Below, piece after piece: positions 1 through 64,000 of a DNA stretch of 64,000 nucleotides. The notes beneath the pieces were generated by a model. The model saw nothing but the letters and a program-made list of their open reading frames with translations, did no database searches and was not told the origin of the DNA. The stretch is from assembly GCF_018139545.1 (NCBI RefSeq), contig NZ_JAGSPJ010000004.1, positions 372,001 to 436,000 of the forward strand, given 5' to 3'. Every line of letters starts with the position of its first letter. The stretch's first letter is position 1. This stretch comes from Affinundibacterium fentianense. Lineage in GTDB: Bacteria; Pseudomonadota; Gammaproteobacteria; Burkholderiales; Burkholderiaceae_D. The translations under genes and the position numbers were made by a program.

Positions 1-2
1 GC

Positions 3-599
3 AACAAATTCTTTCTGTTCTTAATACAGCAAGATTTCGTTTTAAAACAACTCGGTTTTAGCCGGAATCAAATCGAAAAACTCAGAAATGCCAATCAAGA
101 CGCGCTTTCAGAGATTTTGGTAAAGAGATTGAGACGACTGTTTTGTGACTTTAACTTCCATGAAAATTACTTCGCACAACAGGCCATTGGTCAACCTTAC
201 CTCGCAAACGAGCAAGAGAGCCTGCCACTCCACTTACAAAAAACGGTATTTCAAGCACTGCGCCAATATGCGCATAGGATTCACCCACATCGAGAAAATT
301 TACTGCAGTTCCTAAAAAAACAAAAAGACAAGTCTGTCGATGCTTTTGTACTTCAAGACCATCTCGACTATTTGAATCCTCATGCCATTCAAGATCTATG
401 GCGAGAAATTGATCGTTGTGCGAGCCATGGGGCGAAGGTTTTGATACGTAGTTTAGGTGCCCAATTCCCGCTTCCACAAATCGTCTTTAAGACAACATTA
501 GCGAAGTGGAAAACCGATTCTATGTACAACCAATACTTACAAAACCAAGACCGAAGTAGCTTATACGGTAGCCTATTTGTACTTGAGAATATAAATTAA
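3..599 (+). CDS. BtaA-like DUF3419 protein (S-adenosylmethionine:diacylglycerol 3-amino-3-carboxypropyltransferase), 3' part
   Basis: The frame is open from the left window edge, so the 5' end is missing; a TTG at 117 is internal, because conserved-looking sequence continues upstream of it. The C-terminal part carries the hallmarks of the DUF3419/BtaA family: a VLQDHLDYL segment, a W-R-E-I helix, a GAKVLIRS strand typical of a SAM-binding fold, and a DRSSLYGS motif near the end. Family members move the 3-amino-3-carboxypropyl group of SAM to diacylglycerol, the first step of betaine-lipid synthesis, and release methylthioadenosine. The next gene encodes the nucleosidase that destroys that by-product. 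The family call is from recognised motifs; the substrate is inferred. Confidence 0.72.
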   Translation, partial: NKFFLFLIQQDFVLKQLGFSRNQIEKLRNANQDALSEILVKRLRRLFCDFNFHENYFAQQAIGQPYLANEQESLPLHLQKTVFQALRQYAHRIHPHRENLLQFLKKQKDKSVDAFVLQDHLDYLNPHAIQDLWREIDRCASHGAKVLIRSLGAQFPLPQIVFKTTLAKWKTDSMYNQYLQNQDRSSLYGSLFVLENIN

Positions 600-896
600 G
601 ATAAAAATAGAAAGGTAAAAAAACACTTTTTCCTGTGGATAAGTCTTTGCATATCTTGAGGAGTTAATGTGCAAAACCATTACCACTGTCCACACTCGAA
701 ATCTTATGCAGAAACTATTCTTTTTCTGTACAAGCATTGTCCTAGTCTTTATCCTTGCTCTAAACCGTTGATTACATGGTAGTAAATCGACTTGTCCACA
801 AAAATAGTCATCGTTAACTACTATTACTATGTATATATATACCTTATGTATACAAAGCAAAGAGCTTGTTTCTCGATCTACATTTCTAAATCTCTT
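600..896. other. AT-rich intergenic segment with DnaA boxes (origin-like module 1)
   Basis: About 300 bases without a convincing gene. It holds a perfect DnaA box on the minus strand (TGTGGATAA, 634-642), a weak box at 686-694 and an 8/9 box on the plus strand (TTGTCCACA, 792-800). Twelve bases after that box come GTTAAC (813-818), then a run of CTA/TTA triplets (818-830) and an alternating TATATATA tract (831-841). Read on the bottom strand the triplets are 3'-GAT-GAT-AAT-GAT-5', which fits the DnaA-trio consensus in the orientation known from Bacillus origins. A second copy lies at 1695-1990. Motifs are seen directly; origin function is inference. Confidence 0.6.
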
Positions 897-1694
897 ATGA
901 CCATTTCCTTAAAACCAAATACAACTGGCCTCATCTTTGCAATGCGTGAAGAACAAGAGGGATTAGAATCGTTTATTCAAAATAAACAGGTTCATCAAAT
1001 TGCGAAACGTCGCTTCATTCAAGGTCAATTATGGGGTCATCCTGTCGTCATGGTTCTAGCAGGAATTGGTAAGGTCGCTGCCGCCAGTACAACGAGCCTG
1101 TTAATTCATCATTTTCAGATCAACCAATTGATTTTAAGCGGTGTTGCAGGCGCTGCTGATCCCGCCCTAAAGGTCGGGGATATTGTGATAGCGAGAGAAT
1201 TACTACAGCACGATATGAATGCCTCACCTTTATTTCCTCGTTTCGAAATTCCACTCACAGGAAAATCACGATTCTTCGTAAATAAAAATTTGCATCTAGA
1301 ATTGCAAAAAGCGACAACGCTATTTGTCCAAAATATACAAAAATACATTCCCGAGTCGCTACGAAAAGAATGGGACTTAATGAAAATTGAAATGTATTCA
1401 GGACTAGTCGCTAGCGGTGATCAATTTATTCATGAGGCAGCGATAGTAAATCAATTAAAAAAAGAATTGCCTGATCTGTTAGCGCTAGAAATGGAAGGAG
1501 CCGCGATAGCGCAAGTCTGTGATGAGCACGATTTGGAATTCGCAATCTTACGAACGATATCTGATAATGCAAACGAAACAGCGTCTATAGATTTTCAAAG
1601 TTTTGTTAATCAAATTGCTGCTCCCTATACAGTAGGAATTTTGAAAAACTATTTTGAAAATAAGGAGCAAATATTTGATACAAACAACACTTAA
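897..1694 (+). CDS. mtnN: 5'-methylthioadenosine/S-adenosylhomocysteine nucleosidase
   Basis: Hydrolyses MTA and S-adenosylhomocysteine to adenine plus the thioribose or ribosyl-homocysteine, in the cytoplasm. The frame shows the PNP/UDP phosphorylase-like fold: an N-terminal GLIFAMREEQEG (with the acid/base Glu region), SGVAGAADP and VGDIVIA, the ASGDQF loop, the LEMEGAA purine/ribose-binding motif and RTISDNA with the catalytic Asp. The frame is open from a TTG at 792, with further ATGs at 849 and 897; I chose 897 because it lies just before the first conserved strand, and no start has a clear ribosome binding site. An upstream start would overlap the DnaA-trio-like repeats. It could recycle the MTA made by the preceding BtaA-like enzyme. 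Confidence 0.88.
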   Translation: MTISLKPNTTGLIFAMREEQEGLESFIQNKQVHQIAKRRFIQGQLWGHPVVMVLAGIGKVAAASTTSLLIHHFQINQLILSGVAGAADPALKVGDIVIARELLQHDMNASPLFPRFEIPLTGKSRFFVNKNLHLELQKATTLFVQNIQKYIPESLRKEWDLMKIEMYSGLVASGDQFIHEAAIVNQLKKELPDLLALEMEGAAIAQVCDEHDLEFAILRTISDNANETASIDFQSFVNQIAAPYTVGILKNYFENKEQIFDTNNT

Positions 1695-1990
1695 GGTTGA
1701 AGTATGAAAATAATTTTATGTGAATAAACTTGTGGATAAGATCGGCAAAATTTGTGCAAAACACGTTGAAAAAGCAGAACAAGAAATTTTATTCAAAATC
1801 TATTACAGCGTCATACAAGAATTTTGAACTGACTTATGAATTGTTTAGAGCCTTGATTTTTATTAGTAAATATCGCTTATCCACAAAACTTACCAACGTT
1901 AACAACTACTACTATTCATATATATAAACTTATTCAATTAAAAGAAACAGCCCCCCGTTTTAAAGCTCCCAAATAAACAGTTTAAATAAT
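1695..1990. other. AT-rich intergenic segment with DnaA boxes (origin-like module 2)
   Basis: About 300 bases without a gene. DnaA boxes: TGTGAATAA (1719-1727, 8/9) and TGTGGATAA (1731-1739, perfect), both minus strand, then TTATCCACA (1877-1885, perfect, plus strand). Twelve bases downstream comes GTTAAC (1898-1903), then a CTACTACTATT run (1906-1916) and CATATATATAA (1917-1927). The order, the 12-base spacing from box to GTTAAC, and the roughly 150-base gap between the minus and plus boxes repeat module 1. The bottom strand reads 3'-GAT-GAT-GAT-AAG-5'. Confidence 0.6.
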
Positions 1991-2836
1991 TCACATTTGT
2001 TGAAATAAATGCGTATGATTGCGGCTTACCTCAAGTTTTTCAGAATAATTTTTTAATCCTAATAGATGACGGCCACGAATATCTCGAGTAATTTCAGCAA
2101 TTGCACTAACTCTTACCAAACTTGATCGATGGATACGCCAAAATTCTCTAGGATCTAATTCATCTTCTAATTCTTTTAATGTTTTTCGAATTAAATATTC
2201 GGCATGTTCTGTTTGAACTAAAGTATATTTTTCATCCGACTTAAAATATAAAATTTCTTTCGTACTAATCATTCGCAAACTATTACCCACACTTGCTTGT
2301 ATCCAGCGTAAATAGTCTTTTCGGGAAGTTTGGTGTTGTATCAGGTGTTGCAAAACTTGTTTGATATGTTCAGATTCAAGATCATTTTTTTCACTTTGAT
2401 TGGGTAGCGAAATCTTGCTCGCAGCATTGGAATGCGTTGGTGATGAACTACTAGGAATGGAATATTTTTTTTCTTGTATTCTCTGTTGTAAACGCAAACA
2501 CGTTTTTTGTAGTCGGTCAGTATCAATAGGTTTTAACAAATAATCTAATGCACCTTGTTCAAAGGCCTGAATCGCATATTCGTCATAAGCTGTTACAAAA
2601 ACAATTAACGCTTTTTCTGCTAATTGCATTGCAGCCTCCAGTCCGTTTTTTCCAGGCATACGTATGTCAAGAAAAATAATATTCGGTTCATATCTTTGTG
2701 CTTCATCGAATGCGATAAAACTGTTAGCAGCTTCAGACACAATCATTAAATCAGGCCAAATTTTTTGAAGTTGACGTCTCAAATGAGCCCGCATTGGCGC
2801 TTCATCATCGACCAGCATAGCCGTAATCTTATTCAT
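1991..2836 (-). CDS. LytTR-family response regulator (LytT/AlgR type)
   Basis: Cytoplasmic transcription regulator of 281 residues. The receiver domain (about residues 1-125) has the acidic pair DD at 10-11, the phospho-acceptor Asp57 in FLDIRMPG and Lys102 in LLKPID. A variable, Ser/Asn-rich linker (about 125-170) leads to a LytTR DNA-binding domain (about 175-280). It follows the sensor kinase gene by 29 bases on the same strand and is presumably its partner. Target genes cannot be read from the window. There is no strong ribosome binding site before the ATG. Confidence 0.9.
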   Translation of the reverse strand: MNKITAMLVDDEAPMRAHLRRQLQKIWPDLMIVSEAANSFIAFDEAQRYEPNIIFLDIRMPGKNGLEAAMQLAEKALIVFVTAYDEYAIQAFEQGALDYLLKPIDTDRLQKTCLRLQQRIQEKKYSIPSSSSPTHSNAASKISLPNQSEKNDLESEHIKQVLQHLIQHQTSRKDYLRWIQASVGNSLRMISTKEILYFKSDEKYTLVQTEHAEYLIRKTLKELEDELDPREFWRIHRSSLVRVSAIAEITRDIRGRHLLGLKNYSEKLEVSRNHTHLFQQM

Positions 2837-2865
2837 AAGTGATGAGTAAAAAATGCTGAGTTAAT

Positions 2866-3756
2866 TTAGCTTACAGAAATTGAATAGTTAGGAATATGAA
2901 GACTTAATCTTGCTCCACCTGTTGCTGGGATTTCAATGACTAAGCTGGCCTTTAAGCCATACAGAACCTTTAGTCGTTCCCGGATATTACTAAGTCCTAT
3001 TCCGTCATCAGCATGCAGATCAAATCCAATCCCATTATCTTCAACTTCAACGATGATTTCATCCTCTCCTTGTCGAGCAAGGATACTGATATGTCCACCA
3101 TCCGTTTTTGGCTCTAAACCGTGTTTGATGGCATTCTCCACGAGAGTTTGAATCATCATGGAAGGAAAGGCGATTTGCTCTAACGAAGTTGGACAAGTAA
3201 TTTCATAGGTCAACCGTTCTTGCATACGCGCTTGCATAATATTTAAATAGGCACGTGAGAGCTCTAATTGTTGACCTAATTTACCACCGCCCTGCTCTCG
3301 AATTTGTGGAAGAGCTGCACGTAAATACTTGATTAAATGGGTGTGTACAATTGACGCTTGATGTGGGTCAGTTTCAATCAGCTGACTTATAAGTGCTAAT
3401 GTATTGAACAAGAAATGTGGTTCAATTTGCGCCTGTAAGGTTGCCATCTCCGCTTCAAGAACACGTCTCTCTAAGGCTTCAAGGTTAGCGCGGTTTGTAG
3501 CATCATTCGCTGCGATTTCTGCGCGCCGTTTTCCGCCAGCAAGACTTTTAATCATCACAGAGCCAAATACTAGAAGAGGTAAAAGACTCCCTAAGCCTAA
3601 AATGCTACCGATAATCATCGCCAAAAATGACACAAAAACTAAGTAGCCCCAAGAAATCACGGCCAACCAGTCGAAAAATTTCCACCAAAAAACGCGGCAG
3701 ACTTCGACGAAATCTAAAGCGAACAGAAGGAGCTTGTTTTTGTTGTCAGCATTCAT
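2866..3756 (-). CDS. LytS-type sensor histidine kinase (His_kinase/HATPase_c)
   Basis: Short sensor kinase of 296 residues. Two hydrophobic segments (about residues 33-52 and 56-72) form a membrane hairpin. They are followed by a coiled-coil linker, the histidine-kinase box QIEPHFLFNTL with His114, and an ATPase domain with N-box ENAIKHGLEPK, G1 VEDNGIGF and a final GIGLSNIRERL segment. There is no periplasmic sensor domain, so the signal is probably sensed in the membrane or through a partner. The ATG lies one base beyond the stop of the upstream small membrane protein, whose last codons contain the GAGGAG ribosome binding site, so translation is probably coupled. The membrane part is clearly related to that small protein. 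Confidence 0.9.
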   Translation of the reverse strand: MNADNKNKLLLFALDFVEVCRVFWWKFFDWLAVISWGYLVFVSFLAMIIGSILGLGSLLPLLVFGSVMIKSLAGGKRRAEIAANDATNRANLEALERRVLEAEMATLQAQIEPHFLFNTLALISQLIETDPHQASIVHTHLIKYLRAALPQIREQGGGKLGQQLELSRAYLNIMQARMQERLTYEITCPTSLEQIAFPSMMIQTLVENAIKHGLEPKTDGGHISILARQGEDEIIVEVEDNGIGFDLHADDGIGLSNIRERLKVLYGLKASLVIEIPATGGARLSLHIPNYSISVS

Positions 3757-3757
3757 G

Positions 3758-4120
3758 TTAGCTCTCCTCGTCAGGCTTTTTGTCCTCGGTTTGCTGAATT
3801 GCTTGATTTACTATTTGTTGATCTTCTTTTCCGATAAAACATTTCAATAGTAAAGAGCCAATGACCAACCAAGTCGCCAAAGACTGTACGCAAAGTAATC
3901 CACCCGCAATTAAGGTCAATAAGCTAGCCAAAAATAACTTTCCCCAAGAAACATCAATAATCCATTCAAGATATTGTTCCCATATGTATTTTGCTGTATC
4001 GGCAACATTGAGAACAAACTCTAAAACAGGATTTTTTTTTGAGGTATTCATGTTTTGACTCCCAGAAGTGAATGATTCAGTGTGTTCGTTATTGTTTAAA
4101 TTGGTTTTATCGTTATTCAT
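3758..4120 (-). CDS. Small membrane protein, paralogue of the adjacent kinase's membrane domain
   Basis: A 120-residue protein starting at the ATG preceded by GAGGAG; a longer frame to 4189 lacks this signal. The first 35 or so residues are Asn/Ser/Thr-rich and hydrophilic. They are followed by an amphipathic helix with W-E-Q-Y-L-E-W, an SWG motif and two membrane helices, then a short charged tail. The segment lines up with residues 10-75 of the next protein: W…(F/L)(E/D)W…SWG.L…S.L..I.G..L…GS…K, without gaps. It lacks the kinase and ATPase domains. It may form mixed dimers with the kinase or sense the signal for it. I know of no named family for it. Confidence 0.75.
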   Translation of the reverse strand: MNNDKTNLNNNEHTESFTSGSQNMNTSKKNPVLEFVLNVADTAKYIWEQYLEWIIDVSWGKLFLASLLTLIAGGLLCVQSLATWLVIGSLLLKCFIGKEDQQIVNQAIQQTEDKKPDEES

Positions 4121-4420
4121 TTTGTTCTCCTCTAAATTAGTTCTATGTTTGACGACATGATTTCGTGCCGTATGACTACACCTTAGCAAAGCAAAAAAGG
4201 ACTAGAAAGCACTCTGCGATTAAGCGTAAAAAGCTATAGCTCAAAGGTAATTTCCGCCGATAAATGGTTGGAAAAGCACCATTCGTTTACGCTTTATTTG
4301 TTTTTGAAGAAAATCTCGGTGATAAAAAGCAAGCCAAGATAAATTTGGTATCGGTTCCGGATAGGCATGCCCTACAATGGAGGCTATTCACTGACGAAGG
4401 TAGATAGAAAGTTTGATCGA

Positions 4421-4954
4421 ATGAAACAATTCATTTCACATTTGTGCTGCTTATTGCTGATTAGCGTAGTTACGGGATGCAGTCCAAAATACGATTGGCG
4501 CGAATTTCGTAGCCAAGAGCTGCCGTTGATCGCAGTTTTTCCAACCAAGCCAGCAACCCATACTCGCGATATCAGTCTCAATCAAGAATCTTTGAAATTA
4601 CACATGATTGCGGCGGATGTTAACCAAATTAGTTTTGCGATCGCTTATACCAAACTAGATGAGTCTAATTCGGATCTAATGGGTTTAAAACAACGTCAAC
4701 AGCGTGTCTTAGATTCCATGCAAGAAGGAATGCTCAAGAATATTCAAGCGCAAGTGTTGGCGGTGCCGCCAGTAGGCGCACCTAAGAATACAATTACAGC
4801 TTTTGGCCAAGGGAAAAATGGACACAAAATACAGCTAGTAGGCCGTTTTACCCAACATGGGCCCTGGCTCATTCAGATTGTGATGATTGGTGATGCCAAG
4901 CAATTTACACCTGAAATAATGGATATGTTTTTTGCGTCAATAAAACTCAGCTAA
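4421..4954 (+). CDS. Putative lipoprotein of unknown function
   Basis: A 177-residue protein with a signal peptide ending in a lipobox (SVVTGC, Cys near residue 20), so probably an outer- or inner-membrane lipoprotein. An upstream ATG at 4367 is open but would put charged residues before the signal peptide; 4421 gives a typical MK-start. The mature part shows no catalytic motif; it has an FPTKPATHTRD segment and a beta-rich C-terminus. It is followed closely by a small cytoplasmic protein and a hydrolase gene in the same direction. Function is unknown. Confidence 0.7.
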   Translation: MKQFISHLCCLLLISVVTGCSPKYDWREFRSQELPLIAVFPTKPATHTRDISLNQESLKLHMIAADVNQISFAIAYTKLDESNSDLMGLKQRQQRVLDSMQEGMLKNIQAQVLAVPPVGAPKNTITAFGQGKNGHKIQLVGRFTQHGPWLIQIVMIGDAKQFTPEIMDMFFASIKLS

Positions 4955-5007
4955 AGGCGTAAAAAATGTTAATTATTTTTAAATCTAAAGTCACAGGCGA
5001 GATCGTT

Positions 5008-5295
5008 ATGTATAAAGAACATGTCGCCAACTTATTTCGCTTATTGGAGAAAAATCTAGAGCGAGGTGTAATTACAGCGGCAGAAACAAATCACGTCATT
5101 AAAACAATAGAACAGTTAATCGACGAAGATAAGCAACAGCGGAAAACTATTGCGCAGAATGAAGAGGATGATTTAAGCGACTATGAGAAAAAGCAACAAA
5201 ATAGTGTTGTGACTTTGTCCGCAAGAATGTATCCGTTGTTAGAAATGTTAAGAATGGCGAATAAAAAACAAGCTGATATCCTTTGGGGCGTTTAA
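5008..5295 (+). CDS. Small helical protein of unknown function
   Basis: About 95 residues, highly charged and helical, with no signal peptide or membrane helix. The frame opens at 4966, but the ATG at 5008 is preceded by a purine-rich AGGCGAGAT at a good distance and is preferred. The stop is 3 bases before the hydrolase start, so the two are probably co-transcribed and perhaps translationally coupled. I do not recognise the family. Confidence 0.6.
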   Translation: MYKEHVANLFRLLEKNLERGVITAAETNHVIKTIEQLIDEDKQQRKTIAQNEEDDLSDYEKKQQNSVVTLSARMYPLLEMLRMANKKQADILWGV

Positions 5296-5298
5296 ACG

Positions 5299-6219
5299 AT
5301 GAGTGCGCACGTTGAACACACAGAAGAATTTTTTTTAAAGGCTTTAGACGGTACTTCTTTGTTTGTGCGTGATTGGCCGGCCATTTCAGATTCACAGCAA
5401 AACGAAAATCAAGATACGCCTGGAATCATTCTGATACACGGTTTGGGAGAACATTCTGGCCGTTATATTCATGTTGCTAGATTTTTCAATGCAATGGGTT
5501 TTCGTGTTAGAAGTTTTGATTTGCGTGGACATGGTCAATCTTCTGGTCGAAGAGGTGATATCCCAGACTCGGAGGCGATTTTGAGAGATATGCGTCAAGT
5601 TGTGAATGATTTCTCAAAAAACTTGAACAAAGCTCCGCTTGTATTTGCTCATAGTATGGGTGGATTATTTGCAACCCGATTTACCTTAGAAGGATTAACC
5701 CCATTAAGTGGGTTAATTCTTTCTTCTCCAGCCTTTTCTGTTAGAACTAGCAGGCTAGAGAAATTTTTATTCAAAATTAGTCGAATTTTACTACCGCATT
5801 TTGCGGTAGGTCATGGAACCAACGGTCGGTTCTTGTCACACGATAGTGAAGTCGTTGTTGCTTATCAAAACGATACACTTGTTCATGCGAAAATCAGTGC
5901 AAGTCTATTTGACAGTATGCTTAGTTCAATGCAGTACATTAAAGATCACGCGACAGAGCTAAAAATACCAATGTTGTTATTGGTTGCTGACGGTGATTTG
6001 GTGGTGAATCCTCAAGGGGCAAAGAATTTTTCTACAAAATTAGCTGGTAGTACGAATAGTCGATTTTTAAAAATGATTTTGTATCCAGGTTTTTATCATG
6101 AGGTTTTTAATGAACTTGACTCGATCCGAGCTTTTGACGATGTTAGGATTTGGTTGGCAGAGAATGATTTTATGCCTGGTGATTGCAGGAATCGATCAGA
6201 ACTAATGATAAAACAATGA
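5299..6219 (+). CDS. Alpha/beta hydrolase, monoacylglycerol lipase-like
   Basis: Serine hydrolase of 306 residues of the Hydrolase_4/serine aminopeptidase S33 group. The oxyanion region is HGLGEHSGRY, typical of monoacylglycerol lipases; next come DLRGHGQSSGRRG and the nucleophile elbow AHSMGG. The acid is probably in VADGDLVV, and the base His in YPGFYHEVFNE. No signal peptide is seen, so the enzyme is cytoplasmic or peripheral. Substrate is inferred as a monoacylglycerol or lysophospholipid. It sits in a tight gene row ahead of rsmB but has no obvious link to rRNA modification. Confidence 0.85.
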   Translation: MSAHVEHTEEFFLKALDGTSLFVRDWPAISDSQQNENQDTPGIILIHGLGEHSGRYIHVARFFNAMGFRVRSFDLRGHGQSSGRRGDIPDSEAILRDMRQVVNDFSKNLNKAPLVFAHSMGGLFATRFTLEGLTPLSGLILSSPAFSVRTSRLEKFLFKISRILLPHFAVGHGTNGRFLSHDSEVVVAYQNDTLVHAKISASLFDSMLSSMQYIKDHATELKIPMLLLVADGDLVVNPQGAKNFSTKLAGSTNSRFLKMILYPGFYHEVFNELDSIRAFDDVRIWLAENDFMPGDCRNRSELMIKQ

Positions 6220-6286
6220 GAATTCTGAGATTGGTTTGAATTGTGAATTACATAGTCTCTCAATTGAATTGAAACACGGACCTTTT

Positions 6287-7810
6287 ATGTCAGAACCAAC
6301 AAGAAAAATATTGACGCGATCTAAGTCAGTTGGAAGCTCAGCGAAAACCTCAATGAGATCAACTAGTCAAACAACAAAAGCATCTCTGCAAGATGGGACA
6401 AAGGCAAGGGATGCAAAATCGCAAAAAAATCCGATGAGTCGGAAAAATCCCAAGGATTCAAAAAATGTCGAAGGCCATCAGTTGATCTCAATCCCAGAGG
6501 TCGCGACTTTAGAAATTAAGACAGATTCACTAGCCTTTAGTTTAGCGGGAGCTGCTTTAGCAGTTTCTTACGTTCTAGAGGGAATAGCTTTGCCACAAGC
6601 CTTGTCTCGTGTCTTTGTTCAGTCTCAAGTAAGCCCGCAGGCTAAAGGAGCGATTCAAGACATTGCGTATCGCACGATGCGTCAGGTTGGTCGAGTTGAT
6701 GCATTAATTACTTTGATGACGTCAAAACCACCTGAGCCGCCGGTTCTGTATGGACTCTTGTGTTGTGCTTTAACTCTGTTAATAACGACTGAAAATGAAG
6801 CCGCGCCTTACGACGACTTTGTGGTTGTAGATCAAGCTGTGAATGCAGCTGCTTCGTCGAGTCATATGATATTTGCAAAAGGTATGGTTAATGCGGTCCT
6901 ACGTCGATTTTTGCGCGAGAAACAAGAATTATTACCGATGGTGATGAAACAGGCTGCTGCGCGTTGGAATTATCCGCAATGGTGGGTAGACCAATGTAAA
7001 GCAGCATATCCAGAATCTTGGCAGCAAATTTTGAGTGCAGCAGATACACAACCGCCAATGACATTGAGGATCAATATCTCGAAAATTTCAACGGAGTCCT
7101 ACCTTGAACAATTACAACGCCAAGGAATTTTGGCGACGCAAATTGGACCATGCGCAATTCGATTGCATCAACCAGTACCCGTCCAATTTGTTCCTGGATT
7201 TAGTGAAGGATTAGTTTCAGTGCAAGATGCTGCTGCACAATTGGCAGCAGAGCTACTAGATTTAAAGGATGGGCAACAAGTTCTTGATGCATGCGCCGCT
7301 CCAGGTGGCAAAACAGGGCATATTTTAGAACTAGCAAAAGTCGATTTACTTGCATTAGAGATTGATCCTAAACGTCTCGATAAAATTCATGAGAATTTGT
7401 CTCGTTTAGGTTTATTTGCCTCAATTAAAGAAGGGGATGCAAGTTGGTCGAATTGGTGGGATGGTCGTCAATTTGATAGGATATTGGCTGATGTGCCTTG
7501 TACTGCATCTGGGGTTGTACGTCGACATCCAGATATTCGTTGGTTACGACGAAAAACAGATGCCGCCCAATTGGCGGTGACCTCAAGTCGCATTCTTGAT
7601 AATCTATGGCGAATGTTAAAGCCGGGTGGAAAGTTATTATTAGTGACTTGTTCAATTTGGCCAATAGAATCCGAAAACCAGGCAAAATCGTTTATGGAAA
7701 GGCATTCCGCTATACGGTTGGACGCGCCAGGTCAGCTCTTACCAACGTCGGAATTGAACAACGAACATGATGGTTTGTTCTATGCCTTATTTCAAAAACC
7801 AGAAATTTGA
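6287..7810 (+). CDS. rsmB: 16S rRNA (cytosine(967)-C(5))-methyltransferase
   Basis: Methylates C967 of 16S rRNA using SAM. The protein has an unusual basic, low-complexity N-terminal extension (about the first 70 residues, rich in Lys, Ser and Thr), then a NusB-like RNA-binding domain and a Rossmann methyltransferase domain. The latter contains the SAM motif ACAAPGGKTGHILEL, the first Cys motif PCTASGVVRRHPDI and the catalytic TCS in LLVTCSIWP. An ORF opens at a TTG at 6236, but the ATG at 6287 is more plausible; the true start could lie later in the tail. In many betaproteobacteria rsmB precedes a DUF4390 gene and ntrYX, as here. Confidence 0.93.
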   Translation: MSEPTRKILTRSKSVGSSAKTSMRSTSQTTKASLQDGTKARDAKSQKNPMSRKNPKDSKNVEGHQLISIPEVATLEIKTDSLAFSLAGAALAVSYVLEGIALPQALSRVFVQSQVSPQAKGAIQDIAYRTMRQVGRVDALITLMTSKPPEPPVLYGLLCCALTLLITTENEAAPYDDFVVVDQAVNAAASSSHMIFAKGMVNAVLRRFLREKQELLPMVMKQAAARWNYPQWWVDQCKAAYPESWQQILSAADTQPPMTLRINISKISTESYLEQLQRQGILATQIGPCAIRLHQPVPVQFVPGFSEGLVSVQDAAAQLAAELLDLKDGQQVLDACAAPGGKTGHILELAKVDLLALEIDPKRLDKIHENLSRLGLFASIKEGDASWSNWWDGRQFDRILADVPCTASGVVRRHPDIRWLRRKTDAAQLAVTSSRILDNLWRMLKPGGKLLLVTCSIWPIESENQAKSFMERHSAIRLDAPGQLLPTSELNNEHDGLFYALFQKPEI

Positions 7811-7890
7811 AACCCGTTTCAAGTTATGATGCTAATAAGATTTAGCGAGCTCAGGTTCTTTTTACCATTCATTACCCGGTTGTTTTTTTA

Positions 7891-8484
7891 ATGATCAAAG
7901 CTTTGATCCAACTGTTGAGATCAACTTTTTTTGCATGGGCGCTGATATGTATTGCGCCCATGCTGCTTTCATCCGTCCCTGCTAATGCAACAGGGGTTGA
8001 AGTGATGACGGCAAAATTAGAAAGCACTGACGAAGGTTATCGCGTTTTCGTATCTTTTTCCTTTGAACTTGGGCCTGATTTGAAAAACGCGATCAATGAA
8101 GGTATTCCTGTCTCCTTCACAGCGGAGGTTGAAATTAACCGACCTCGGTGGTATTGGTTTGATGAAAAAACAATACGTTCAAATCAAACAGTCAAAATTC
8201 AATATGATCTGTGGCGTCGACAATATACAGCGGCTGTTAATGGTGGCTTGAAACAAAGTTTTAATAGCTTGGAAGAAGCCATGGCATTAGTTTGGCGCCC
8301 GCGGCGCTGGCTAGTCGCAGAAAAAAATGTTTTGCAGCCAGGTGCCGTCTATAACGTCGGAGTCCGTCTTAAACTGGATAGCAATCAATTATCCAAACCC
8401 ATGTTAATAACTTCGTTTAGCAATAGTGATTGGCGCTTAGCCTCTGAGTGGAAACGATTTACATTCAAGGCTGACGACAAGTGA
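7891..8484 (+). CDS. DUF4390 domain-containing exported protein
   Basis: A 197-residue protein with a signal peptide (basic start, hydrophobic core to about residue 30, A-N-A cleavage region). The mature part is a predicted beta-rich DUF4390 domain containing a W-Y-W-F-D motif and an RRWLVAEK segment. It has no known biochemical function. Its reading frame overlaps the start of the ntrY-like kinase gene by four bases, as is usual for this locus in Burkholderiales, which suggests the protein works with or senses for that kinase; that is inference. Confidence 0.85.
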   Translation: MIKALIQLLRSTFFAWALICIAPMLLSSVPANATGVEVMTAKLESTDEGYRVFVSFSFELGPDLKNAINEGIPVSFTAEVEINRPRWYWFDEKTIRSNQTVKIQYDLWRRQYTAAVNGGLKQSFNSLEEAMALVWRPRRWLVAEKNVLQPGAVYNVGVRLKLDSNQLSKPMLITSFSNSDWRLASEWKRFTFKADDK

Positions 8485-10856
8485 CACGATTTTTGCGGCA
8501 AGGCTTAGTTATTGGCGGCGTGATTATGAGCGTCCTGTTGTTCTTTTTGATGACAGCGACTGAAAATTCTAGCCGGTTTCGAGCGATAAACGAAAATTTA
8601 CATCTCTTGCTGATGGCCAACGCTGTAGTTGCATTCGGCTTGTTAGCAATGGTCAGTGCCTTACTCTGGCAGCTGATTAGACGGTTCCGTCAGCGTGAGT
8701 TCGGCTCGCGGATTATGACCCGGTTGGTTATCTTATTTGCTCTAACGGGCATTTTGCCTGGCTCGCTAATTTACCTAGTCTCAGTTCAGTTTGTCACGAG
8801 TTCTATTGATTCGTGGTTCTTAGTGAAGCTAGACCCTTTGTTAAATTCTGGGGTTGATCTTGGACATACAGCGCTTGACTATACTCTGCGCGATCTTGAG
8901 GGCAAGGCTCGTAGCATGGCAAATCAACTATCCGATGTCGCCGATAGTTCAATGTCGTCTTCACTTCCAATTCGCCTCTCTCGCTTGCGCGAACAGATGC
9001 AGGTAAAAGAAGCGACCATCGTAAGTAATCGAGGTCGTGTTATTGCAACCGCAAATGAACATGCTGGTGACTTAGTTCCAGAGTTACCGACCGCTGCAAT
9101 GATACAAACTGCGCGAGCGGAAGGAAAATATTCACAATTTAGCAGCCATGTTGATCATACCGGTGAAGATGCGACACGCAATCTATTTACAGAAGCCCAT
9201 CAAAGTAAGCATGGTGAAAGCGGAAACCAAGAATTCCTGCGCGTGATTATTCCTTTACCGTCCACCATGATCGATTCGCGTTTTCAAAAGGAAAGAAATT
9301 ATCTGCAGGTGATTCAGGCGGTCCCTGAACTATTGGATACTCAAGCGAAGGTTTTTACGAATGCGATTGCGGAACATCGAGAGCGCTCGTCAAGCCGTAA
9401 TGGTTTGAAAAATATGTATCTAGTGACTTTGACCTTGTTGTTGTTGTTTGCAATTTTTGGCGCAATTACAGCTGCCTTTTTCATTTCTGGAGAGCTGGCA
9501 CGACCTTTATTGTTGTTAGCTGAAGGGACGAAAGCTGTAGCAGAAGGCAATCTTTCACCCCGCCCTATTACGACAACATCGGATGAATTGGGAAGTTTGA
9601 CTCAATCGTTTAATACAATGACACATCAATTGTTCGAGGCGCGCATCGCCGTTGAGCAGAATCGCAATGAATTGGAAAATGCGAAAGCCTATCTTGAATC
9701 AGTGCTCGGCAATATGTCTGCTGGCGTCATGGTGTTAGATCAAAATGCCTGTTTGGTGAGTTGTAATCACTCGGTTGAAAGGATTTTGCGTCGACAGTTT
9801 GACGCAGAAATAGGAAGACCACTTTCAGAAATTCGAGGCCTGAGCGAATTTGCAGCTGCAATTGACAAAGCTTTTTCTGAACAACATGCCCAATCAGCTG
9901 GTAGCGTTGAACAAGAGCATTGGCAACAGCAAATTGAACTATCAAGTTCGGTTTTTGAGAGCGCGGATCAAATGGACGATACCGCCAGCAATGTTGTAAC
10001 GAATAAAGAAGAAGAAAAAGGTGTGACTTTGCTCGCACGTGGTTCCCATTTACCTGTTAAATCAGGAATTGGTTATGTGATCGTTTTTGACGATATTACC
10101 AATATTATTTCTGCGCAGCGTTCGATTGCCTGGGGTGAAGTGGCGCGTCGTTTAGCACATGAAATTAAAAATCCTTTGACACCCATTCAATTGTCTGCCG
10201 AAAGATTGCAGATGAAATTATTGGATAAATTAAATGAGCCCGATGCGCAGTTTCTGAGTAAGAGCACGACCACAATTGTGAATCAAGTGACTTCGATGAA
10301 ACGTATGGTTGACGATTTTCGTGACTATGCAAAAATACCGCAGGCGGTTTTGTCCAAAATTAATTTGGCAGCTCTGATTGATGATGTCTTGCATTTGTAC
10401 TTGTCTGGTGATGGTCGCGATATTATTCATTTACAAATGCAATCAGACCTCCCTTTAATCATGGGGGATGCAACGCAATTGCGCCAAGTCATACACAATC
10501 TTTTACAAAACGCGCAAGATGCGGTGACTGAGAATCAAAAAGCGGGTCAAACACCGCATATTGATGTTGTGACTGAAGTTGTACATTACGTTAGTGCTGA
10601 TAAATCGGAACGCGTGGCAGTACGTTTATCAGTTATTGATAACGGGCCAGGATTCTCGAATAAAATATTGGCTCGAGCGTTTGAACCTTATGCTACTTCC
10701 AAGCCTCGTGGAACAGGTCTCGGTTTAGCAATGGTCAAAAAAATTGTCGATGAACATGGCGGTAAGATCGATATTCAGAATCGAAGCGACTCAAACGGTG
10801 CTAAAGTTTCGATTTTGCTGTTAAAGTTAGCACCTGATGTAAATACCACAGTATGA
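8481..10856 (+). CDS. ntrY: NtrY-type sensor histidine kinase
   Basis: Membrane histidine kinase of 791 residues starting at GTG. Three N-terminal helices (about 10-30, 43-65, 80-100) precede a periplasmic region, then a membrane helix near 310-335, a HAMP domain with ELARPLLLLAEGTKAVAEGNL, a PAS domain (about 400-540) and the kinase core. The core has the H-box RRLAHEIKNPLTPIQLSAERL, the N-box HNLLQNAQDAV, and G1/G2 motifs DNGPGF and GTGLGLAMVKKIV. NtrY kinases respond to nitrogen, redox or envelope signals and phosphorylate NtrX, which follows. The four-base overlap with DUF4390 implies one operon. Confidence 0.92.
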   Translation: MTRFLRQGLVIGGVIMSVLLFFLMTATENSSRFRAINENLHLLLMANAVVAFGLLAMVSALLWQLIRRFRQREFGSRIMTRLVILFALTGILPGSLIYLVSVQFVTSSIDSWFLVKLDPLLNSGVDLGHTALDYTLRDLEGKARSMANQLSDVADSSMSSSLPIRLSRLREQMQVKEATIVSNRGRVIATANEHAGDLVPELPTAAMIQTARAEGKYSQFSSHVDHTGEDATRNLFTEAHQSKHGESGNQEFLRVIIPLPSTMIDSRFQKERNYLQVIQAVPELLDTQAKVFTNAIAEHRERSSSRNGLKNMYLVTLTLLLLFAIFGAITAAFFISGELARPLLLLAEGTKAVAEGNLSPRPITTTSDELGSLTQSFNTMTHQLFEARIAVEQNRNELENAKAYLESVLGNMSAGVMVLDQNACLVSCNHSVERILRRQFDAEIGRPLSEIRGLSEFAAAIDKAFSEQHAQSAGSVEQEHWQQQIELSSSVFESADQMDDTASNVVTNKEEEKGVTLLARGSHLPVKSGIGYVIVFDDITNIISAQRSIAWGEVARRLAHEIKNPLTPIQLSAERLQMKLLDKLNEPDAQFLSKSTTTIVNQVTSMKRMVDDFRDYAKIPQAVLSKINLAALIDDVLHLYLSGDGRDIIHLQMQSDLPLIMGDATQLRQVIHNLLQNAQDAVTENQKAGQTPHIDVVTEVVHYVSADKSERVAVRLSVIDNGPGFSNKILARAFEPYATSKPRGTGLGLAMVKKIVDEHGGKIDIQNRSDSNGAKVSILLLKLAPDVNTTV

Positions 10857-10943
10857 TTCGAGGCTTTATCTCATCAAGGTCAAAAGCTTCCTTAGAGAAG
10901 AATGACGTCAATTAAATATCGGAGTAGGGTTTAGGGTAGATTT

Positions 10944-11675
10944 ATGGCAAACATATTAGTCGTCGATGACGAAATGGGAATTCGGGAGCTACTCTCGGAA
11001 ATTTTGGGCGATGAGGGACACGTCGTTCAATTGGCAGAAAATGCGCAGCAGGCGCGCGAGGCAAGAACGCAATCGCGACCAGATTTAGTACTACTTGATA
11101 TTTGGATGCCAGATACCGATGGTGTGACTCTTTTAAAGGAATGGCAGCGCGATGGTTTGTTGACGATGCCAGTCATTATGATGTCAGGTCATGCCACAAT
11201 CGATACGGCGGTTGAAGCGACGCGTATCGGTGCTTTAAATTTCCTCGAAAAACCGATCGCGCTGCAAAAGTTACTTAAGGCAGTTCAGCAAGGCTTAACT
11301 CGAAATGTAGAAGTTGCACGGCCTATTGTTCCAGTTGCACGCATGAATGTGTCCGAGGTGCATAATTCAATTGTTGCAAGCACACAATTTTCGACTACTG
11401 CGCCAAGTTCAACTAGCTACGAAACACGTGATTTCTCCATGGGAAATCACATGCATCAAAATAGTCAGCATTCTTTTAATAATTTATCCTTTGATTTGCC
11501 TCTGCGCGAGGCGAGAGATGCTTTTGAGCGTATTTATTTTGAATACCATTTGCATCGTGAAGGAGGAAGTATGACGCGAGTTGCCGAAAAAACTGGTCTT
11601 GAGCGCACGCATCTGTATCGTAAATTAAAACAGCTGGGTGTTGAATCCGTCAAATATGGAAAACGCGGGGAGTAA
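10944..11675 (+). CDS. ntrX: NtrX-like response regulator lacking the AAA+ sigma-54 activation domain
   Basis: A 243-residue regulator. The receiver (1-120) has DD at 8-9, Asp52 in LLDIWMP and Lys103 in LEKPI and looks like a normal NtrX receiver. A Ser/Thr-rich linker of about 75 residues follows, then a Fis-type helix-turn-helix (about 195-240) with MTRVAEKTGLERTHLYRKLKQLG. The central AAA+ domain with the GAFTGA loop that contacts sigma-54 is absent, with no sign of a frame break. It therefore cannot activate sigma-54 RNA polymerase alone and probably acts as a repressor or sigma-70 activator. Confidence 0.88.
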   Translation: MANILVVDDEMGIRELLSEILGDEGHVVQLAENAQQAREARTQSRPDLVLLDIWMPDTDGVTLLKEWQRDGLLTMPVIMMSGHATIDTAVEATRIGALNFLEKPIALQKLLKAVQQGLTRNVEVARPIVPVARMNVSEVHNSIVASTQFSTTAPSSTSYETRDFSMGNHMHQNSQHSFNNLSFDLPLREARDAFERIYFEYHLHREGGSMTRVAEKTGLERTHLYRKLKQLGVESVKYGKRGE

Positions 11676-12045
11676 TCGAAGCGCTGTCATTCTTGTGGGT
11701 GGTGGGAGTTATGTGGCACGCGAGGCGTGGATAACAAGCGCCATCCATAGACAACAGGTTTCGCCAGTTCAAATAAAAATTGGGGTGTTATTAGAGGGAC
11801 TTCCCACTGGTCATTTGTCACTTCAACCCTCTAAATCTCTGCTTATTGAACGCATTGCACCGGGATGTTTTTGTTGCATAGGAAATATTGGTTTGCGAGT
11901 TTGCTTAAATCGACTTTTGCGTCAATCCTTAACGACATTATTCATCGCCATGCAAAACGTGGAACATATTCAAAAATTAAAAACGCAATTATCTAGCTCC
12001 CCTTATTCAAGTTTAGTGAAATGCGAAAATGAAATAATTTTATAA
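11656..12045 (+). CDS. CobW-like protein remnant with CxCC motif
   Basis: About 129 residues; the start at 11656 overlaps the end of ntrX by 20 bases. The middle contains an APGCFCCIGN segment, which matches the GCxCC metal-binding motif of CobW/COG0523 GTPases, followed by a R-V-C-L-N-R-L-L-R helix also typical of them. The expected P-loop (GxxGxGKT) is replaced by VGGGSYVAREAW, so GTP binding is unlikely. It may be a shortened, specialised metal-binding relative. The role near ntrYX is unknown. Confidence 0.55.
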   Translation: MENAGSNRSAVILVGGGSYVAREAWITSAIHRQQVSPVQIKIGVLLEGLPTGHLSLQPSKSLLIERIAPGCFCCIGNIGLRVCLNRLLRQSLTTLFIAMQNVEHIQKLKTQLSSSPYSSLVKCENEIIL

Positions 12046-12192
12046 GCTAAAGTTCACACCTTTCTCTGCCGTAACTATCAATACGAAGAAGCTCTGGTCT
12101 GCCTTTTGATTGCTCGTCAACTTCTTTGGAATTGATCAATCGCACCCGGTTTGTTCTTAATAGTGAGCAAGATCAGAGGAAGGAAGAACAAA

Positions 12193-12450
12193 ATGAATAT
12201 TATTTATAATAGTGACCAATATAGTGTGGTCGAGTTTGGTGCTCAAAAAGATCATGAAGCCTTGCGTTTTGGTGGGTATGAAATCACGGATAAGTCTGTC
12301 CGTCGCGAATGCTTTATTGGTGGAATTCAGGCGGAAACTTTTCGTCAAAATGTCCAGGAATTGATTTCAAACGAGCCCAGTATCGAAGAGATTGACGAAT
12401 TTTTGGGGAAATTTGATTCCTACATGGGTCAGGCGGTCTTGTTACACTAA
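12193..12450 (+). CDS. DUF3567 family protein
   Basis: An 85-residue cytoplasmic protein starting at an ATG preceded by a strong GAGGAAGGA ribosome binding site; a longer frame to 12151 is not needed. The sequence follows the DUF3567 pattern found in Burkholderiales: M-N-x-I-Y-N-S at the start, VVEFG, ALRFGGYEITDK, a RREXFIGG segment and an EPSIEEIDEFLG helix. Its function is not known. A strong terminator follows at 12473, so it is probably transcribed on its own. Confidence 0.85.
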   Translation: MNIIYNSDQYSVVEFGAQKDHEALRFGGYEITDKSVRRECFIGGIQAETFRQNVQELISNEPSIEEIDEFLGKFDSYMGQAVLLH

Positions 12451-12472
12451 GTTCCAGTCATTCAGTCAACAG

Positions 12473-12502
12473 AAAACAGCGTTTGATACGCTGTTTTTTT
12501 TT
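12473..12502 (+). terminator. Rho-independent terminator of the DUF3567 gene
   Basis: Stem AAAACAGCG (12473-12481) pairs with CGCTGTTTT (12489-12497) around a 7-base loop, followed by an uninterrupted T run to 12502. Confidence 0.9.
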
Positions 12503-12519
12503 GTGCGGATGTTTCTGGC

Positions 12520-12610
12520 AAAAAAAAACCCGCTAGCTTAGGCCGCGGGTTAAGTCCAAACCTTTAGGAGGTGTTGGAGGAGACAGGTGTAACTTTATCG
12601 CAGTGCAGCA
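12520..12610 (-). ncRNA. Candidate small RNA with anti-Shine-Dalgarno segment
   Basis: On the minus strand a hairpin GCGGGTT/AACCCGC (plus positions 12527-12533 and 12545-12551) runs straight into a run of nine T residues, an intrinsic terminator facing away from any minus-strand gene. Just upstream of it the minus strand is CU-rich, with CUCCUCC and ACCUCCU blocks (plus positions 12565-12582), which are complementary to ribosome binding sites. No reading frame precedes it. The 5' end is not known; the region up to about 12610 is a guess. It may be a regulatory RNA that blocks translation. Confidence 0.35.
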
Positions 12611-12778
12611 AATAAGTCTTCTTGCATTTTCGTATACCAGATATAAATCCTGCGAATATCTTTTGGCTTTTTCTCACCTATAAATTATCCCTTTAATCCA
12701 TACTTTCAGAGTGAAAACCAAACTTACACGACGATTTAGATCGGGAAATGATTTACACTCAATACCCTGAATAAAGTC

Positions 12779-13990
12779 GTGATGTTGGAGTTGTATATGC
12801 GGTTATTAGAACCTATCCTCGGATTTTGTGAGGAAATCCGAGCAATTCGGCGTGATCTACATGCGCACCCAGAATTATGTTTTGAAGAACACCGGACGTC
12901 TGAAGTGGTTGTGAAGAAACTCGAAGAATGGGGAATTCCTCTTATTCGTGGTTTAGCAGGAACAGGCATCGTTGGGGTGATTAAACGAGGAGAGAGTCCT
13001 CGAGCTTTGGGCTTGCGAGCAGATATGGACGCGCTCCCGATGCAAGAACTGAATCAATTTCCCCATACATCCCAGCACGTTGGAAAAATGCATGCTTGTG
13101 GTCACGATGGTCACACAGCAATGCTATTAGGCGCTGCGCGATATCTTTCTCAGTCAAATGAGTTTGATGGTACGGTATATTTGATTTTCCAACCCGCCGA
13201 AGAAGGCGGAGGGGGAGCCCGTCGTATGATAGAAGAAGGACTGTTCGAGCAATGCCCTATGGATGCAGTTTTTGGAATGCATAATTGGCCTGGAATCCCA
13301 GTGGGTAATTTTGGAGTAAGGCTTGGCGGGATGATGGCTTCCTCGAACGAATTTGAAGTAACGGTGCGGGGTAAAGGGGCCCATGCGGCACAACCGCAAA
13401 AGGGTATCGATCCAGTCATGGTCGCAGTGCAGATTGCACAGAGTTGGCAAACCATCGTCAGTCGCAATGTGAATCCTTTGGAGCCAGCCGTATTGTCTTT
13501 GACACAGATACATTCAGGCAGTGCTACCAATGTGATCCCCGATGAGGCAAGTTTGATTGGAACAGTTCGAACCTTTAGTACTAGCACTTTGAATTTGATC
13601 GAATCAAGAATGGAAAAGATCGCGCGCTCGACCGCGGATGCTTTTGATGCGGATCTTGATTTTAAATTTAAACGGAATTATCCACCGCTCATTAATCATG
13701 AAAAGGAAACAGGATTCGTCATTGATGTCTTACGAAACCTAGTTGGTGATGAGAATGTCGATGCTCAAGTTGAACCGACGATGGGTGCAGAGGATTTCGC
13801 GTATATGCTTCAGGCTAAGCCTGGTTGTTATGTATTTATTGGAAATGGTGAAGGCCAACACCGAAGTGCCGGACATGGCTTAGGTCCGTGCAACTTACAT
13901 AACCCAAGCTATGATTTTAATGATGACCTTTTGCCTATCGGTGCGACTTACTGGGTGAATTTGAGTTTGGCTTATTTAAAGAAAGCCTAG
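12779..13990 (+). CDS. M20 family metallo-amidohydrolase (hippurate hydrolase/N-acyl amino acid hydrolase type)
   Basis: Cytoplasmic dinuclear-metal hydrolase of about 400 residues that removes acyl groups from amino acids. Metal motifs are in order: HAHPELCFEEHRTS near the N-terminus, MHACGHDGHTAMLLG, the catalytic FQPAEEGGGGA with its Glu pair, the dimerisation domain with KGAHAAQPQKGIDP, and a C-terminal TMGAEDFAYM. Starts at GTG 12779, ATG 12782 or ATG 12797 are all possible; none has a strong ribosome binding site. Length is usual. It is bounded by terminators on both sides, so it appears monocistronic. Confidence 0.88.
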   Translation: MMLELYMRLLEPILGFCEEIRAIRRDLHAHPELCFEEHRTSEVVVKKLEEWGIPLIRGLAGTGIVGVIKRGESPRALGLRADMDALPMQELNQFPHTSQHVGKMHACGHDGHTAMLLGAARYLSQSNEFDGTVYLIFQPAEEGGGGARRMIEEGLFEQCPMDAVFGMHNWPGIPVGNFGVRLGGMMASSNEFEVTVRGKGAHAAQPQKGIDPVMVAVQIAQSWQTIVSRNVNPLEPAVLSLTQIHSGSATNVIPDEASLIGTVRTFSTSTLNLIESRMEKIARSTADAFDADLDFKFKRNYPPLINHEKETGFVIDVLRNLVGDENVDAQVEPTMGAEDFAYMLQAKPGCYVFIGNGEGQHRSAGHGLGPCNLHNPSYDFNDDLLPIGATYWVNLSLAYLKKA

Positions 13991-14002
13991 TGTCAATCCA
14001 AC

Positions 14003-14034
14003 AAAAAAACCACATCAAGAGATGTGGTTTTTTT
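14003..14034. terminator. Bidirectional terminator
   Basis: Stem CCACATC (14010-14016) pairs with GATGTGG (14021-14027), loop AAGA. It has a T run after and an A run before it, so it can serve both the M20 hydrolase and the convergent chemoreceptor gene. Confidence 0.9.
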
Positions 14035-14056
14035 AATATTTTGGTAATACTTGTAA

Positions 14057-15712
14057 TTAAAACTCTTCCCAATCGTCAGACGATTGCTCGCTTTTGTTTG
14101 ACCGCGATGTGGGCGCTGCTGCTATTCGCGCGGGAGTAGCGCGGACTTGCGCACGATTTGTGGATGTACGCATAGCGGGTTTTGCGCTGTTCTGAGAAAT
14201 ATTTAGTTTGAAGACATCCAATGCTTTCGTAAGCAGATCAGCTTGTTCTTCTAGAGATTCTGCAGCTGCAGCAGCCTCTTCGACCAAGGCGGCATTTTGC
14301 TGGGTCATTTCATCCATTTGGTTAATCGCTGAACCAATTTCTTGGATCCCCGAACTTTGCTCTTGGCTAGCAGCAGTAATTTCGGACATGATGTCGCTAA
14401 CGCGTCTAACTGAAGCGACGATTTCGCCCATTGTTTGACCAGCCTGGTCGACTAATTCTGAGCCAGTCTTTACTTTATCAACGGAATCACCAATGAGGGT
14501 TTTGATTTCTTTGGCTGCCGCAGCACTACGTTGCGCTAGACTACGAACTTCCGAAGCAACGACCGCAAAGCCTCGACCCTGCTCTCCAGCGCGAGCAGCC
14601 TCGACGGCAGCATTCAAAGCTAAAATATTGGTTTGGAACGCGATTCCATCGATCACGCTAATAATATCGACAATCTTCTTAGAAGACTGGTTAATGTCAT
14701 CCATCGTTGTGACTACTTGACTCACAACCTCGCCGCCTTTGACCGCGACTTCAGACGCCGTCTCGACCATTTTATTCGCTTGCCGTGCATTGTCTGCATT
14801 TTGTTTTACCGTTTCTGTCATTGTCTCCATTGAACTAGAAGTTTCTTCGAGGCTACTCGCTTGAGACTCGGTTCGGGAAGATAAGTCAGTATTGCCCGAG
14901 GCGATTTCCGCGCTCGCAACTTTGATCGTTTCAGCTGAAGATTTGATCTCTGATACCATGTTTTGCAGACGCGTTTGCATCTCTGCGAGGGCTGCAAGCA
15001 AACTGCTAGTATCTCCACGCTCAACATCGATTTGCATTGTTAAGTCGCCCGAAGCCACTGCTGAAGCGATTTCCTGTGCGTATTCAGGCTCACCGCCGAG
15101 TTGTTGCCAAATAGTCCGGATAATAAAGAAAGAGACACCGACCAAAACCAAGGTGACGATGAGACCAGCGGCAATGACAGTCCATAAGACGCGACGAACA
15201 TTATCTCCGCTATGATCGACCCCTGCTGTAAATTGAGCTTGTGCCGATTCGACGGTTTTCTTTAAGTCGTCTTCCAAGACTTTTAAGGAACTTTGCATTT
15301 GGCCGATAGCCGCCTGAGGGTCTCCTTGATCGACGCCTAACATAATTTTCGCCACAGAAATAGCTGGCGCATAGTAGGCATCAAACTCTTTTTGCAACCG
15401 ATCACCAAGTGCTTGTTGGCCTGGTAGTGCAGCCAGATTCTTAAATTTCTCACGCACTTTTTTGGCGCGTTCCGCTACGGTATCGATCCCTTTTTTATCG
15501 TCTTCACCAACTGCTTGTTTTAGTGCATCGACAATGCCTTGCACATCAGCTTGAATATTTTTCGATCTGTCTAAGACTGGATAATCGATTGTTTCAGTCA
15601 ATTTAATAGATTTAATTGCTGTCGTCGAAAAATACACACTGGCAGCGATACCTACGCCGAAAATAACGGTGGCAATGATGGGGAGTGCCCAAATTCTACG
15701 TTTGATACTCAT
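14057..15712 (-). CDS. Methyl-accepting chemotaxis protein
   Basis: Inner-membrane chemoreceptor of 551 residues. A first membrane helix (about 8-28), a periplasmic four-helix bundle (about 35-180), a second helix (about 180-205) and a HAMP domain (QLGGEPEYAQEIASAVASGDLT) lead into the signalling domain. The conserved hairpin tip is around AARAGEQGRGFAVVASEVRSLAQRSAAAAKEIK. The last residues, DWEEF, fit the x-W-x-x-F pentapeptide that tethers the CheR/CheB adaptation enzymes, so this is probably a high-abundance type receptor. The ligand is unknown. No other chemotaxis gene is nearby. Confidence 0.95.
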   Translation of the reverse strand: MSIKRRIWALPIIATVIFGVGIAASVYFSTTAIKSIKLTETIDYPVLDRSKNIQADVQGIVDALKQAVGEDDKKGIDTVAERAKKVREKFKNLAALPGQQALGDRLQKEFDAYYAPAISVAKIMLGVDQGDPQAAIGQMQSSLKVLEDDLKKTVESAQAQFTAGVDHSGDNVRRVLWTVIAAGLIVTLVLVGVSFFIIRTIWQQLGGEPEYAQEIASAVASGDLTMQIDVERGDTSSLLAALAEMQTRLQNMVSEIKSSAETIKVASAEIASGNTDLSSRTESQASSLEETSSSMETMTETVKQNADNARQANKMVETASEVAVKGGEVVSQVVTTMDDINQSSKKIVDIISVIDGIAFQTNILALNAAVEAARAGEQGRGFAVVASEVRSLAQRSAAAAKEIKTLIGDSVDKVKTGSELVDQAGQTMGEIVASVRRVSDIMSEITAASQEQSSGIQEIGSAINQMDEMTQQNAALVEEAAAAAESLEEQADLLTKALDVFKLNISQNSAKPAMRTSTNRAQVRATPARIAAAPTSRSNKSEQSSDDWEEF

Positions 15713-15962
15713 CTAAAAACCTCGACTTTTGTTGTGTAAAACTTGTCGGCTTTTCACATCGTTCCGACAAATGCCAATTCGGCGATTAATCGTGCTTCGT
15801 GACAATTTTATGAGACATCATTCTGGTGATGATTAGGTATGCATTGATTGCGGGAATAAAGAGGCTTATTGTAGGTACGATAATGCATGCCCCTGTCTAC
15901 TTACCGCTAAGTAACAGTGTAAGCTAATCCGATAAAAATTGCGAAACTCTTATTGCTCTAGA

Positions 15963-17489
15963 TTAATGATCGCGCAATGCGCGTCGATACTGTATCGCTT
16001 CCGCCACATGGGCAGACGCGATCAGATTTGAATTGCTTAAATCTGCAATGCTACGCGCCAACTTTAATACACGATGATAGGCGCGCGCAGACCAGTCGAA
16101 TTTTTGCATCGCCTGACGCAACAGCTTTTCGGTTGTCGCGTCAATCAGACAAAAACTTTCGATCTCTTGGGTGCTCAGAAGGGAGTTGGGTTTGCCTTGA
16201 CGTTCAAGCTGGCGCAAAAAAGCATCTTGGACACGTATTTGGATTTGCGCACTTGGTTCGCCATTGACAGCTGAAAACAAAGCTTGATGGGGTAAGTCCT
16301 GCACCAAGATTTGCATATCGATTCTGTCAAGCAATGGCCCAGAAATCTTGCCTTGATAGCGGTTAATTTGGTCGGGTGTACAGCGACATTTGTTATTTGA
16401 ATGTCCAAAATAACCACAAGGACAAGGGTTCATCGCAGCAATTAACTGGAACCGAGCGGGAAAACTCGCTTGCCTGGCTGCACGTGAAATATGAATTTCG
16501 CCAGATTCAAGTGGCTCACGGAGTACTTCAAGAACTTTGCGGTCAAACTCTGGCAGCTCATCCAAAAATAAAACACCGTGGTGCGCTAGTGAAATTTCAC
16601 CCGGTCGCGGTGAACTTCCGCCGCCTACGAGCGCTACCGCAGACGCCGTATGGTGTGGGTGGCGAAACGGTCGTTGTTTCCATTGGTGTAGTTGAAAGTG
16701 ATTGGCTAGTGACAGGACCGCCGCAGACTCTAAAGCCTCTTGGTCGGTCATGGCGGGTAAGATACTGGGAAATCGGCTTGCTAACATCGATTTACCGGTA
16801 CCCGGTGGACCCATTAATAAAACACTATGGCGTCCCGCTGCAGCAATTTCTAGTGCACGTTTGGCGTGCGCTTGAGCTTTGACATCAAGCAGATCAGGAT
16901 AGCGCACTGTTTCGCCGAACGTCGTGCTTTGCTGTGGCTGGATCTTTGCTAATGGATCATTTGCCGCGAAGTGAGCGCAAACTTGAAGCAGTGACTCCGC
17001 TGGAAATATACAGGCATCTGCTACCAACCCCGCTTCTTCTGCGTTCGCTTTGGGCAGCATAAATCCTCGCCGTCCAGACTTCGACGCTTGCTTCGTTTGA
17101 CAAATAGCGTATGTCATCGCGAGCGCGCCACGTATCGGGCGCAATTCACCCGAAAGTGACAGTTCACCTGCAAACTCATAATCATCAAGTGCTTCGTCTG
17201 GAATTTGACCGGACGCTGCAAGAATACCAAGCGCTATAGGCAAATCAAATCGACCTGATTCTTTGGGTAGGTCAGCGGGCGCTAAATTGACTGTGATACG
17301 TTGTGCAGGAAAATCAAAGCGGGCGTTTTGAAGCGCTGCCCGTACCCTATCCTTTGATTCTTTTACTTCTGTCTCAGGCAAGCCAACGATCGTGAATGAA
17401 GGTAGGCCGTTTGCTAGATGGACTTCGACGGTAACTTCAGGAGCTTGCATGCCGTTTAATGCACGACTTTTCAGTACCGCGAGAGCCAT
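15963..17489 (-). CDS. comM: ComM/YifB family Mg-chelatase-like AAA+ ATPase
   Basis: A 508-residue AAA+ protein. The N-terminal ChlI-like domain carries EVHLANGLPSFTIVGLPETEVKESKDRVRAA and NLAPADLPKESGRFDLPIALG. The ATPase core has Walker A GPPGTGKSMLA, the GGGSSPRPGEISLAHHGVLFLDELPEF segment with Walker B, and a zinc-like PCPCGYFGH…C.C patch. A Mg_chelatase C-terminal domain (YHRVLKLARSIADL) ends it. ComM is a hexameric helicase that promotes branch migration during natural transformation. It lies 12 bases after ubiK and is probably co-transcribed with it. Confidence 0.94.
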   Translation of the reverse strand: MALAVLKSRALNGMQAPEVTVEVHLANGLPSFTIVGLPETEVKESKDRVRAALQNARFDFPAQRITVNLAPADLPKESGRFDLPIALGILAASGQIPDEALDDYEFAGELSLSGELRPIRGALAMTYAICQTKQASKSGRRGFMLPKANAEEAGLVADACIFPAESLLQVCAHFAANDPLAKIQPQQSTTFGETVRYPDLLDVKAQAHAKRALEIAAAGRHSVLLMGPPGTGKSMLASRFPSILPAMTDQEALESAAVLSLANHFQLHQWKQRPFRHPHHTASAVALVGGGSSPRPGEISLAHHGVLFLDELPEFDRKVLEVLREPLESGEIHISRAARQASFPARFQLIAAMNPCPCGYFGHSNNKCRCTPDQINRYQGKISGPLLDRIDMQILVQDLPHQALFSAVNGEPSAQIQIRVQDAFLRQLERQGKPNSLLSTQEIESFCLIDATTEKLLRQAMQKFDWSARAYHRVLKLARSIADLSNSNLIASAHVAEAIQYRRALRDH

Positions 17490-17501
17490 CGTATTGAATG
17501 C

Positions 17502-17753
17502 CTATTCTTGACGTGTTGGGTTGATTTGCGCTTCAAGCTCAGCTACCCGTGCTTCTAGCGCCTCGAGTTTGCTGCGTGTTTTTGCCAATACTTGAGCCTG
17601 TATATCGAATTCCTCACGTGTCACGAGATCAAGTTTTGCAAAGCCTTGACTCATCATCGCTTTAATATTTTTTTCGAGGTCTTTGGCTGGAGAGTTTTCC
17701 AATGCCTGTTGAAGCTTCGATTGCATCTCAGAAAAAAATTGATTTGTTTCCAT
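17502..17753 (-). CDS. ubiK: UbiK/YqiC family accessory factor (ubiquinone biosynthesis)
   Basis: An 83-residue protein of the BMFP/UbiK family: an N-terminal amphipathic helix with F-F-x-E-M-Q-x-K-L-Q, the N-I-K-A-M-M-S-Q-G-F-A-K-L-D-L-V-T-R-E-E-F-D segment, and a C-terminal coiled coil ending in EARVAELEAQI. The family binds membranes as a trimer and assists aerobic ubiquinone synthesis with UbiJ. It sits directly upstream of comM, a common pairing in betaproteobacteria. Confidence 0.88.
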   Translation of the reverse strand: METNQFFSEMQSKLQQALENSPAKDLEKNIKAMMSQGFAKLDLVTREEFDIQAQVLAKTRSKLEALEARVAELEAQINPTRQE

Positions 17754-17828
17754 AAAAATCCTTGAGGGTTAATGAATTCACTAAAAAGGTGCGCGTGCGC
17801 TGCATTATAAATTTCCCCTCAAGAAATT

Positions 17829-17847
17829 TTGCGCTATTTCGGTGCAA
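17829..17847 (+). promoter_or_regulatory. NtrC-like enhancer site
   Basis: An imperfect palindrome, TTGCGC-N6-GGTGCAA, matching the NtrC consensus TTGCACC-N5-GGTGCAA at 12 of its 14 fixed positions. It lies about 200 bases upstream of the sigma-54 promoter at 18033, a normal distance for an enhancer, in front of the porin–glnK–amtB genes. Confidence 0.6.
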
Positions 17848-18032
17848 TAGTTTTGATATTAATATAAAAACATGCAATTTAGCTAGCTTTAATTGTTGAG
17901 AAGGAGACTTTTTTTTGTTCCTATCGATCGGTCGCATATCTAATTATTCATAGCGTAGCAGGGCCATACAACGATACCACTTATTCTTTCCTGCGGCCTA
18001 CCTTGCCAAAATCTTGCGCACTGCAATAAAAC

Positions 18033-18048
18033 TGGCACGAGTTCTGCT
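18033..18048 (+). promoter_or_regulatory. Sigma-54 promoter for the porin–glnK–amtB operon
   Basis: TGGCACG (18033-18039) is followed by AGTT and CTGCT (18044-18048). Spacing of the -24 GG and -12 GC is exactly ten bases, and only one of the consensus bases (T to C) differs. It is 74 bases before the porin start. With the NtrC-like site upstream, transcription is expected to rise under nitrogen limitation. Confidence 0.75.
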
Positions 18049-18121
18049 AATACCTCAATAAAGCAAAAAAGTTCGTCGTGCTCAAATTTACTAAATGAAA
18101 CTCACTTTATAGGGAAACGCC

Positions 18122-18880
18122 ATGAAAAAGATACTTATCTGTGCAGCAATCAGCAGTTGTGTTGTGAGTGGTTTCTTCGCCAACTCTGCTTATGCGCAAG
18201 AAGCAAAACCAGAACACGAAGTCAGTTTTAATATCGGTGCTGTGAGTGACTACCGTTATCGCGGTATTTCCCAGTCGCGTTTGAAGCCAGCCTTACAAGG
18301 CGGCGCAGATTACGTCAATAACAAAGAAGGGTTTTATGCGGGCACATGGTTATCTACAATCAAATGGACCAAAGATGCTGGCGGTGGTGGTGATGTCGAA
18401 GTCGACTTGTATGCAGGCAAACGTGGCGAGATTGTGCCAGATGTTAGCTATGACTTTGGGGTGTTGTCCTATGTCTATCCAAGTAATGGTCTAAGCAGCG
18501 TCGCTGGGTTTGCAAATGCAAACACGACCGAGATTTATGGCCAGATCGGCACTGGTCCTGTTTATGCGAAGTATTCACATTCAGTGACCAATCTATTTGG
18601 CTTTGTCGATAGTAAGAATAGTGGCTACCTTGATCTTGGAGCGAACCTTGATATGGGAGAAGGGTACACCTTGAACCTGCACTACGGCCGCCAAACAATT
18701 AAGAATAATACTTCCTACTCGTATAACGATTGGAAACTCGGCGTCACCAAAGAATTGGTCGGCGTTAATTTCAGTTTAGCAGTCATCGGTACCAGCGCTG
18801 ACGAGAAACTGTACTACACACCAGCAGGGAAATTTACAGGAAAAACTAGTCTTGTCTTGTCTGCTGTGAAAGCATTTTAA
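18122..18880 (+). CDS. TorF-family putative outer-membrane porin
   Basis: A 252-residue protein with a clear signal peptide (cleavage after AYA, about residue 25) and a beta-barrel pattern of alternating residues, including VSDYRYRGISQSRLKPALQGGADY, typical of the TorF/gcw_chp porin family. It is expected in the outer membrane. The ATG follows GGGAAACGCC. It is 39 bases ahead of glnK and downstream of a sigma-54 promoter, so it probably helps uptake of a nitrogen compound. The specific solute is unknown. Confidence 0.85.
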   Translation: MKKILICAAISSCVVSGFFANSAYAQEAKPEHEVSFNIGAVSDYRYRGISQSRLKPALQGGADYVNNKEGFYAGTWLSTIKWTKDAGGGGDVEVDLYAGKRGEIVPDVSYDFGVLSYVYPSNGLSSVAGFANANTTEIYGQIGTGPVYAKYSHSVTNLFGFVDSKNSGYLDLGANLDMGEGYTLNLHYGRQTIKNNTSYSYNDWKLGVTKELVGVNFSLAVIGTSADEKLYYTPAGKFTGKTSLVLSAVKAF

Positions 18881-19258
<378 letters not shown>

Positions 19259-19273
19259 TTGAGAGAGTAAATC

Positions 19274-20851
19274 ATGAAAAAACTATTGAAATCTCTGGCC
19301 GCAGTCGTCTGTCTAGTAGCACTGACACAAACTAGTTGGGCCTCCGCAGAAGACGTCGTAGCAAGTGCGGCAAGTGTCGCTCCAACTGCAAGTTCTGCGG
19401 CGTCGGTAGCATCAGATGCAGCAAGCGCAGCTACTCCAGTGGTCGCGAGTCCGGCAGGTACTTCGGAACCTGCGACACCCGTCGCAAGCGCGGAACCTAG
19501 CCCTGCGCCGACTCCAGCCCCTACCGCCAATAAAGGCGATACCGCATGGATGTTGGTTGCGACCTTGTTGGTGACGATGATGGCAATTCCTGGTCTTGCG
19601 CTGTTCTACGGTGGTTTAGTGCGGGCCAAAAATATGCTCTCCGTTCTATTGCAAGTCTTTATGATTTTCTCAGTGATCATTGTGCTTTGGTGCATTTATG
19701 GGTATTCATTGGCATTCACTGAAGGTGGACGTTTCATCGGCAAGTTTGATCGCGTCATGTTGCAAGGGATCTGGGATCCAGTGCAAGCGAGTTTTACGAC
19801 TGCCGCAACATTTACGAAAGGCGTGGTGTTGCCAGAGTTTGTATTCGCCGCCTTCCAAGCAACTTTTGCTGCGATTACCTGTGGACTGATTATTGGTGCC
19901 TTTGCCGAACGTGCAAAATTTAAAGCGGTGCTGGCCTTTGTCGTAATCTGGTTCACCTTCAGTTACCTCCCAATCGCACACATGGTTTGGTTCTGGACTG
20001 GTCCTGACGCGATTAAAGATGCAGCAACTCTCGCGACTGAAACAGCAAAAGCGGGTTTCCTATTCCAAATGGGCGCTCTGGATTTTGCCGGCGGTACGGT
20101 CGTCCATATCAACGCGGCTGTTGCAGGGTTGGTGGGCGCATTCATGATAGGCAAGCGAATCGGTTATGGCAAAGAAGCGATGGCTCCTCATTCTTTAACA
20201 ATGACAATGATCGGTGCATCTTTACTCTGGGTTGGTTGGTTTGGCTTCAATGCAGGATCCGCTTATGAGGCAAATGATATTGCGGCCCTCGCCTTCATCA
20301 ACACATTATTGGCAACTGCTGCAGCCACTGTTTCATGGGTGTTCGGCGAATGGATGAGTAAAGGTAAGCCTTCTATGTTAGGTGCTGCATCCGGTGCGGT
20401 TGCTGGTCTAGTGGCGATTACGCCAGCATGTGGTTTCGTTGGGCCAATGGGTGCCTTAGTGATTGGTCTCGCTTCAGGCGTGGTCTGCCTGTGGGGTGTG
20501 AACGGCTTGAAGCGTTTGATTGGTGCAGACGATTCATTAGATGTGTTTGGGGTACATGGAGTCGGAGGTATCTTGGGCGCTTTATTGACGGGTGTATTCG
20601 CATCCCCAGCCTTAGGTGGTCAAGGTATTTTTGATTATGTCGCAAATAAAATGTCTGCCGATCCGTATAGCATTCTAGGTCAAGTGACAACACAGGCGAC
20701 CGCGGTTGGTGTGACCATTTTATGGTCTGCCGTAGTTTCGGTTGTTGCTTACAAATTGGTCGACTTGGTAATTGGCTTGCGTGTTCCAGAGGATGAAGAA
20801 CGTGAAGGCTTGGATATCACCAGTCATGGTGAATCTGCTTATCACTCTTAA
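19274..20851 (+). CDS. amtB: Ammonium transporter
   Basis: A 525-residue Amt channel for ammonium/ammonia in the inner membrane. A signal peptide (to about residue 25) and an unusual Ala/Ser/Pro-rich, low-complexity segment of about 65 residues precede the eleven-helix channel, which begins at the GDTAWMLVATLLV helix. Expected pore residues are present: the phenylalanine gate region, His in FAGGTVVHINAAVAG and the second pore His in DVFGVHGVGGILGALLTG. Length exceeds the family norm (about 400-430) because of the linker. It is regulated with glnK from the sigma-54 promoter. Confidence 0.95.
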   Translation: MKKLLKSLAAVVCLVALTQTSWASAEDVVASAASVAPTASSAASVASDAASAATPVVASPAGTSEPATPVASAEPSPAPTPAPTANKGDTAWMLVATLLVTMMAIPGLALFYGGLVRAKNMLSVLLQVFMIFSVIIVLWCIYGYSLAFTEGGRFIGKFDRVMLQGIWDPVQASFTTAATFTKGVVLPEFVFAAFQATFAAITCGLIIGAFAERAKFKAVLAFVVIWFTFSYLPIAHMVWFWTGPDAIKDAATLATETAKAGFLFQMGALDFAGGTVVHINAAVAGLVGAFMIGKRIGYGKEAMAPHSLTMTMIGASLLWVGWFGFNAGSAYEANDIAALAFINTLLATAAATVSWVFGEWMSKGKPSMLGAASGAVAGLVAITPACGFVGPMGALVIGLASGVVCLWGVNGLKRLIGADDSLDVFGVHGVGGILGALLTGVFASPALGGQGIFDYVANKMSADPYSILGQVTTQATAVGVTILWSAVVSVVAYKLVDLVIGLRVPEDEEREGLDITSHGESAYHS

Positions 20852-20928
20852 GCGAAACATGGTTTTTCTAGAGCAGGTTTGTAAACTTAAATAAAAAATT
20901 AATTCGTACGATTTCTTGGTGGGACTTC

Positions 20929-20962
20929 ACGCCTCTCAGTAGCTTGGGAGGCGTCTTTTTTT
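20929..20962 (+). terminator. Rho-independent terminator of the amtB operon
   Basis: Stem ACGCCTC (20929-20935) pairs with GAGGCGT (20948-20954), followed by a T run (20956-20962). It lies between amtB and the convergent histidine-kinase gene. Confidence 0.88.
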
Positions 20963-20989
20963 CTATTTTTATCGAAGGTGCGAATGAGA

Positions 20990-23887
20990 CTACTGCAAGG
21001 ATTCGGCGTTCACCGCGATTGGAAGTATCAGCGTAATCCTTGTGCCCACATCAATCTCGCTATCGACAGCAATGCTTCCGCCAAGTAGATCCGTCACAAT
21101 ATTGTGTACGATATTCATACCTAAGCCACTTCCGCCATGTCCAAGTTTGGTAGTAAAAAAGGGGTCAAAAACTCGACGTAAGTGTTCTGGCCGAATCCCA
21201 TTACCATCGTCGCTAAAACAGATCTTTACATGCTGTTTATCAAATATTTCGGCACTCAATTGCATCGTGCCCGAATCGCGATTCTCAAAGCCATGCAACA
21301 AAGCATTATTGATGAAATTGGTGATGACCTGACCGTAGGGGCCGGGGTAGCTATCGATATTGATTTTGTCGGATATATCGATGGTAATGTGGTGACCATG
21401 CTTACTAATACGGCTTTGCATAGTTCGGACGATTTCTTGACTCGTTTTTAGTAAATTAAATGTGCGACGTTGTTGGCTAGTTTGATCGACAGAAACCTGT
21501 TTGAAGCTGCTAATCAACTCGCTTGCGTTGACCAAATTACGCAGAAGCATTTCGTTTGCTTCAGTTAAAACCTCGGTAAAGTGGAGAAAGCCCGACCGTT
21601 TTAAGGTGCCAGATTCAAATTGCTCAACGAATTGGCGAGAATTTTCTTTGAGTGTCGTTGCTGTCAGCAAGCAATTTCCCAACGGAGTGTTGATCTCGTG
21701 AGCGATACCAGCAACGAGCGCTCCCAAAGCCGCCAGTTTTTCTTTTGACATCAAAAGCTGCTGGGCAGATGAAAGTTGTTGATAGGTATCAGCGTTATCA
21801 AAGGCAACCGCAGTATAAGCCGCAAGAGTCGTCAACATATCAACGTGCATGCGTTCAAACGCGTAGCGTTGACTACTTTGCATAGAGAGCAAACCAAGCA
21901 CCCTGTCTTTTACGATCAAGGGAACGTAAATCATGGACAATGGGGCAAAGTCTAAATGTTGCCCGTCAAATGCTTCCGAAACAACGAGCTTGTCTAAACC
22001 TTCAATTCCGACATAGTGCAAGTAATCTTCATGAATATCGTTGATGTAGATTGGTCGCCTATGCTGTACGCACCAAACAGACAATAAGTCAGGGTCTTGT
22101 AGGCTTCGATGAAACGGTAGAAGGTTGACTCCACTTAAAACATTACAGGGGAAGTCAATCATGCCCTGCTCGGCTTTGTAGATCCCGACTGAAAGCAATT
22201 CGGCAGGAATGAGCTTATGGAGATGTTGATAGAGCGTCTGGATGATGCTCTCGCGATCAAGTTGCGATGTGATTTCTCGCCCTATTTCGCTCAAGATGAA
22301 AATATTTTGATGCGCCGTACGCAGCAATTCTGTTCGTTCTTGTAATTCTTGCGTGCGTTCGGCCACGCGGTTTTCTAAACGACTTTGGGCTTGTCGATAT
22401 TCCTCATGGCTAATCATCTGTTGAATAAGATTTGCGATATGGCTTCCAAATAAAAGATATTCGCGCGTCCAATTTTTTCTTTGATGAGCTTTGCCAAAAC
22501 TAATGACCCCCACTTGCTGACCATGCAAGCGTACTGAAATCTCAAGCAACGAATGCAAACCCGCATCTTGATAGAGCTCGGTCAATTCCGCGGCAGCGGG
22601 GTGAATCCGCAAATCGTGAATAGCGACCGGCGTATGTAAATTTTGAATCACTTGAAAATACTTTAGAAAATCTTTTTGCTCTAGACATTTCCCGACTTGG
22701 AAACGAAATGGAAGTTCGCCGGAAATCATTTCACAACGTAGTTGCTGCTTGTCTTTGAGCCACAAACAAATGCTGTCTACTTGGAGAATTTTTAAGGATT
22801 CATCACATATATGACGTAAAGCTTCTGACAAGCTTTTCTCTTCAAGTTGGCTATTCGAAGAAAGATCCAATAGAAGTTCGACCGGTGGTTTTCGAGACAG
22901 ATCGTACTCTCGTAATTCGCGGAATTTATCTATTACGCTAGAGTCGGCGATCTCGCTAACGAGTTGGTGGTGAGTACGGGCAAAATTTAATGCAAGTTGA
23001 GCTTGCCCCGTTGTTTCATAGAGGTGTGATAGAGCGTTACAACAAAGCGCACGTTGTTGCCGTGAACCGATCTTTTCGGCGTGCGACAAGGCATTAAGAT
23101 AAGTTTGAATCGCCGTGTCAGTATTGCCTCGCGCGATTAGAATTTCGCCAAGTGTGTTGGATGCTGCACCAAGTAACCATGCATAGTCGCATCGTTCTGC
23201 TAAATGGATGGCTTTTTTAACTTCCATTAACGCTAGGTCAAACTGTGCTTCCTGATAGGCCAATACCCCTAAGTGCCAATGTGCCTCTGCGACATATTCT
23301 GCCACTCCGCCACGTTCGGCTTGGACTATCGCCTCTAAGAACAGCTCTTTTGCAAGTTGCCGTTGACCCATGTTCATGCTATTGACGCCCAAATTGATAG
23401 CCTGTTTGCTCTTTAAATAGGGGCGATCAAAAGTCGTTAATAATTCGCCAGCATATCGATGAAAACGGGCGCCGGTTTCCCAGTCGCCCAATGCATCGTA
23501 AATTTGGCCTAGGCCAATTCGCGCTTCAATTAGCACTTCAGCATCGTGCGTCACACGACAAAGATCAATGCAACGCGTCCAAAACCGGATCGCCTCTTTG
23601 TATACCCCTTGCGTATAACGGATCCGTCCAACGCATAGCATGATCTTACCTGCCTGATACGGCAGGCCGAGATGTTCCGCAGTTTGTAATCCAGCGAACA
23701 ATGCATCATTCAGCGAGGAAGCTAAACCGAGACGTTCGCAAACAAAGAATCGTTTAACCAAGGCGTTGAGAGCCAATGAGTGACGTTCTTCCTTGAGCGC
23801 CGCATGCTCGAAACCTTCAAACATACGTATCGCTAGTTTTGGATGGCGCCTTGAACATTGCTCTATGCGTTGGAGGATCTCGTTCAT
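20990..23887 (-). CDS. Large soluble TPR–GAF–GAF histidine kinase
   Basis: A 965-residue protein without membrane helices. Residues about 1-330 form repeated TPR-type helical pairs, similar to regulatory TPR regions that bind peptides or partners. Two GAF domains follow (about 350-490 and 540-690), separated by a coiled coil. The kinase core has an H-box ALVAGIAHEINTPLGN, N-box FINNALLHGFENR, G1 DDGNGI, F-box FDPFFTTK and G2 GGSGLGMNIV. No response regulator gene adjoins, so its partner is elsewhere. The signal is unknown; TPR plus GAF suggests intracellular sensing. Confidence 0.88.
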   Translation of the reverse strand: MNEILQRIEQCSRRHPKLAIRMFEGFEHAALKEERHSLALNALVKRFFVCERLGLASSLNDALFAGLQTAEHLGLPYQAGKIMLCVGRIRYTQGVYKEAIRFWTRCIDLCRVTHDAEVLIEARIGLGQIYDALGDWETGARFHRYAGELLTTFDRPYLKSKQAINLGVNSMNMGQRQLAKELFLEAIVQAERGGVAEYVAEAHWHLGVLAYQEAQFDLALMEVKKAIHLAERCDYAWLLGAASNTLGEILIARGNTDTAIQTYLNALSHAEKIGSRQQRALCCNALSHLYETTGQAQLALNFARTHHQLVSEIADSSVIDKFRELREYDLSRKPPVELLLDLSSNSQLEEKSLSEALRHICDESLKILQVDSICLWLKDKQQLRCEMISGELPFRFQVGKCLEQKDFLKYFQVIQNLHTPVAIHDLRIHPAAAELTELYQDAGLHSLLEISVRLHGQQVGVISFGKAHQRKNWTREYLLFGSHIANLIQQMISHEEYRQAQSRLENRVAERTQELQERTELLRTAHQNIFILSEIGREITSQLDRESIIQTLYQHLHKLIPAELLSVGIYKAEQGMIDFPCNVLSGVNLLPFHRSLQDPDLLSVWCVQHRRPIYINDIHEDYLHYVGIEGLDKLVVSEAFDGQHLDFAPLSMIYVPLIVKDRVLGLLSMQSSQRYAFERMHVDMLTTLAAYTAVAFDNADTYQQLSSAQQLLMSKEKLAALGALVAGIAHEINTPLGNCLLTATTLKENSRQFVEQFESGTLKRSGFLHFTEVLTEANEMLLRNLVNASELISSFKQVSVDQTSQQRRTFNLLKTSQEIVRTMQSRISKHGHHITIDISDKINIDSYPGPYGQVITNFINNALLHGFENRDSGTMQLSAEIFDKQHVKICFSDDGNGIRPEHLRRVFDPFFTTKLGHGGSGLGMNIVHNIVTDLLGGSIAVDSEIDVGTRITLILPIAVNAESLQ

Positions 23888-24047
23888 TGAAAGTAATCTT
23901 GATAATGAATTCTGGACTCGTTTGTCTTCTTCTTGTATGACACGTTCTGATCAAATGCCAAAGGTAAAATTTGTTTGTCCGAAAATGGCTAGAATATTTC
24001 TTGGTATCCCGTTTAAGCTTGTCTAAGTTTATTTTTAATCGAAAGCC

Positions 24048-25544
24048 ATGACGAAGCATTGTTCTGATTTAACTGCTGTTTCAACCATCGCCGAGGCAAT
24101 GACTAGCCAAGACTATTACCGAGCACTTGCTGCAAAAGACGCTCGGTTTGATGGTGTCTTTTTTGCTGGCATTAAATCCACTGGAATTTATTGTCGCCCA
24201 ATTTGCCGTGTGAAAACACCACGACAGGCATCATGTGTCTTTTTTAGTTCACAAGCGGCGGCAGAAGCGGCGGGTTTTCGTCCTTGTTTGCGTTGCCGTC
24301 CTGAGTTAGCACCTTATGACTTGCAACAAAATCTAGCTCATGCGATATGGCATAAAATCGCCGCTGGAGCCTTGAACGGCCATTCTGTTGAAACGCTGGC
24401 AAAACACGTTGGCTTATCCTCACGACAATTGCGCCGAGTGATGTTAAATGAATTTGGTTTAAGTCCAATCGAAATGGCGCAAACTCAACGCTTGTTGTTT
24501 GCAAAAAAATTAATCCAAGAGACAGCGCTCAGCATGACGGACATTGCGTTTTCTGCTGGTTTCGGCAGTGTGCGGCGATTCAATGCCCTGTTTGAGGAAC
24601 GCTATCAATTGAAGCCTGCTTCTATCCGACGTGCCGCAATCAGTAATGAAGCAAATGCAAATATACAGCTGCGTCTCGCTTACCGACCTCCGTATGCTTG
24701 GGAAACCTTACTCGCCTATTTGCGAGGACGCGCAATGAAAGGCGTCGAAAGCGTTGATCTGCAACAAGGCTGCTATCGACGCAGCATCCGGGTTGGCGGT
24801 AAGCAGGGCTGGATTGCAGTCAGTCACTTAGAGCAGAAGCAGCAACTCTTGTTAGAAATTGCACCTAGCTTAGCCGCAGTACTGTTGCCATTGCTCGCAA
24901 CAATACGTCAACAATTTGATGTCGAAGCGAATCCGCTGGTAATTGCTGCTCATTTGCAGAGCGATCCGCTTTTAGCAAAACAAATCGAACAAACACCAGG
25001 TTTGCGTGTACCAGGCTGTTTTTCTTCCTTCGAGTTAGCAATCCGAGCAATTTTGGGACAACAGGTGAGTGTGGCTGGTGCGACCACCGTGGCAGGTCGC
25101 CTCGTTGAACAATTTGGTGAGCCGATTGAAACGCCGTGGGCGACAGTGACGCACCACTTTCCGACCGCAGCCCAAATCGCTAGTTTAGAAATCAATCAAA
25201 TCGCAGGAATTGGCATTCCAACTAAACGCGCGGAGACAATTTCCGCCTTCGCGAAATTTGCGCTCGATGGTGGCTTGCAATCATCGGTAAACATCTCGTT
25301 AGAACAGCAGGTTCAAAAACTAAAAACTTTGCCGGGTATCGGAGAATGGACAGCCCAATACATTGCTATGCGGGGCTTGCGCTATCCGAATGCTTTTCCG
25401 GCAGGTGATCTCGGATTGCGAAAGGCTGTAAGCGAATCGGCCGGTATGCTGTGCAGTGAAAAAGCTTTGTTGGAGCGCGCCCAAGCTTGGTCGCCTTGGC
25501 GTAGCTATGCTGCGCTCTTACTTTGGCAGTCTTTGTCCTCTTAA
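24048..25544 (+). CDS. alkA: Ada N-terminal/AraC HTH/AlkA fusion DNA glycosylase
   Basis: A 498-residue multidomain protein for DNA alkylation damage. Residues about 18-85 form the Ada zinc domain with GIYCRPICR and LRCRPE cysteines, which in Ada proteins accepts a methyl group from phosphotriesters. An AraC-type HTH (about 95-190) follows with LAKHVGLSSRQLRRVML. The C-terminal half is AlkA: an N-terminal lobe, then the HhH-GPD core with LPGIGEWTAQYIAMRG and the catalytic Asp in FPAGDLGL. It is likely both a self-induced regulator and a 3-methyladenine glycosylase. The next gene supplies the methyltransferase. Confidence 0.92.
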   Translation: MTKHCSDLTAVSTIAEAMTSQDYYRALAAKDARFDGVFFAGIKSTGIYCRPICRVKTPRQASCVFFSSQAAAEAAGFRPCLRCRPELAPYDLQQNLAHAIWHKIAAGALNGHSVETLAKHVGLSSRQLRRVMLNEFGLSPIEMAQTQRLLFAKKLIQETALSMTDIAFSAGFGSVRRFNALFEERYQLKPASIRRAAISNEANANIQLRLAYRPPYAWETLLAYLRGRAMKGVESVDLQQGCYRRSIRVGGKQGWIAVSHLEQKQQLLLEIAPSLAAVLLPLLATIRQQFDVEANPLVIAAHLQSDPLLAKQIEQTPGLRVPGCFSSFELAIRAILGQQVSVAGATTVAGRLVEQFGEPIETPWATVTHHFPTAAQIASLEINQIAGIGIPTKRAETISAFAKFALDGGLQSSVNISLEQQVQKLKTLPGIGEWTAQYIAMRGLRYPNAFPAGDLGLRKAVSESAGMLCSEKALLERAQAWSPWRSYAALLLWQSLSS

Positions 25545-25557
25545 AATCTTGATCCCG

Positions 25558-26052
25558 ATGAAAAAATATCTTCGCTACTCTTCGCCATGTGGTGTCTTAA
25601 CAATCGTCGCTGGTGAACGCGGTTTAGCAGGCGTCTACTTTCCCTCGCACCATCCTCAACCGGAAAATTTTCGTTGCGAGCTTGACGTGGCGGATCCGAT
25701 TTTATGTCGCGCTGTGACCCAACTTGACGCCTATTTTGCGGGTCAAGGTTTTGTTTTTGATTTGCCGATTGATTGTTTACAAGGAACAGCTTTTCAACGC
25801 GAAGTTTGGGAAGCATTGCAATCAATCCCATACGGCGCGACGATGAGTTATGCTGATCTCGCTAAAAAGATCGGTCGTCCAGCGGCGGTCAGAGCGGTTG
25901 GTGCGGCAAATGGTCGCAATCCTTTGTCGATTATTATTCCTTGTCATCGGGTCATCGCATCAAGTGGAAAGTTGCAGGGCTATGCTGGTGGTATCGACAA
26001 TAAGGAGTATTTGTTGACGTTGGAACAAAAACACTCCCAAACCAGAAATTGA
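25558..26052 (+). CDS. ogt: Methylated-DNA–protein-cysteine methyltransferase
   Basis: A 164-residue suicide enzyme that removes methyl groups from O6-methylguanine. It has the HTH-like AFQREVWEALQSIPYGATMSYADLA, the R-A-V-G-A-A-N-G-R-N region, the active-site IPCHRV, and YAGGIDNKEYLL at the end. The frame extends to 25456, but the ATG at 25558 begins a normal Ogt N-terminus (MKKYLRY). It lies 13 bases after the alkA stop and is presumably co-transcribed. Together the two genes carry the functions of a full Ada protein. Confidence 0.92.
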   Translation: MKKYLRYSSPCGVLTIVAGERGLAGVYFPSHHPQPENFRCELDVADPILCRAVTQLDAYFAGQGFVFDLPIDCLQGTAFQREVWEALQSIPYGATMSYADLAKKIGRPAAVRAVGAANGRNPLSIIIPCHRVIASSGKLQGYAGGIDNKEYLLTLEQKHSQTRN

Positions 26053-26191
26053 AGAAGGTTTCTTATAAAAAATCGAATTAAGCAGTGTTGAAACCCCCGA
26101 CTAAACCATTGAAAAAAAAGAGAAAAATTGACTTTAAGAAAACAAAACACCAGTGAACACCAACTATTTTGATGCAATGCACAAAAAAAGC

Positions 26192-26219
26192 TTGACGCTT
26201 AAAAAATAGTCAGTAGAAT
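26192..26219 (+). promoter_or_regulatory. Sigma-70 promoter of the phasin gene
   Basis: TTGACG (26192-26197), a 16-base spacer and TAGAAT (26214-26219) give a near-consensus promoter about 90 bases before the phasin ATG. A GATGCAATGCAC sequence at 26171-26182 lies just upstream and resembles one upstream of the thiolase gene. Confidence 0.7.
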
Positions 26220-26308
26220 GCGAATTGTTGCGGTGCACCATGTTTAAGATTTTTTGGACTCACTGCCGTTTTGATTCAAACTAAATCCTCAACTTATCGG
26301 AGAATTCC

Positions 26309-26875
26309 ATGTACACAACACCAGAACAATTTATCGCTGCTACGAAGACAAACTTAGAAGCGCAATTCGCTGCAATCACCGCATTGAACCAAAAAGCATT
26401 TGAAGGTTTGGAACAATTCGTGTCCTTGAACGTGAACGCTGCTAAAGCAACTTTCGAAGAAGGCACAGCAGCAACACAACAGTTGTTGAAAGCAAAAGAC
26501 GCACAAGAATTGATCGCTTTGGCTTCTGCACAAGCAAAACCAAATGCAGAAAAAGCATTGGCGTACGGCCGTCACTTGGCAAGTATCACTTCAGCAACAC
26601 AACAAGAATTCACCAAAGCAGTGGAATCTCATATCGCTGACACTAATGCAAAAGTTGTTTCTTTGATCGACGAAGTAACAAAAAATGCACCAGCAGGTTC
26701 CGAGCAAGCAGTGACTGCATTGAAAACAGTGGTTGGTAACATCAACGCTGGTTACGAACAATTGTCTAAAACAACCAAACAAGCTGTGGCAACTTTGGAA
26801 GACAACTTGGCGAATGCAACTAAGCAATTCACACAAGCTGCTGAAAAAGCAACCACAACTGCAAAAAAGAAGTAA
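26309..26875 (+). CDS. Phasin family protein (PHB granule-associated)
   Basis: A 188-residue, almost wholly helical, Ala/Lys/Gln-rich protein with the phasin pattern MYTTPEQFIAATKTNLEAQF, LNQKAFEGLEQFVSLNVNAAKA and a C-terminal amphipathic helix with KKK end. Phasins coat polyhydroxybutyrate granules and control their size. The ATG follows CGGAGAATTCC. Codon use is uniform, as expected of a highly expressed gene, and a near-consensus promoter precedes it. The thiolase gene downstream fits a PHB role. Confidence 0.9.
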   Translation: MYTTPEQFIAATKTNLEAQFAAITALNQKAFEGLEQFVSLNVNAAKATFEEGTAATQQLLKAKDAQELIALASAQAKPNAEKALAYGRHLASITSATQQEFTKAVESHIADTNAKVVSLIDEVTKNAPAGSEQAVTALKTVVGNINAGYEQLSKTTKQAVATLEDNLANATKQFTQAAEKATTTAKKK

Positions 26876-26981
26876 TTTAGCCGATCAGGGCGTGCTTAAA
26901 CCACGCGCTAAACGACTAAGAAGTCGCCACGCTCGACCACAAGTGCAATTGAACTTGTTTGAATCCTAGAAGTGGCAGCGC

Positions 26982-27015
26982 AAAAAAAGCTTTCTGAAAA
27001 GAAGGCTTTTTTTTC
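26982..27015 (+). terminator. Rho-independent terminator after the phasin gene
   Basis: AAAAAAGC/GGCTTTTTTTT stem region (26982-26990 with 27004-27014), capped by TTTCTGAAAAGAA, ends in a T run. It has an A run on the other side and may act in both directions. Confidence 0.7.
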
Positions 27016-27172
27016 GTCTGCAATCTTTAGAGAAACTAGATTAGTTGCATAAAAAATTAGCAATTCTGACGCAATGCAATATTTTCCTAGCCAATTGCGT
27101 ACGAAGCCCAACAGACTGGTGTACTCTTATGAATTCACCCCAACTTTGACTTAATTCTTTAGGGAGTTACAC

Positions 27173-28348
27173 ATGCAAGAAGTCGTAATCGTTGCCGCTG
27201 GACGTACCGCGGTTGGTAAATTCGGTGGTTCCTTGGCTAAAGTTGCCGCATCTGATTTAGGCGCGCATGTGATTAAAGCCTTATTAGCAAAAACTGGCTT
27301 AAGCGGTGAAGCCATCAGTGAAGTGATTTTGGGGCAAGTATTGACGGCTGGTGTGGGACAAAATGCGGCACGCCAAGCGGTGATTCGTGCCGGTTTGCCG
27401 AATATGGTTCCAGCGATGACGATTAATAAAGTGTGTGGTAGCGGTTTGAAAGCAACGCACTTAGCCGCACAGGCAATCATGGCGGGTGATGCAGATATCG
27501 TGATCGCAGGTGGCCAAGAAAACATGAGTGCATCCCCACACGTGTTAGCCGGTTCGCGCGATGGTTTCCGTATGGGCGATGCAAAATTGGTCGACACGAT
27601 GATCGTTGACGGCTTGTGGGATGTGTATAACCAATATCACATGGGTATCACGGCAGAGAACGTCGCAAAAAAACATGGCATTACGCGTGAAGAGCAAGAT
27701 GCCTTTGCTTTAGCTTCACAAAACAAAGCTGAGGCAGCACAAAAGGCTGGTAAGTTTGTTGATGAAATTATTCCTTATGAAATCGTCAGCAAAAAAGGCA
27801 CGACCGTGTTTGATACGGACGAATTTATCAAACACGGTTGCACCTTAGAATCCTTATCGGCATTACGCCCAGCTTTTGATAAAGCGGGTACAGTCACCGC
27901 AGGAAATGCCTCTGGTTTGAATGATGGTGCAGCAGCGGTAATTATGATGTCCGCAAAAAAAGCAGCCGAGTTGGGTTTGCCAGTGTTAGCAAAAATCAAG
28001 GCGTATTCATCCGCCGGTATCGATCCAACGATCATGGGCTTAGGCCCCGTGCCAGCAGCACAATTGTGTTTGAAAAAAGCGGGTTGGACGCACGAAGAAG
28101 TCGACTTGATGGAAATTAATGAAGCCTTTGCTGCACAAGCAATCGGTGTCAATCGTGAAATGGGTTGGGATACCAATAAGATCAACGTGAATGGCGGTGC
28201 AATTGCGATTGGCCATCCTATTGGTGCATCAGGTTGCCGTATTCTGGTGAGCTTGATTCACGAAATGATACGCCGCGATGCCAAAAAAGGTTTGGCGAGT
28301 TTATGTATCGGTGGTGGTATGGGCGTTGCGTTGGCGATTGAGCGTTAA
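27173..28348 (+). CDS. phaA: Acetyl-CoA acetyltransferase (beta-ketothiolase)
   Basis: A 391-residue biosynthetic thiolase joining two acetyl-CoA into acetoacetyl-CoA. Catalytic residues are all present: Cys88 in [10 protein letters not shown], His348 in IGHPIGASG and Cys378 in LCIGGGMG, with an ENMSASPH loop and a final family-typical length. The ATG follows a TTAGGGAGTTACAC ribosome binding site. Being next to a phasin gene supports a PHB-synthesis role, although atoB-type catabolic use cannot be excluded. Confidence 0.9.
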
Positions 28349-28371
28349 GCGAAACACACAAGCCGGATAAA

Positions 28372-28408
28372 AAAGCCGCCCGAGGAATGACTTCTTGAGC
28401 GGCTTTCC
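28372..28408 (+). terminator. Rho-independent terminator after the thiolase
   Basis: AAAGCCGC (28372-28379) pairs with GCGGCTTT (28399-28406) between two convergent genes. The T run after it is short, and A residues precede it, so it may serve the opposite strand too. Confidence 0.75.
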
Positions 28409-28426
28409 TCTAAAGAATCACGCAAT

Positions 28427-29308
28427 TTATTGCGATTTAATCCTCGCCATTAGTCTCTCAAACCTGCCTTGGACGCTCGGTAAGTTATCATAGCGATCGA
28501 AATCCTTTCCCATGATTCCATCAAGTTGGTTTAAGCGATCAGACAATTTTGGGTGGGTTTGGAACATCAGTTGCATCCCTTCGTTATCGTTGCTGACCTT
28601 CTGCAAACTATGTAACACGGCGGGAAGTCCAAATGGATCGTATCCAGCGCGAGCCGCTAGTACCACGCCCATTCGATCGGATTCGAATTCATCTTCTTTA
28701 TCCAGCCCTCGGGCGTAGAGTGCGGTACCCACTGAGAGTACTTTCAAGACATTCGGATTCCCATTCTTTGCCGTGATTGCAATGTCAAGACCGTCTCTAA
28801 ATGCAGCTGTAACACTCGCTTTTTGCATGGCATTGAGGTGATGCTTGCGTAAGACGTGTGCAATTTCATGACCTAGCACTCCAGCCAGCTCAGCTTCGCT
28901 CGACATCTTGAGTAACATACCTTTGGTAAGAACGACATAACCGCCTGGTGCTGCAAACGCATTGACCTCATTACTGTCCAAAACCGCGAAGGTCCAAGGC
29001 AAATCAGGGCGCTCACTGTGCATACTGATCCAGCGCCCAACCGAATTGACATACCGTTGTACTTCACGGTCAGAGTGCAGTGGAGCCAATCCGAGCAGAT
29101 TGCTTGCGATCCCTTCGCCAAGTTCGATCTCTTCCACTTCACTTAGGGGCACGATCGCCTTTTTTGCATTGCTGGCAGCTTGCAGTGACTTACCGATATC
29201 AAAATTATTGACCTTGAGGCCACTCACTGTTTCGCAACCGGATAAAACTGGCAGCAATGCCGTACTGATCATTGCCAGCAGATAGCCCAATTTGAATTCG
29301 CTCTTCAT
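28427..29308 (-). CDS. M48-family zinc metalloprotease, lipoprotein
   Basis: A 293-residue peptidase. Signal peptide with lipobox LSGC (Cys25) anchors it to a membrane, facing the periplasm. The catalytic zinc motif is GHEIAHVLRKHH, with the third ligand in DEFESDRMG. Family members such as BepA and LoiP degrade misassembled outer-membrane proteins. The TPR tail of BepA is missing, so this is a short LoiP-like form. Its start overlaps the stop of the SH3 gene by four bases, so the two are translated together. Confidence 0.88.
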   Translation of the reverse strand: MKSEFKLGYLLAMISTALLPVLSGCETVSGLKVNNFDIGKSLQAASNAKKAIVPLSEVEEIELGEGIASNLLGLAPLHSDREVQRYVNSVGRWISMHSERPDLPWTFAVLDSNEVNAFAAPGGYVVLTKGMLLKMSSEAELAGVLGHEIAHVLRKHHLNAMQKASVTAAFRDGLDIAITAKNGNPNVLKVLSVGTALYARGLDKEDEFESDRMGVVLAARAGYDPFGLPAVLHSLQKVSNDNEGMQLMFQTHPKLSDRLNQLDGIMGKDFDRYDNLPSVQGRFERLMARIKSQ

Positions 29309-29835
29309 GATTTATCTCCTGTCGCTTTGAGATAAGCTTGATTCTGTTCGTTGAGTTTCTCTTGCTTTGCAAAATTCCCTGCCTCTTGTTTCGGCGTGTT
29401 GAATTGCTTCATCTTCGCAAGTGCCTCGAGGTTTGGCATAGGATTCTCAAACTTGGATTTATCGAAGCCCTTAGCACCTGTGGTCACCGTGCTACTGGTA
29501 CCCGTGGTTTTGGCTGCCTCAAATAAACCTTTGGTTGCACTCGTTATTCCGCTCGATTTTTCGATTTGACTATCAAAGCGTAGGCTCAACATTTTGACCC
29601 AACCTAGGGTGCCACCAGCCTTCACTTCCATCCAACTCGCTTTGCGCGAAAGTACCTCGACAAAGCTGTTTTGTGTGAGTAATTTGATTGTTGCGGCATC
29701 ACTATACGATTGCGCTTTCAGTTCAGTGGGACGCACGACACTGGCCTGTACTCTCGGGGGGGCAGCATTCTGTGCAAATGCGAATTCCGAAAGTAGGCAC
29801 AACGGTAATGCTGCAATGATAAGCCTATGCTTCAT
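29305..29835 (-). CDS. Exported protein with bacterial SH3-like domain
   Basis: A 176-residue protein with signal peptide (cleaved after FAFA, about residue 21). An SH3-like fold (about 38-85) carries LTQNSFVEVLSRKASWMEVKAGGTLGWVK, commonly a peptidoglycan- or peptide-binding module. The remainder, Lys/Ala/Gln-rich, looks disordered. It lies between the cyclase and the metalloprotease genes on one strand and may position the protease in the periplasm; that is inference. Confidence 0.75.
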   Translation of the reverse strand: MKHRLIIAALPLCLLSEFAFAQNAAPPRVQASVVRPTELKAQSYSDAATIKLLTQNSFVEVLSRKASWMEVKAGGTLGWVKMLSLRFDSQIEKSSGITSATKGLFEAAKTTGTSSTVTTGAKGFDKSKFENPMPNLEALAKMKQFNTPKQEAGNFAKQEKLNEQNQAYLKATGDKS

Positions 29836-29846
29836 AATGGATCTCC

Positions 29847-31742
29847 CTAATGCGATGAAATGGGGGCAAATAATTCGACTTCTTGTTCTCGACCTTTTAC
29901 CTTATAGGAACCGAGCGGCTGGAAGTGAAGTTGGCCTTCGCACAATAGCATGGTTTCACGCGACACCAAAATACGTGAAACCCCTTTGGTTAAACCTTCG
30001 ATACGGCTTGCAAGATTGACCGTATCGCCGATGACAGTGAATTCTTTCCGTTCCTCCGATCCAATAAAGCCCACCACGGCAGGTCCCGAATGTATTCCTA
30101 TCCCAACATCAAAATCACCGGCAAGCGTCCCAGCGACGCCGAGTTCCTGTTTAAATTCTTGCAGAACTTCTGCCATCTCCATGGCAGCTTGAACTGCATT
30201 GAGCGCGTGTGCAGGATTGTCTATTGGCGCGCCCCAGAAGGCCATAATGCAATCACCGATGAATTTATCAACAGCACCATTGTGTTTGAAAACAACGGCG
30301 ACTTGACGGGTGAAATAGCGATTCAGTACATCCACAATTTCTTGAGGCGTGCGGTTCTCACATAAAGTGGTAAACCCACGAATATCTGAGAAGAGAATGG
30401 TAATTTCGCGGCTCTGACCTTGCTGTCCCCAATCCTCGTTTTTTCCAAGTTCTTTCACCACATGTGGATTCACAAAGCGGCTGAACATTTCCTCGGTTTT
30501 TTGGCGCTTACGCAACTCTAGCCAGTAAGCACGTAATGCTAAAGAAAAATAGTAAGTCCATACCAGTGCGAGTGGTGTGACTATGTGTACTAGCCAAAGC
30601 GACGAGAGCGCAATATAACTTCCCACTAAGGCGATCACACTAATGCCGGTGAGAACAAATCCAGGGTATAAGGCATTGATACGTGCGAGAAATGATAGAT
30701 AAACCGCGATGATACATAACACGCAAGCGAACAAATTGATCCAGATGGGCGGGGTTTGCATACTGCGTTGATTTTTAAGATTATCAATGCTGGTAGCGAG
30801 TATATCTAAGCCAGAATATAGACTGTCAATTGGCGTTACCCTGATATCGTGTAAAGCGGAAGCATCGGTTCCTATGATAAGGATCTTGTCCTTCAATTCA
30901 TTGCTTGGTCGTGTTGAACTTTGTCTTTCAAAATCCTCATAAAGATCAACATAAGAAATCCGTCGGAAAGGATTTCTCTCGCCACGCCAACTAAGTAATA
31001 TGCTGTCCTGTTTGGGGACTAAGTATCCCAATTTTTCTGCTACTTTCGCTGGTAAAGAGGGCGCCAACCATCCGTAGACATTGGTATAGAGATCATAGCT
31101 TCGACCTACTCCATCTCTGTCTTTGCGAAAATTAATTGTACCCACCTGCCAAAGTGATTGATCAATCGCCCGCGGCGGCTCAAAAGCCGCACGCGCATTC
31201 GCTAGGCGTTGTGAGCTTGCTGTTAAGCCGAGTAGAGGGGCGATTTCAACTAACAAGTCACCATCTAAATCATTTTCAATGGGACGACGTATCATTGGAA
31301 AAAAAATCGGTAAGCCTTGCTGCTGCAAATGATGTAGAGATTCGTTGAAACGCGCATCACTTTCAGGTCTATACAGATCTTTCTGTTCAAAAGTTAAGTC
31401 AAACACAATCGCGCGCGGGGCTTGACGTGCTATTCCGTCGAGGAGTTCTGCATGAACTGAACGAGGCCACGGCCAGTTACCGACCTGATTATGCATTCTT
31501 GCTAGACTGGCATCATCAATATTGATGATCACAATGTCGGTATCAGCTTGGAGCTTTTTTGCATGCTGCCGCACCAAAAAATCTGATAAGCGCGCATCGT
31601 TGGAAGCCAAAAATTGAAAAGTGCTGATCTCGACTGTTGCGATCAGTAGAAACAGTAAACTGAATAAATGAATAAAGCGTCCTGTACTTTTCATAAGATC
31701 GGGATCGCGTTGAGTTAAGCTGTGTATCCTGGAATGTTGCAC
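29847..31742 (-). CDS. CHASE2-domain class III adenylate cyclase
   Basis: A 631-residue membrane protein making cAMP. A membrane helix near the N-terminus precedes the periplasmic CHASE2 domain (about 60-330), then three membrane helices (about 335-410) and the cyclase domain. Metal-binding Asp residues are in LFSDIRGF and FIGDCIMAFWG; the adenine-specifying Lys is in VDKFIGD, and GDTVNLASRIE completes the site. The frame starts at GTG 31742 with a GAGG site, overlapping the HD-GYP gene; ATG 31694 is an alternative. CHASE2 ligands are unknown. Confidence 0.88.
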   Translation of the reverse strand: MQHSRIHSLTQRDPDLMKSTGRFIHLFSLLFLLIATVEISTFQFLASNDARLSDFLVRQHAKKLQADTDIVIINIDDASLARMHNQVGNWPWPRSVHAELLDGIARQAPRAIVFDLTFEQKDLYRPESDARFNESLHHLQQQGLPIFFPMIRRPIENDLDGDLLVEIAPLLGLTASSQRLANARAAFEPPRAIDQSLWQVGTINFRKDRDGVGRSYDLYTNVYGWLAPSLPAKVAEKLGYLVPKQDSILLSWRGERNPFRRISYVDLYEDFERQSSTRPSNELKDKILIIGTDASALHDIRVTPIDSLYSGLDILATSIDNLKNQRSMQTPPIWINLFACVLCIIAVYLSFLARINALYPGFVLTGISVIALVGSYIALSSLWLVHIVTPLALVWTYYFSLALRAYWLELRKRQKTEEMFSRFVNPHVVKELGKNEDWGQQGQSREITILFSDIRGFTTLCENRTPQEIVDVLNRYFTRQVAVVFKHNGAVDKFIGDCIMAFWGAPIDNPAHALNAVQAAMEMAEVLQEFKQELGVAGTLAGDFDVGIGIHSGPAVVGFIGSEERKEFTVIGDTVNLASRIEGLTKGVSRILVSRETMLLCEGQLHFQPLGSYKVKGREQEVELFAPISSH

Positions 31743-33334
31743 AAATCGACCTCATCAATTTGTGCACTATCCATAAATTTTTGCGCGTATTCGAGGTAAA
31801 CCTTTTCTTTTACAAATACTTGAAAGAGATCTGGGTCGATGTGTCCATTGAGACTGAATTTGCCCAGTATGTGTAAGGACTCCGTTAGTGTTTTACCCGC
31901 TTTGTAGGGGCGATCTTTCGCCGATAAAGCTTCAAATATATCCGCTATCGCCATAATTCGAGCTTGTATTGACATTTGATCTCCACGTAAGCCTCTAGGA
32001 TAGCCTTTGCCGTCCATTCTTTCATGATGTCCACCAGCATACTCTGGGACATTTTTGAGATGTTTTGGCCACGGTAGCGCTTCCAGCATGCGGATGGTGA
32101 CACTAATGTGATTATTGATAATTTTGCGTTCTTCGACTGTCAGAGTGCCGGCCTTGATAGTTAAATTTTCAGTCTCTTCCAGGTTGAGTAAATGATGTTG
32201 ACGACCATGACTATCAATCCATAAGCGCTCGGCAATTTGTTTTACCCGCGCCTGATCTTCGTCACTCATGCGCTCACCACCGATATTTGCATGCTTGAGA
32301 AAAGCTCTTTCATTTTCGATTGCGGTTAAGGCATTTTGCAATTCTTGTTCAGCCTGATCTCGTTCAGTTTCATTTTGAAAAGTTGTCTTCAGATAGGCAA
32401 TCTCGAGATCGCGCCGCAAAATTTCAAATCGTGTATCGATCAAATGAATACGATCGAAGATCGTTTCAAGTTTGGTTGATTTTTCAATGACATGGACAGG
32501 GGTCGTAATTTTTCCACAGTCATGTAGCAGTCCAGCCATCCATAATTCTCTGCGGTCTCGATCGTTCATACGAAAATCTTTGAGCGCCGGTAAGTCACTC
32601 CGATGTGCAGCTTCTGCTAACATCATGGTCAATTCAGGCACGTGTTGACAATGACGCCCGGTATTCGGTGACTTTTCATCGATGCCGATATTGATCAAAT
32701 TAACGAGAGATTCAAACAGATTTTCAAGTTGAAAAATCAATTCTTGATTGCTCAATGCGATCGCTGCTTGTGACGCGAGCGCCTCTATGAAGCCTTGATC
32801 AGTTTCGGTGAACGCGCCAATCCCACCAGTTAGGGGATCAGTTGCATTGATCAGTTGCAATACACCAATCAGTTCCGATTCATGGTTGAGCATTGGAACA
32901 GTAAGTAGCGATTGGCAATGGTATTGATTGATCTCATCGAATCGGCGCATCTCTGAAAAGTTGAATAAGTCCGCCTCATACACATTCGCAATGCGTACGG
33001 ATTGCTTAAGATTGGCGGCATAAGCGACAACCGCATTAAGATTTTGATTGCCGAGCGAGTCGAAGAGTGGGATCGCAGCCATATTTTCGGCGTCTGGGTG
33101 TGACCCGCCAACATGCAATTGCAGTGTATCGTTGATTGCCATGTCAAATTCGAGGCGGCTCTTGTCTTTGTTTGGACGATAGATCGTGCCGCCATCCGCC
33201 TTGGTTAAATGCTTTGCGGTTTGTAATATCCGTTCTAAAAGCGCATCGATGTCAGCTAAGCCATTTAATGCGACACTGAGCTCGGTTAAATGTTGTAAGC
33301 GTTGCGCAATTTGCTCGTGATTGAGTTCGGACAT
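31715..33334 (-). CDS. GAF–HD-GYP c-di-GMP phosphodiesterase
   Basis: A 539-residue cytoplasmic protein. The GAF domain (about 1-205) has typical LLTVPMLNHESELIGVLQLIN and QAAIALSNQ features. The HD-GYP domain carries GRHCQHVP, the metal motif LLHDCGKI, HHERMDGKGYPRGLRG and an IMAIADIFEALSAKDRPYK helix, with a roughly 110-residue insertion between HDCGKI and HHERMDGKGYP that reads as an extra helical section. It degrades c-di-GMP to pGpG or GMP. It is first in a four-gene minus-strand operon with a cAMP cyclase, so two second messengers meet here. Confidence 0.9.
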   Translation of the reverse strand: MSELNHEQIAQRLQHLTELSVALNGLADIDALLERILQTAKHLTKADGGTIYRPNKDKSRLEFDMAINDTLQLHVGGSHPDAENMAAIPLFDSLGNQNLNAVVAYAANLKQSVRIANVYEADLFNFSEMRRFDEINQYHCQSLLTVPMLNHESELIGVLQLINATDPLTGGIGAFTETDQGFIEALASQAAIALSNQELIFQLENLFESLVNLINIGIDEKSPNTGRHCQHVPELTMMLAEAAHRSDLPALKDFRMNDRDRRELWMAGLLHDCGKITTPVHVIEKSTKLETIFDRIHLIDTRFEILRRDLEIAYLKTTFQNETERDQAEQELQNALTAIENERAFLKHANIGGERMSDEDQARVKQIAERLWIDSHGRQHHLLNLEETENLTIKAGTLTVEERKIINNHISVTIRMLEALPWPKHLKNVPEYAGGHHERMDGKGYPRGLRGDQMSIQARIMAIADIFEALSAKDRPYKAGKTLTESLHILGKFSLNGHIDPDLFQVFVKEKVYLEYAQKFMDSAQIDEVDLCNIPGYTA

Positions 33335-33748
33335 ATTGATGCCATTTCGGGTAATGATGATCGATGAGGCTTATATGACGAATGTGTAGCCTTCCTGGAC
33401 CGTTGATTGCTGGTAGTTCTTGCTGGAGCTTGCTTGCGAGTGAACTTTTTTGATTATGCTTTCTAGTCTACTTTGATTACATGTCTTCGGCTCAGAAGTT
33501 TAGTGATTTTGCGCGACTCCGTGCAGTCAATACAACATAAGTGGTGTGATCTCGTGGCTACCCTAAGTAAACGGAAGAATAATGCCAACTAGATAATTTA
33601 AATCGTAATTTATCCTGCGTTAAATCGCTGAGATGCCTCATTTTGGGGCATTTTTGTCTTTATAATGCCAGCTTTCTAGGGACGCTTACTCGGCTTGCGA
33701 GCGAGTACTTATCTCAATTAGCGATGAATGCATTCATAAGGACGCGCA
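33335..33748. other. Intergenic region between divergent genes
   Basis: About 410 bases with no gene. A small hairpin (ATGCC…GGCAT, 33633-33653) with a T run lies near its right half; no transcript ending there is evident. I see no clear promoter motif, although both flanking operons must start here. Confidence 0.4.
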
Positions 33749-36208
33749 ATGCCGTCAGTTTTATTTAGTCGTTTTTGGGCGACATGTTTAGTCGGGCTGC
33801 TCATTGCGAGCAGCTGCAATCAACAAAGTTTAGCCTTCGATAATCGGTATCAGTTACCCCCAGTCGAGTTGCAGACCTTGGTTGACGCACCACGCGGTCC
33901 TGAGTTTCGTTTAGGACCGAAGAATAGAACGGGTTTATTGGTAAGTATTCCAGGCTTACCAAGTATTGCGGAAGTTGCCCAACCAGAGTTGAAGCTAGCG
34001 GGGTTGCGAATTCATGCCAAGATGCGCGCTGCAGTCCGTAGCAATTTTAGTGATGACCTGAGTTTATTGGATATCGCCTCGGGCAAGATACGTAAAGTGA
34101 CTGGTTTGCCCGCCAAAGCGAAGATCGCAGACACAGCTTGGTCCGCAGACGAAAAATGGTTGGCTTTTAGTGTTTGGGGGCGAAATGGTGTGGAACTATG
34201 GCTGCTGGATGTTCGGCAAGCCCATGCTCATAAGCTGATTTCAGATCGCTTAAATGCGGTGACAAGCGCGGGCTTTTCTTGGCTGAATGGCAGTGATCAA
34301 TTACTAGTTCGTTTACTACCTCGATCACAAAAGCCAGCACCGCGTGAATCCTTAACGCCAGCTGGTCCGCATATGCAAGAAACGCGCGGCGGTAAATTAG
34401 CGCAGACTCGAACTTATCCTGACTTGCTGAAAAGTCCATACGACGCAGATATGCTGGATTGGCAGCTTCAATCGCAGTTGGCAGTTGTACAGATCGATGG
34501 TTCGCTCCGTCGCTTCGGTCCAGTGATGAATCTCACCAAAGCACAAGCGTCACCAGATGGTAAGTGGGTACTTACAACGCAAATCAAACGACCGTACTCC
34601 TATCAATTACCAATCGAACGATTTGGACAATTGATTGAGGTTTGGGGAATCGATGGTAAGCGCTTGAAAACGGTCACCGAAGTCGTGATGCGAGAACGTT
34701 TGCCGAGTAGCAACGATGCCGTGCAGGCTGGTCCGCGCAACTATGGCTGGCGCAACGACCAAGCGGCTACTTTATATTGGTTAGAAGCCCAAGGCGGTGG
34801 TGACCCAGATTCGAATGTTCGTGTACATGACATTTTGTGGCAACAAGCGATTCCATTGAACGCGCCGCCACAGAAATTGATTGAATTGGCTTGGCGATTC
34901 AACCAAATATTGTGGTCCAGTGAACATCTTGCATTGCTCACTGAAATTTGGGGTAAAACGCGGGAAACCCGTACGTGGAAGATTCAACCAGGTAATCCAG
35001 CCGCCAAGCCAGAGCTTTTGTTTAGTAGACGAACGGAAGACCAGTACAGTAATCCGGGTACGCCCTTGATGGAGTTAAATCAGTTTGGTCGCTCCGTGAT
35101 TCGTCTCACGTCGGATGAGCAATCGATGTTTTTGATTGGGACTGGTGCAAGCCCAGAGGGAGATCGCCCATTTCTCGACCGTTACTATATTCCTGCCGAA
35201 AAGACGATACGCTTGTGGCGCTCAAAAGCGCCATACTATGAAGAAGTATTGGGGGTGATGGATGATCAAGGACATCAAATTATCACGAGTCGCGAGGCCG
35301 CTGATGAGCGCCCAAATCTTTTTCTGCGGAACTTGGCTGGCAATGCGCCAGCGCGCGCTTTGACCAATTACCCCCACCCTACTCCCAAATTTAAAGGTAT
35401 TCAGAAACGCCAAATTCACTACGAACGCGATGATGGCGTGATTTTGTCGGCAACCTTGTATTTGCCGCCAGGGTACGATGAAAAAAGAGATGGCCCTCGG
35501 CCGATGCTGATGTGGGCCTACCCACGTGAATTTAAATCGGCGGAAAGTGCTAGTCAGATTAGCGGATCACCTTATCGGTTCAATCGGATAAACGTGCAAG
35601 GCCCACAGGTGATGTTAGCTCGAGGTTACACCGTGTTAGATGGATTCGCTATGCCCATCATTGGTGAAGGGCGGCGCGAGCCAAATGATACGTTCATTGA
35701 ACAAATCAAAATGAATGCACAGGCCGCTGTTGATGAAGTGGTTCGCTTGGGTGTTGCGGATCGCCATCGAATTGCAATTGGTGGACATAGCTATGGTGCC
35801 TTCATGGCTGCGAATTTGTTAGCTCACACTAGCCTCTTTAAAGCTGGCATCGCGAGGTCTGGGGCTTACAATCGGAGTTTGACGCCATTCGGATTTCAAG
35901 CTGAAGACCGGAATTACTGGAAGGCTTTTGATACTTACCAAGAAATGGCGCCATTTAATTATGCGGATGAAATTGAGGCGCCCTTGTTATTGATTCATGG
36001 TGAAGACGATAATAATCCTGGTACTTTCCCCATGCAAAGTGAGCGCATGTATCAGGCCTTACAGGGGCTCGGGACACCCGCCCGATTAGTGATGTTACCT
36101 TATGAAAGTCATATTTATCGTGCACGTGAATCCTTGATGCATATGTTATGGGAACAGGATCAATGGTTGAATAGGTTTGTTAAAAATGCTAAACCTAATG
36201 CGAAATAA
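33749..36208 (+). CDS. S9 prolyl-oligopeptidase family peptidase (glutamyl-endopeptidase-like)
   Basis: An 819-residue exported serine peptidase. The signal sequence ends in LIASSC, which could be a lipobox. A beta-propeller (about 60-600) precedes the alpha/beta-hydrolase domain, starting near ATLYLPPGYD. The catalytic triad is visible: Ser in GGHSYGAFMAAN, Asp in HGEDDNNPGTFPMQ and His in YESHIYRARES. Length and layout match plant/bacterial glutamyl endopeptidases. No partner is seen nearby. Confidence 0.9.
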   Translation: MPSVLFSRFWATCLVGLLIASSCNQQSLAFDNRYQLPPVELQTLVDAPRGPEFRLGPKNRTGLLVSIPGLPSIAEVAQPELKLAGLRIHAKMRAAVRSNFSDDLSLLDIASGKIRKVTGLPAKAKIADTAWSADEKWLAFSVWGRNGVELWLLDVRQAHAHKLISDRLNAVTSAGFSWLNGSDQLLVRLLPRSQKPAPRESLTPAGPHMQETRGGKLAQTRTYPDLLKSPYDADMLDWQLQSQLAVVQIDGSLRRFGPVMNLTKAQASPDGKWVLTTQIKRPYSYQLPIERFGQLIEVWGIDGKRLKTVTEVVMRERLPSSNDAVQAGPRNYGWRNDQAATLYWLEAQGGGDPDSNVRVHDILWQQAIPLNAPPQKLIELAWRFNQILWSSEHLALLTEIWGKTRETRTWKIQPGNPAAKPELLFSRRTEDQYSNPGTPLMELNQFGRSVIRLTSDEQSMFLIGTGASPEGDRPFLDRYYIPAEKTIRLWRSKAPYYEEVLGVMDDQGHQIITSREAADERPNLFLRNLAGNAPARALTNYPHPTPKFKGIQKRQIHYERDDGVILSATLYLPPGYDEKRDGPRPMLMWAYPREFKSAESASQISGSPYRFNRINVQGPQVMLARGYTVLDGFAMPIIGEGRREPNDTFIEQIKMNAQAAVDEVVRLGVADRHRIAIGGHSYGAFMAANLLAHTSLFKAGIARSGAYNRSLTPFGFQAEDRNYWKAFDTYQEMAPFNYADEIEAPLLLIHGEDDNNPGTFPMQSERMYQALQGLGTPARLVMLPYESHIYRARESLMHMLWEQDQWLNRFVKNAKPNAK

Positions 36209-36328
36209 GTCAGATGCGGAAATGGATTCGTCGCAAAGATGCGGCAATTACGCCGATTTACCGACTTTCTTACTCACCGAAGATCATTTTGAATTATGAT
36301 GAATTAACCCTCATCGAAGATCACGCCC

Positions 36329-36790
36329 ATGCTAAAAGCCTATATTCTTGATAATCAAGCCGTTGCACGCAATTTGTTGGGGACGGTTTTAATGAATGGT
36401 GGTCATGAGGTAGTCGGCGACGGTAATCATAGTCCAGCGAATCTCGCGAAGATGGTGAAATTGCAACCACAAATTATTTGTGTCGATATTGGAGAACCTG
36501 ATCAGGTCGGCTTGGCAACCTTGGATAACTTACGTTCTCAGTTGCCGAAAGCTCTGATTTTCTTGGTTTCTGCAAAAATGGATGCCGCGACGATACAGGC
36601 TGCACAATCTCGCGGTGTTGTTGGATTTATCGTGAAACCATTTAATGCCGTTGCGGTGTTGATGTCGATTCGCAATACAATTTTGCGGATCGCCACACAG
36701 CGGCGCAAACAACAGCAAGATACGCATAATTTGGAGAGCGCTGTCGACGATCCGAGTAAAGTTAATATTCCCGACCCAAGCCCAGAATAG
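36329..36790 (+). CDS. Single-domain response regulator
   Basis: A 153-residue protein: one receiver domain plus a charged tail. The phospho-acceptor is Asp53 in CVDIGEPD and the switch Lys is Lys103 in IVKPF. The usual acidic pair is LDN at 8-9, so one of the two Mg-binding acids is Asn. There is no output domain. It precedes a sensor kinase gene by about 110 bases on the same strand and could be a phosphate sink or an allosteric partner for it. Confidence 0.82.
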   Translation: MLKAYILDNQAVARNLLGTVLMNGGHEVVGDGNHSPANLAKMVKLQPQIICVDIGEPDQVGLATLDNLRSQLPKALIFLVSAKMDAATIQAAQSRGVVGFIVKPFNAVAVLMSIRNTILRIATQRRKQQQDTHNLESAVDDPSKVNIPDPSPE

Positions 36791-36899
36791 TTTATCCCAA
36801 ACAAATCTGTGTTTATCCGCTCATACCGAATTTCATCACATATTCACTACATTACAGTCGACTGGCATACAGTGTGAGGTACCACGCCAGGAGTTCAAC

Positions 36900-38252
36900 A
36901 TGAATACCCAACAATCGACCCCGAATTCAGCAATTTCCGAACAGGCTCTTCCTGCAGAAGTGTCCATTCAAAGCGACACTTGGTTGAATCGATATCGTAA
37001 TTTTCCAGTTTTTTCACGAACTTGGTTTCGACATCGTTCGATAGCATTTGGGGGGACCTTATTTGCTGCCCTGACCGTCCTTTCTGTGATCGTTGGCCTG
37101 ACCTCCGAACGAGCAGTGAATTTCGTTATTTGGACGGTACCATTTTTTGTTGCCGCATTTGGATTGTTCTTGATTGGCCAAGCAATTGCGGTTTGGATTC
37201 GTCAGCAAAACTATTCGGAACGCAAAGAGAGTTTCGGTATTTTTTTCGCGTTGGTGTTGGGAATGCTGCTCAGTTTCGCGATTGGATATGTTTCGCATTT
37301 AGCATTCAGTTCTTTGCTGAAACCGAGCGATAAAAAAACAGAGATTAGCGTGCAGGCACAAATTCGTTCAGTGCCGAACGAGAAGTCGGGGGCCGCTCCA
37401 TCGGCGGGAATCGACAATCGTCCTCAAACCGCGACACCCGAGTCGCGAATGGAACAAAGCGATGCAAAGAAAAATCAAGATCGTGGTCCAGTGGTTAATT
37501 TGGTGATTACGATCGTGAAGTGGATGCCCATCGCAATTGGGTGTATCTACTGGGGAAGTTTTTTCGATTTTATGGTCTTTCTCAGACAAAGGAAGCGTCT
37601 CGCCGAAGCGATTCGCCAACAGGAGCTTAAACGTGCCCAAGATGCAAGACGTGAGGCGGAACTGCGATTGTCTGTCTTAGTCGCGCAGGTGGAGCCGCAT
37701 TTTCTATTTAATACCTTAGCGGGTGTACGCTCGGCGATTTTAACGGAACCCTTACGGGCGACAGCGATCGTTGATCACTTGGTGGATTATCTACGTTCAA
37801 CCATTCCGCAGATGCGTGGTGATGGTTCAACGGAACAGGGACGTCTCGCGCGCCAGCTCGAAGCAGCAAGGGCTTATCTTGGGCTAATGCAAGCACGTAT
37901 TCCTCGCCTCACTTTCAGTGTCGAATCGGAATTGCGAGATGCAGCATTTCCTCCATTGCTCTTGATCTCGTTGGTGGAGAATGCAATCAAGCATGGAATA
38001 GAACCGAAAATAGGTCCAGCTCACATCGACGTCATCGCTCGTTATTTTGATGCTGCTGACGAAGAGAAATTGGAAGTGATCGTGAACGATAATGGTGTGG
38101 GGTTTGGTGGAACGACATCAGGATCGGGGATCGGCTTGGCGAACATTCGTGAACGTTTAGAGTCGATGTACGGCGATCGCGCTAGTTTGACTTTAAAAGC
38201 ACGTCCAGAAGGGGGTGTCAGCGCGAGCATTATTGTTCCTCTGCTTGTATAG
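36900..38252 (+). CDS. LytS-type sensor histidine kinase
   Basis: A 450-residue kinase. The N-terminus has four membrane helices (about 48-75, 80-102, 112-140 and a later one near 200-225) with a polar Ser/Gln-rich loop between the third and fourth. The kinase part has the VEPHFLFNTLAGVRSAI H-box (His near residue 265), N-box ENAIKHGIEPK, G1 NDNGVGF and G2-like GIGLANIRERLESMYG. The organisation resembles the kinase at 2866-3756, but its membrane region is longer and different. It is followed after 65 bases by its LytTR regulator. Confidence 0.9.
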   Translation: MNTQQSTPNSAISEQALPAEVSIQSDTWLNRYRNFPVFSRTWFRHRSIAFGGTLFAALTVLSVIVGLTSERAVNFVIWTVPFFVAAFGLFLIGQAIAVWIRQQNYSERKESFGIFFALVLGMLLSFAIGYVSHLAFSSLLKPSDKKTEISVQAQIRSVPNEKSGAAPSAGIDNRPQTATPESRMEQSDAKKNQDRGPVVNLVITIVKWMPIAIGCIYWGSFFDFMVFLRQRKRLAEAIRQQELKRAQDARREAELRLSVLVAQVEPHFLFNTLAGVRSAILTEPLRATAIVDHLVDYLRSTIPQMRGDGSTEQGRLARQLEAARAYLGLMQARIPRLTFSVESELRDAAFPPLLLISLVENAIKHGIEPKIGPAHIDVIARYFDAADEEKLEVIVNDNGVGFGGTTSGSGIGLANIRERLESMYGDRASLTLKARPEGGVSASIIVPLLV

Positions 38253-38317
38253 TTCGCGTTCTGCGTTAACGCATAAATAGAATGAATTTGTTTCTTTGAT
38301 CGAGATAGGGGGACGAC

Positions 38318-39073
38318 ATGCCAACTGCTATTATTGCCTATGATGAAGATTTGCCTCGCAAAGATCTCCGCCGCATGTTGCAAGAATTATGGCCAGAATT
38401 GGAGATACTTTCGGAGGCTGAGCATGGTGCAGATGCCTTGGAAGCCATCCTACAGTATCAACCAGATATCGCATTTCTTGATATTCGTATGCCCGGGATG
38501 ACGGGTTTAGATGTAGCAAATGCGACGAAAGGACGATGTCATGCGGTGTTCACGACCGCATATGATAATCACGCGCTAGAAGCGTTCTCTGCAGGTGCGA
38601 TTGATTACCTGTTGAAACCCATTGCTCAAGATCGTTTGATCGATGCGATTACTCGTTTAAAAGCGCGGCTAGAAGTCAAAGCCGCACCAACAGATTTGAG
38701 TAGTTTGATGCAAGAACTAGACAAGCGATTGCGCCCACAACAAGTGGAACGTATCCGTTGGATTAGTGCAAGCGTTGGCGATACGATTAAGATGTTTCCT
38801 ATCGATAAAATTTTATTCTTTACTTCGGACGAAAAATATACGCGGGTCGTGTGTGTTGATGATGAGGCCCATGTGCGAAAACCTTTAAAAGAAATTATCG
38901 ATGGTTTAGACCCAGAGGTATTTTGGCAAATCCATCGTGGCGTGGTGGTGCGCGCTGACGCTATTGCAAAAGCCCATCGCGACGAATTGGGTAAGGTCAC
39001 TGTTGAATTGCGTGGAAATAAGGAAATACTGAAAGTAAGCCAAGCCTATGCTTGGCGGTTTAAACCGATGTAG
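38318..39073 (+). CDS. LytTR-family response regulator
   Basis: A 251-residue regulator. The receiver has Asp55 in FLDIRMPG and Lys100 in LLKPIAQ, with Y-D-E-D in place of the usual acidic pair region. The LytTR DNA-binding domain (about 135-250) includes SASVGDTIKMFPIDKILFF and IHRGVVVRADAI. It resembles the regulator at 1991-2836 closely in layout, a second LytS/LytT system in the window. Confidence 0.9.
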   Translation: MPTAIIAYDEDLPRKDLRRMLQELWPELEILSEAEHGADALEAILQYQPDIAFLDIRMPGMTGLDVANATKGRCHAVFTTAYDNHALEAFSAGAIDYLLKPIAQDRLIDAITRLKARLEVKAAPTDLSSLMQELDKRLRPQQVERIRWISASVGDTIKMFPIDKILFFTSDEKYTRVVCVDDEAHVRKPLKEIIDGLDPEVFWQIHRGVVVRADAIAKAHRDELGKVTVELRGNKEILKVSQAYAWRFKPM

Positions 39074-39202
39074 CCTAGCTCTTTATCAGCGTTGCGGCCA
39101 ATTTGATCACTTTGTTGCGAATACACTGGAAAGTCTGAAACAGTTGCTATTCGCTATGGTAATCTCCCAAACGGATTTTTTAACTTCTGTCGATGGGATA
39201 CC

Positions 39203-41455
39203 ATGAATACGTCTTCTCTCTTTTTGCCTTTTTGTGGTCAGCGATTATCGTCTTCATTCTTGCGGACTGGGATAGCGCTGAGTTTTTTTGCTATGAATGG
39301 CTTTTTGACTGAAATCGTGCATGGCACACCGTTAGAAAACACCTCAGAATTAGCTCGTTGGCAAGCCACTGCGCAACGAGTAACGATCGCTCGTGATCAT
39401 TGGGGTGTGCCCCATGTGAGCGGAAAAACCGATGCAGACGCGGTATTTGGTCTTTTATATGCGCAGGCTGAGGATGACTTTCCTCGAGTTGAAATGAACT
39501 ATATTAATGCGCTTGGACGCCTAGCTGAAATTGAGGGTGAGTCGGAGATTTGGCGCGACTTGCGAATGAAATTGTTTATTCAACCCGCGCAACTTAAAAT
39601 TCAGTACGCGAAAAGTCCTGTTTGGCTCAAGCAGTTAATGAATGCATTTGCTGACGGCCTCAATTTCTATTTGCATACTCACCCTGAAGTGAAACCGAAG
39701 CTGATTACGCACTTTGAACCTTGGATGGCTTTGGCTTTCAGCGAGGGTAGTATTGGTGGTGATATTGAGTCGATTAATCTTAAGCAATTAGAGGCTTTAT
39801 ACGGCCGTGTACCGCTAACGCTTGGCGCTGCAAAAGCTGATCAAATTGCGGTATTGGATGACGCGCAAGTGATGCCGGAACCACGTGGTTCGAATGGATT
39901 TGCACTTGCGCCTAAATTGACCGCTGATGGTCACGCACTTTTGTGGATCAATCCCCATACCTCATTTTATTTCCGACCAGAAGTACATGTCGCAAGTGCG
40001 CAGGGCTTGAATGCCTATGGGGCGGTGACTTGGGGGCAGTTCTTCGTATATCAGGGCTTCAATCAATACAATGGATGGATGCATACTTCGAATGCCGCCG
40101 ACGTGATTGATGAGTTCGCTCTGAAGGTGGAGCAAAAAGGCGACCGGTATTTTTATTGGTATGAAGGTCGATTGCGCCCCCTGCAAGCCATCCAGCACGC
40201 CTTGCCCTACAAGTCCACGCAAGGCGAGGCAGTTCGCATGATTACCACTTATGCCAGCCACCATGGTCCAGTGATCCGTGCGGAGAATGGCCAATGGATC
40301 GCGATTCAATTAATGAACACACCGATGCAGGCCTTGATGCAATCTTATTTGCGGACAAAGACTCGCGATTTTAAGAGTTTTGCCAGAGTAATGGATTTGC
40401 GTGCCAATTCGTCAAACAATACCGTTTATGCGGATAGAGATGGCAATATCGCTTACTTTCACGGTAACTTTGTGCCGCGCCGTAATCCCAAACTTGACTG
40501 GACTCGCCCCGTTGACGGTAGTTTGCGTAGTGCTGATTGGCAAGAACTACACCCAGTTAAAGACATCATTCAGCTGCTAAATCCAAGCAATGGTTGGATT
40601 CAAAACACGAATAATTGGCCTTTTTCAGCGGCTGGCACGGATAGCCCGCGGATCACAACGTTTCCCAAATACATGTGGACGAATGCGGAGAATGCGCGAG
40701 GTTTACACGCAGTTAAAGTATTAAAAAATGCTAAGAATGTGGACTTAGATAGCATGATACGTCTCGCGTATGACAATGAGCTCACGGCATTTGAAAGTTT
40801 GTTACCCGCTCTATTTAAGGCCTATGATGCCGCGCCCGAACCCATGTTAGCTGCACAGATTGCCAGTCTACGAAATTGGGATTATCGGGCAAGCTTGAGT
40901 TCAACTCCTACGTCGTTGGCCATTTATTGGGCGCAAGATTTGGTGCAAGTGCATGCTGCTGAGGCACGCAAGCAACAGATACCGGTGCTGGATTTGTTGC
41001 CCAATTTACCGGGACCCGCATTGCTATCAGCGCTGCAGCGCGCAACACAGCGCTTACAAGATGACTTTGGGAATTGGCAAACTGCCTGGGGTGAAATCAA
41101 TCGATTCCAACGTCTTTCTGGCGATATTCATGCGGGTTTTGATGATAGCAAGCCAAGTTGGCCTGTTCCATTTGCTTCAGGCAATTGGGGTTCTTTGGCC
41201 GCTTTTGGGCAGGTCTCCAAACAAACCACAAAACGTATTTACGGAGATCGAGGGAATAGTTTTGTCGCTGCAGTTTCTTTTGGCACGAGAGTTAAGGCAA
41301 AAAGCATCTTAGCAGGTGGTGTCAGTAGTGATCCAACTTCGCCACATTTCAATGATCAAGGCGAAATGTATAGCAAGGCGCAATTCAAAGATGTACTTTT
41401 CTACCCCGAGGACATCGCTAAACATACGCAGCGGCATTATCACCCTGGACAATAG
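39203..41455 (+). CDS. Penicillin-acylase family Ntn hydrolase
   Basis: A 750-residue exported precursor. After a signal peptide (hydrophobic core near residues 20-34) an alpha subunit, spacer and beta subunit follow. The new N-terminal Ser of the beta chain is in RGSNGFALAP (about residue 233), the autocleavage site of the family. Members cleave acyl chains from penicillins, cephalosporins or N-acyl homoserine lactones (PvdQ type); the substrate cannot be read from this sequence. No quorum-sensing gene is seen around it. Confidence 0.88.
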   Translation: MNTSSLFLPFCGQRLSSSFLRTGIALSFFAMNGFLTEIVHGTPLENTSELARWQATAQRVTIARDHWGVPHVSGKTDADAVFGLLYAQAEDDFPRVEMNYINALGRLAEIEGESEIWRDLRMKLFIQPAQLKIQYAKSPVWLKQLMNAFADGLNFYLHTHPEVKPKLITHFEPWMALAFSEGSIGGDIESINLKQLEALYGRVPLTLGAAKADQIAVLDDAQVMPEPRGSNGFALAPKLTADGHALLWINPHTSFYFRPEVHVASAQGLNAYGAVTWGQFFVYQGFNQYNGWMHTSNAADVIDEFALKVEQKGDRYFYWYEGRLRPLQAIQHALPYKSTQGEAVRMITTYASHHGPVIRAENGQWIAIQLMNTPMQALMQSYLRTKTRDFKSFARVMDLRANSSNNTVYADRDGNIAYFHGNFVPRRNPKLDWTRPVDGSLRSADWQELHPVKDIIQLLNPSNGWIQNTNNWPFSAAGTDSPRITTFPKYMWTNAENARGLHAVKVLKNAKNVDLDSMIRLAYDNELTAFESLLPALFKAYDAAPEPMLAAQIASLRNWDYRASLSSTPTSLAIYWAQDLVQVHAAEARKQQIPVLDLLPNLPGPALLSALQRATQRLQDDFGNWQTAWGEINRFQRLSGDIHAGFDDSKPSWPVPFASGNWGSLAAFGQVSKQTTKRIYGDRGNSFVAAVSFGTRVKAKSILAGGVSSDPTSPHFNDQGEMYSKAQFKDVLFYPEDIAKHTQRHYHPGQ

Positions 41456-41650
41456 ACTGACAACTTCAACCAACTCTTGTATGCGGTCTTATGCAAAGTC
41501 CCCGATCGAACTTTGGGACCACTTGACGTTGCAAATTGAGGGCATTTCGTTGAGAGTCTTTGCGCCAAAACAAGAAGATGGTCGGTTATGAATGCGCGCG
41601 CTGCCAATAGCGCTATGATTTTTCTTCACTCAACAAGGAAAGGAAGCGCA

Positions 41651-41824
41651 ATGCAAACAAAGGATAACGGTGACTGGCTGTCCGCGCAACAAGCGGTACG
41701 CCCAGACGGAAGCGAAGTGACCAATCTCTCCCTGATCAACAAAAAATTGCCACCACTCGTTCAGCCCGATGATGTGGCTGTCCAATCAGAACCCGCGGAA
41801 CCTTTTATGCCATCGAAAAGCTAG
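41651..41824 (+). CDS. Small hypothetical protein
   Basis: A 57-residue acidic/polar frame starting at ATG preceded by AAGGAAAGGAAG, a good ribosome binding site. It has no membrane helix or motif I recognise; the middle has KKLPPLVQPDDV. It is a plausible real gene by its ribosome binding site and position between two larger genes. Confidence 0.5.
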   Translation: MQTKDNGDWLSAQQAVRPDGSEVTNLSLINKKLPPLVQPDDVAVQSEPAEPFMPSKS

Positions 41825-42179
41825 TCTTATAGATCCTAGTGTGACCCTATTCTGTTATAGACCAGTCTTGCAATTGATTAATGCCAGTTTGAGATAGGAT
41901 AGTGTGTTGATCGGGCGTAATGTATCGGTTAGCTACTTCATGATCACACACTTATAAGAACAATTGAGCAGTATCATTCTAGTGCTTTAACCTCATTGGT
42001 CTTTCTAAAATGAAAGACCACTTATCCCTATTGGTAAAACCACTTATCGAAATAGGTATTTTTCTTGATTAGCCAAGAGAATGTATCACCGTACAATATT
42101 TCCTAGCCAATCGACCGATTTGCTATCCGCAAAACGACTATCCCTTTAACAAATAGTAGGTGATCCTACCTTAGGCTTT
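41825..42179. other. Intergenic region with inverted and direct repeats
   Basis: About 355 bases without a gene upstream of a sensor kinase. GGTCTTTC/GAAAGACC (41998-42005 and 42012-42019) is a perfect 8-bp inverted repeat. It is followed by two copies of ACCACTTATC (starting 42017 and 42043), with CCTATT and AATAGG near each. These look like regulator sites, possibly for autoregulation of the kinase operon. Confidence 0.45.
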
Positions 42180-44381
42180 GTGTTGCCAATGCTTGATTAC
42201 CTGAAGAAATTAACCTCACACAGCCTTAGAAAATGTTTGATGGCATTGATTGTTTCAATCGTCACAAGTATCGTTTTTTGCGCTTGTTGGTTGGTTTACC
42301 ATCAGCCCTCATTCAATGCGTGGGTAAGCTATGAAAAAGGACTGCTCGTAGTCAAAGAGAAGCAAGTGCAATCCTCGTCCAAAGTGCCAAGACTATGGCG
42401 TATTCAGCCGTCCAAGCAAGATTTAATTAATCCAATTTTATTCACTCGAGATCCGGATCAATTGACGCGATTCGATGATCAGAATCGATTGTTTTCAGAA
42501 AACAGACGACTTGCTGAGCAAATTCAAGCCAATGGTTTTGTTGTCTTCTTTACGGGTGATCAAGATTTTCGGTTAGAGATGCAAAAAAGGACGATCCAAG
42601 ATATTCCTTGGAATTTCTATTTTCAGGTTGTGTGTGGCGCGCTTGCGCTCTTAATCGGAGGTGCAGTCTGGAGTTTAAACCCACGTTCGATCCAGACAAT
42701 TACTTTCTTTCTATGTAGTTTGGGCTTCTGTCTTATATCTAATACGTTGGCAGTGTATAGCTCGCGCGAGCTTGTTATGGACACCGACCAGTTTTTTTTC
42801 TTAGCTGCGTTGAATCGGTTCGCTACCTATTTATTAGTCTTTTCTGGCACGATTCTGTTTTGGTATTTTCCTCGTCGTCTTCATCAGTTTCCTTTTCCAA
42901 TATGGATGAGCGTCCTCGGCGGTCTCGCGTATTTCAATGAGCGATGGCAAGTCATCCATATGCCCTTTCACGACTATCAAGCAATCTTTATTTTCGTTGC
43001 ATTGGTTGTCTTGATGATTGGCATAGCCCAGTGGCGCAAACAACAACTTGATGCTGTAGAGCGAGCCGCGCTTCGGTGGGTCTCTTTTAGTTTTGCTTTC
43101 TCGTTTAGTTCGATTGTGCTGTTTTACGTTCTGCCGAATATGCTTGCACCTGAATGGAGTATGAATTTAGATGTCGCATCGCTTTTCGTACTCAGTGTCT
43201 TTGTCGGCGTTGCATTGGGAATTTCGCGCTACCGACTGTTTGATTTGGAGCAGTGGTGGTATCAAATTTGGTTGTGGTTCCTTTGTGGCATGCTAATTAT
43301 TGTTGTTGATTTTGCGATGATGAGCTTGTTGCACTTGGGATCAACAAGTTCTATTACGATGACGATTGTACTAGTCGGATGGTTATATTTCCCGCTACGT
43401 CAGCGGCTATTATTGCGTTTCCGCCCGAAGAATGAATCGAAGTTGACGGCTTTATTACCTGTGGGTATTGAGTTCTTGATGAAACCTTATACGCCGCACC
43501 AGCTCGAAGTTTTTTGGTTAAGTTTATTGAAAAAAACTTTTAGGCCACTCTCAGTTGAGCTTTCCGACGTTGTTATTCAAAGTGTACAGATTGCGCAGGA
43601 CGGTGTTGCCCTTTCAGTTCCTCGATTGACGGCAATCGGTCACGTGGAATTGCGAGCGTGTAGTCGAGGGCAACGTTTGTTTAATCGGGACGATTTGAAG
43701 TTGACTACGCAATTACTTAGCTTGCTGAAATTTGGACATCAGCAGAATCAAGTTCGACAGCAGTCTGCCTCAAGGGAGCGCGATCGTATCATGCGCGACT
43801 TACATGATGAAGTGTGTGCCAACCTATTGACAATGATTCATTGCACAGATGATCTTACTTCTGCGATGGCAAGATCGACACTGCAAAGTTTGCGTGAGAC
43901 GATCTACAGTTTAAAGGATGATTGTTCCGTCGAGCTGCGAACTTGGTTAAATCAAATGCGTCATGAGTGCATTGATCGATGTGTTGATTTTGATTTGGAT
44001 TTGGGTTGGCAGGTGGATGGTGCGACAAGTATGTTGTTAAGTGCTCGGCAACAGGTCAATCTTTCACGCATATTGGGCGAAATTTTGACCAATGCATTTA
44101 AGCATGCAGATGCAAGTTTTATCCAATTTCACTTTGTTGTTGGGGCGAATCAATTAAGTATCAATGTTGTGGACAACGGTAAGCTAACTCAATTACCCAA
44201 TTACTTGGGAAACGGTTGGCTTAATCTAAGAAGGCGGTGTGCGGAATTGGATGGTGAGTTGCGTTTTGAAATACAAAGTCCGCACGGTTTAAGAATTAGA
44301 ATTCAAGTGCCCTTGGAGGAAACAAATGTTAACGGCTCTGATCTTAGAGGATCACAAGGAAACCCGGCAGTTTTTGCTTAA
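42180..44381 (+). CDS. NarL-type membrane sensor histidine kinase
   Basis: A 733-residue kinase with an N-terminal membrane helix (about 18-42), a periplasmic loop to about 145 and seven or more further helices (about 150-410), similar to 7TM-type sensors. The DHp domain is HisKA_3, with RERDRIMRDLHDEVCANLLTMIH. The ATPase region has ILGEILTNAFKHADA and VVDNGK. Starts: GTG 42180 or ATG 42189. Its 3' end overlaps the regulator gene by 56 bases. The signal is unknown. Confidence 0.85.
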   Translation: MLPMLDYLKKLTSHSLRKCLMALIVSIVTSIVFCACWLVYHQPSFNAWVSYEKGLLVVKEKQVQSSSKVPRLWRIQPSKQDLINPILFTRDPDQLTRFDDQNRLFSENRRLAEQIQANGFVVFFTGDQDFRLEMQKRTIQDIPWNFYFQVVCGALALLIGGAVWSLNPRSIQTITFFLCSLGFCLISNTLAVYSSRELVMDTDQFFFLAALNRFATYLLVFSGTILFWYFPRRLHQFPFPIWMSVLGGLAYFNERWQVIHMPFHDYQAIFIFVALVVLMIGIAQWRKQQLDAVERAALRWVSFSFAFSFSSIVLFYVLPNMLAPEWSMNLDVASLFVLSVFVGVALGISRYRLFDLEQWWYQIWLWFLCGMLIIVVDFAMMSLLHLGSTSSITMTIVLVGWLYFPLRQRLLLRFRPKNESKLTALLPVGIEFLMKPYTPHQLEVFWLSLLKKTFRPLSVELSDVVIQSVQIAQDGVALSVPRLTAIGHVELRACSRGQRLFNRDDLKLTTQLLSLLKFGHQQNQVRQQSASRERDRIMRDLHDEVCANLLTMIHCTDDLTSAMARSTLQSLRETIYSLKDDCSVELRTWLNQMRHECIDRCVDFDLDLGWQVDGATSMLLSARQQVNLSRILGEILTNAFKHADASFIQFHFVVGANQLSINVVDNGKLTQLPNYLGNGWLNLRRRCAELDGELRFEIQSPHGLRIRIQVPLEETNVNGSDLRGSQGNPAVFA

Positions 44382-45048
44382 ATTAGTACAGGAAGTATTT
44401 CCGGACTGTGCCATCCAAACTGCTGAAAATATACATCAAGCAATGCATGCGATTTCGCAACAGTCGTTTTGTTTAGCGATTGTCGACTTAAGTTTGCCAG
44501 ACGGGAATGGTCTGCAAGTGATACGTCATATACGCTCGACTCAGCAACAGTGCTACGTCGTTGTTGCGACTATTTTTGATGACGAGTCGCATGTATTGGA
44601 TGCGTTGAAAGCTGGTGCGATGGGGTATCTACTTAAGGATAATCCACGCCCATTTTTGCTCAACGCATTAAGGGGAATAAGCTCGGGACTTCCTCCTGTT
44701 TCTGCGTCCATTACCCGTCAAATGATGCGAGCATTGACTGAACAAAGTGGGAAACGGCGACGGAACACCGATATACAAATTGAACCGAAAACTGGCATTC
44801 AGGAAATCGAACTGCATCGTCATAGGAAAGAGGATGAAACCCCTTTTCTGAATGGAAGCAATTTATCGTCACGTGAGAAGGAAGTTTTGCGACTGATGGC
44901 AAAAGGTTTTAACCGTGCAGAAATTGCTGGTTACCTTGAAATTACGGCTAATACATCGGCCAGTCATATAAAGAGTATTTATCGAAAACTTTGTATTGGT
45001 TCACGTGCCGAGGCGGCTTTGTTAGCGAGCAAGATGGGTATCGTTTAA
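44326..45048 (+). CDS. NarL/FixJ-family response regulator
   Basis: A 240-residue regulator. The receiver has the acidic pair ED at 8-9, Asp54 in IVDLSLPDG and a LLKDNPRP switch segment. A hydrophilic linker of about 40 residues follows, then a LuxR-type HTH with LSSREKEVLRLMAKGFNRAEIAGYLEITANTSASHIKSIYRKL. The ATG is preceded by GGAGGA within the kinase gene, so its translation is coupled to that of the kinase. Confidence 0.9.
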   Translation: MLTALILEDHKETRQFLLKLVQEVFPDCAIQTAENIHQAMHAISQQSFCLAIVDLSLPDGNGLQVIRHIRSTQQQCYVVVATIFDDESHVLDALKAGAMGYLLKDNPRPFLLNALRGISSGLPPVSASITRQMMRALTEQSGKRRRNTDIQIEPKTGIQEIELHRHRKEDETPFLNGSNLSSREKEVLRLMAKGFNRAEIAGYLEITANTSASHIKSIYRKLCIGSRAEAALLASKMGIV

Positions 45049-45528
45049 ATCAAATGAATGATCCGAATCCCCCGTATGGGGGATTGTTACAAGCTAGTTA
45101 AATAAAGGACAATTTCCTTGCGTTAGATGTATAGAAGATTCTAGTTAAATTCATTGGCAAGTTTTGCTGCTTGCCGATGATGATTACTGAAACTGAAAAT
45201 ATCTAATGTTCAATGACTCGTTTGTTGTAATTTCCTCGATATTTCCTCGGCTTTCGGAGAACAGATTTTCTCTCTCCCCTGAACTCTGTTCTCTGCTTTT
45301 TTAGGAAAAATTGAGGTGCTAGGTTTGTCTATTTTCCTTTGCGTTATGTAATGTGTAGGCATCTGACACTCCTTTCTAAAGTTGTCAAATTTCGTTCTTG
45401 TTGTGTTTATCTTTAAGTATTTTGCCGTTCATTTCGCAGGTTTCCCCCTACCGAAATGAACGGCTTTTTTCGATTAATTGAACGCTGATCAGGTGTTCCT
45501 GTAAAGTCAAACTTCCGAGGAATTCGCC
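45049..45528. other. Intergenic region; no protein gene visible
   Basis: About 480 bases. It holds a perfect hairpin with GC-rich stem AATCCCCC-GTAT-GGGGGATT (45066-45085) just after the regulator gene, without a following T run. Further on lies a strong intrinsic terminator (45424-45469). Between them I see no frame or tRNA. Confidence 0.5.
45424..45469 (+). terminator. Strong terminator with C-rich loop
   Basis: A perfect 13-base stem (45424-45436 with 45451-45463) around a 14-base loop containing UUUCCCCCU is followed by six T residues. No gene ends nearby, so a small RNA or a long 3' leader may end here. Confidence 0.85.
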
Positions 45529-45954
45529 GTGAGTTTTGTAAATGAAGTGATTGCTGAAGAGGATCTGGAGAAATACGCTATTCTCGAAATAGATCATCGT
45601 CTGCACATGTGCCATTATGAACGTTGGTGGATTCGTGATGCACAGCGCGACATATATTTGCGTTGGATTGATACCGATTGGGAGCATCCAAACAAAAATT
45701 ACTTTATGTTCTATTGGAAAGGCACGCTATTTCATGTTGCTTTAAGTAGAGATAATCGCGTGACGCTTCTGGGAGAAAGTGAAACGACTTGGAAAGCGTG
45801 GTCGTTTTCGAGTAAAGACTATCTGCAAATTCCAATTGAATTGGAGCCTTATCGTGAGGAAGTCACTCGCGATTTAAAAGAGGCTTTAACCACATTTAAA
45901 GATTTAGGTCGCTATTCTGTAGTGAGGAAGCATACCGCTGTTATGCGGTTTTAA
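45529..45954 (+). CDS. Hypothetical protein, 141 residues
   Basis: Starts at GTG preceded by CGAGGAATTCGCC. Soluble, with many aromatic residues: an HLHMCHYERWWIRDAQRDIYLRWI segment and FMFYWKGTLFHVAL. I do not recognise a family. Codon use is like neighbouring genes. It is flanked by a strong terminator upstream and a permease gene about 170 bases downstream, so it is probably expressed alone. Confidence 0.65.
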   Translation: MSFVNEVIAEEDLEKYAILEIDHRLHMCHYERWWIRDAQRDIYLRWIDTDWEHPNKNYFMFYWKGTLFHVALSRDNRVTLLGESETTWKAWSFSSKDYLQIPIELEPYREEVTRDLKEALTTFKDLGRYSVVRKHTAVMRF

Positions 45955-46120
45955 GCCTAGTTCATCACGACCTAATTGTTTACCCATTACAACGAACTCC
46001 TCGAACCTATTTTAATAAGTTCTGTTGTGTTTCCGCGATCCGTGTTTCAAGCGTAATATACTTTTAGGTTTGTCATTGATTGAAATCAATGACTGTTTAA
46101 GAGAAAAAACGGGAGAAACA

Positions 46121-47506
46121 ATGGCGCACAACGATGCCAATTTTGCTGCAATTGCGCAAAGAGAGACGGGTTTGCAAAGGCATTTGAGTAAAGCGCAAAT
46201 GACAATGATCGCTTTGGGTGGTGCGATTGGAACGGGCTTGTTTTTAGGTAGCGGTTTCGCAATAGGATTTGCTGGTCCAAGTGTGTTGCTAAGCTATACG
46301 ATTGGCGCTCTGATCGCGTTATTGCTCATCGCCTGTTTGGCCGAAATGACCGTCGCGCATCCAGGCGGTGGTTCATTTGGAGCTCTCGCCGAATTTTATA
46401 TCCATCCTCTGGCAGGCTTCTTGATTCGCTATGCATATTGGGCTGCCAACGTACTTGTGATCGGGACCGAGGTGACAGCGATTGCTTTGTATATGCAATT
46501 TTGGTTTCCAAACTCGCCAGGATGGTACTGGATAGTGAGCTTTTCGGTAATCTTAGTGCTCGTGAATGCACTCAGCGTGAAGGTGTTCGGCACGATTGAG
46601 TATTGGTTTTCGAGTATTAAAGTGATCGCGATTCTTGCTTTTTTGTTGCTCGGTTCGTATCTCTTATTGATCTCGCCGAAATCGATGGATATTGGCTTTC
46701 ATCACTACACCGCGCATCAAGGTTTTTTGCCGAAAGGTTGGGCCGGCATGTGGTTAGCCGTGATTGTTGCACTTTTTAGTTTTTTGAGTATAGAAATGAT
46801 AGCGGTTGCAGCGGGTGAAGCACAGAATCCCGAGCAAGCGATTACAGGAGCCTTTCGCTCCGCTTTGTTTCGACTCGTGACATTTTATTTGTTCAGCTTA
46901 GCTTTAATCCTTGCAATCGTGCCGTGGAATCAGGCTGGACGCGAACAAAGTCCATTTGTATTAACTATGCAAGCTCTGCATATCCCAGGAGCCGCGGGGT
47001 TCATTAACTTTGTTATTCTGATAGCTGCCTTATCTGCGATGAATAGCCAATTGTATGCCGCTACCAGAATGCTGTTTGGCTTGGCACGGGCTGGTTTTGC
47101 TCCGTCAGGTTTAGGTCATTTGAATTCCCAGGGAGCTCCCATTCGCGCACTGGTGTTGTCTTGTCTAGGTATTGCGGTCGCGACGATACTTAGTATTGCC
47201 TACCCAGAAAAGGCTTTTTTATTGATGATGGCGATTTCGATGTTTGGAGCCATGTTTACATGGTTAATGATTTTTGTGACGCATTATTTTTTTCGGCGCA
47301 AGCAGGCTGCAAATTCACTCGTTGAGTTGAAATTTCGTATGTGGGGGTTTCCTTGGTTGACAGGGATTGGTGCGATTTTGATGTTTGCCCTTATGATCAC
47401 AACCGCATTCACAGCAGAATTTGCAATGACTTTGGCAACAGGACTTCCGTTTCTATGCGGTTTGGCTGGGGTATATTGGCTTTGGTATCGTAAAGCAAAA
47501 ATTTAA
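46121..47506 (+). CDS. APC-family amino-acid permease
   Basis: A 461-residue inner-membrane transporter with twelve predicted helices. It belongs to the amino-acid transporter group (GABA/proline/aromatic type): M-I-A-L-G-G-A-I-G-T-G-L-F-L-G-S-G in helix 1, E-M-T-V-A-H-P-x-G-G-S-F-G in helix 2/3, and a G-E-A-Q-N-P-E-Q-A-I motif in the middle. The frame opens at 46025, but the ATG at 46121 with GGGAGAAACA is the likely start. Substrate cannot be told. Confidence 0.9.
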   Translation: MAHNDANFAAIAQRETGLQRHLSKAQMTMIALGGAIGTGLFLGSGFAIGFAGPSVLLSYTIGALIALLLIACLAEMTVAHPGGGSFGALAEFYIHPLAGFLIRYAYWAANVLVIGTEVTAIALYMQFWFPNSPGWYWIVSFSVILVLVNALSVKVFGTIEYWFSSIKVIAILAFLLLGSYLLLISPKSMDIGFHHYTAHQGFLPKGWAGMWLAVIVALFSFLSIEMIAVAAGEAQNPEQAITGAFRSALFRLVTFYLFSLALILAIVPWNQAGREQSPFVLTMQALHIPGAAGFINFVILIAALSAMNSQLYAATRMLFGLARAGFAPSGLGHLNSQGAPIRALVLSCLGIAVATILSIAYPEKAFLLMMAISMFGAMFTWLMIFVTHYFFRRKQAANSLVELKFRMWGFPWLTGIGAILMFALMITTAFTAEFAMTLATGLPFLCGLAGVYWLWYRKAKI

Positions 47507-47662
47507 CAATTTCACGTGTCGATTCGCGTCGCTTTTACGACAGAGTAGAATCAAAAAAGTGATAACTATGATCTAGCGAATTCTTAAAATGTAGTGACTC
47601 AGTTTAGCAATTTGCAAAGCGGGCAAAATGGCTGAATCAAAGCACTTGTTATTTGGGCTCGC

Positions 47663-48079
47663 TTAGAACTGCTCATTTTGATTCGACTTGAATCGCCCGA
47701 TTAAATCCCATTTATTTCCATAAAGATCGAGAAAAACAACCACGGTTCCATATTCTTCTTCGCGCGGTTTTTCAGCAAATCGGACGGAATGAGATGCTAA
47801 ATGATGATACGTTTCCCAAAAGTCGTCGGTTTCCAGGAAGAGAAAGACTCGCCCTGCACTTTGCCTACCAATTTGTGCGATTTGTTCAGGCGTCGTTGCT
47901 TTGGCCAACAAAAGTTTCGCGCCGAATTGGTCCGACGGACCGACTACTAACCAACGTTTATCGGCATGGAGTTGTCGATCTTCGATAACGCTAAAGCCTA
48001 GTACTTGAGTAAAGAAAAGGCTGGCCTCATCATAGTCTCGGACGAGAAAACTGACATTGCTGATGATGGAATTGGGCAT
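47663..48079 (-). CDS. VOC-superfamily (glyoxalase/dioxygenase-fold) protein
   Basis: A 138-residue protein with two beta-alpha-beta-beta-beta halves: SFLVRDYDEASLFFTQVLGFSVIED and ETDDFWETYHHLASHSVRFAEKP, ending in VVFLDLYGNKWDLIGR. The last segment supplies the usual metal-ligand position. Such proteins may be glyoxalases, resistance proteins or unknown. It stands alone between a permease and an AraC regulator. Confidence 0.85.
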   Translation of the reverse strand: MPNSIISNVSFLVRDYDEASLFFTQVLGFSVIEDRQLHADKRWLVVGPSDQFGAKLLLAKATTPEQIAQIGRQSAGRVFLFLETDDFWETYHHLASHSVRFAEKPREEEYGTVVVFLDLYGNKWDLIGRFKSNQNEQF

Positions 48080-48348
48080 AAGGGGCTCGAAGTTATTTTA
48101 GGCGATTGAGAATGGACTGCATTTTGCATCAGTTTAGACAAAGATAGAAGGTCATCACTTTCAATCAAGTTGGGAATGAGCGAAAAAGGCGGCACACCAT
48201 CACTTGCAGTAATCGATCTTCTGAACATTCTGAAGTGATCGGACGATAATGAAACGGATATCTAATCTGCTGAAGTCTGTCGAAAAAACTAATCCTGAAT
48301 CACTCCCTCTGTTCGCTAGCGTTGTGGTGTCGTTGATTTTAGATTTCT

Positions 48349-49434
48349 TTAACGAGTTGAAAGCTGACTTGAGTTACGATTGGTATCGCGATATGTGGAT
48401 GGCGACATTCCAGTCACACGTAAAAACTCTTTGTTAAAATTTGATTTACTGCTGAATCCAGATGCTTGCATGATATCAATCATACTCAAATCAGAATTGT
48501 TTCTTAATAGCGCTTGTGCTTCCTGTATGCGCAGGTCGTTTAGATATACTGAGAAGCTTTTTCCATAAACTTGGTTGATCGCGTTGGATAGTTGTCGTGC
48601 TGGAACTTGTAATTTTTTAGCAGCGTGGGTGAGTGTTATGCCAAATTCTTGTTTGTGAAGTTGTTGGTCTTTGACTAAATTTTCCCACCGGTCAAATATA
48701 GAATGCGCAGCATCCGATGCGATTGTGATTGCGCTTAAACCGAGCTTCTGTTCGCCGAATTGATACATCCATTCTAGCCAATCGTGGCGATGTAACGCGG
48801 CCAACACAATACTGATGTTAATACAAAAGAAAATCAGACTGGCAACCGATAGGGAATAGGTATTCCTTAATGCAACACCAGATTGCATTTCTAAGTTCAC
48901 AGCGACTTCCAAGATGATATTGAGCACGGCTAGTAAAAGTAGAATCTTTAGCCAACGATATGCAGGTTTAGCGAACTGATTAAGGTGAGCAAGTGCTTGC
49001 TCACCAAGTCTAATTTGGTATCCAATAAGAGCGGTGTAGAGGATGAAACTCGTCAATATCGCGTAGTCAATGAACGCACGTAGCGGTTTGAAAAAAACGA
49101 TCACGGATAAAATTAAAATGCCAACAAGAAAGTGTAGAAAATCACTTTGACGGAGCGCACCATCCGGTCGAGTCACACATGAAAAATAGACATAAAGGCA
49201 AGGACCAATCAACATCGCACAAAATGGGCGGGTCAAAGAAAAAACTGTTGGCATGTCGTTTAACATCGCGACAAGCGCAAAGCTTTGGTGCGCGTAAAGC
49301 AAGCAGTTAATCCCAAGCAGACGTTTTGGATTGACCTGCATTGCTTCCATATAAAGTAGCTGAGCTGCCATCAGGACGCATAAAACGGCGTTGGCAATTT
49401 GTAAGTGGCTGATGAAAGTGGCCATAGATTTCAA
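48349..49434 (-). CDS. Membrane-anchored AraC-family regulator
   Basis: A 361-residue protein. Residues about 1-235 form about seven membrane helices, and the C-terminal 110 residues form an AraC HTH: LTHAAKKLQVPARQLSNAINQVYGKSF and the IIDIMQASGFSSKSNFNKEF-like second helix-turn-helix. Such hybrids activate an adjacent gene in response to a membrane signal. It is divergent from a secreted amidohydrolase gene, whose upstream region has two 22-base direct repeats. Confidence 0.87.
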   Translation of the reverse strand: MKSMATFISHLQIANAVLCVLMAAQLLYMEAMQVNPKRLLGINCLLYAHQSFALVAMLNDMPTVFSLTRPFCAMLIGPCLYVYFSCVTRPDGALRQSDFLHFLVGILILSVIVFFKPLRAFIDYAILTSFILYTALIGYQIRLGEQALAHLNQFAKPAYRWLKILLLLAVLNIILEVAVNLEMQSGVALRNTYSLSVASLIFFCINISIVLAALHRHDWLEWMYQFGEQKLGLSAITIASDAAHSIFDRWENLVKDQQLHKQEFGITLTHAAKKLQVPARQLSNAINQVYGKSFSVYLNDLRIQEAQALLRNNSDLSMIDIMQASGFSSKSNFNKEFLRVTGMSPSTYRDTNRNSSQLSTR

Positions 49435-49593
49435 CGTGTAGTCGATCGCATCAGCATCATAAACGATGATGCAATCATGATTTCTAAAATATTGAATTGA
49501 TAAGTCTGAGCGGATCGAGAGGGCACTATCTTCGATTTTTTTGCACTAAATTGGTGCAAAGAGCACGGATTTTGTCATGTTTTTAAGCCGATA

Positions 49594-49637
49594 GCGTCCC
49601 CAAACGTGTTTTTGTCCGTCCTCAATCGTGTTTTCGG
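49594..49637 (+). promoter_or_regulatory. Tandem 22-bp direct repeats, probable AraC operator
   Basis: Two abutting 22-base copies (49594-49615 and 49616-49637) share 17 positions, with the core CGTCC…CAA.CGTGTTTT. The one-turn-doubled spacing suits AraC-type regulators. They lie 63-106 bases before the amidohydrolase ATG, next to where a weak -35 would be. The regulator at 48349-49434 is divergently transcribed. Confidence 0.6.
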
Positions 49638-49699
49638 TCGCAATTATCAAACATTCTGCGCAGACTAGAGATTCCTCTTTTCGTTATAAGGATTCTACG

Positions 49700-51226
49700 A
49701 TGTTGCAAATTCGCCATTTAATGATTCACTCTACTCTGGTACTGACATTGAGTCTATGCGGTGGCTCCGTTAACGCAGAACAGATTTTGATTCAACAGGC
49801 TCGCCTAATTCAAGGCGATTCGCCGACTGCCTCAATGCCAATGGATGTCTTGTTAGAAAAGGGAAAAATTGTCGCAATTGCATCGAACTTGAGCCGCAAG
49901 ACTAGGATGGGAGTACGCTTGATTGACGGAAAGGGGCAATTCCTTATTCCAGGGCTCGTCGATAGTCATGTACATTTGGAGGGCATCCCTGGTTACATGG
50001 GGAAACGGGCAGAAGATCAAATGATGCTTGAGCAGGCATTTCAGCAAATGCCACGAAGTTATGCCTATTTCGGATTTACGACCGTTCAAGATTTAACGGG
50101 TGATCCTCGATTTATTGCTGAATGGAATAGCGCACCAGCCGGCCCGCAGGCGCATTATTGTTCGCCAGTAACGATCCCAAATGGGTATCCAGCCTCATGG
50201 ATGGATAAGGAACTACAGTTTCAAGTGCCTGGAACGAAGTACATGCTGTTTGATCCGGCTCAAGCACAGGTCTACCCGACACATTTCCACCCAGAAGCGC
50301 ATACTCCTGAAGCGGTTGTACGTGCAGCCAAGCAGGACGGGGCCCGTTGTATCAAGGTTTTTTATGAGACCGGCTTTGGTCCGAAGAAAGACTTACCAGT
50401 TCCTTCGGTTGAGCTCATTCAAGCTGTCGTCAAACACGCAAAGTTATTAAAATTGCCCGTTTATTTGCATGGTAATTCTCAAGCAGCCTATGAATTTGCA
50501 CTGAAAACTGGAGTGACAACGCTGGTGCACGGCCTTTGGCATGAAACCAAGCTGGCGAATCAAATTGCCAACCAAACCCGCCTGCAAGAAATAGCAGAAG
50601 AAATCGCTCGGGCAGGAATTGCTGTCCAACCAACCATCCAAGTCCTGTATGGCGAGCAAGAAATGACGAATCCGAATTTTTTTCAACATCCAGAACTTGC
50701 CAATGTGATGCCAGCTGAACTATTGGATTGGTATCAGACTCCAGCTGGACAAAAGATGGCGCAATTGATTGCCGCCGACTTCGATCCGGCAAACCAAACA
50801 CCGGCATCGTTGTACAAGACAGTTCAAAGTCGCTACCAACCAGCATTAACCATCGTCAAAAAGATGACCGCTGCACTCAATCGTCAGGGCGCGAAAATTG
50901 TTTTTGGGAGTGACACGCCGAGCGGACCTTTTTACACACAATTTCCTGGTGTGAATGGTCGCTGGGAAATGGATCGATGGCTGGAAGCGGGGATGAGCCT
51001 ATCGCAATTATTCAAAGCACTCACGATAGAAAATGCTAGGGCAATGGATTTGGAAGATACGATTGGGAGTATTGCTGTCGGAAAGCAAGCCGATCTACTA
51101 TTGCTGCGTGCAAATCCTCTCGAAACACTTGCTGCTTATGATCAGATTTCGTATGTGATACTCCGTGGAAAAGCGCATCAGCGGGAAAGTCTATCCGCAA
51201 AATCGATCGGCAAGTCCAATCACTAA
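49700..51226 (+). CDS. Exported amidohydrolase (imidazolonepropionase-like)
   Basis: A 508-residue exported metal-dependent hydrolase. After a signal peptide (cleaved near VNA, residue 26), metal ligands are DSHVHLEG, a possible carboxylated Lys in CIKVFYETG, HGNSQ, HGLWH and Asp in FGSDTPSGP. The frame opens at 49628, but the ATG at 49700 with ATAAGGA is preferred. The substrate is not clear; similar enzymes are Xaa-Pro dipeptidases or organophosphate-type hydrolases. Divergent AraC regulator upstream probably controls it. Confidence 0.85.
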   Translation: MLQIRHLMIHSTLVLTLSLCGGSVNAEQILIQQARLIQGDSPTASMPMDVLLEKGKIVAIASNLSRKTRMGVRLIDGKGQFLIPGLVDSHVHLEGIPGYMGKRAEDQMMLEQAFQQMPRSYAYFGFTTVQDLTGDPRFIAEWNSAPAGPQAHYCSPVTIPNGYPASWMDKELQFQVPGTKYMLFDPAQAQVYPTHFHPEAHTPEAVVRAAKQDGARCIKVFYETGFGPKKDLPVPSVELIQAVVKHAKLLKLPVYLHGNSQAAYEFALKTGVTTLVHGLWHETKLANQIANQTRLQEIAEEIARAGIAVQPTIQVLYGEQEMTNPNFFQHPELANVMPAELLDWYQTPAGQKMAQLIAADFDPANQTPASLYKTVQSRYQPALTIVKKMTAALNRQGAKIVFGSDTPSGPFYTQFPGVNGRWEMDRWLEAGMSLSQLFKALTIENARAMDLEDTIGSIAVGKQADLLLLRANPLETLAAYDQISYVILRGKAHQRESLSAKSIGKSNH

Positions 51227-51247
51227 GAATTCAACCACAGGCATACT

Positions 51248-52453
51248 TTAAGGGGTAATTGCCTGTGGTATTGTTGACGAGCCCCGTCGTGTACACGCTT
51301 GAATCAGAACGCGATTCCGTCCCGCTCTTTTTGCGGCATACATCGCCTGATCGGCCGTGCTCAGCAAACTCTCAAATTCCTCAATACCTGCGCTCGAATC
51401 TGTTACCCCTATACTGACGGTGCAAGTGAGTTTTTTATCGTGCCACGCAATGTCAAGTTGGCTAAATAAAATGCGAATCCGCTCTGCCAAGATATGGGCT
51501 TGCTCCGACTGTGTGTTGGGTAAAAGTATACAAAATTCTTCACCGCCATAGCGTGCGATATAGTCATTGGTTCGAACTGCATTCGTCATCAATTGAGCCA
51601 ATTGACGGAGAACCTCATCACCGGCCAAATGGCCTGACTCGTCGTTAATTCGTTTGAAATGATCGACGTCAATGACCAAGAGAGAAACTGGTAAGTTAGT
51701 GCGTTTGCTGTACTGCAGCTCGCGTTGCGCTTGTTTCTCGAAACTACGTCGGTTCAGTAAGCCGGTCAGCGAATCGGTTGTTGCTAATGTGTTCAGTTGA
51801 TGTGCTAGCCGAAAATTAATCATCAATAAAAATGCGAATGACATCGACATTTGGGCAACGCTCGCAAATAGCAGGACGATAGGTGTCACCCCTGTTGGCG
51901 CAAACATACTGACTGAATTGGCGGGGGCTAACATTAAGCCAAGTATGCGCGCGAGTGACAGCAAGGTCATGAGTAACATGGAGCTGCCGGCTAACCAATA
52001 AGCGGTTCTTAGAGGCTGTTCAATCCTAATAAATAGTGCTTTTGCACAGAGTAAGTGGACACTTCCAATCAAAACAAAATTGATGATAATGCGGATTTGG
52101 GAATCAAAAAATAGAAATCCAAAGATAAATGTATTGAGGAGGACCAACACGCTTAATAACGCGGGAATCCAATAACGACAAGGCTTTCCTTCAAAAGCTT
52201 CAATTCCGTTATAAATCAGACCTAGTCCAATTCCAATTAATATCGCGGCTGGTACGGCCAATGCAGGCGGTGGTGGATAACTCATCTGACTGGTAATCGC
52301 CAGACCTAGACCTATCATTAAGTCTGCTAAAGCCCATTGACGTACACCTTTGACATTGACCGCTTGCGTTCCAACTAAAGCGAGGATGCCAGCAAACAGC
52401 ATGCTGAGCACAGACCAAACCAACATGATCGTGCGTGTATCAAGACTTAACAT
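51248..52453 (-). CDS. Membrane diguanylate cyclase (GGDEF)
   Basis: A 401-residue protein. Six or seven membrane helices (about 1-215) form an unclassified sensor region; the GGDEF domain follows with TDSLTGLLNRRSF, DVDHFKRINDESGH and RYGGEEFCILLP (GGEEF active site). Four residues RTND sit five residues before the GGEEF motif, an intact RxxD inhibitory site for c-di-GMP feedback. It makes c-di-GMP. No phosphodiesterase is next to it. Confidence 0.92.
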   Translation of the reverse strand: MLSLDTRTIMLVWSVLSMLFAGILALVGTQAVNVKGVRQWALADLMIGLGLAITSQMSYPPPPALAVPAAILIGIGLGLIYNGIEAFEGKPCRYWIPALLSVLVLLNTFIFGFLFFDSQIRIIINFVLIGSVHLLCAKALFIRIEQPLRTAYWLAGSSMLLMTLLSLARILGLMLAPANSVSMFAPTGVTPIVLLFASVAQMSMSFAFLLMINFRLAHQLNTLATTDSLTGLLNRRSFEKQAQRELQYSKRTNLPVSLLVIDVDHFKRINDESGHLAGDEVLRQLAQLMTNAVRTNDYIARYGGEEFCILLPNTQSEQAHILAERIRILFSQLDIAWHDKKLTCTVSIGVTDSSAGIEEFESLLSTADQAMYAAKRAGRNRVLIQACTRRGSSTIPQAITP

Positions 52454-52800
52454 GCGCGTTGGTCCGATCCTTAGGTTGGAAAAATAGCGGGATGCGTGTC
52501 AGCAATTTCATGCTGCAAGATAGAAATTAAAAACGAATCTTATCAAGCATTTTATCAAGCCTCGTCACGAAAAATCATGCTCAATTGAAATATTTTGCGC
52601 TCGCACAATGCGGGATCGATGCAGAAGTCGTCGATCTGGTGGATTTTAAACTGTCCGCGTCCGCAAGAATCGGACATGTGATCATCAAGATCAGTCAACT
52701 TAGGTTGAGAATGTTCTTGTAATTCAATGGCTTATGAAAATGAGAAGCTGGCACAAAATCTGCTCTAGTGGTCTTATGATTGAATATTGGAGTTTTTGCG
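52454..52800. other. Intergenic region
   Basis: About 350 bases without a complete gene. TGTCCG (52652-52657) and CGGACA (52671-52676) form an inverted repeat, a possible operator. A short open stretch near 52565-52720 lacks a start and is not convincing. Confidence 0.35.
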
Positions 52801-53034
52801 ATGAAAAAGCTATTTCACGGTAAAACGGAGTTACGCCAATTGATTGAGCGTCTATTGACCATCGTTTTTGGAATTATTTGTTTTGTACTAATTGCGCATT
52901 ATTGGCCCGACGCAACAAATGAACAAACAGCGAACCCAAATCTTCGGCGGGTTCTGATCGTAATGGATGGGGATAAGTTAATCATTCGGCAAACAGTCTA
53001 TATGTCGACACGATCGACACATCAATTAGTTTAA
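52801..53034 (+). CDS. Small membrane protein of unknown function
   Basis: A 77-residue protein with one transmembrane helix (about 18-36) and a polar C-terminus. The frame begins at 52780; the ATG at 52801 is preceded by TTGGAG. No family recognised. It stands alone before the gamma-glutamyltransferase gene. Confidence 0.5.
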   Translation: MKKLFHGKTELRQLIERLLTIVFGIICFVLIAHYWPDATNEQTANPNLRRVLIVMDGDKLIIRQTVYMSTRSTHQLV

Positions 53035-53207
53035 AACATAGCAGTAACAACAACCTACGAGCGACATCGAAGTTTGTCAGGACAGGCTGCTGCTCAAAAG
53101 CGACAGATTCACTCGTAGTGTTTGCCACTAAGTCCACGCTTAGACTAAGGTAGGGAAAGTTTCTGAAAGGCATTCCTATCTCTTACTCCAAGGCGTATCG
53201 TTTATCC

Positions 53208-55016
53208 ATGATTGCTCAATTTCCGCATAAAAAAATTCTTTCTCTGACCGTTGTTGTTGGCCTGTGTTTCCATGGCTTGGCAGGTGCGGCTGAGCCCAAA
53301 ACTCCGCTGGCGCATGGCCGCGGCGGAGCTGTCGCGACTATTAGTGATGCTGCTTCGCATGCGGCTCTAACGATATTGAATCAGGGTGGAAATGCGATTG
53401 ACGCAGCCGTTGCTGCTGCGGCTACCTTGGGTGTCACGGATCCGTTTAGTTGTGGTATTGGCGGCGGCGGGTTTATGTTGATTTACCTTGCCAAGGAAAA
53501 ACGCTTTGTCGTGCTAGACCATCGAGAAACGGCACCCGCGAGTGCTAGTGCGGAACTCTTTGTTGAAAACGGCAAAGCTATCGCTTGGGAGGATGCAGTC
53601 AGTAGTGGACGTGCTGTCGGTGTACCAGGCACCGTACGTGGGTGGGATGAGGCACTTAAACGTTACGGTAGTATGCAATTTAAACAAGTGCTCGCTCCGG
53701 CGATTCAAACCGCTGAACAAGGCTTCAAGATCACCCCGATTTTTCACCACTTGAATGCAGGTGCTGCTCACAAGTTTGCGCTATACAGCTCAAGTAGCGC
53801 TTTGTATCTATACCAAGGGAAGCCCCTGCCTGTGGGGCATCACTTCAAAAATCCAGATATTGCTAAAGCTTATCGTGCCATTGCGCAGGGTGGAGCAAAT
53901 GCGTTTTATCGAGGGCCGATTGCTGATGCTTTGCTCAGTACGGTGAATCACCCACCAGTGCAATCTAATGCAAAAGTTCGTCCGGGTAATATGTCACCAG
54001 CAGACTTACTCAATTACGAAGTACGCTTACGTCAACCTGTGCACAGCACCTACCGTGGCTATGATCTATATGGCTTGGGTTTGCCCAGTAGTGGTGGAAT
54101 GACTGTTGCGCAAGCACTCAACGTGATGGAAAATTTTGATACTAGCCAATTGACAAGGGAGCAGATCGAACATCTCTATCTCGAGGCGGCGCGCCTCGCC
54201 TTTGCAGACCGCAATGCTTATATCGGTGATCCCGAGTTTGTTGATGTGCCGGTTCAAGGCTTGCTGAATAAAACCTACGCTCTAGAGCGCGCCCGTTCAA
54301 TCCGTCTTGATCGGGCTAGTGACAGGAATTTGGTTGCATTGCCCGGTGACCCCTATGTTTTTCAAAGTGATCCTAGCATTCCTTTGCGTCCGCGCGTTTT
54401 TGCGAATTCTACTGGATCGCAAATCAAGAAAGAAAGTACGCATACGACGCACCTCACGGTGAGCGACAAAGCAGGGAATATCGTTTCCTATACTTATACG
54501 ATAGAAGATTGGGGTGGGAACGGGATGGTGGTTCCAGGGTATGGTTTTTTATTGAATAATGAATTAACTGACTTTGATTTCAGTGCTCCGCATCCGAATG
54601 TGCCAGAGGCGGGCAAACGTCCTCGTAGTAGTATCGCTCCGGTAATCGCTTTTAAGGATGGAAAGCCCGCATTTACCATTGGGAGTCCAGGCGGTGCAAC
54701 AATTATTACCACGGTCTTACAGACTATAGTGAATCATATCGATCTAAAGATGGATTTAGCACAAGCACTAGCTCAACCGCGCATGTCTGAGCGGAATGAT
54801 CGTACCACGCAGGTCGAGCCCGGTTTTATCGGTAGTGGTCAGGCTGCATCTTTAGCCAAATTCGGTCATCAATGGAATGTTGATCTGGCAGATGCTGAAA
54901 TTGGCGCCGCAAATGCGATCAGTTTCCATTCTGATGGGACAGTGACCGCAATGAGTGAACCAAGACGCCACGGCGTTGGGAGTGCGTTGGTGCAAAGAAC
55001 ATTGAAGAAGAAATAG
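53208..55016 (+). CDS. ggt: Gamma-glutamyltransferase
   Basis: A 602-residue periplasmic Ntn hydrolase for glutathione and other gamma-glutamyl compounds. It has a signal peptide (cleaved after LAGA, near residue 26), the large-subunit motif GGNAIDAAVAAA, and the small-subunit N-terminal Thr in STHTTHLTV, generated by self-cleavage. NNELTDFD and GSPGGATIITTV follow; the lid-loop region is shorter than in E. coli. Active-site residues look intact. Confidence 0.94.
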   Translation: MIAQFPHKKILSLTVVVGLCFHGLAGAAEPKTPLAHGRGGAVATISDAASHAALTILNQGGNAIDAAVAAAATLGVTDPFSCGIGGGGFMLIYLAKEKRFVVLDHRETAPASASAELFVENGKAIAWEDAVSSGRAVGVPGTVRGWDEALKRYGSMQFKQVLAPAIQTAEQGFKITPIFHHLNAGAAHKFALYSSSSALYLYQGKPLPVGHHFKNPDIAKAYRAIAQGGANAFYRGPIADALLSTVNHPPVQSNAKVRPGNMSPADLLNYEVRLRQPVHSTYRGYDLYGLGLPSSGGMTVAQALNVMENFDTSQLTREQIEHLYLEAARLAFADRNAYIGDPEFVDVPVQGLLNKTYALERARSIRLDRASDRNLVALPGDPYVFQSDPSIPLRPRVFANSTGSQIKKESTHTTHLTVSDKAGNIVSYTYTIEDWGGNGMVVPGYGFLLNNELTDFDFSAPHPNVPEAGKRPRSSIAPVIAFKDGKPAFTIGSPGGATIITTVLQTIVNHIDLKMDLAQALAQPRMSERNDRTTQVEPGFIGSGQAASLAKFGHQWNVDLADAEIGAANAISFHSDGTVTAMSEPRRHGVGSALVQRTLKKK

Positions 55017-55077
55017 CCCGCACATCTTTAGTGCGTCAGGTACTTCTGCTTAGCTAACCTGAAGACATTGATACAAC

Positions 55078-55758
55078 ATGAATAAGCTCGCGTATTTTGA
55101 ACAAATTCAAACTCTTTTGCATGCCAACGCCAATCCGCAACGTGCTGTTGAGATGCGAGCTTATATGCGGAATCAGTTCGAGTTCATCGGAATCAATACG
55201 CCACTACGTAGACAATTGGTGCGCAGTTTGGGATCCCTGAAGTGGACTCATGATGATGCCCTGCAATTGGCGCAGGCTTTGTGGACCTTGTCCAGTCGTG
55301 AGTATCAATATGTCGCGATTGATCTGTTGGCACGTCATAAGAAGGGATTGCAGTTGCTTGATATCCCCATTCTGTTAGAACTGGCGCAAAACAAAGCATG
55401 GTGGGATACCGTTGATGGCTTAGCTGCTATTGTTGGTGACGTTGTTCGTCTAGGGCTTGGACAGCAAGTGAGTGCGCAACAGCAGATGGATCAGGCGCTG
55501 GAGAGTTCCTCAATGTGGGTGCGTCGTATTGCCATGTTGCATCAACTTGGTTGGCGTACACAAACGGATGCTGATCGGCTTTTTAGTTATGCATTGAGGC
55601 TAGCCCCAGAACCTGATTTTTTTATTCGTAAGGCAATTGGTTGGGCATTACGGGACTATGCTAGGTGGAATCCTGCCACCGTACAGAAATTTGTTCATGC
55701 GCATAGCTCGAGTTTGTCGCCGCTGAGTGCGCGCGAAGCACTCAAACACCTGCGCTAA
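55078..55758 (+). CDS. AlkD-like DNA alkylation repair protein
   Basis: A 226-residue, all-helical HEAT-like repeat protein of the AlkD family. Characteristic features are the MRAYMRNQFEFIGINTPLRR start, an LWTLSSREYQYVAIDLLARHKK segment, AWWDTVDGLA, and FIRKAIGWALRDYARWNP near the C-terminus. It excises 3- or 7-alkylpurines without base flipping. It follows ggt by about 60 bases on the same strand. Confidence 0.88.
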   Translation: MNKLAYFEQIQTLLHANANPQRAVEMRAYMRNQFEFIGINTPLRRQLVRSLGSLKWTHDDALQLAQALWTLSSREYQYVAIDLLARHKKGLQLLDIPILLELAQNKAWWDTVDGLAAIVGDVVRLGLGQQVSAQQQMDQALESSSMWVRRIAMLHQLGWRTQTDADRLFSYALRLAPEPDFFIRKAIGWALRDYARWNPATVQKFVHAHSSSLSPLSAREALKHLR

Positions 55759-55783
55759 ATTACGAGTAAATCTAAGCGAATTT

Positions 55784-56245
55784 CTAGTTTTGCCGATCAC
55801 TCATAGCAGCTGGATTGTCCTCCATCCGCACATTTTTCACGTGCAAAGCTCCGCCACATGCAGAGCAAACTTGACCTGCTCGGGTGATTTCTCCGCAGTC
55901 CAGATGCCTTAACCGGAAAGTTGAGGGACTAGGACATGGTAGCCAATCTTCACCATAACGCATCAATTCTAGTGTGAGAGGTAAGAGTGCTAATCCCGCG
56001 TCGCTGAGCTTGTATTGAAAGCGAACGGGGCGGTCTTGGTAGGGAATTTTAAGTACGATTTTCGCCTCTACCATGCGCTTTAGCCGATTTGTTAGGATGT
56101 TGCTGGCAGCGCCCGTGGCTTTTTGCAATTCATCAAATTTGTGTGCTCGTTTAAATAATTCACGCAAAATTAGTAAAATCCACTCATCACCAATCAAATG
56201 GGCGGCCCTTGCTACGGGGCAAGCCTGTATCGGTTTTTCTAGCAT
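55784..56245 (-). CDS. HxlR-family winged-helix regulator
   Basis: A 153-residue regulator with CPVARAAHLIGDEWILLILRELFKRAHKFDELQKATGAASNILTNRLKRM, the MarR-like winged helix of HxlR proteins. The C-terminus adds a possible zinc-binding region (C.EI…CSACGG). It is divergent from a secreted protein gene. The intergenic region has two large palindromes, probable autoregulatory operators. Confidence 0.88.
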   Translation of the reverse strand: MLEKPIQACPVARAAHLIGDEWILLILRELFKRAHKFDELQKATGAASNILTNRLKRMVEAKIVLKIPYQDRPVRFQYKLSDAGLALLPLTLELMRYGEDWLPCPSPSTFRLRHLDCGEITRAGQVCSACGGALHVKNVRMEDNPAAMSDRQN

Positions 56246-56291
56246 TCTCTTCCCTTTTTTGGATTGATTTGTTTCTTTGCACGCTATATAT

Positions 56292-56321
56292 CTTTCATTT
56301 TACAAGCTTGCAAAATGAAAG
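56292..56321. promoter_or_regulatory. 30-bp near-perfect palindrome
   Basis: Half-sites CTTTCATTTT.CAAG (56292-56306) and their reverse complement (56307-56321) differ at one position out of 15. It starts 46 bases from the HxlR start and is a likely operator of that regulator. Confidence 0.6.
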
Positions 56322-56332
56322 TCTATGAAGTA

Positions 56333-56373
56333 CTATGCTTTGTAACTTGCAATTTGCAAGTTACAAAGCATAG
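56333..56373. promoter_or_regulatory. 41-bp perfect palindrome
   Basis: Two perfect 20-base arms (56333-56352 and 56354-56373) surround one base. The core reads ACTTGCAA-T-TTGCAAGT, which shares the CTTGCAA half with the 30-bp palindrome. Lies between the divergent HxlR and secreted-protein genes. It could form a long hairpin or be a two-dimer operator. Confidence 0.7.
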
Positions 56374-56438
56374 CGCGCTTGTCTTGCTAAACCGAGCTAA
56401 ACCCGTAGTGAACATCCCCAGTCCTAAGTGAGAAAATT

Positions 56439-56876
56439 ATGAAATATCCAACAAGCTTCTTTCCTACCATTACGTCCGCCAACGCCTTCGCTTCCTTGGT
56501 TTTGAGCAGCATGATGTCGTTTGCCGTCACCTCCGTCCATGCACAACAGAACAAAATAGACAGCGAGCTTGTTTCTCGTCGCACACAACAAGGAAGCAGT
56601 CATAGGCAAGAGAAACCAGTGCAAATTGAAATTAATGAGACGAACGAAATAAAACGAGGACCCTTGGCCGATTTTTATGAACTGGTGAGGCAACAACCAA
56701 GATCCGAATCCTATGTCGAAAGCAGTCAACTAGTGAAGGCAAATGCCATAAAAATTCAACTCGCTAATCGGATTCTGGAATCTCAGTCCAAAAATGGGGC
56801 AACGCAGTCGACAACAGACACCACTCAGCCAGACCAATATTCCAAACCTATTGCAGAACCGCCAAATCCTAAATAG
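56439..56876 (+). CDS. Secreted protein of unknown function
   Basis: A 145-residue protein with a signal peptide (cleavage after VHA, about residue 35). The mature part is polar, Gln/Ser/Thr-rich and probably unfolded, without cysteines. A start at the first ATG fits the signal peptide. It faces the HxlR gene across the palindromes and is likely the regulator's target. The next gene follows after 82 bases. Confidence 0.6.
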   Translation: MKYPTSFFPTITSANAFASLVLSSMMSFAVTSVHAQQNKIDSELVSRRTQQGSSHRQEKPVQIEINETNEIKRGPLADFYELVRQQPRSESYVESSQLVKANAIKIQLANRILESQSKNGATQSTTDTTQPDQYSKPIAEPPNPK

Positions 56877-56958
56877 ATGGACCCTACGACAGTAAAGTTG
56901 TCCATCTTCCCATCAGCACAAGAAAACAAAAAGTGATGCACCGAAACTCGGAGTCAAA

Positions 56959-57831
56959 ATGCAGATCCCAAATGATTTAATCAAGCTAAAAAGCCAAATT
57001 GAGCAAGAAGTTCAAACTCACTTTGACAGCTACGCCTACGAGCAAACGAGTCTCATCCTCGACAGCACCGGTCCAAGTTTTACCAAACAGTATTTTATGT
57101 TGAACGCGATCGGTATGAATGGTTTGAGTCAACTACACGAGATACATGCTTTCTCAGGCTCGACCTTCGCGCTCTTTGGGTACTTTGCTTTCGCTAGTGG
57201 ACAACACCGGGTCAGCCTTGATGCACTGTGTCATCCAGACGCTGAAAAAATATTTCGCAAGCAGCATCACCCTCAATCCTTATCGGGGATCCGTGCAATT
57301 TGTAATCTACTCGTCGGGCGCTCGGCATTTCCAAGTATCCAACCACTGTTGGCGTCCTTGGAATATATGTTTGGGGATTTCGTCGAGCAACCTTTCGCCA
57401 ATTTTGGTACCAACATACACATCTACATGACGAAAAATTCCCAGCTTGAATTGCTGGTTTTATCCAACAATGACCAGTGCTCACCCGAGTTGCACGATTT
57501 AAGGCTACAACCGATCAAGAACATCGTCGCTATGGCCGCCAATGTTCCTTTCGTCTATGGAGGTATTCAGCCCAACACGCCCTACTCTGATCCTGTGTAC
57601 AACCCAGACTATTTGCCCGCCCTTAAGCGAATAGCGCAGACAGATAAGCAATGCCTCATCTCTACCCCTTGGCGAGCTGGCAAGAAAGGGAATCGCCATT
57701 ATGTGAAGTGCTATCCCGCAGGAAACGCACGTTGGCAAATGTTGAAAGACTTTGCACGGCTAGTGAGCGGGCGACGGAATCAAACATGGAGCCGAGACAT
57801 GTATGCTGCCTTTAAAATGAATAACCATTGA
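56959..57831 (+). CDS. Uncharacterised protein with degenerate patatin-like features
   Basis: A 290-residue soluble protein. A FSGSTFALFGYFAFASG segment (about 65-81) resembles the nucleophile-elbow helix of patatins, but the GxSxG pattern is altered; a VYGGIQPNTPYSDP segment (about 198-211) resembles the D-G-G dyad motif, but the Asp is replaced by Tyr. There is no signal peptide. It may be an inactive or modified patatin fold. It could be co-transcribed with the secreted protein gene. Family assignment is low confidence. Confidence 0.45.
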   Translation: MQIPNDLIKLKSQIEQEVQTHFDSYAYEQTSLILDSTGPSFTKQYFMLNAIGMNGLSQLHEIHAFSGSTFALFGYFAFASGQHRVSLDALCHPDAEKIFRKQHHPQSLSGIRAICNLLVGRSAFPSIQPLLASLEYMFGDFVEQPFANFGTNIHIYMTKNSQLELLVLSNNDQCSPELHDLRLQPIKNIVAMAANVPFVYGGIQPNTPYSDPVYNPDYLPALKRIAQTDKQCLISTPWRAGKKGNRHYVKCYPAGNARWQMLKDFARLVSGRRNQTWSRDMYAAFKMNNH

Positions 57832-57918
57832 GCCCGCCTCGAATCCAAGAATGTCTATCGCTGCCCGATTCGAAAAAACCAAGGTGTGGCGTCGCCTGAC
57901 TATCCAAATACTGTGAAC

Positions 57919-60294
57919 CTACTTAACGGTATAAAGTCGGCAACCAAAAACGGGCCCAGCAGTGCGACCATTCAGTGGCGTAAATCGAATTAGGATTTGA
58001 TTCTTATCCTGAGTTAAAACTTCAGGAATCGGATACTCTTGTTCAATAAATTCACCCGCCCTATTGCCATTTAGGACAACATGGGCAATCTCGGTACCAT
58101 CTACACTGATACTAAAATCTCGGTTCTTTTCTTCCCCGGAATAAGTCGCATGTAATACCAGTGAGCCACGCTTCACTCGCATCTTAAAACTAAAAAAACC
58201 GCCGGTTCGCGCATCGCGACCATTTCGACCTCGATAAACGACGGGATAGGAAATGTCTGCTTCAAGCTGATGATCCCGCTCAGCCTGCATTTCCCCCAAA
58301 TGCATCACATCGACAGCGCGTGCATTCAATTCTTGCTGACGAGCTTGTTCCTCTTTGAATTGTGTCTCAGCAATCGCCCATTCATCGTCACTAAAGATCG
58401 CAAAGTAAGCAGCAGAACGACGCAGATATTGCGCATAAAATGGTTTGAATTGGAAATCTCTGGGACGACCAATTCCTTTTGTTTGATAGTGCGCTGCATT
58501 CTGTTGAATCGGTGTGAATGCACGCAACAATTGGTTTCCAACTATGGCAGGTGCGACCCCGTCAAATGGATCCTGACTCGCACCTAAATCTGCGCTGAGC
58601 ACCAATGGGCCGCGTAAAAATGAAGCAATACGGGGATTTCCTGGACTTGCTTCCATACGCAAATGCAACGGCAAACTCAGCTGTACCAGATCGCCTGAGT
58701 GCCATTGACGATCGATAATGGCATAAGATTTCTCAATGGTAAAAGGAAGCTTTTCACCGTTCAACTTGAGCTCAAAATGAGAAGCCCATGCTGGAATACG
58801 GAACGCCATCCGTAGCTTTTTTTTTGTGTTTGACTGCGCAATTCGAAAGCGAATGTCGCCGTGATAAGGGTAAGCAGTCTCCAATTCACATTGCATTGAT
58901 TGCTGCTGCCAATCGATCTTCGACGGAATGTACAAATTAATAAAGAGACAGTCGTCGGCATGCCAATAGATGGAATCGCCATGTTTGGCGTGACTTTCCA
59001 TTCCGGAGAGGACACAACACCAAAAGTCGTTCTCCTCGCTTGAAAATTCACGGGGGACACCGGCCATCAACGGTGTCATGTAGGTGAACATGCCGGTCGC
59101 AGGATTTTGATGCGCTAAGATATGGTTGAGATGGGTACGCTCGTAGTAATCAAAATAGTGTGCCTCAGGTGACCAGCTATACAAATGCCGAGTCAATTTC
59201 AGCATGTTGTAGCTGCAGCATGCCTCACAGGTTTGTTCAGTAAGATGCTTGGCGATCGTATCTGGTTCGAAAAAATATTCCCTATCACCTTGACCACCGA
59301 TTACGTAACTGTGGTGGCGCGTGACCCTGTTCCAAAAGAAACGTGCAGTCTCTGCGTGTCGGCTATCACCGTTCACTTCGAACAAACGAGCAAGCCCAAT
59401 CAATTTAGGAATTTGCGTATTGGCATGCGTGTTGGCCAATTCGTCACGTTGCGCTTGTAACGGGTCGAGTACCTGCCGATGGTACAGTCGCACAGCTAGT
59501 GCCAACCATCTAGCGTCCTTATGACGCGTGTACAACTCGGCGAAACTCTCATTGATACCGCCATGTTCGCAATGCAGTATCTGTTGCAATTGCTGGTCAT
59601 TTACTGCTGAAAAAAAGCGATCAATATACGTCGCCAAACCAATCAAAACCTGCAAGGCCTGTTCATTCTCAGCTAAGGCGTGGGCATCAAGTAAGCCAGC
59701 CATCACTTTATGCCAATTGTAGAAAGGAACCCAGCACCCATTCAAATCAAATCCGGCAGAACGAATTTCTCCCTGTAACATTTCTGCAAATATTTCCTTA
59801 CCGTCGACGATACTGCCATCGTGACGCTTGCGCATGAAGCCACCAATGTAGCCATCACCGTGTGCAGATTGCACCTGTGCCAGTTCCGTAACGATATAGT
59901 CAATTCTGTCGCGGAACTCTGGTTCACCAGTCTGCGCGAACATCAGTGCCAAGGCAGATAAATAATGGCCTAATCCTTCTCCCGCAATAGTGTCGGACTC
60001 CCATCCACCGTAGATTTTCCCCTTAGTAGGAAGTCCTGCAAATCGATGGTAATTGTGAAGAAATCGGTTTGCATCCAAGCGTAATAAGTACGCGCGGTTC
60101 GCTTTGAGCGCTTGAAGGTAAGGAGATGCGAGCAAACGAACTTGCTTGAGTGGGATCGCCTGTGCACGTGAAGGTAAAACGCGGATTTTCTTCGTTCCTA
60201 CAGCATGAGTGAAAGAACTGAGCGAGAGCGCACTGATAGATACAGAACCCTGTAAAAACTTACGGCGCGCTTTGAACGAATCAGTATTGGCCAC
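57919..60294 (-). CDS. GH127/DUF1680-family glycoside hydrolase (beta-L-arabinofuranosidase-like)
   Basis: A 791-residue exported enzyme. The N-terminus has an RRKFLQG segment and a hydrophobic stretch, resembling a Tat or Sec signal. The catalytic (alpha/alpha)6 domain carries TCEACCSYNMLKLTRHLYSW, the Zn/Cys region of GH127 with the catalytic Cys, and a CVLSGMESHAKHGDSIYWH segment. A C-terminal beta region (about 640-790) ends in FTPLNGRTAGPVFG. The likely substrate is arabinose-containing glycan. No other carbohydrate gene is near. Confidence 0.85.
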   Translation of the reverse strand: MANTDSFKARRKFLQGSVSISALSLSSFTHAVGTKKIRVLPSRAQAIPLKQVRLLASPYLQALKANRAYLLRLDANRFLHNYHRFAGLPTKGKIYGGWESDTIAGEGLGHYLSALALMFAQTGEPEFRDRIDYIVTELAQVQSAHGDGYIGGFMRKRHDGSIVDGKEIFAEMLQGEIRSAGFDLNGCWVPFYNWHKVMAGLLDAHALAENEQALQVLIGLATYIDRFFSAVNDQQLQQILHCEHGGINESFAELYTRHKDARWLALAVRLYHRQVLDPLQAQRDELANTHANTQIPKLIGLARLFEVNGDSRHAETARFFWNRVTRHHSYVIGGQGDREYFFEPDTIAKHLTEQTCEACCSYNMLKLTRHLYSWSPEAHYFDYYERTHLNHILAHQNPATGMFTYMTPLMAGVPREFSSEENDFWCCVLSGMESHAKHGDSIYWHADDCLFINLYIPSKIDWQQQSMQCELETAYPYHGDIRFRIAQSNTKKKLRMAFRIPAWASHFELKLNGEKLPFTIEKSYAIIDRQWHSGDLVQLSLPLHLRMEASPGNPRIASFLRGPLVLSADLGASQDPFDGVAPAIVGNQLLRAFTPIQQNAAHYQTKGIGRPRDFQFKPFYAQYLRRSAAYFAIFSDDEWAIAETQFKEEQARQQELNARAVDVMHLGEMQAERDHQLEADISYPVVYRGRNGRDARTGGFFSFKMRVKRGSLVLHATYSGEEKNRDFSISVDGTEIAHVVLNGNRAGEFIEQEYPIPEVLTQDKNQILIRFTPLNGRTAGPVFGCRLYTVK

Positions 60295-60471
60295 AGCACG
60301 TCTCCCATTATGATTGAATCATCAGAATATAAAGTGAAGGAAACGCATGGTCTTGATTCGACCGTCCTTCTAACATGACGAAAGAAGCATAATCAAATTC
60401 GCTAAACTTTCCGACATTTGCATTCCAAATGTAAACAAAGCATAGCGAATACGCGAAGCGCGCGAAACAAG

Positions 60472-60891
60472 TTATCGAATGATAGACGGATCGACAGACT
60501 TAGTCAGTGGGTATCCTTGATCGAGCCAACCGGTGATCCCGCCTAACATAACCTTAACTGGACGGCCCAATTTAGCAAGAACCATTGCCGCTTTGGTCGC
60601 ACCGTTGCAGTGTGGTCCCGCACAATAAACCACGAAAAGGGTATTGGCCGGATAGACCGCCAGCTTGGACGCGATCATTTTACCGCGCATCATATGGATA
60701 GCGCCCCCAATGTGGCCACCTTGAAACTCATCTTGATTACGTACATCGAAAAGAACGAATCCGGGATCGCCTAGTGTGAATGCCTCATGCACATCCCAAC
60801 AATCCGTCTCGTATTGCAGACTCGAGGCAAAACGTTGAAAGGCATCCGCACTAGTGGCGGCGGCAACTTCGAGTACAGCATTCGTGGTCAT
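60472..60891 (-). CDS. Rhodanese-domain protein
   Basis: A 139-residue single-domain sulfurtransferase-like protein. Rhodanese features are DVRNQDEFQGGHIGGAIHM, the active-site loop VVYCAGPHCNGATKAA with the catalytic Cys, and GGITGWLDQGYPL. The longer frame to 61014 runs over the divergent promoter; ATG 60891 with AAGGAG is the likely start. It is divergent from the GlxA-type regulator gene, which probably controls it. Confidence 0.87.
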   Translation of the reverse strand: MTTNAVLEVAAATSADAFQRFASSLQYETDCWDVHEAFTLGDPGFVLFDVRNQDEFQGGHIGGAIHMMRGKMIASKLAVYPANTLFVVYCAGPHCNGATKAAMVLAKLGRPVKVMLGGITGWLDQGYPLTKSVDPSIIR

Positions 60892-60963
60892 AAATATTCT
60901 CCTTGAGTAAAAAGCAGGGTTGAAAACAAGAAGATTGTGCGCGCTGGCAAAATCACTGTATAG

Positions 60964-60998
60964 TGACGTAAATGACAGTATTCGGTCATAAAACGTCA
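60964..60998. promoter_or_regulatory. Nested palindrome in the rhodanese/GlxA-regulator intergenic region
   Basis: Outer arms TGACGT (60964-60969) and ACGTCA (60993-60998) enclose inner arms ATGAC (60972-60976) and GTCAT (60985-60989) around AGTATTCG. It is centred between the divergent starts, as an operator of the AraC-type regulator would be. Confidence 0.55.
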
Positions 60999-61036
60999 TC
61001 CTGCGTTGGAACAACTTCGATACTTGTATTCAATCC

Positions 61037-61999
61037 ATGTCAGCGCCACTTGTCATCGCCCTCGCCTATGATCGTCTTTGCACGTTTGAATTTGCCTGCG
61101 CTGTCGAATTGTTTTCACTGGAACGTCCAGAACTAAACGTTGATTGGTATCGGTTTCAAGTTTGTGCGATCGAAGCGGGAAAATTACGTGCTGCTGGCGG
61201 CATCCTAGTCGAAGCACCTTACGCACTACGAAGGTTGGATCAGCTTAAACGTGGCGACATTATCGTCATCCCGGGGTGGCGTGATACCGATGAGATACCG
61301 CCACTTGAACTAATAAAAAAAATTCGAGCCGCATACTCGCGAGGCGTTCGTTTTTGCACGATTTGCTCAGGCATTTTTGTCCTCGCCGCAGCAGGTATTT
61401 TAGATGAGCGAAGAGTGACAACCCATTGGCGCTACGCGGAAAAGTTGCGTTCAACTTATCCCCGTTTGCAGGTTGAGCCCGATGATTTGTATGTCGATGA
61501 TGGACAAATTATCAGTTCCGCTGGGTCAGCCGCTGGTTTGGATATGCTGCTCTATTTGGTCAGAAAAGATTATGGCGTCAAAATTGCGAACCAAGTTGCG
61601 CAACGTCTTGTCATCCCTCCCCATCGCGAAGGAGGGCAAGCGCAATTTATTCCTCGTCCGATTGCGCAGGATGAACGTGGGCGATTGTCCCAGTTGCTGG
61701 ATTGGATCCGAGCGCATCCAACTCGTAGCCACAGCTTACCCGAACTTGCGCAACGCGCCGCGATGAGTGAACGAACTTTGCAGAGGCAGTTTCTCGAGTT
61801 GACTCACTGTACACCAAAGGAATGGATTGCGCGCGAGCGGGTGGCTATCGCCAAAGAGCTGTTGGAGACTTCGACGACGAGTTTATCGCGGATTGTAGAG
61901 CTCACTGGATTTGGTTCAGAAGAAACATTTCGTCGGCAATTCAAGCGGATCACATCGACGAGTCCCATCGCATACAGAAAACAATTTTTTGGGAACTAA
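61037..61999 (+). CDS. GlxA-family transcriptional regulator (DJ-1/PfpI + AraC HTH)
   Basis: A 320-residue regulator. Residues about 1-190 form a DJ-1/PfpI-like domain (FCTICSGIFVLAAAGILDERRVTTHW, with the elbow Cys), followed by an AraC HTH (about 215-318) with LAQRAAMSERTLQRQFLELTHCTPKEW and IVELTGFGSEETFRRQFKRI. It probably activates the divergent rhodanese gene. The effector is unknown. Confidence 0.9.
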   Translation: MSAPLVIALAYDRLCTFEFACAVELFSLERPELNVDWYRFQVCAIEAGKLRAAGGILVEAPYALRRLDQLKRGDIIVIPGWRDTDEIPPLELIKKIRAAYSRGVRFCTICSGIFVLAAAGILDERRVTTHWRYAEKLRSTYPRLQVEPDDLYVDDGQIISSAGSAAGLDMLLYLVRKDYGVKIANQVAQRLVIPPHREGGQAQFIPRPIAQDERGRLSQLLDWIRAHPTRSHSLPELAQRAAMSERTLQRQFLELTHCTPKEWIARERVAIAKELLETSTTSLSRIVELTGFGSEETFRRQFKRITSTSPIAYRKQFFGN

Positions 62000-62120
62000 G
62001 ACCATGCAAACTCAGTCATAATAGCCATGATCAGACATGAAAAATGTGTCTTAAAATCGGAAATTTTCTTCTCCATTTATCCCCTGCCTTACCTTTCACA
62101 TTGTTCATACGAGGTCTCAC

Positions 62121-62807
62121 ATGTACACACTTTTTATCGCGAACAAAGTCTATTCATCTTGGTCCCTACGACCTTGGATCATGATGCGCGAGCTTGAACT
62201 ACTATTTGAAGAAAAGTTGGTCACTTTTGCAACTGGAAGCAATTGGGAAGCATTTAGAAAATTCTCCCCTGCGGGTAAAGTTCCTTGCTTGCATGATGGC
62301 GAATCTGTCATCTGGGATTCGTTAGCGATTATTGAGTATTTATCGGATCGTCACGGGGGCGTTTGGCCCACTGACCCGAAGGCGAAAATTTGGGCGCGGT
62401 GTGCTACGGCTGAAATGCATTCTGGTTTTAACCATTTACGCGGCACCTGCACAATGCATGTTGGTTTGCGTATCAAATTGAAAGAAATAGCTCCTGAACT
62501 ACAAGCGGAGATTGATCGCCTGAATGAACTATGGTGTGAAGGTTTGAATCGGTTTGGCGGCCCATTCTTGGCTGGCGAGAAATTTACTGCTGTTGATGCA
62601 TTCTTCGCACCTGTCGTGTTTCGTATTCAAACCTATGGATTGAGTATGAATCCGCAAGCACTCGCCTATGTAAAGCGAATGTTGGCCTTGCCGAGCATGC
62701 AGCAATGGCAGACAGAGGCATTGCGTGAAAAATGGCGTGAACCAGGACATGAAAAAACGGCGTTAGCTGCTGGTGAAGTGCTCGAAGATAAACGGATGCA
62801 ACCATAA
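62121..62807 (+). CDS. Glutathione S-transferase family protein
   Basis: A 228-residue soluble protein. An N-terminal thioredoxin-like domain carries KVYSSWSLRPWIMMREL, with a Ser in the usual catalytic position, then PAGKVPCLHDGESVIWDSLAIIEYL, the glutathione-binding cis-Pro and SNAIL-type region. The C-terminal helical domain has GEKFTAVDAFFAPVVFRIQTYG. Resembles maleylacetoacetate isomerase or zeta-like GSTs; substrate unknown. A terminator hairpin follows. Confidence 0.9.
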   Translation: MYTLFIANKVYSSWSLRPWIMMRELELLFEEKLVTFATGSNWEAFRKFSPAGKVPCLHDGESVIWDSLAIIEYLSDRHGGVWPTDPKAKIWARCATAEMHSGFNHLRGTCTMHVGLRIKLKEIAPELQAEIDRLNELWCEGLNRFGGPFLAGEKFTAVDAFFAPVVFRIQTYGLSMNPQALAYVKRMLALPSMQQWQTEALREKWREPGHEKTALAAGEVLEDKRMQP

Positions 62808-62855
62808 GTCCTTGGCGACTTATCGACTTGTGAGTAAGCAATTCCTCATAAAATG

Positions 62856-62889
62856 AAGGGCACTGTTTGGTGGTAAACAGTGCCCTTTC
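62856..62889. terminator. Hairpin terminator between convergent genes
   Basis: Perfect 13-bp stem (62856-62868 with 62875-62887) followed by a weak T run. It lies between the GST gene and the convergent DUF1161 gene. Confidence 0.75.
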
Positions 62890-62960
62890 TACTATCGAAA
62901 TTACATTTTAAAAAACGTACGCAATCGCTTAACTTGGCGTTCTTGATTGCGCTTCCGTTT

Positions 62961-63212
62961 TTATTCGGATTTTTCCGCTGTCTTGGATTTTTTCTTCTCG
63001 TGAATAATTTTCATTGATCCTTTTTCACAGGTGCCTAAAACGCGACCAGCCATTTTAGTGTCTTTTGTGACCACGACCATGTTGTATTCCTTGACGCCTT
63101 TGCCGGCCACTTTTTTCTCAATTTTTGCTTTCAAATCATCACAAGATAAAACGCCAGCCGATGCTGAAAATGCTATCGACATTAGGCTGGCTGCAAGAAT
63201 ACTTTTTTTCAT
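62961..63212 (-). CDS. DUF1161-family exported protein
   Basis: An 83-residue protein with a signal peptide (cleaved after SASA, about residue 18). The mature part shows SCDDLKAKIEKKV and VLGTCEKGSMKIIH, the two Cys of the DUF1161 family, probably a disulfide in the periplasm. The frame extends to 63296; ATG 63212 with GGGAGTTTGC is the likely start. Function unknown. Confidence 0.82.
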   Translation of the reverse strand: MKKSILAASLMSIAFSASAGVLSCDDLKAKIEKKVAGKGVKEYNMVVVTKDTKMAGRVLGTCEKGSMKIIHEKKKSKTAEKSE

Positions 63213-63402
63213 AGAGCAAACTCCCGTGGTGAAATCGTTCATATCATTCAGATCTTTGTTGATTCTGATGAATAAAACCTTAGCACTCAGAAACAATTCC
63301 GAAAAGAAATATTCAACGAGGCAAGAAATTCTGTTGTTATTCTGGTTAACTCCGTGAGGAACAAGCTCAGCAAATCCGCAAAATTGTGCAGACTATGCCG
63401 AT

Positions 63403-63999
63403 CTAAGTTTGTCGAAATTGGTGAATGTTTTGCCTTGGAGGCTGGATTGAAGCATTCAAGGTGTAGGGGATGTTCAAGCAAAAACCGCTGCCTCCCTTAT
63501 TGACTCGATGTACGGAGAGTTGATAGCCGCACTGTTGACACAAAGTATGTACGATAAATAAGCCTAAACCATAGCCTTCACGACCTTGATCTGGCGTTTG
63601 TCCTTGTTGAAATGCATGTATGAGGCGGTTGTATTGATGATCAGGAATGCCTAGACCCGTATCCCAAACTTGAATTTCGATTGTTTGTGGACGTCGGCGA
63701 ACGCCAACTATTACTCGCCCCTTTTGCGTGTAACGAATCGCATTGGAGAGCAAATTGCTCAAAATTCGGTAGAGCAAGTGCGCCGAACCTTGTGAAAAAA
63801 GTGTGCTTGAATGTATCGATAAAGTGAGGCCTTTTCGATGTGCTTGTGGTTCAAATTCGCGAGCCAATTGTTGTAGTACGTTGGCTAGTTCGAATTGATC
63901 ACTGACTTCTGTTGATTGTGCTTCTCTACTTTGCACAATCAATTCATGTAAGAGATTTTGTGCATAGTTCAAAGTTTGTTCGACATGATTTGCGATCGG
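63403..63999 (-). CDS. Histidine-kinase C-terminal part (window-edge partial)
   Basis: Reading frame open to the right edge; a TTG at 63972 is internal. HEQTL-type sequence of the DHp domain comes first, then a HATPase with N-box RILSNLLSNAIRYT, G1 VWDTGLGIPD, F/G2 GYGLGLFIVHTLCQQCG. It ends normally. The N-terminus lies outside the window, so the sensor region cannot be described. Confidence 0.88.
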   Translation of the reverse strand, partial: PIANHVEQTLNYAQNLLHELIVQSREAQSTEVSDQFELANVLQQLAREFEPQAHRKGLTLSIHSSTLFSQGSAHLLYRILSNLLSNAIRYTQKGRVIVGVRRRPQTIEIQVWDTGLGIPDHQYNRLIHAFQQGQTPDQGREGYGLGLFIVHTLCQQCGYQLSVHRVNKGGSGFCLNIPYTLNASIQPPRQNIHQFRQT

Positions 64000-64000
64000 C

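Follow-up and report, generated by a model that had tools for sequence, protein, structure and literature searches.

The window, that is the whole 64-kb stretch of DNA analysed here, corresponds to positions 372001–436000 of contig C56 in assembly G000 (4.23 Mb in 65 contigs), and its closest named relatives belong to Undibacterium. At its left end, a DUF3419 gene is followed by a first DnaA-box module (copy 1), an mtnN-type nucleosidase gene, a second module (copy 2) and a gene for a LytTR response regulator, and this gene order bears out a preliminary description according to which two such modules flank mtnN. Both units follow a single plan, in which an inverted, R4-like DnaA box is located 158 bp ahead of an R1-like box; the latter has an IHF-type site at −31 and is succeeded by 12 bp, GTTAAC, a run of DnaA trios and a TATATA tract (Table 1). 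The IHF consensus was that given in the available part of an E. coli review (PMC5742627). The copies are arranged in direct tandem with an R1-to-R1 distance of 1,085 bp, and are termed first and second in the order in which they occur along the direction of the R1 box. The minus-strand TTATCCACA boxes, the plus-strand boxes (8/9 and 9/9), the 12-base gap, GTTAAC, the CTA triplets and the TATATA tracts had all been described previously for the two segments, and each was located where it had been placed. The IHF-type sites of both copies and the outer inverted box of copy 2 are additions of the present analysis, the latter giving copy 2 the same R4–R1 spacing as copy 1. Of the seven loci L025–L031, the window genome is the one in which the R1 box of copy 1 is imperfect; the remaining six have it without a mismatch.

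Table 1. Genes and origin-type elements at the left end of the window (positions are those of the window)
Feature	Position	Strand	Remark
DUF3419 gene	3..599	+	left neighbour; 5′ part outside the window
Copy 1, R4-like inverted DnaA box TTATCCACA	634..642	-	158 bp ahead of R1
Copy 1, IHF-type site AATCAACGGTTTA	761..773	-	perfect fit to consensus; 31 bp ahead of R1
Copy 1, R1-like DnaA box TTGTCCACA	792..800	+	8/9, one mismatch
Copy 1, GTTAAC and DnaA-trio run	813..830	+	3′-GAT-5′ type on the bottom strand; GTTAAC 813-818, CTA triplets 817-830
Copy 1, TATATATATA tract	832..841		presumed unwinding element
mtnN-type nucleosidase gene (Pfam PNP_UDP_1)	897..1694	+	between the copies; start codon chosen by us
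Copy 2, R4-like inverted DnaA box TTATTCACA	1719..1727	-	158 bp ahead of R1
Copy 2, second inverted DnaA box TTATCCACA	1731..1739	-	146 bp ahead of R1
Copy 2, IHF-type site AATCAAGGCTCTA	1846..1858	-	one mismatch; 31 bp ahead of R1
Copy 2, R1-like DnaA box TTATCCACA	1877..1885	+	9/9
Copy 2, GTTAAC and DnaA-trio run	1898..1915	+	GTTAAC 1898-1903, CTA triplets 1904-1915
Copy 2, AT (TATATA) tract	1918..1928		presumed unwinding element
LytTR response regulator gene	1991..2836	-	right neighbour

The 64-kb window contains three exact copies of TTATCCACA, all of them inside the modules, against an expectation of 0.45, and none of 100 dinucleotide shuffles of the window reached three or more. Across the 4.23-Mb genome, the pattern TTWTCCACA has 98 sites (71 for a reversed-pattern control), among which the module locus is the sole place with three exact TTATCCACA inside 2 kb, a DnaA-box cluster of the kind that characterises a bacterial chromosomal oriC. 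Furthermore, 452 kb of the genome was examined for DnaA boxes with at most one mismatch, and among the 134 (96 + 38) boxes obtained, R4 spacing, IHF site and GTTAAC were combined only in the two modules. A promoter scan of positions 560–2000 was uninformative, yielding two promoter-like sites versus 6.2 in shuffles. Two further groups of boxes were observed in this genome. A looser cluster at C52:100379–102308, with two exact TTATCCACA and one TTTTCCACA in 1.9 kb, could be a datA/DARS-like site, and at C56:343633–343801, 29 kb to the left of the modules, two exact minus-strand boxes lie 160 bp apart in the same orientation.

The location of the modules relative to strand asymmetry was assessed in 311,683 bases of C56. 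Cumulative GC skew reaches its minimum at C56:376027 (position 4027 of the window), where the preliminary description had suggested looking at 1–2 kb; the minimum is thus situated 2–3 kb to the right of the modules rather than exactly on them. In 8-kb steps, skew is negative in 14 of 14 steps from 264 to 376 kb and positive in 15 of the 16 steps beyond 376 kb, while further to the left (192–264 kb) six of nine steps are negative. The contig that carries the modules therefore displays the switch in asymmetry that marks an oriC. The dnaA gene, on the other hand, is located on a different contig (C62:65394–66779); the preliminary description had noted its absence from the locus. Its upstream region contains one perfect DnaA box, and no composite module (R4 spacing, IHF site, GTTAAC) was found upstream of dnaA on C62. 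Skew on this contig is mixed to the left of 56 kb (five of seven steps positive) and positive throughout from 56 kb on, with no negative arm beside dnaA in the 140 kb of C62 read. An origin at dnaA is disfavoured by this skew and by the absence of composite features there. The earlier suggestion of a second origin, in the sense of one next to a conventional origin at dnaA, is likewise not favoured. Sites matching the parS consensus were found on C56 approximately 15 kb from the modules (a perfect and a one-mismatch site at 357280 and 357975, and a two-mismatch site at 355722), and on C62 as one two-mismatch site at 69292, 2.5 kb from dnaA. The genome also encodes IHF-alpha, the gene scoring over its cut-off. 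In addition, a 234-residue frame at C52:401452–402084 has a short DnaA-family match and is possibly Hda.

Skew was also sampled in other genomes. In G006, a single contig, positive skew was obtained for all 12 stretches between 1 and 2.27 Mb and negative skew for all eight between 2.5 and 4.47 Mb; the module lies at 4.536 of 4.539 Mb, with the final 2.7 kb past it still negative, and dnaA falls within the positive arm, at 105 kb. The sign of the skew likewise changes at the module in G013 and G015, 313 and 261 kb from dnaA, respectively, with near-zero skew in the stretches between module and dnaA in G015. The skew of G036 and G089 is noisy and in rough agreement with the module, and several 20-kb loci of other genera (e.g. 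G036, G267, G110 and G066) are without a sign change beside it. G020 fits poorly: beyond the module its skew is positive at 6.4 Mb, negative at 1–10 kb and at 300 kb, and settled at 700 kb, for which rearrangement is one possible reason. Unlike in G006, the skew of this genome is undecided from 6.15 Mb on to 0.7 Mb, a stretch that covers the interval from module to dnaA and extends past it.

A DnaA-binding regulatory locus, one of the options in the preliminary description, was also considered, here in the form of a datA- or DARS-like site that would leave the actual origin at dnaA or in some other place. It is true that datA too joins DnaA boxes with an IHF site (PMC5742627, in the part available), that the authors of the Herbaspirillum seropedicae genome chose dnaA as the origin (PMC3093359, likewise), that G020 shows the poor fit described above and that a parS-like site, albeit with two mismatches, is close to dnaA. 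A datA- or DARS-like site would be expected away from the skew switch, whereas the switch occurs at the modules and not at dnaA, both on the contigs of the window genome and in G006, G013 and G015. Since, moreover, trios and AT tract are conserved, dnaA is preceded by one perfect box and none of the composite features, and the perfect parS site is 15 kb from the modules, this explanation is regarded as highly improbable. The displaced chromosomal origin, the remaining option of that description, agrees best with the switch on C56, the position of dnaA elsewhere and the conservation of boxes and triplets.

The boxes and triplets, for which the preliminary description had proposed a look at related genomes, are retained in the genus, and many other genera of the family have them as well. 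A total of 127 modules was collected from 69 of 70 loci on the basis of the box, a GTTAAC-like hexamer and the trios only (L036 and L100 are one genome, the module of which is counted twice). The inverted box is positioned 156–158 bp from R1 in 123 of these modules, and a site deviating from the IHF consensus at no more than one position is present at −31 in 120 (48 of them perfect), compared to 16 for the next best offset. The TATATA tract, present in both copies, is conserved among the family modules, while the positions between the fixed elements are mostly not conserved in the profile of the 127 modules. The R4–R1 spacing amounts to about 15 helical turns by arithmetic, and such fixed spacing with much freer sequence in between suggests that a rigid protein–DNA shape is maintained.

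The box-N10-15-GTTAAC pattern was detected in 198 of 294 family genomes, representing 27 of 44 genera, as opposed to six of 294 for the reversed-pattern control. Exact inverted R4–R1 pairs at 154–160 bp occur in 199 of the 294, with 95 genomes carrying none, 67 one, 107 two and 25 three (a tally transcribed by hand from the search table and then summed); the window genome is among the 95 owing to single mismatches, and the reversed-pattern control for inverted pairs gave none among the matches listed. Outside the family, box-GTTAAC was found in seven of 386 genomes of the order, where the reversed control matches three of the full set of 399. Exact inverted pairs, with gaps of 143–173 bp, were present there in 12 of 242 genomes; given this rarity, the module in its exact form seems for the most part restricted to the family. 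G499, a 1.2-Mb genome from a different family, has the same inverted box pair twice, at C2:41575 and 58853, 17 kb apart and with identical listed sequence. Single boxes and TATATA arise easily in AT-rich DNA, and the resemblance to an origin might in principle be fortuitous; yet the shuffles, the near-invariant spacing and the excess over the reversed control in the family reduce the likelihood of such a coincidence to a negligible level.

With respect to copy number, two complete modules were identified in 36 of 40 genus loci, three in one and a single module in three (these loci represent 39 genomes, as L036 and L100 are the same genome; L124 was left out, being from the same genome as L097). 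All 37 multi-copy genus loci are direct repeats, with R1–R1 distances of 1,027–1,103 bp where mtnN lies between the copies and 496–831 bp otherwise; the modules of G040, 484 bp apart by pattern search, failed the full module test. L037 has a single module, as has L116, a locus truncated close to the end of a contig, and in L122 the first unit is without a good IHF site, indicating that a pair of full copies can be dispensed with. In the 20-kb loci, read for 20 genomes, there are two modules in 14 cases, three in four and one in two. Three complete modules were seen in L127 of G015 (at 8622, 9453 and 10227) and in L137, L138 and L141. Multi-copy sets in the 20-kb loci are direct repeats with the sole exception of G237, where L140 carries two complete modules in opposite orientation at 8246 and 11133, 2.9 kb apart and with open frames between them. 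In L034 and L035 (G041 and G022), 19 and 18 DnaA boxes with at most one mismatch are spread across both modules, mtnN and flanks.

To what extent the modules depend on mtnN can be judged from the genomes in which this gene is found and those in which it is not. An mtnN match was obtained in 13 of 43 genus genomes (30 without), and in 12 of the 13 corresponding loci two modules enclose the gene, L037 being the remaining one. The nearest loci by mtnN (70–74% protein identity) are those of Undibacterium seohonense, U. amnicola, U. flavidum, U. baiyunense, U. macrobrachii and one Oxalobacteraceae bin. Of the 28 genus genomes queried for the box-N10-15-GTTAAC pattern, 27 carried it. All of the 28 except G006 have no mtnN match, and 26 of these 27 hold the pattern, the miss being G026, which is 83% complete. 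The notion that mtnN is a needed part of the module was consequently rejected. In six genus loci without mtnN, of which 20 kb was read, no open frame of at least 90 residues lies wholly between neighbouring modules. Five of the 13 loci examined in other genera (G089, G232, G237, G110 and G054) have an mtnN-cluster gene near the modules, and several have a nearby protein of approximately 1,220 residues, which from its sequence we presume to resemble PutA. DnaA doubles as a transcription factor and copy 1 is directly upstream of mtnN, so that the boxes might serve to regulate mtnN and its neighbours without any connection to initiation. This is considered very improbable, as the pattern persists in genomes without mtnN, copy 2 is downstream of the gene and the neighbouring genes differ between genera.

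The age of the pair was assessed in two ways. Among seven loci of the subclade to which the window belongs, the same copy compared between genomes is 84.6% identical in its upstream part and 98.6% in its downstream part (mean of both copies), while copy 1 and copy 2 of one genome are 55.4% and 68.6% identical in these parts, respectively. The higher identity of the downstream, unwinding part implies that this part appears to be under constraint in both copies. In a genus tree of 64 sequences from 32 of the 40 loci (those with exactly two modules found, L100 being dropped), the 32 first and 32 second copies are split by one branch (94/94; 96% of bootstrap trees), from which it follows that the pair looks older than the genus, the copies having apparently been kept apart through its history. 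A family tree of 66 sequences from 33 hand-picked loci (16 from the genus and 17 from the family) requires nine label changes, with copies tending to group by genus. A single ancestral duplication for the whole family is therefore unsupported; the grouping makes it likelier that the modules were duplicated repeatedly, or were homogenised ahead of the spread of each genus, and suggests that the plural module state keeps recurring in the family. In this tree the second copy of L034 (Undibacterium) falls with first copies, weakly so (68/90).

Based on the above, the locus is very probably the place where an Undibacterium starts replication of its chromosome, at a distance from dnaA. The observations behind this are the motifs, their spacing, the skew switch, the nearby parS, the conservation, the age of the pair and the IHF-alpha gene. 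Each unit fits the plans of the E. coli origin and of basal unwinding systems (BUS) apart from the R4 distance, which argues that each was built as a whole origin; we hold it to be highly likely that both are complete origins by architecture, as read from their elements, and only slightly less so that this and the origin assignment hold jointly. In such a unit, DnaA would bind the R1 and inverted R4 boxes and IHF, presumably bound 31 bp from R1, would bend the intervening DNA; DnaA would then spread from R1 onto the bottom-strand trios and open the adjacent TATATA tract, where the helicase could be loaded.

Whether both units would be able to initiate replication is, judged from their sequences, an evenly balanced question. 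It is quite conceivable, if somewhat short of probable, that the locus is the origin but that one copy performs the work while the other binds DnaA and tunes timing, in the manner of the sub-regions of bipartite origins. The Epsilonproteobacteria furnish a precedent, as both of their sub-regions bind DnaA while unwinding has been demonstrated for oriC2 only (according to the portion of PMC5043019 available), and both the imperfect R1 box of copy 1 in the window genome and the existence of at least one genus locus with one module (L037) are compatible with such a division of labour. Conversely, neither copy has lost its R1 box, IHF site, trios or AT tract, and the downstream, unwinding part, with its higher identity between genomes than the upstream part, appears constrained in both. 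We tentatively propose, with slightly less than even confidence, that much of the family possesses a natural array of two or three complete and separately competent oriC units in direct tandem, which would be maintained via repeated duplication or exchange. If so, chromosomes of this family would have several initiation sites in one locus instead of one.

Irrespective of this, the module rule (inverted box, 156–158 bp, IHF site at −31, box, 12–13 bp, GTTAAC, trios) represents a candidate origin locator for the family. It may be of use because published origin placements in the family are unsure: the authors of the Burkholderia cenocepacia genome, in the accessible text of their paper, describe the exact origin position of the main chromosome as uncertain (PMC4948915), and dnaA was the choice made for H. 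seropedicae, as mentioned.

The module shares much of its geometry with E. coli oriC. In MG1655 an IHF-type site, with two mismatches, has the identical −31 offset and strand relative to R1, on the side away from the unwinding element, and R1 lies beside the unwinding element with an inverted R4, as here; the R1–R4 distance in E. coli is 180 bp versus 158 bp in the window, and oriC is present there in a single copy. The E. coli origin, flanked by mnmG and mioC, is not adjacent to dnaA either. As set out in the available part of the review cited above (PMC5742627), bending by IHF carries the opened strand to the DnaA molecules bound at R1 and R5M, and spacing needs are strict. By analogy, the module may work like an R1–IHF–R4 oriC, although of a different subtype. 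The BUS of Bacillus subtilis and others, for which the accessible text of PMC8287927 gives a box, a spacer peaking at 10–13 bp, 3′-GAT-5′ trios and an AT-rich tract, shares box, spacer, trios and AT tract with the units described here, in which 12 bp separate the box from GTTAAC. A box with at most two mismatches, a spacer of at most 16 bp and at least three NAN trios can be recognised, the spacer being 16–18 bp if GTTAAC is assigned to it and shorter if TAAC is counted into the trios. The published BUS search narrowed to one candidate in more than 99% of genomes (PMC8287927, same text). Unlike a BUS, the present units are set in an R1–IHF–R4 frame and are doubled; the likeness to basal unwinding in Bacillus drawn in the preliminary description thus applies to the box, trio and AT part, while the module as a whole is closer to the geometry of E. 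coli oriC.

The bipartite origins of B. subtilis and Helicobacter pylori consist of two DnaA-box clusters with a gene between them, as does the locus in the window. Their clusters flank dnaA, whereas the present pair does not, dnaA being on another contig in the window genome and hundreds of kilobases away in G013 and G015; in relatives without mtnN the units are 484–831 bp apart. In contrast to the unwinding mapped to one sub-region in Epsilonproteobacteria, the units here form a direct repeat in which each appears to have an unwinding-type element of its own. On chromosome 1 of Cupriavidus metallidurans, the skew transition is likewise away from dnaA, by approximately 90 kb, and adjoins a 213-nt segment containing three perfect DnaA boxes; tandem units are not described in the available part of that report (PMC2864759). 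Putative double origins, that is more than one oriC-like region per chromosome, have been compiled by Gao in 2015 (PMC4403523), where, as far as the accessible text goes, each of the four cases in the table either has widely separated regions or is linked to a duplication of dnaA, and small oriC units in tandem are not among them. The portions of PMC12342881 and PMC7199957 that were available held nothing relevant to the arrangement, and two complete, distinct and long-kept oriC units in direct tandem are undescribed in the open PMC literature as represented by titles and starts of abstracts among the matches listed. Origins away from dnaA, as in E. coli and C. metallidurans, and bipartite origins are already known; a direct tandem of two seemingly complete oriC units would be a new arrangement of such elements.
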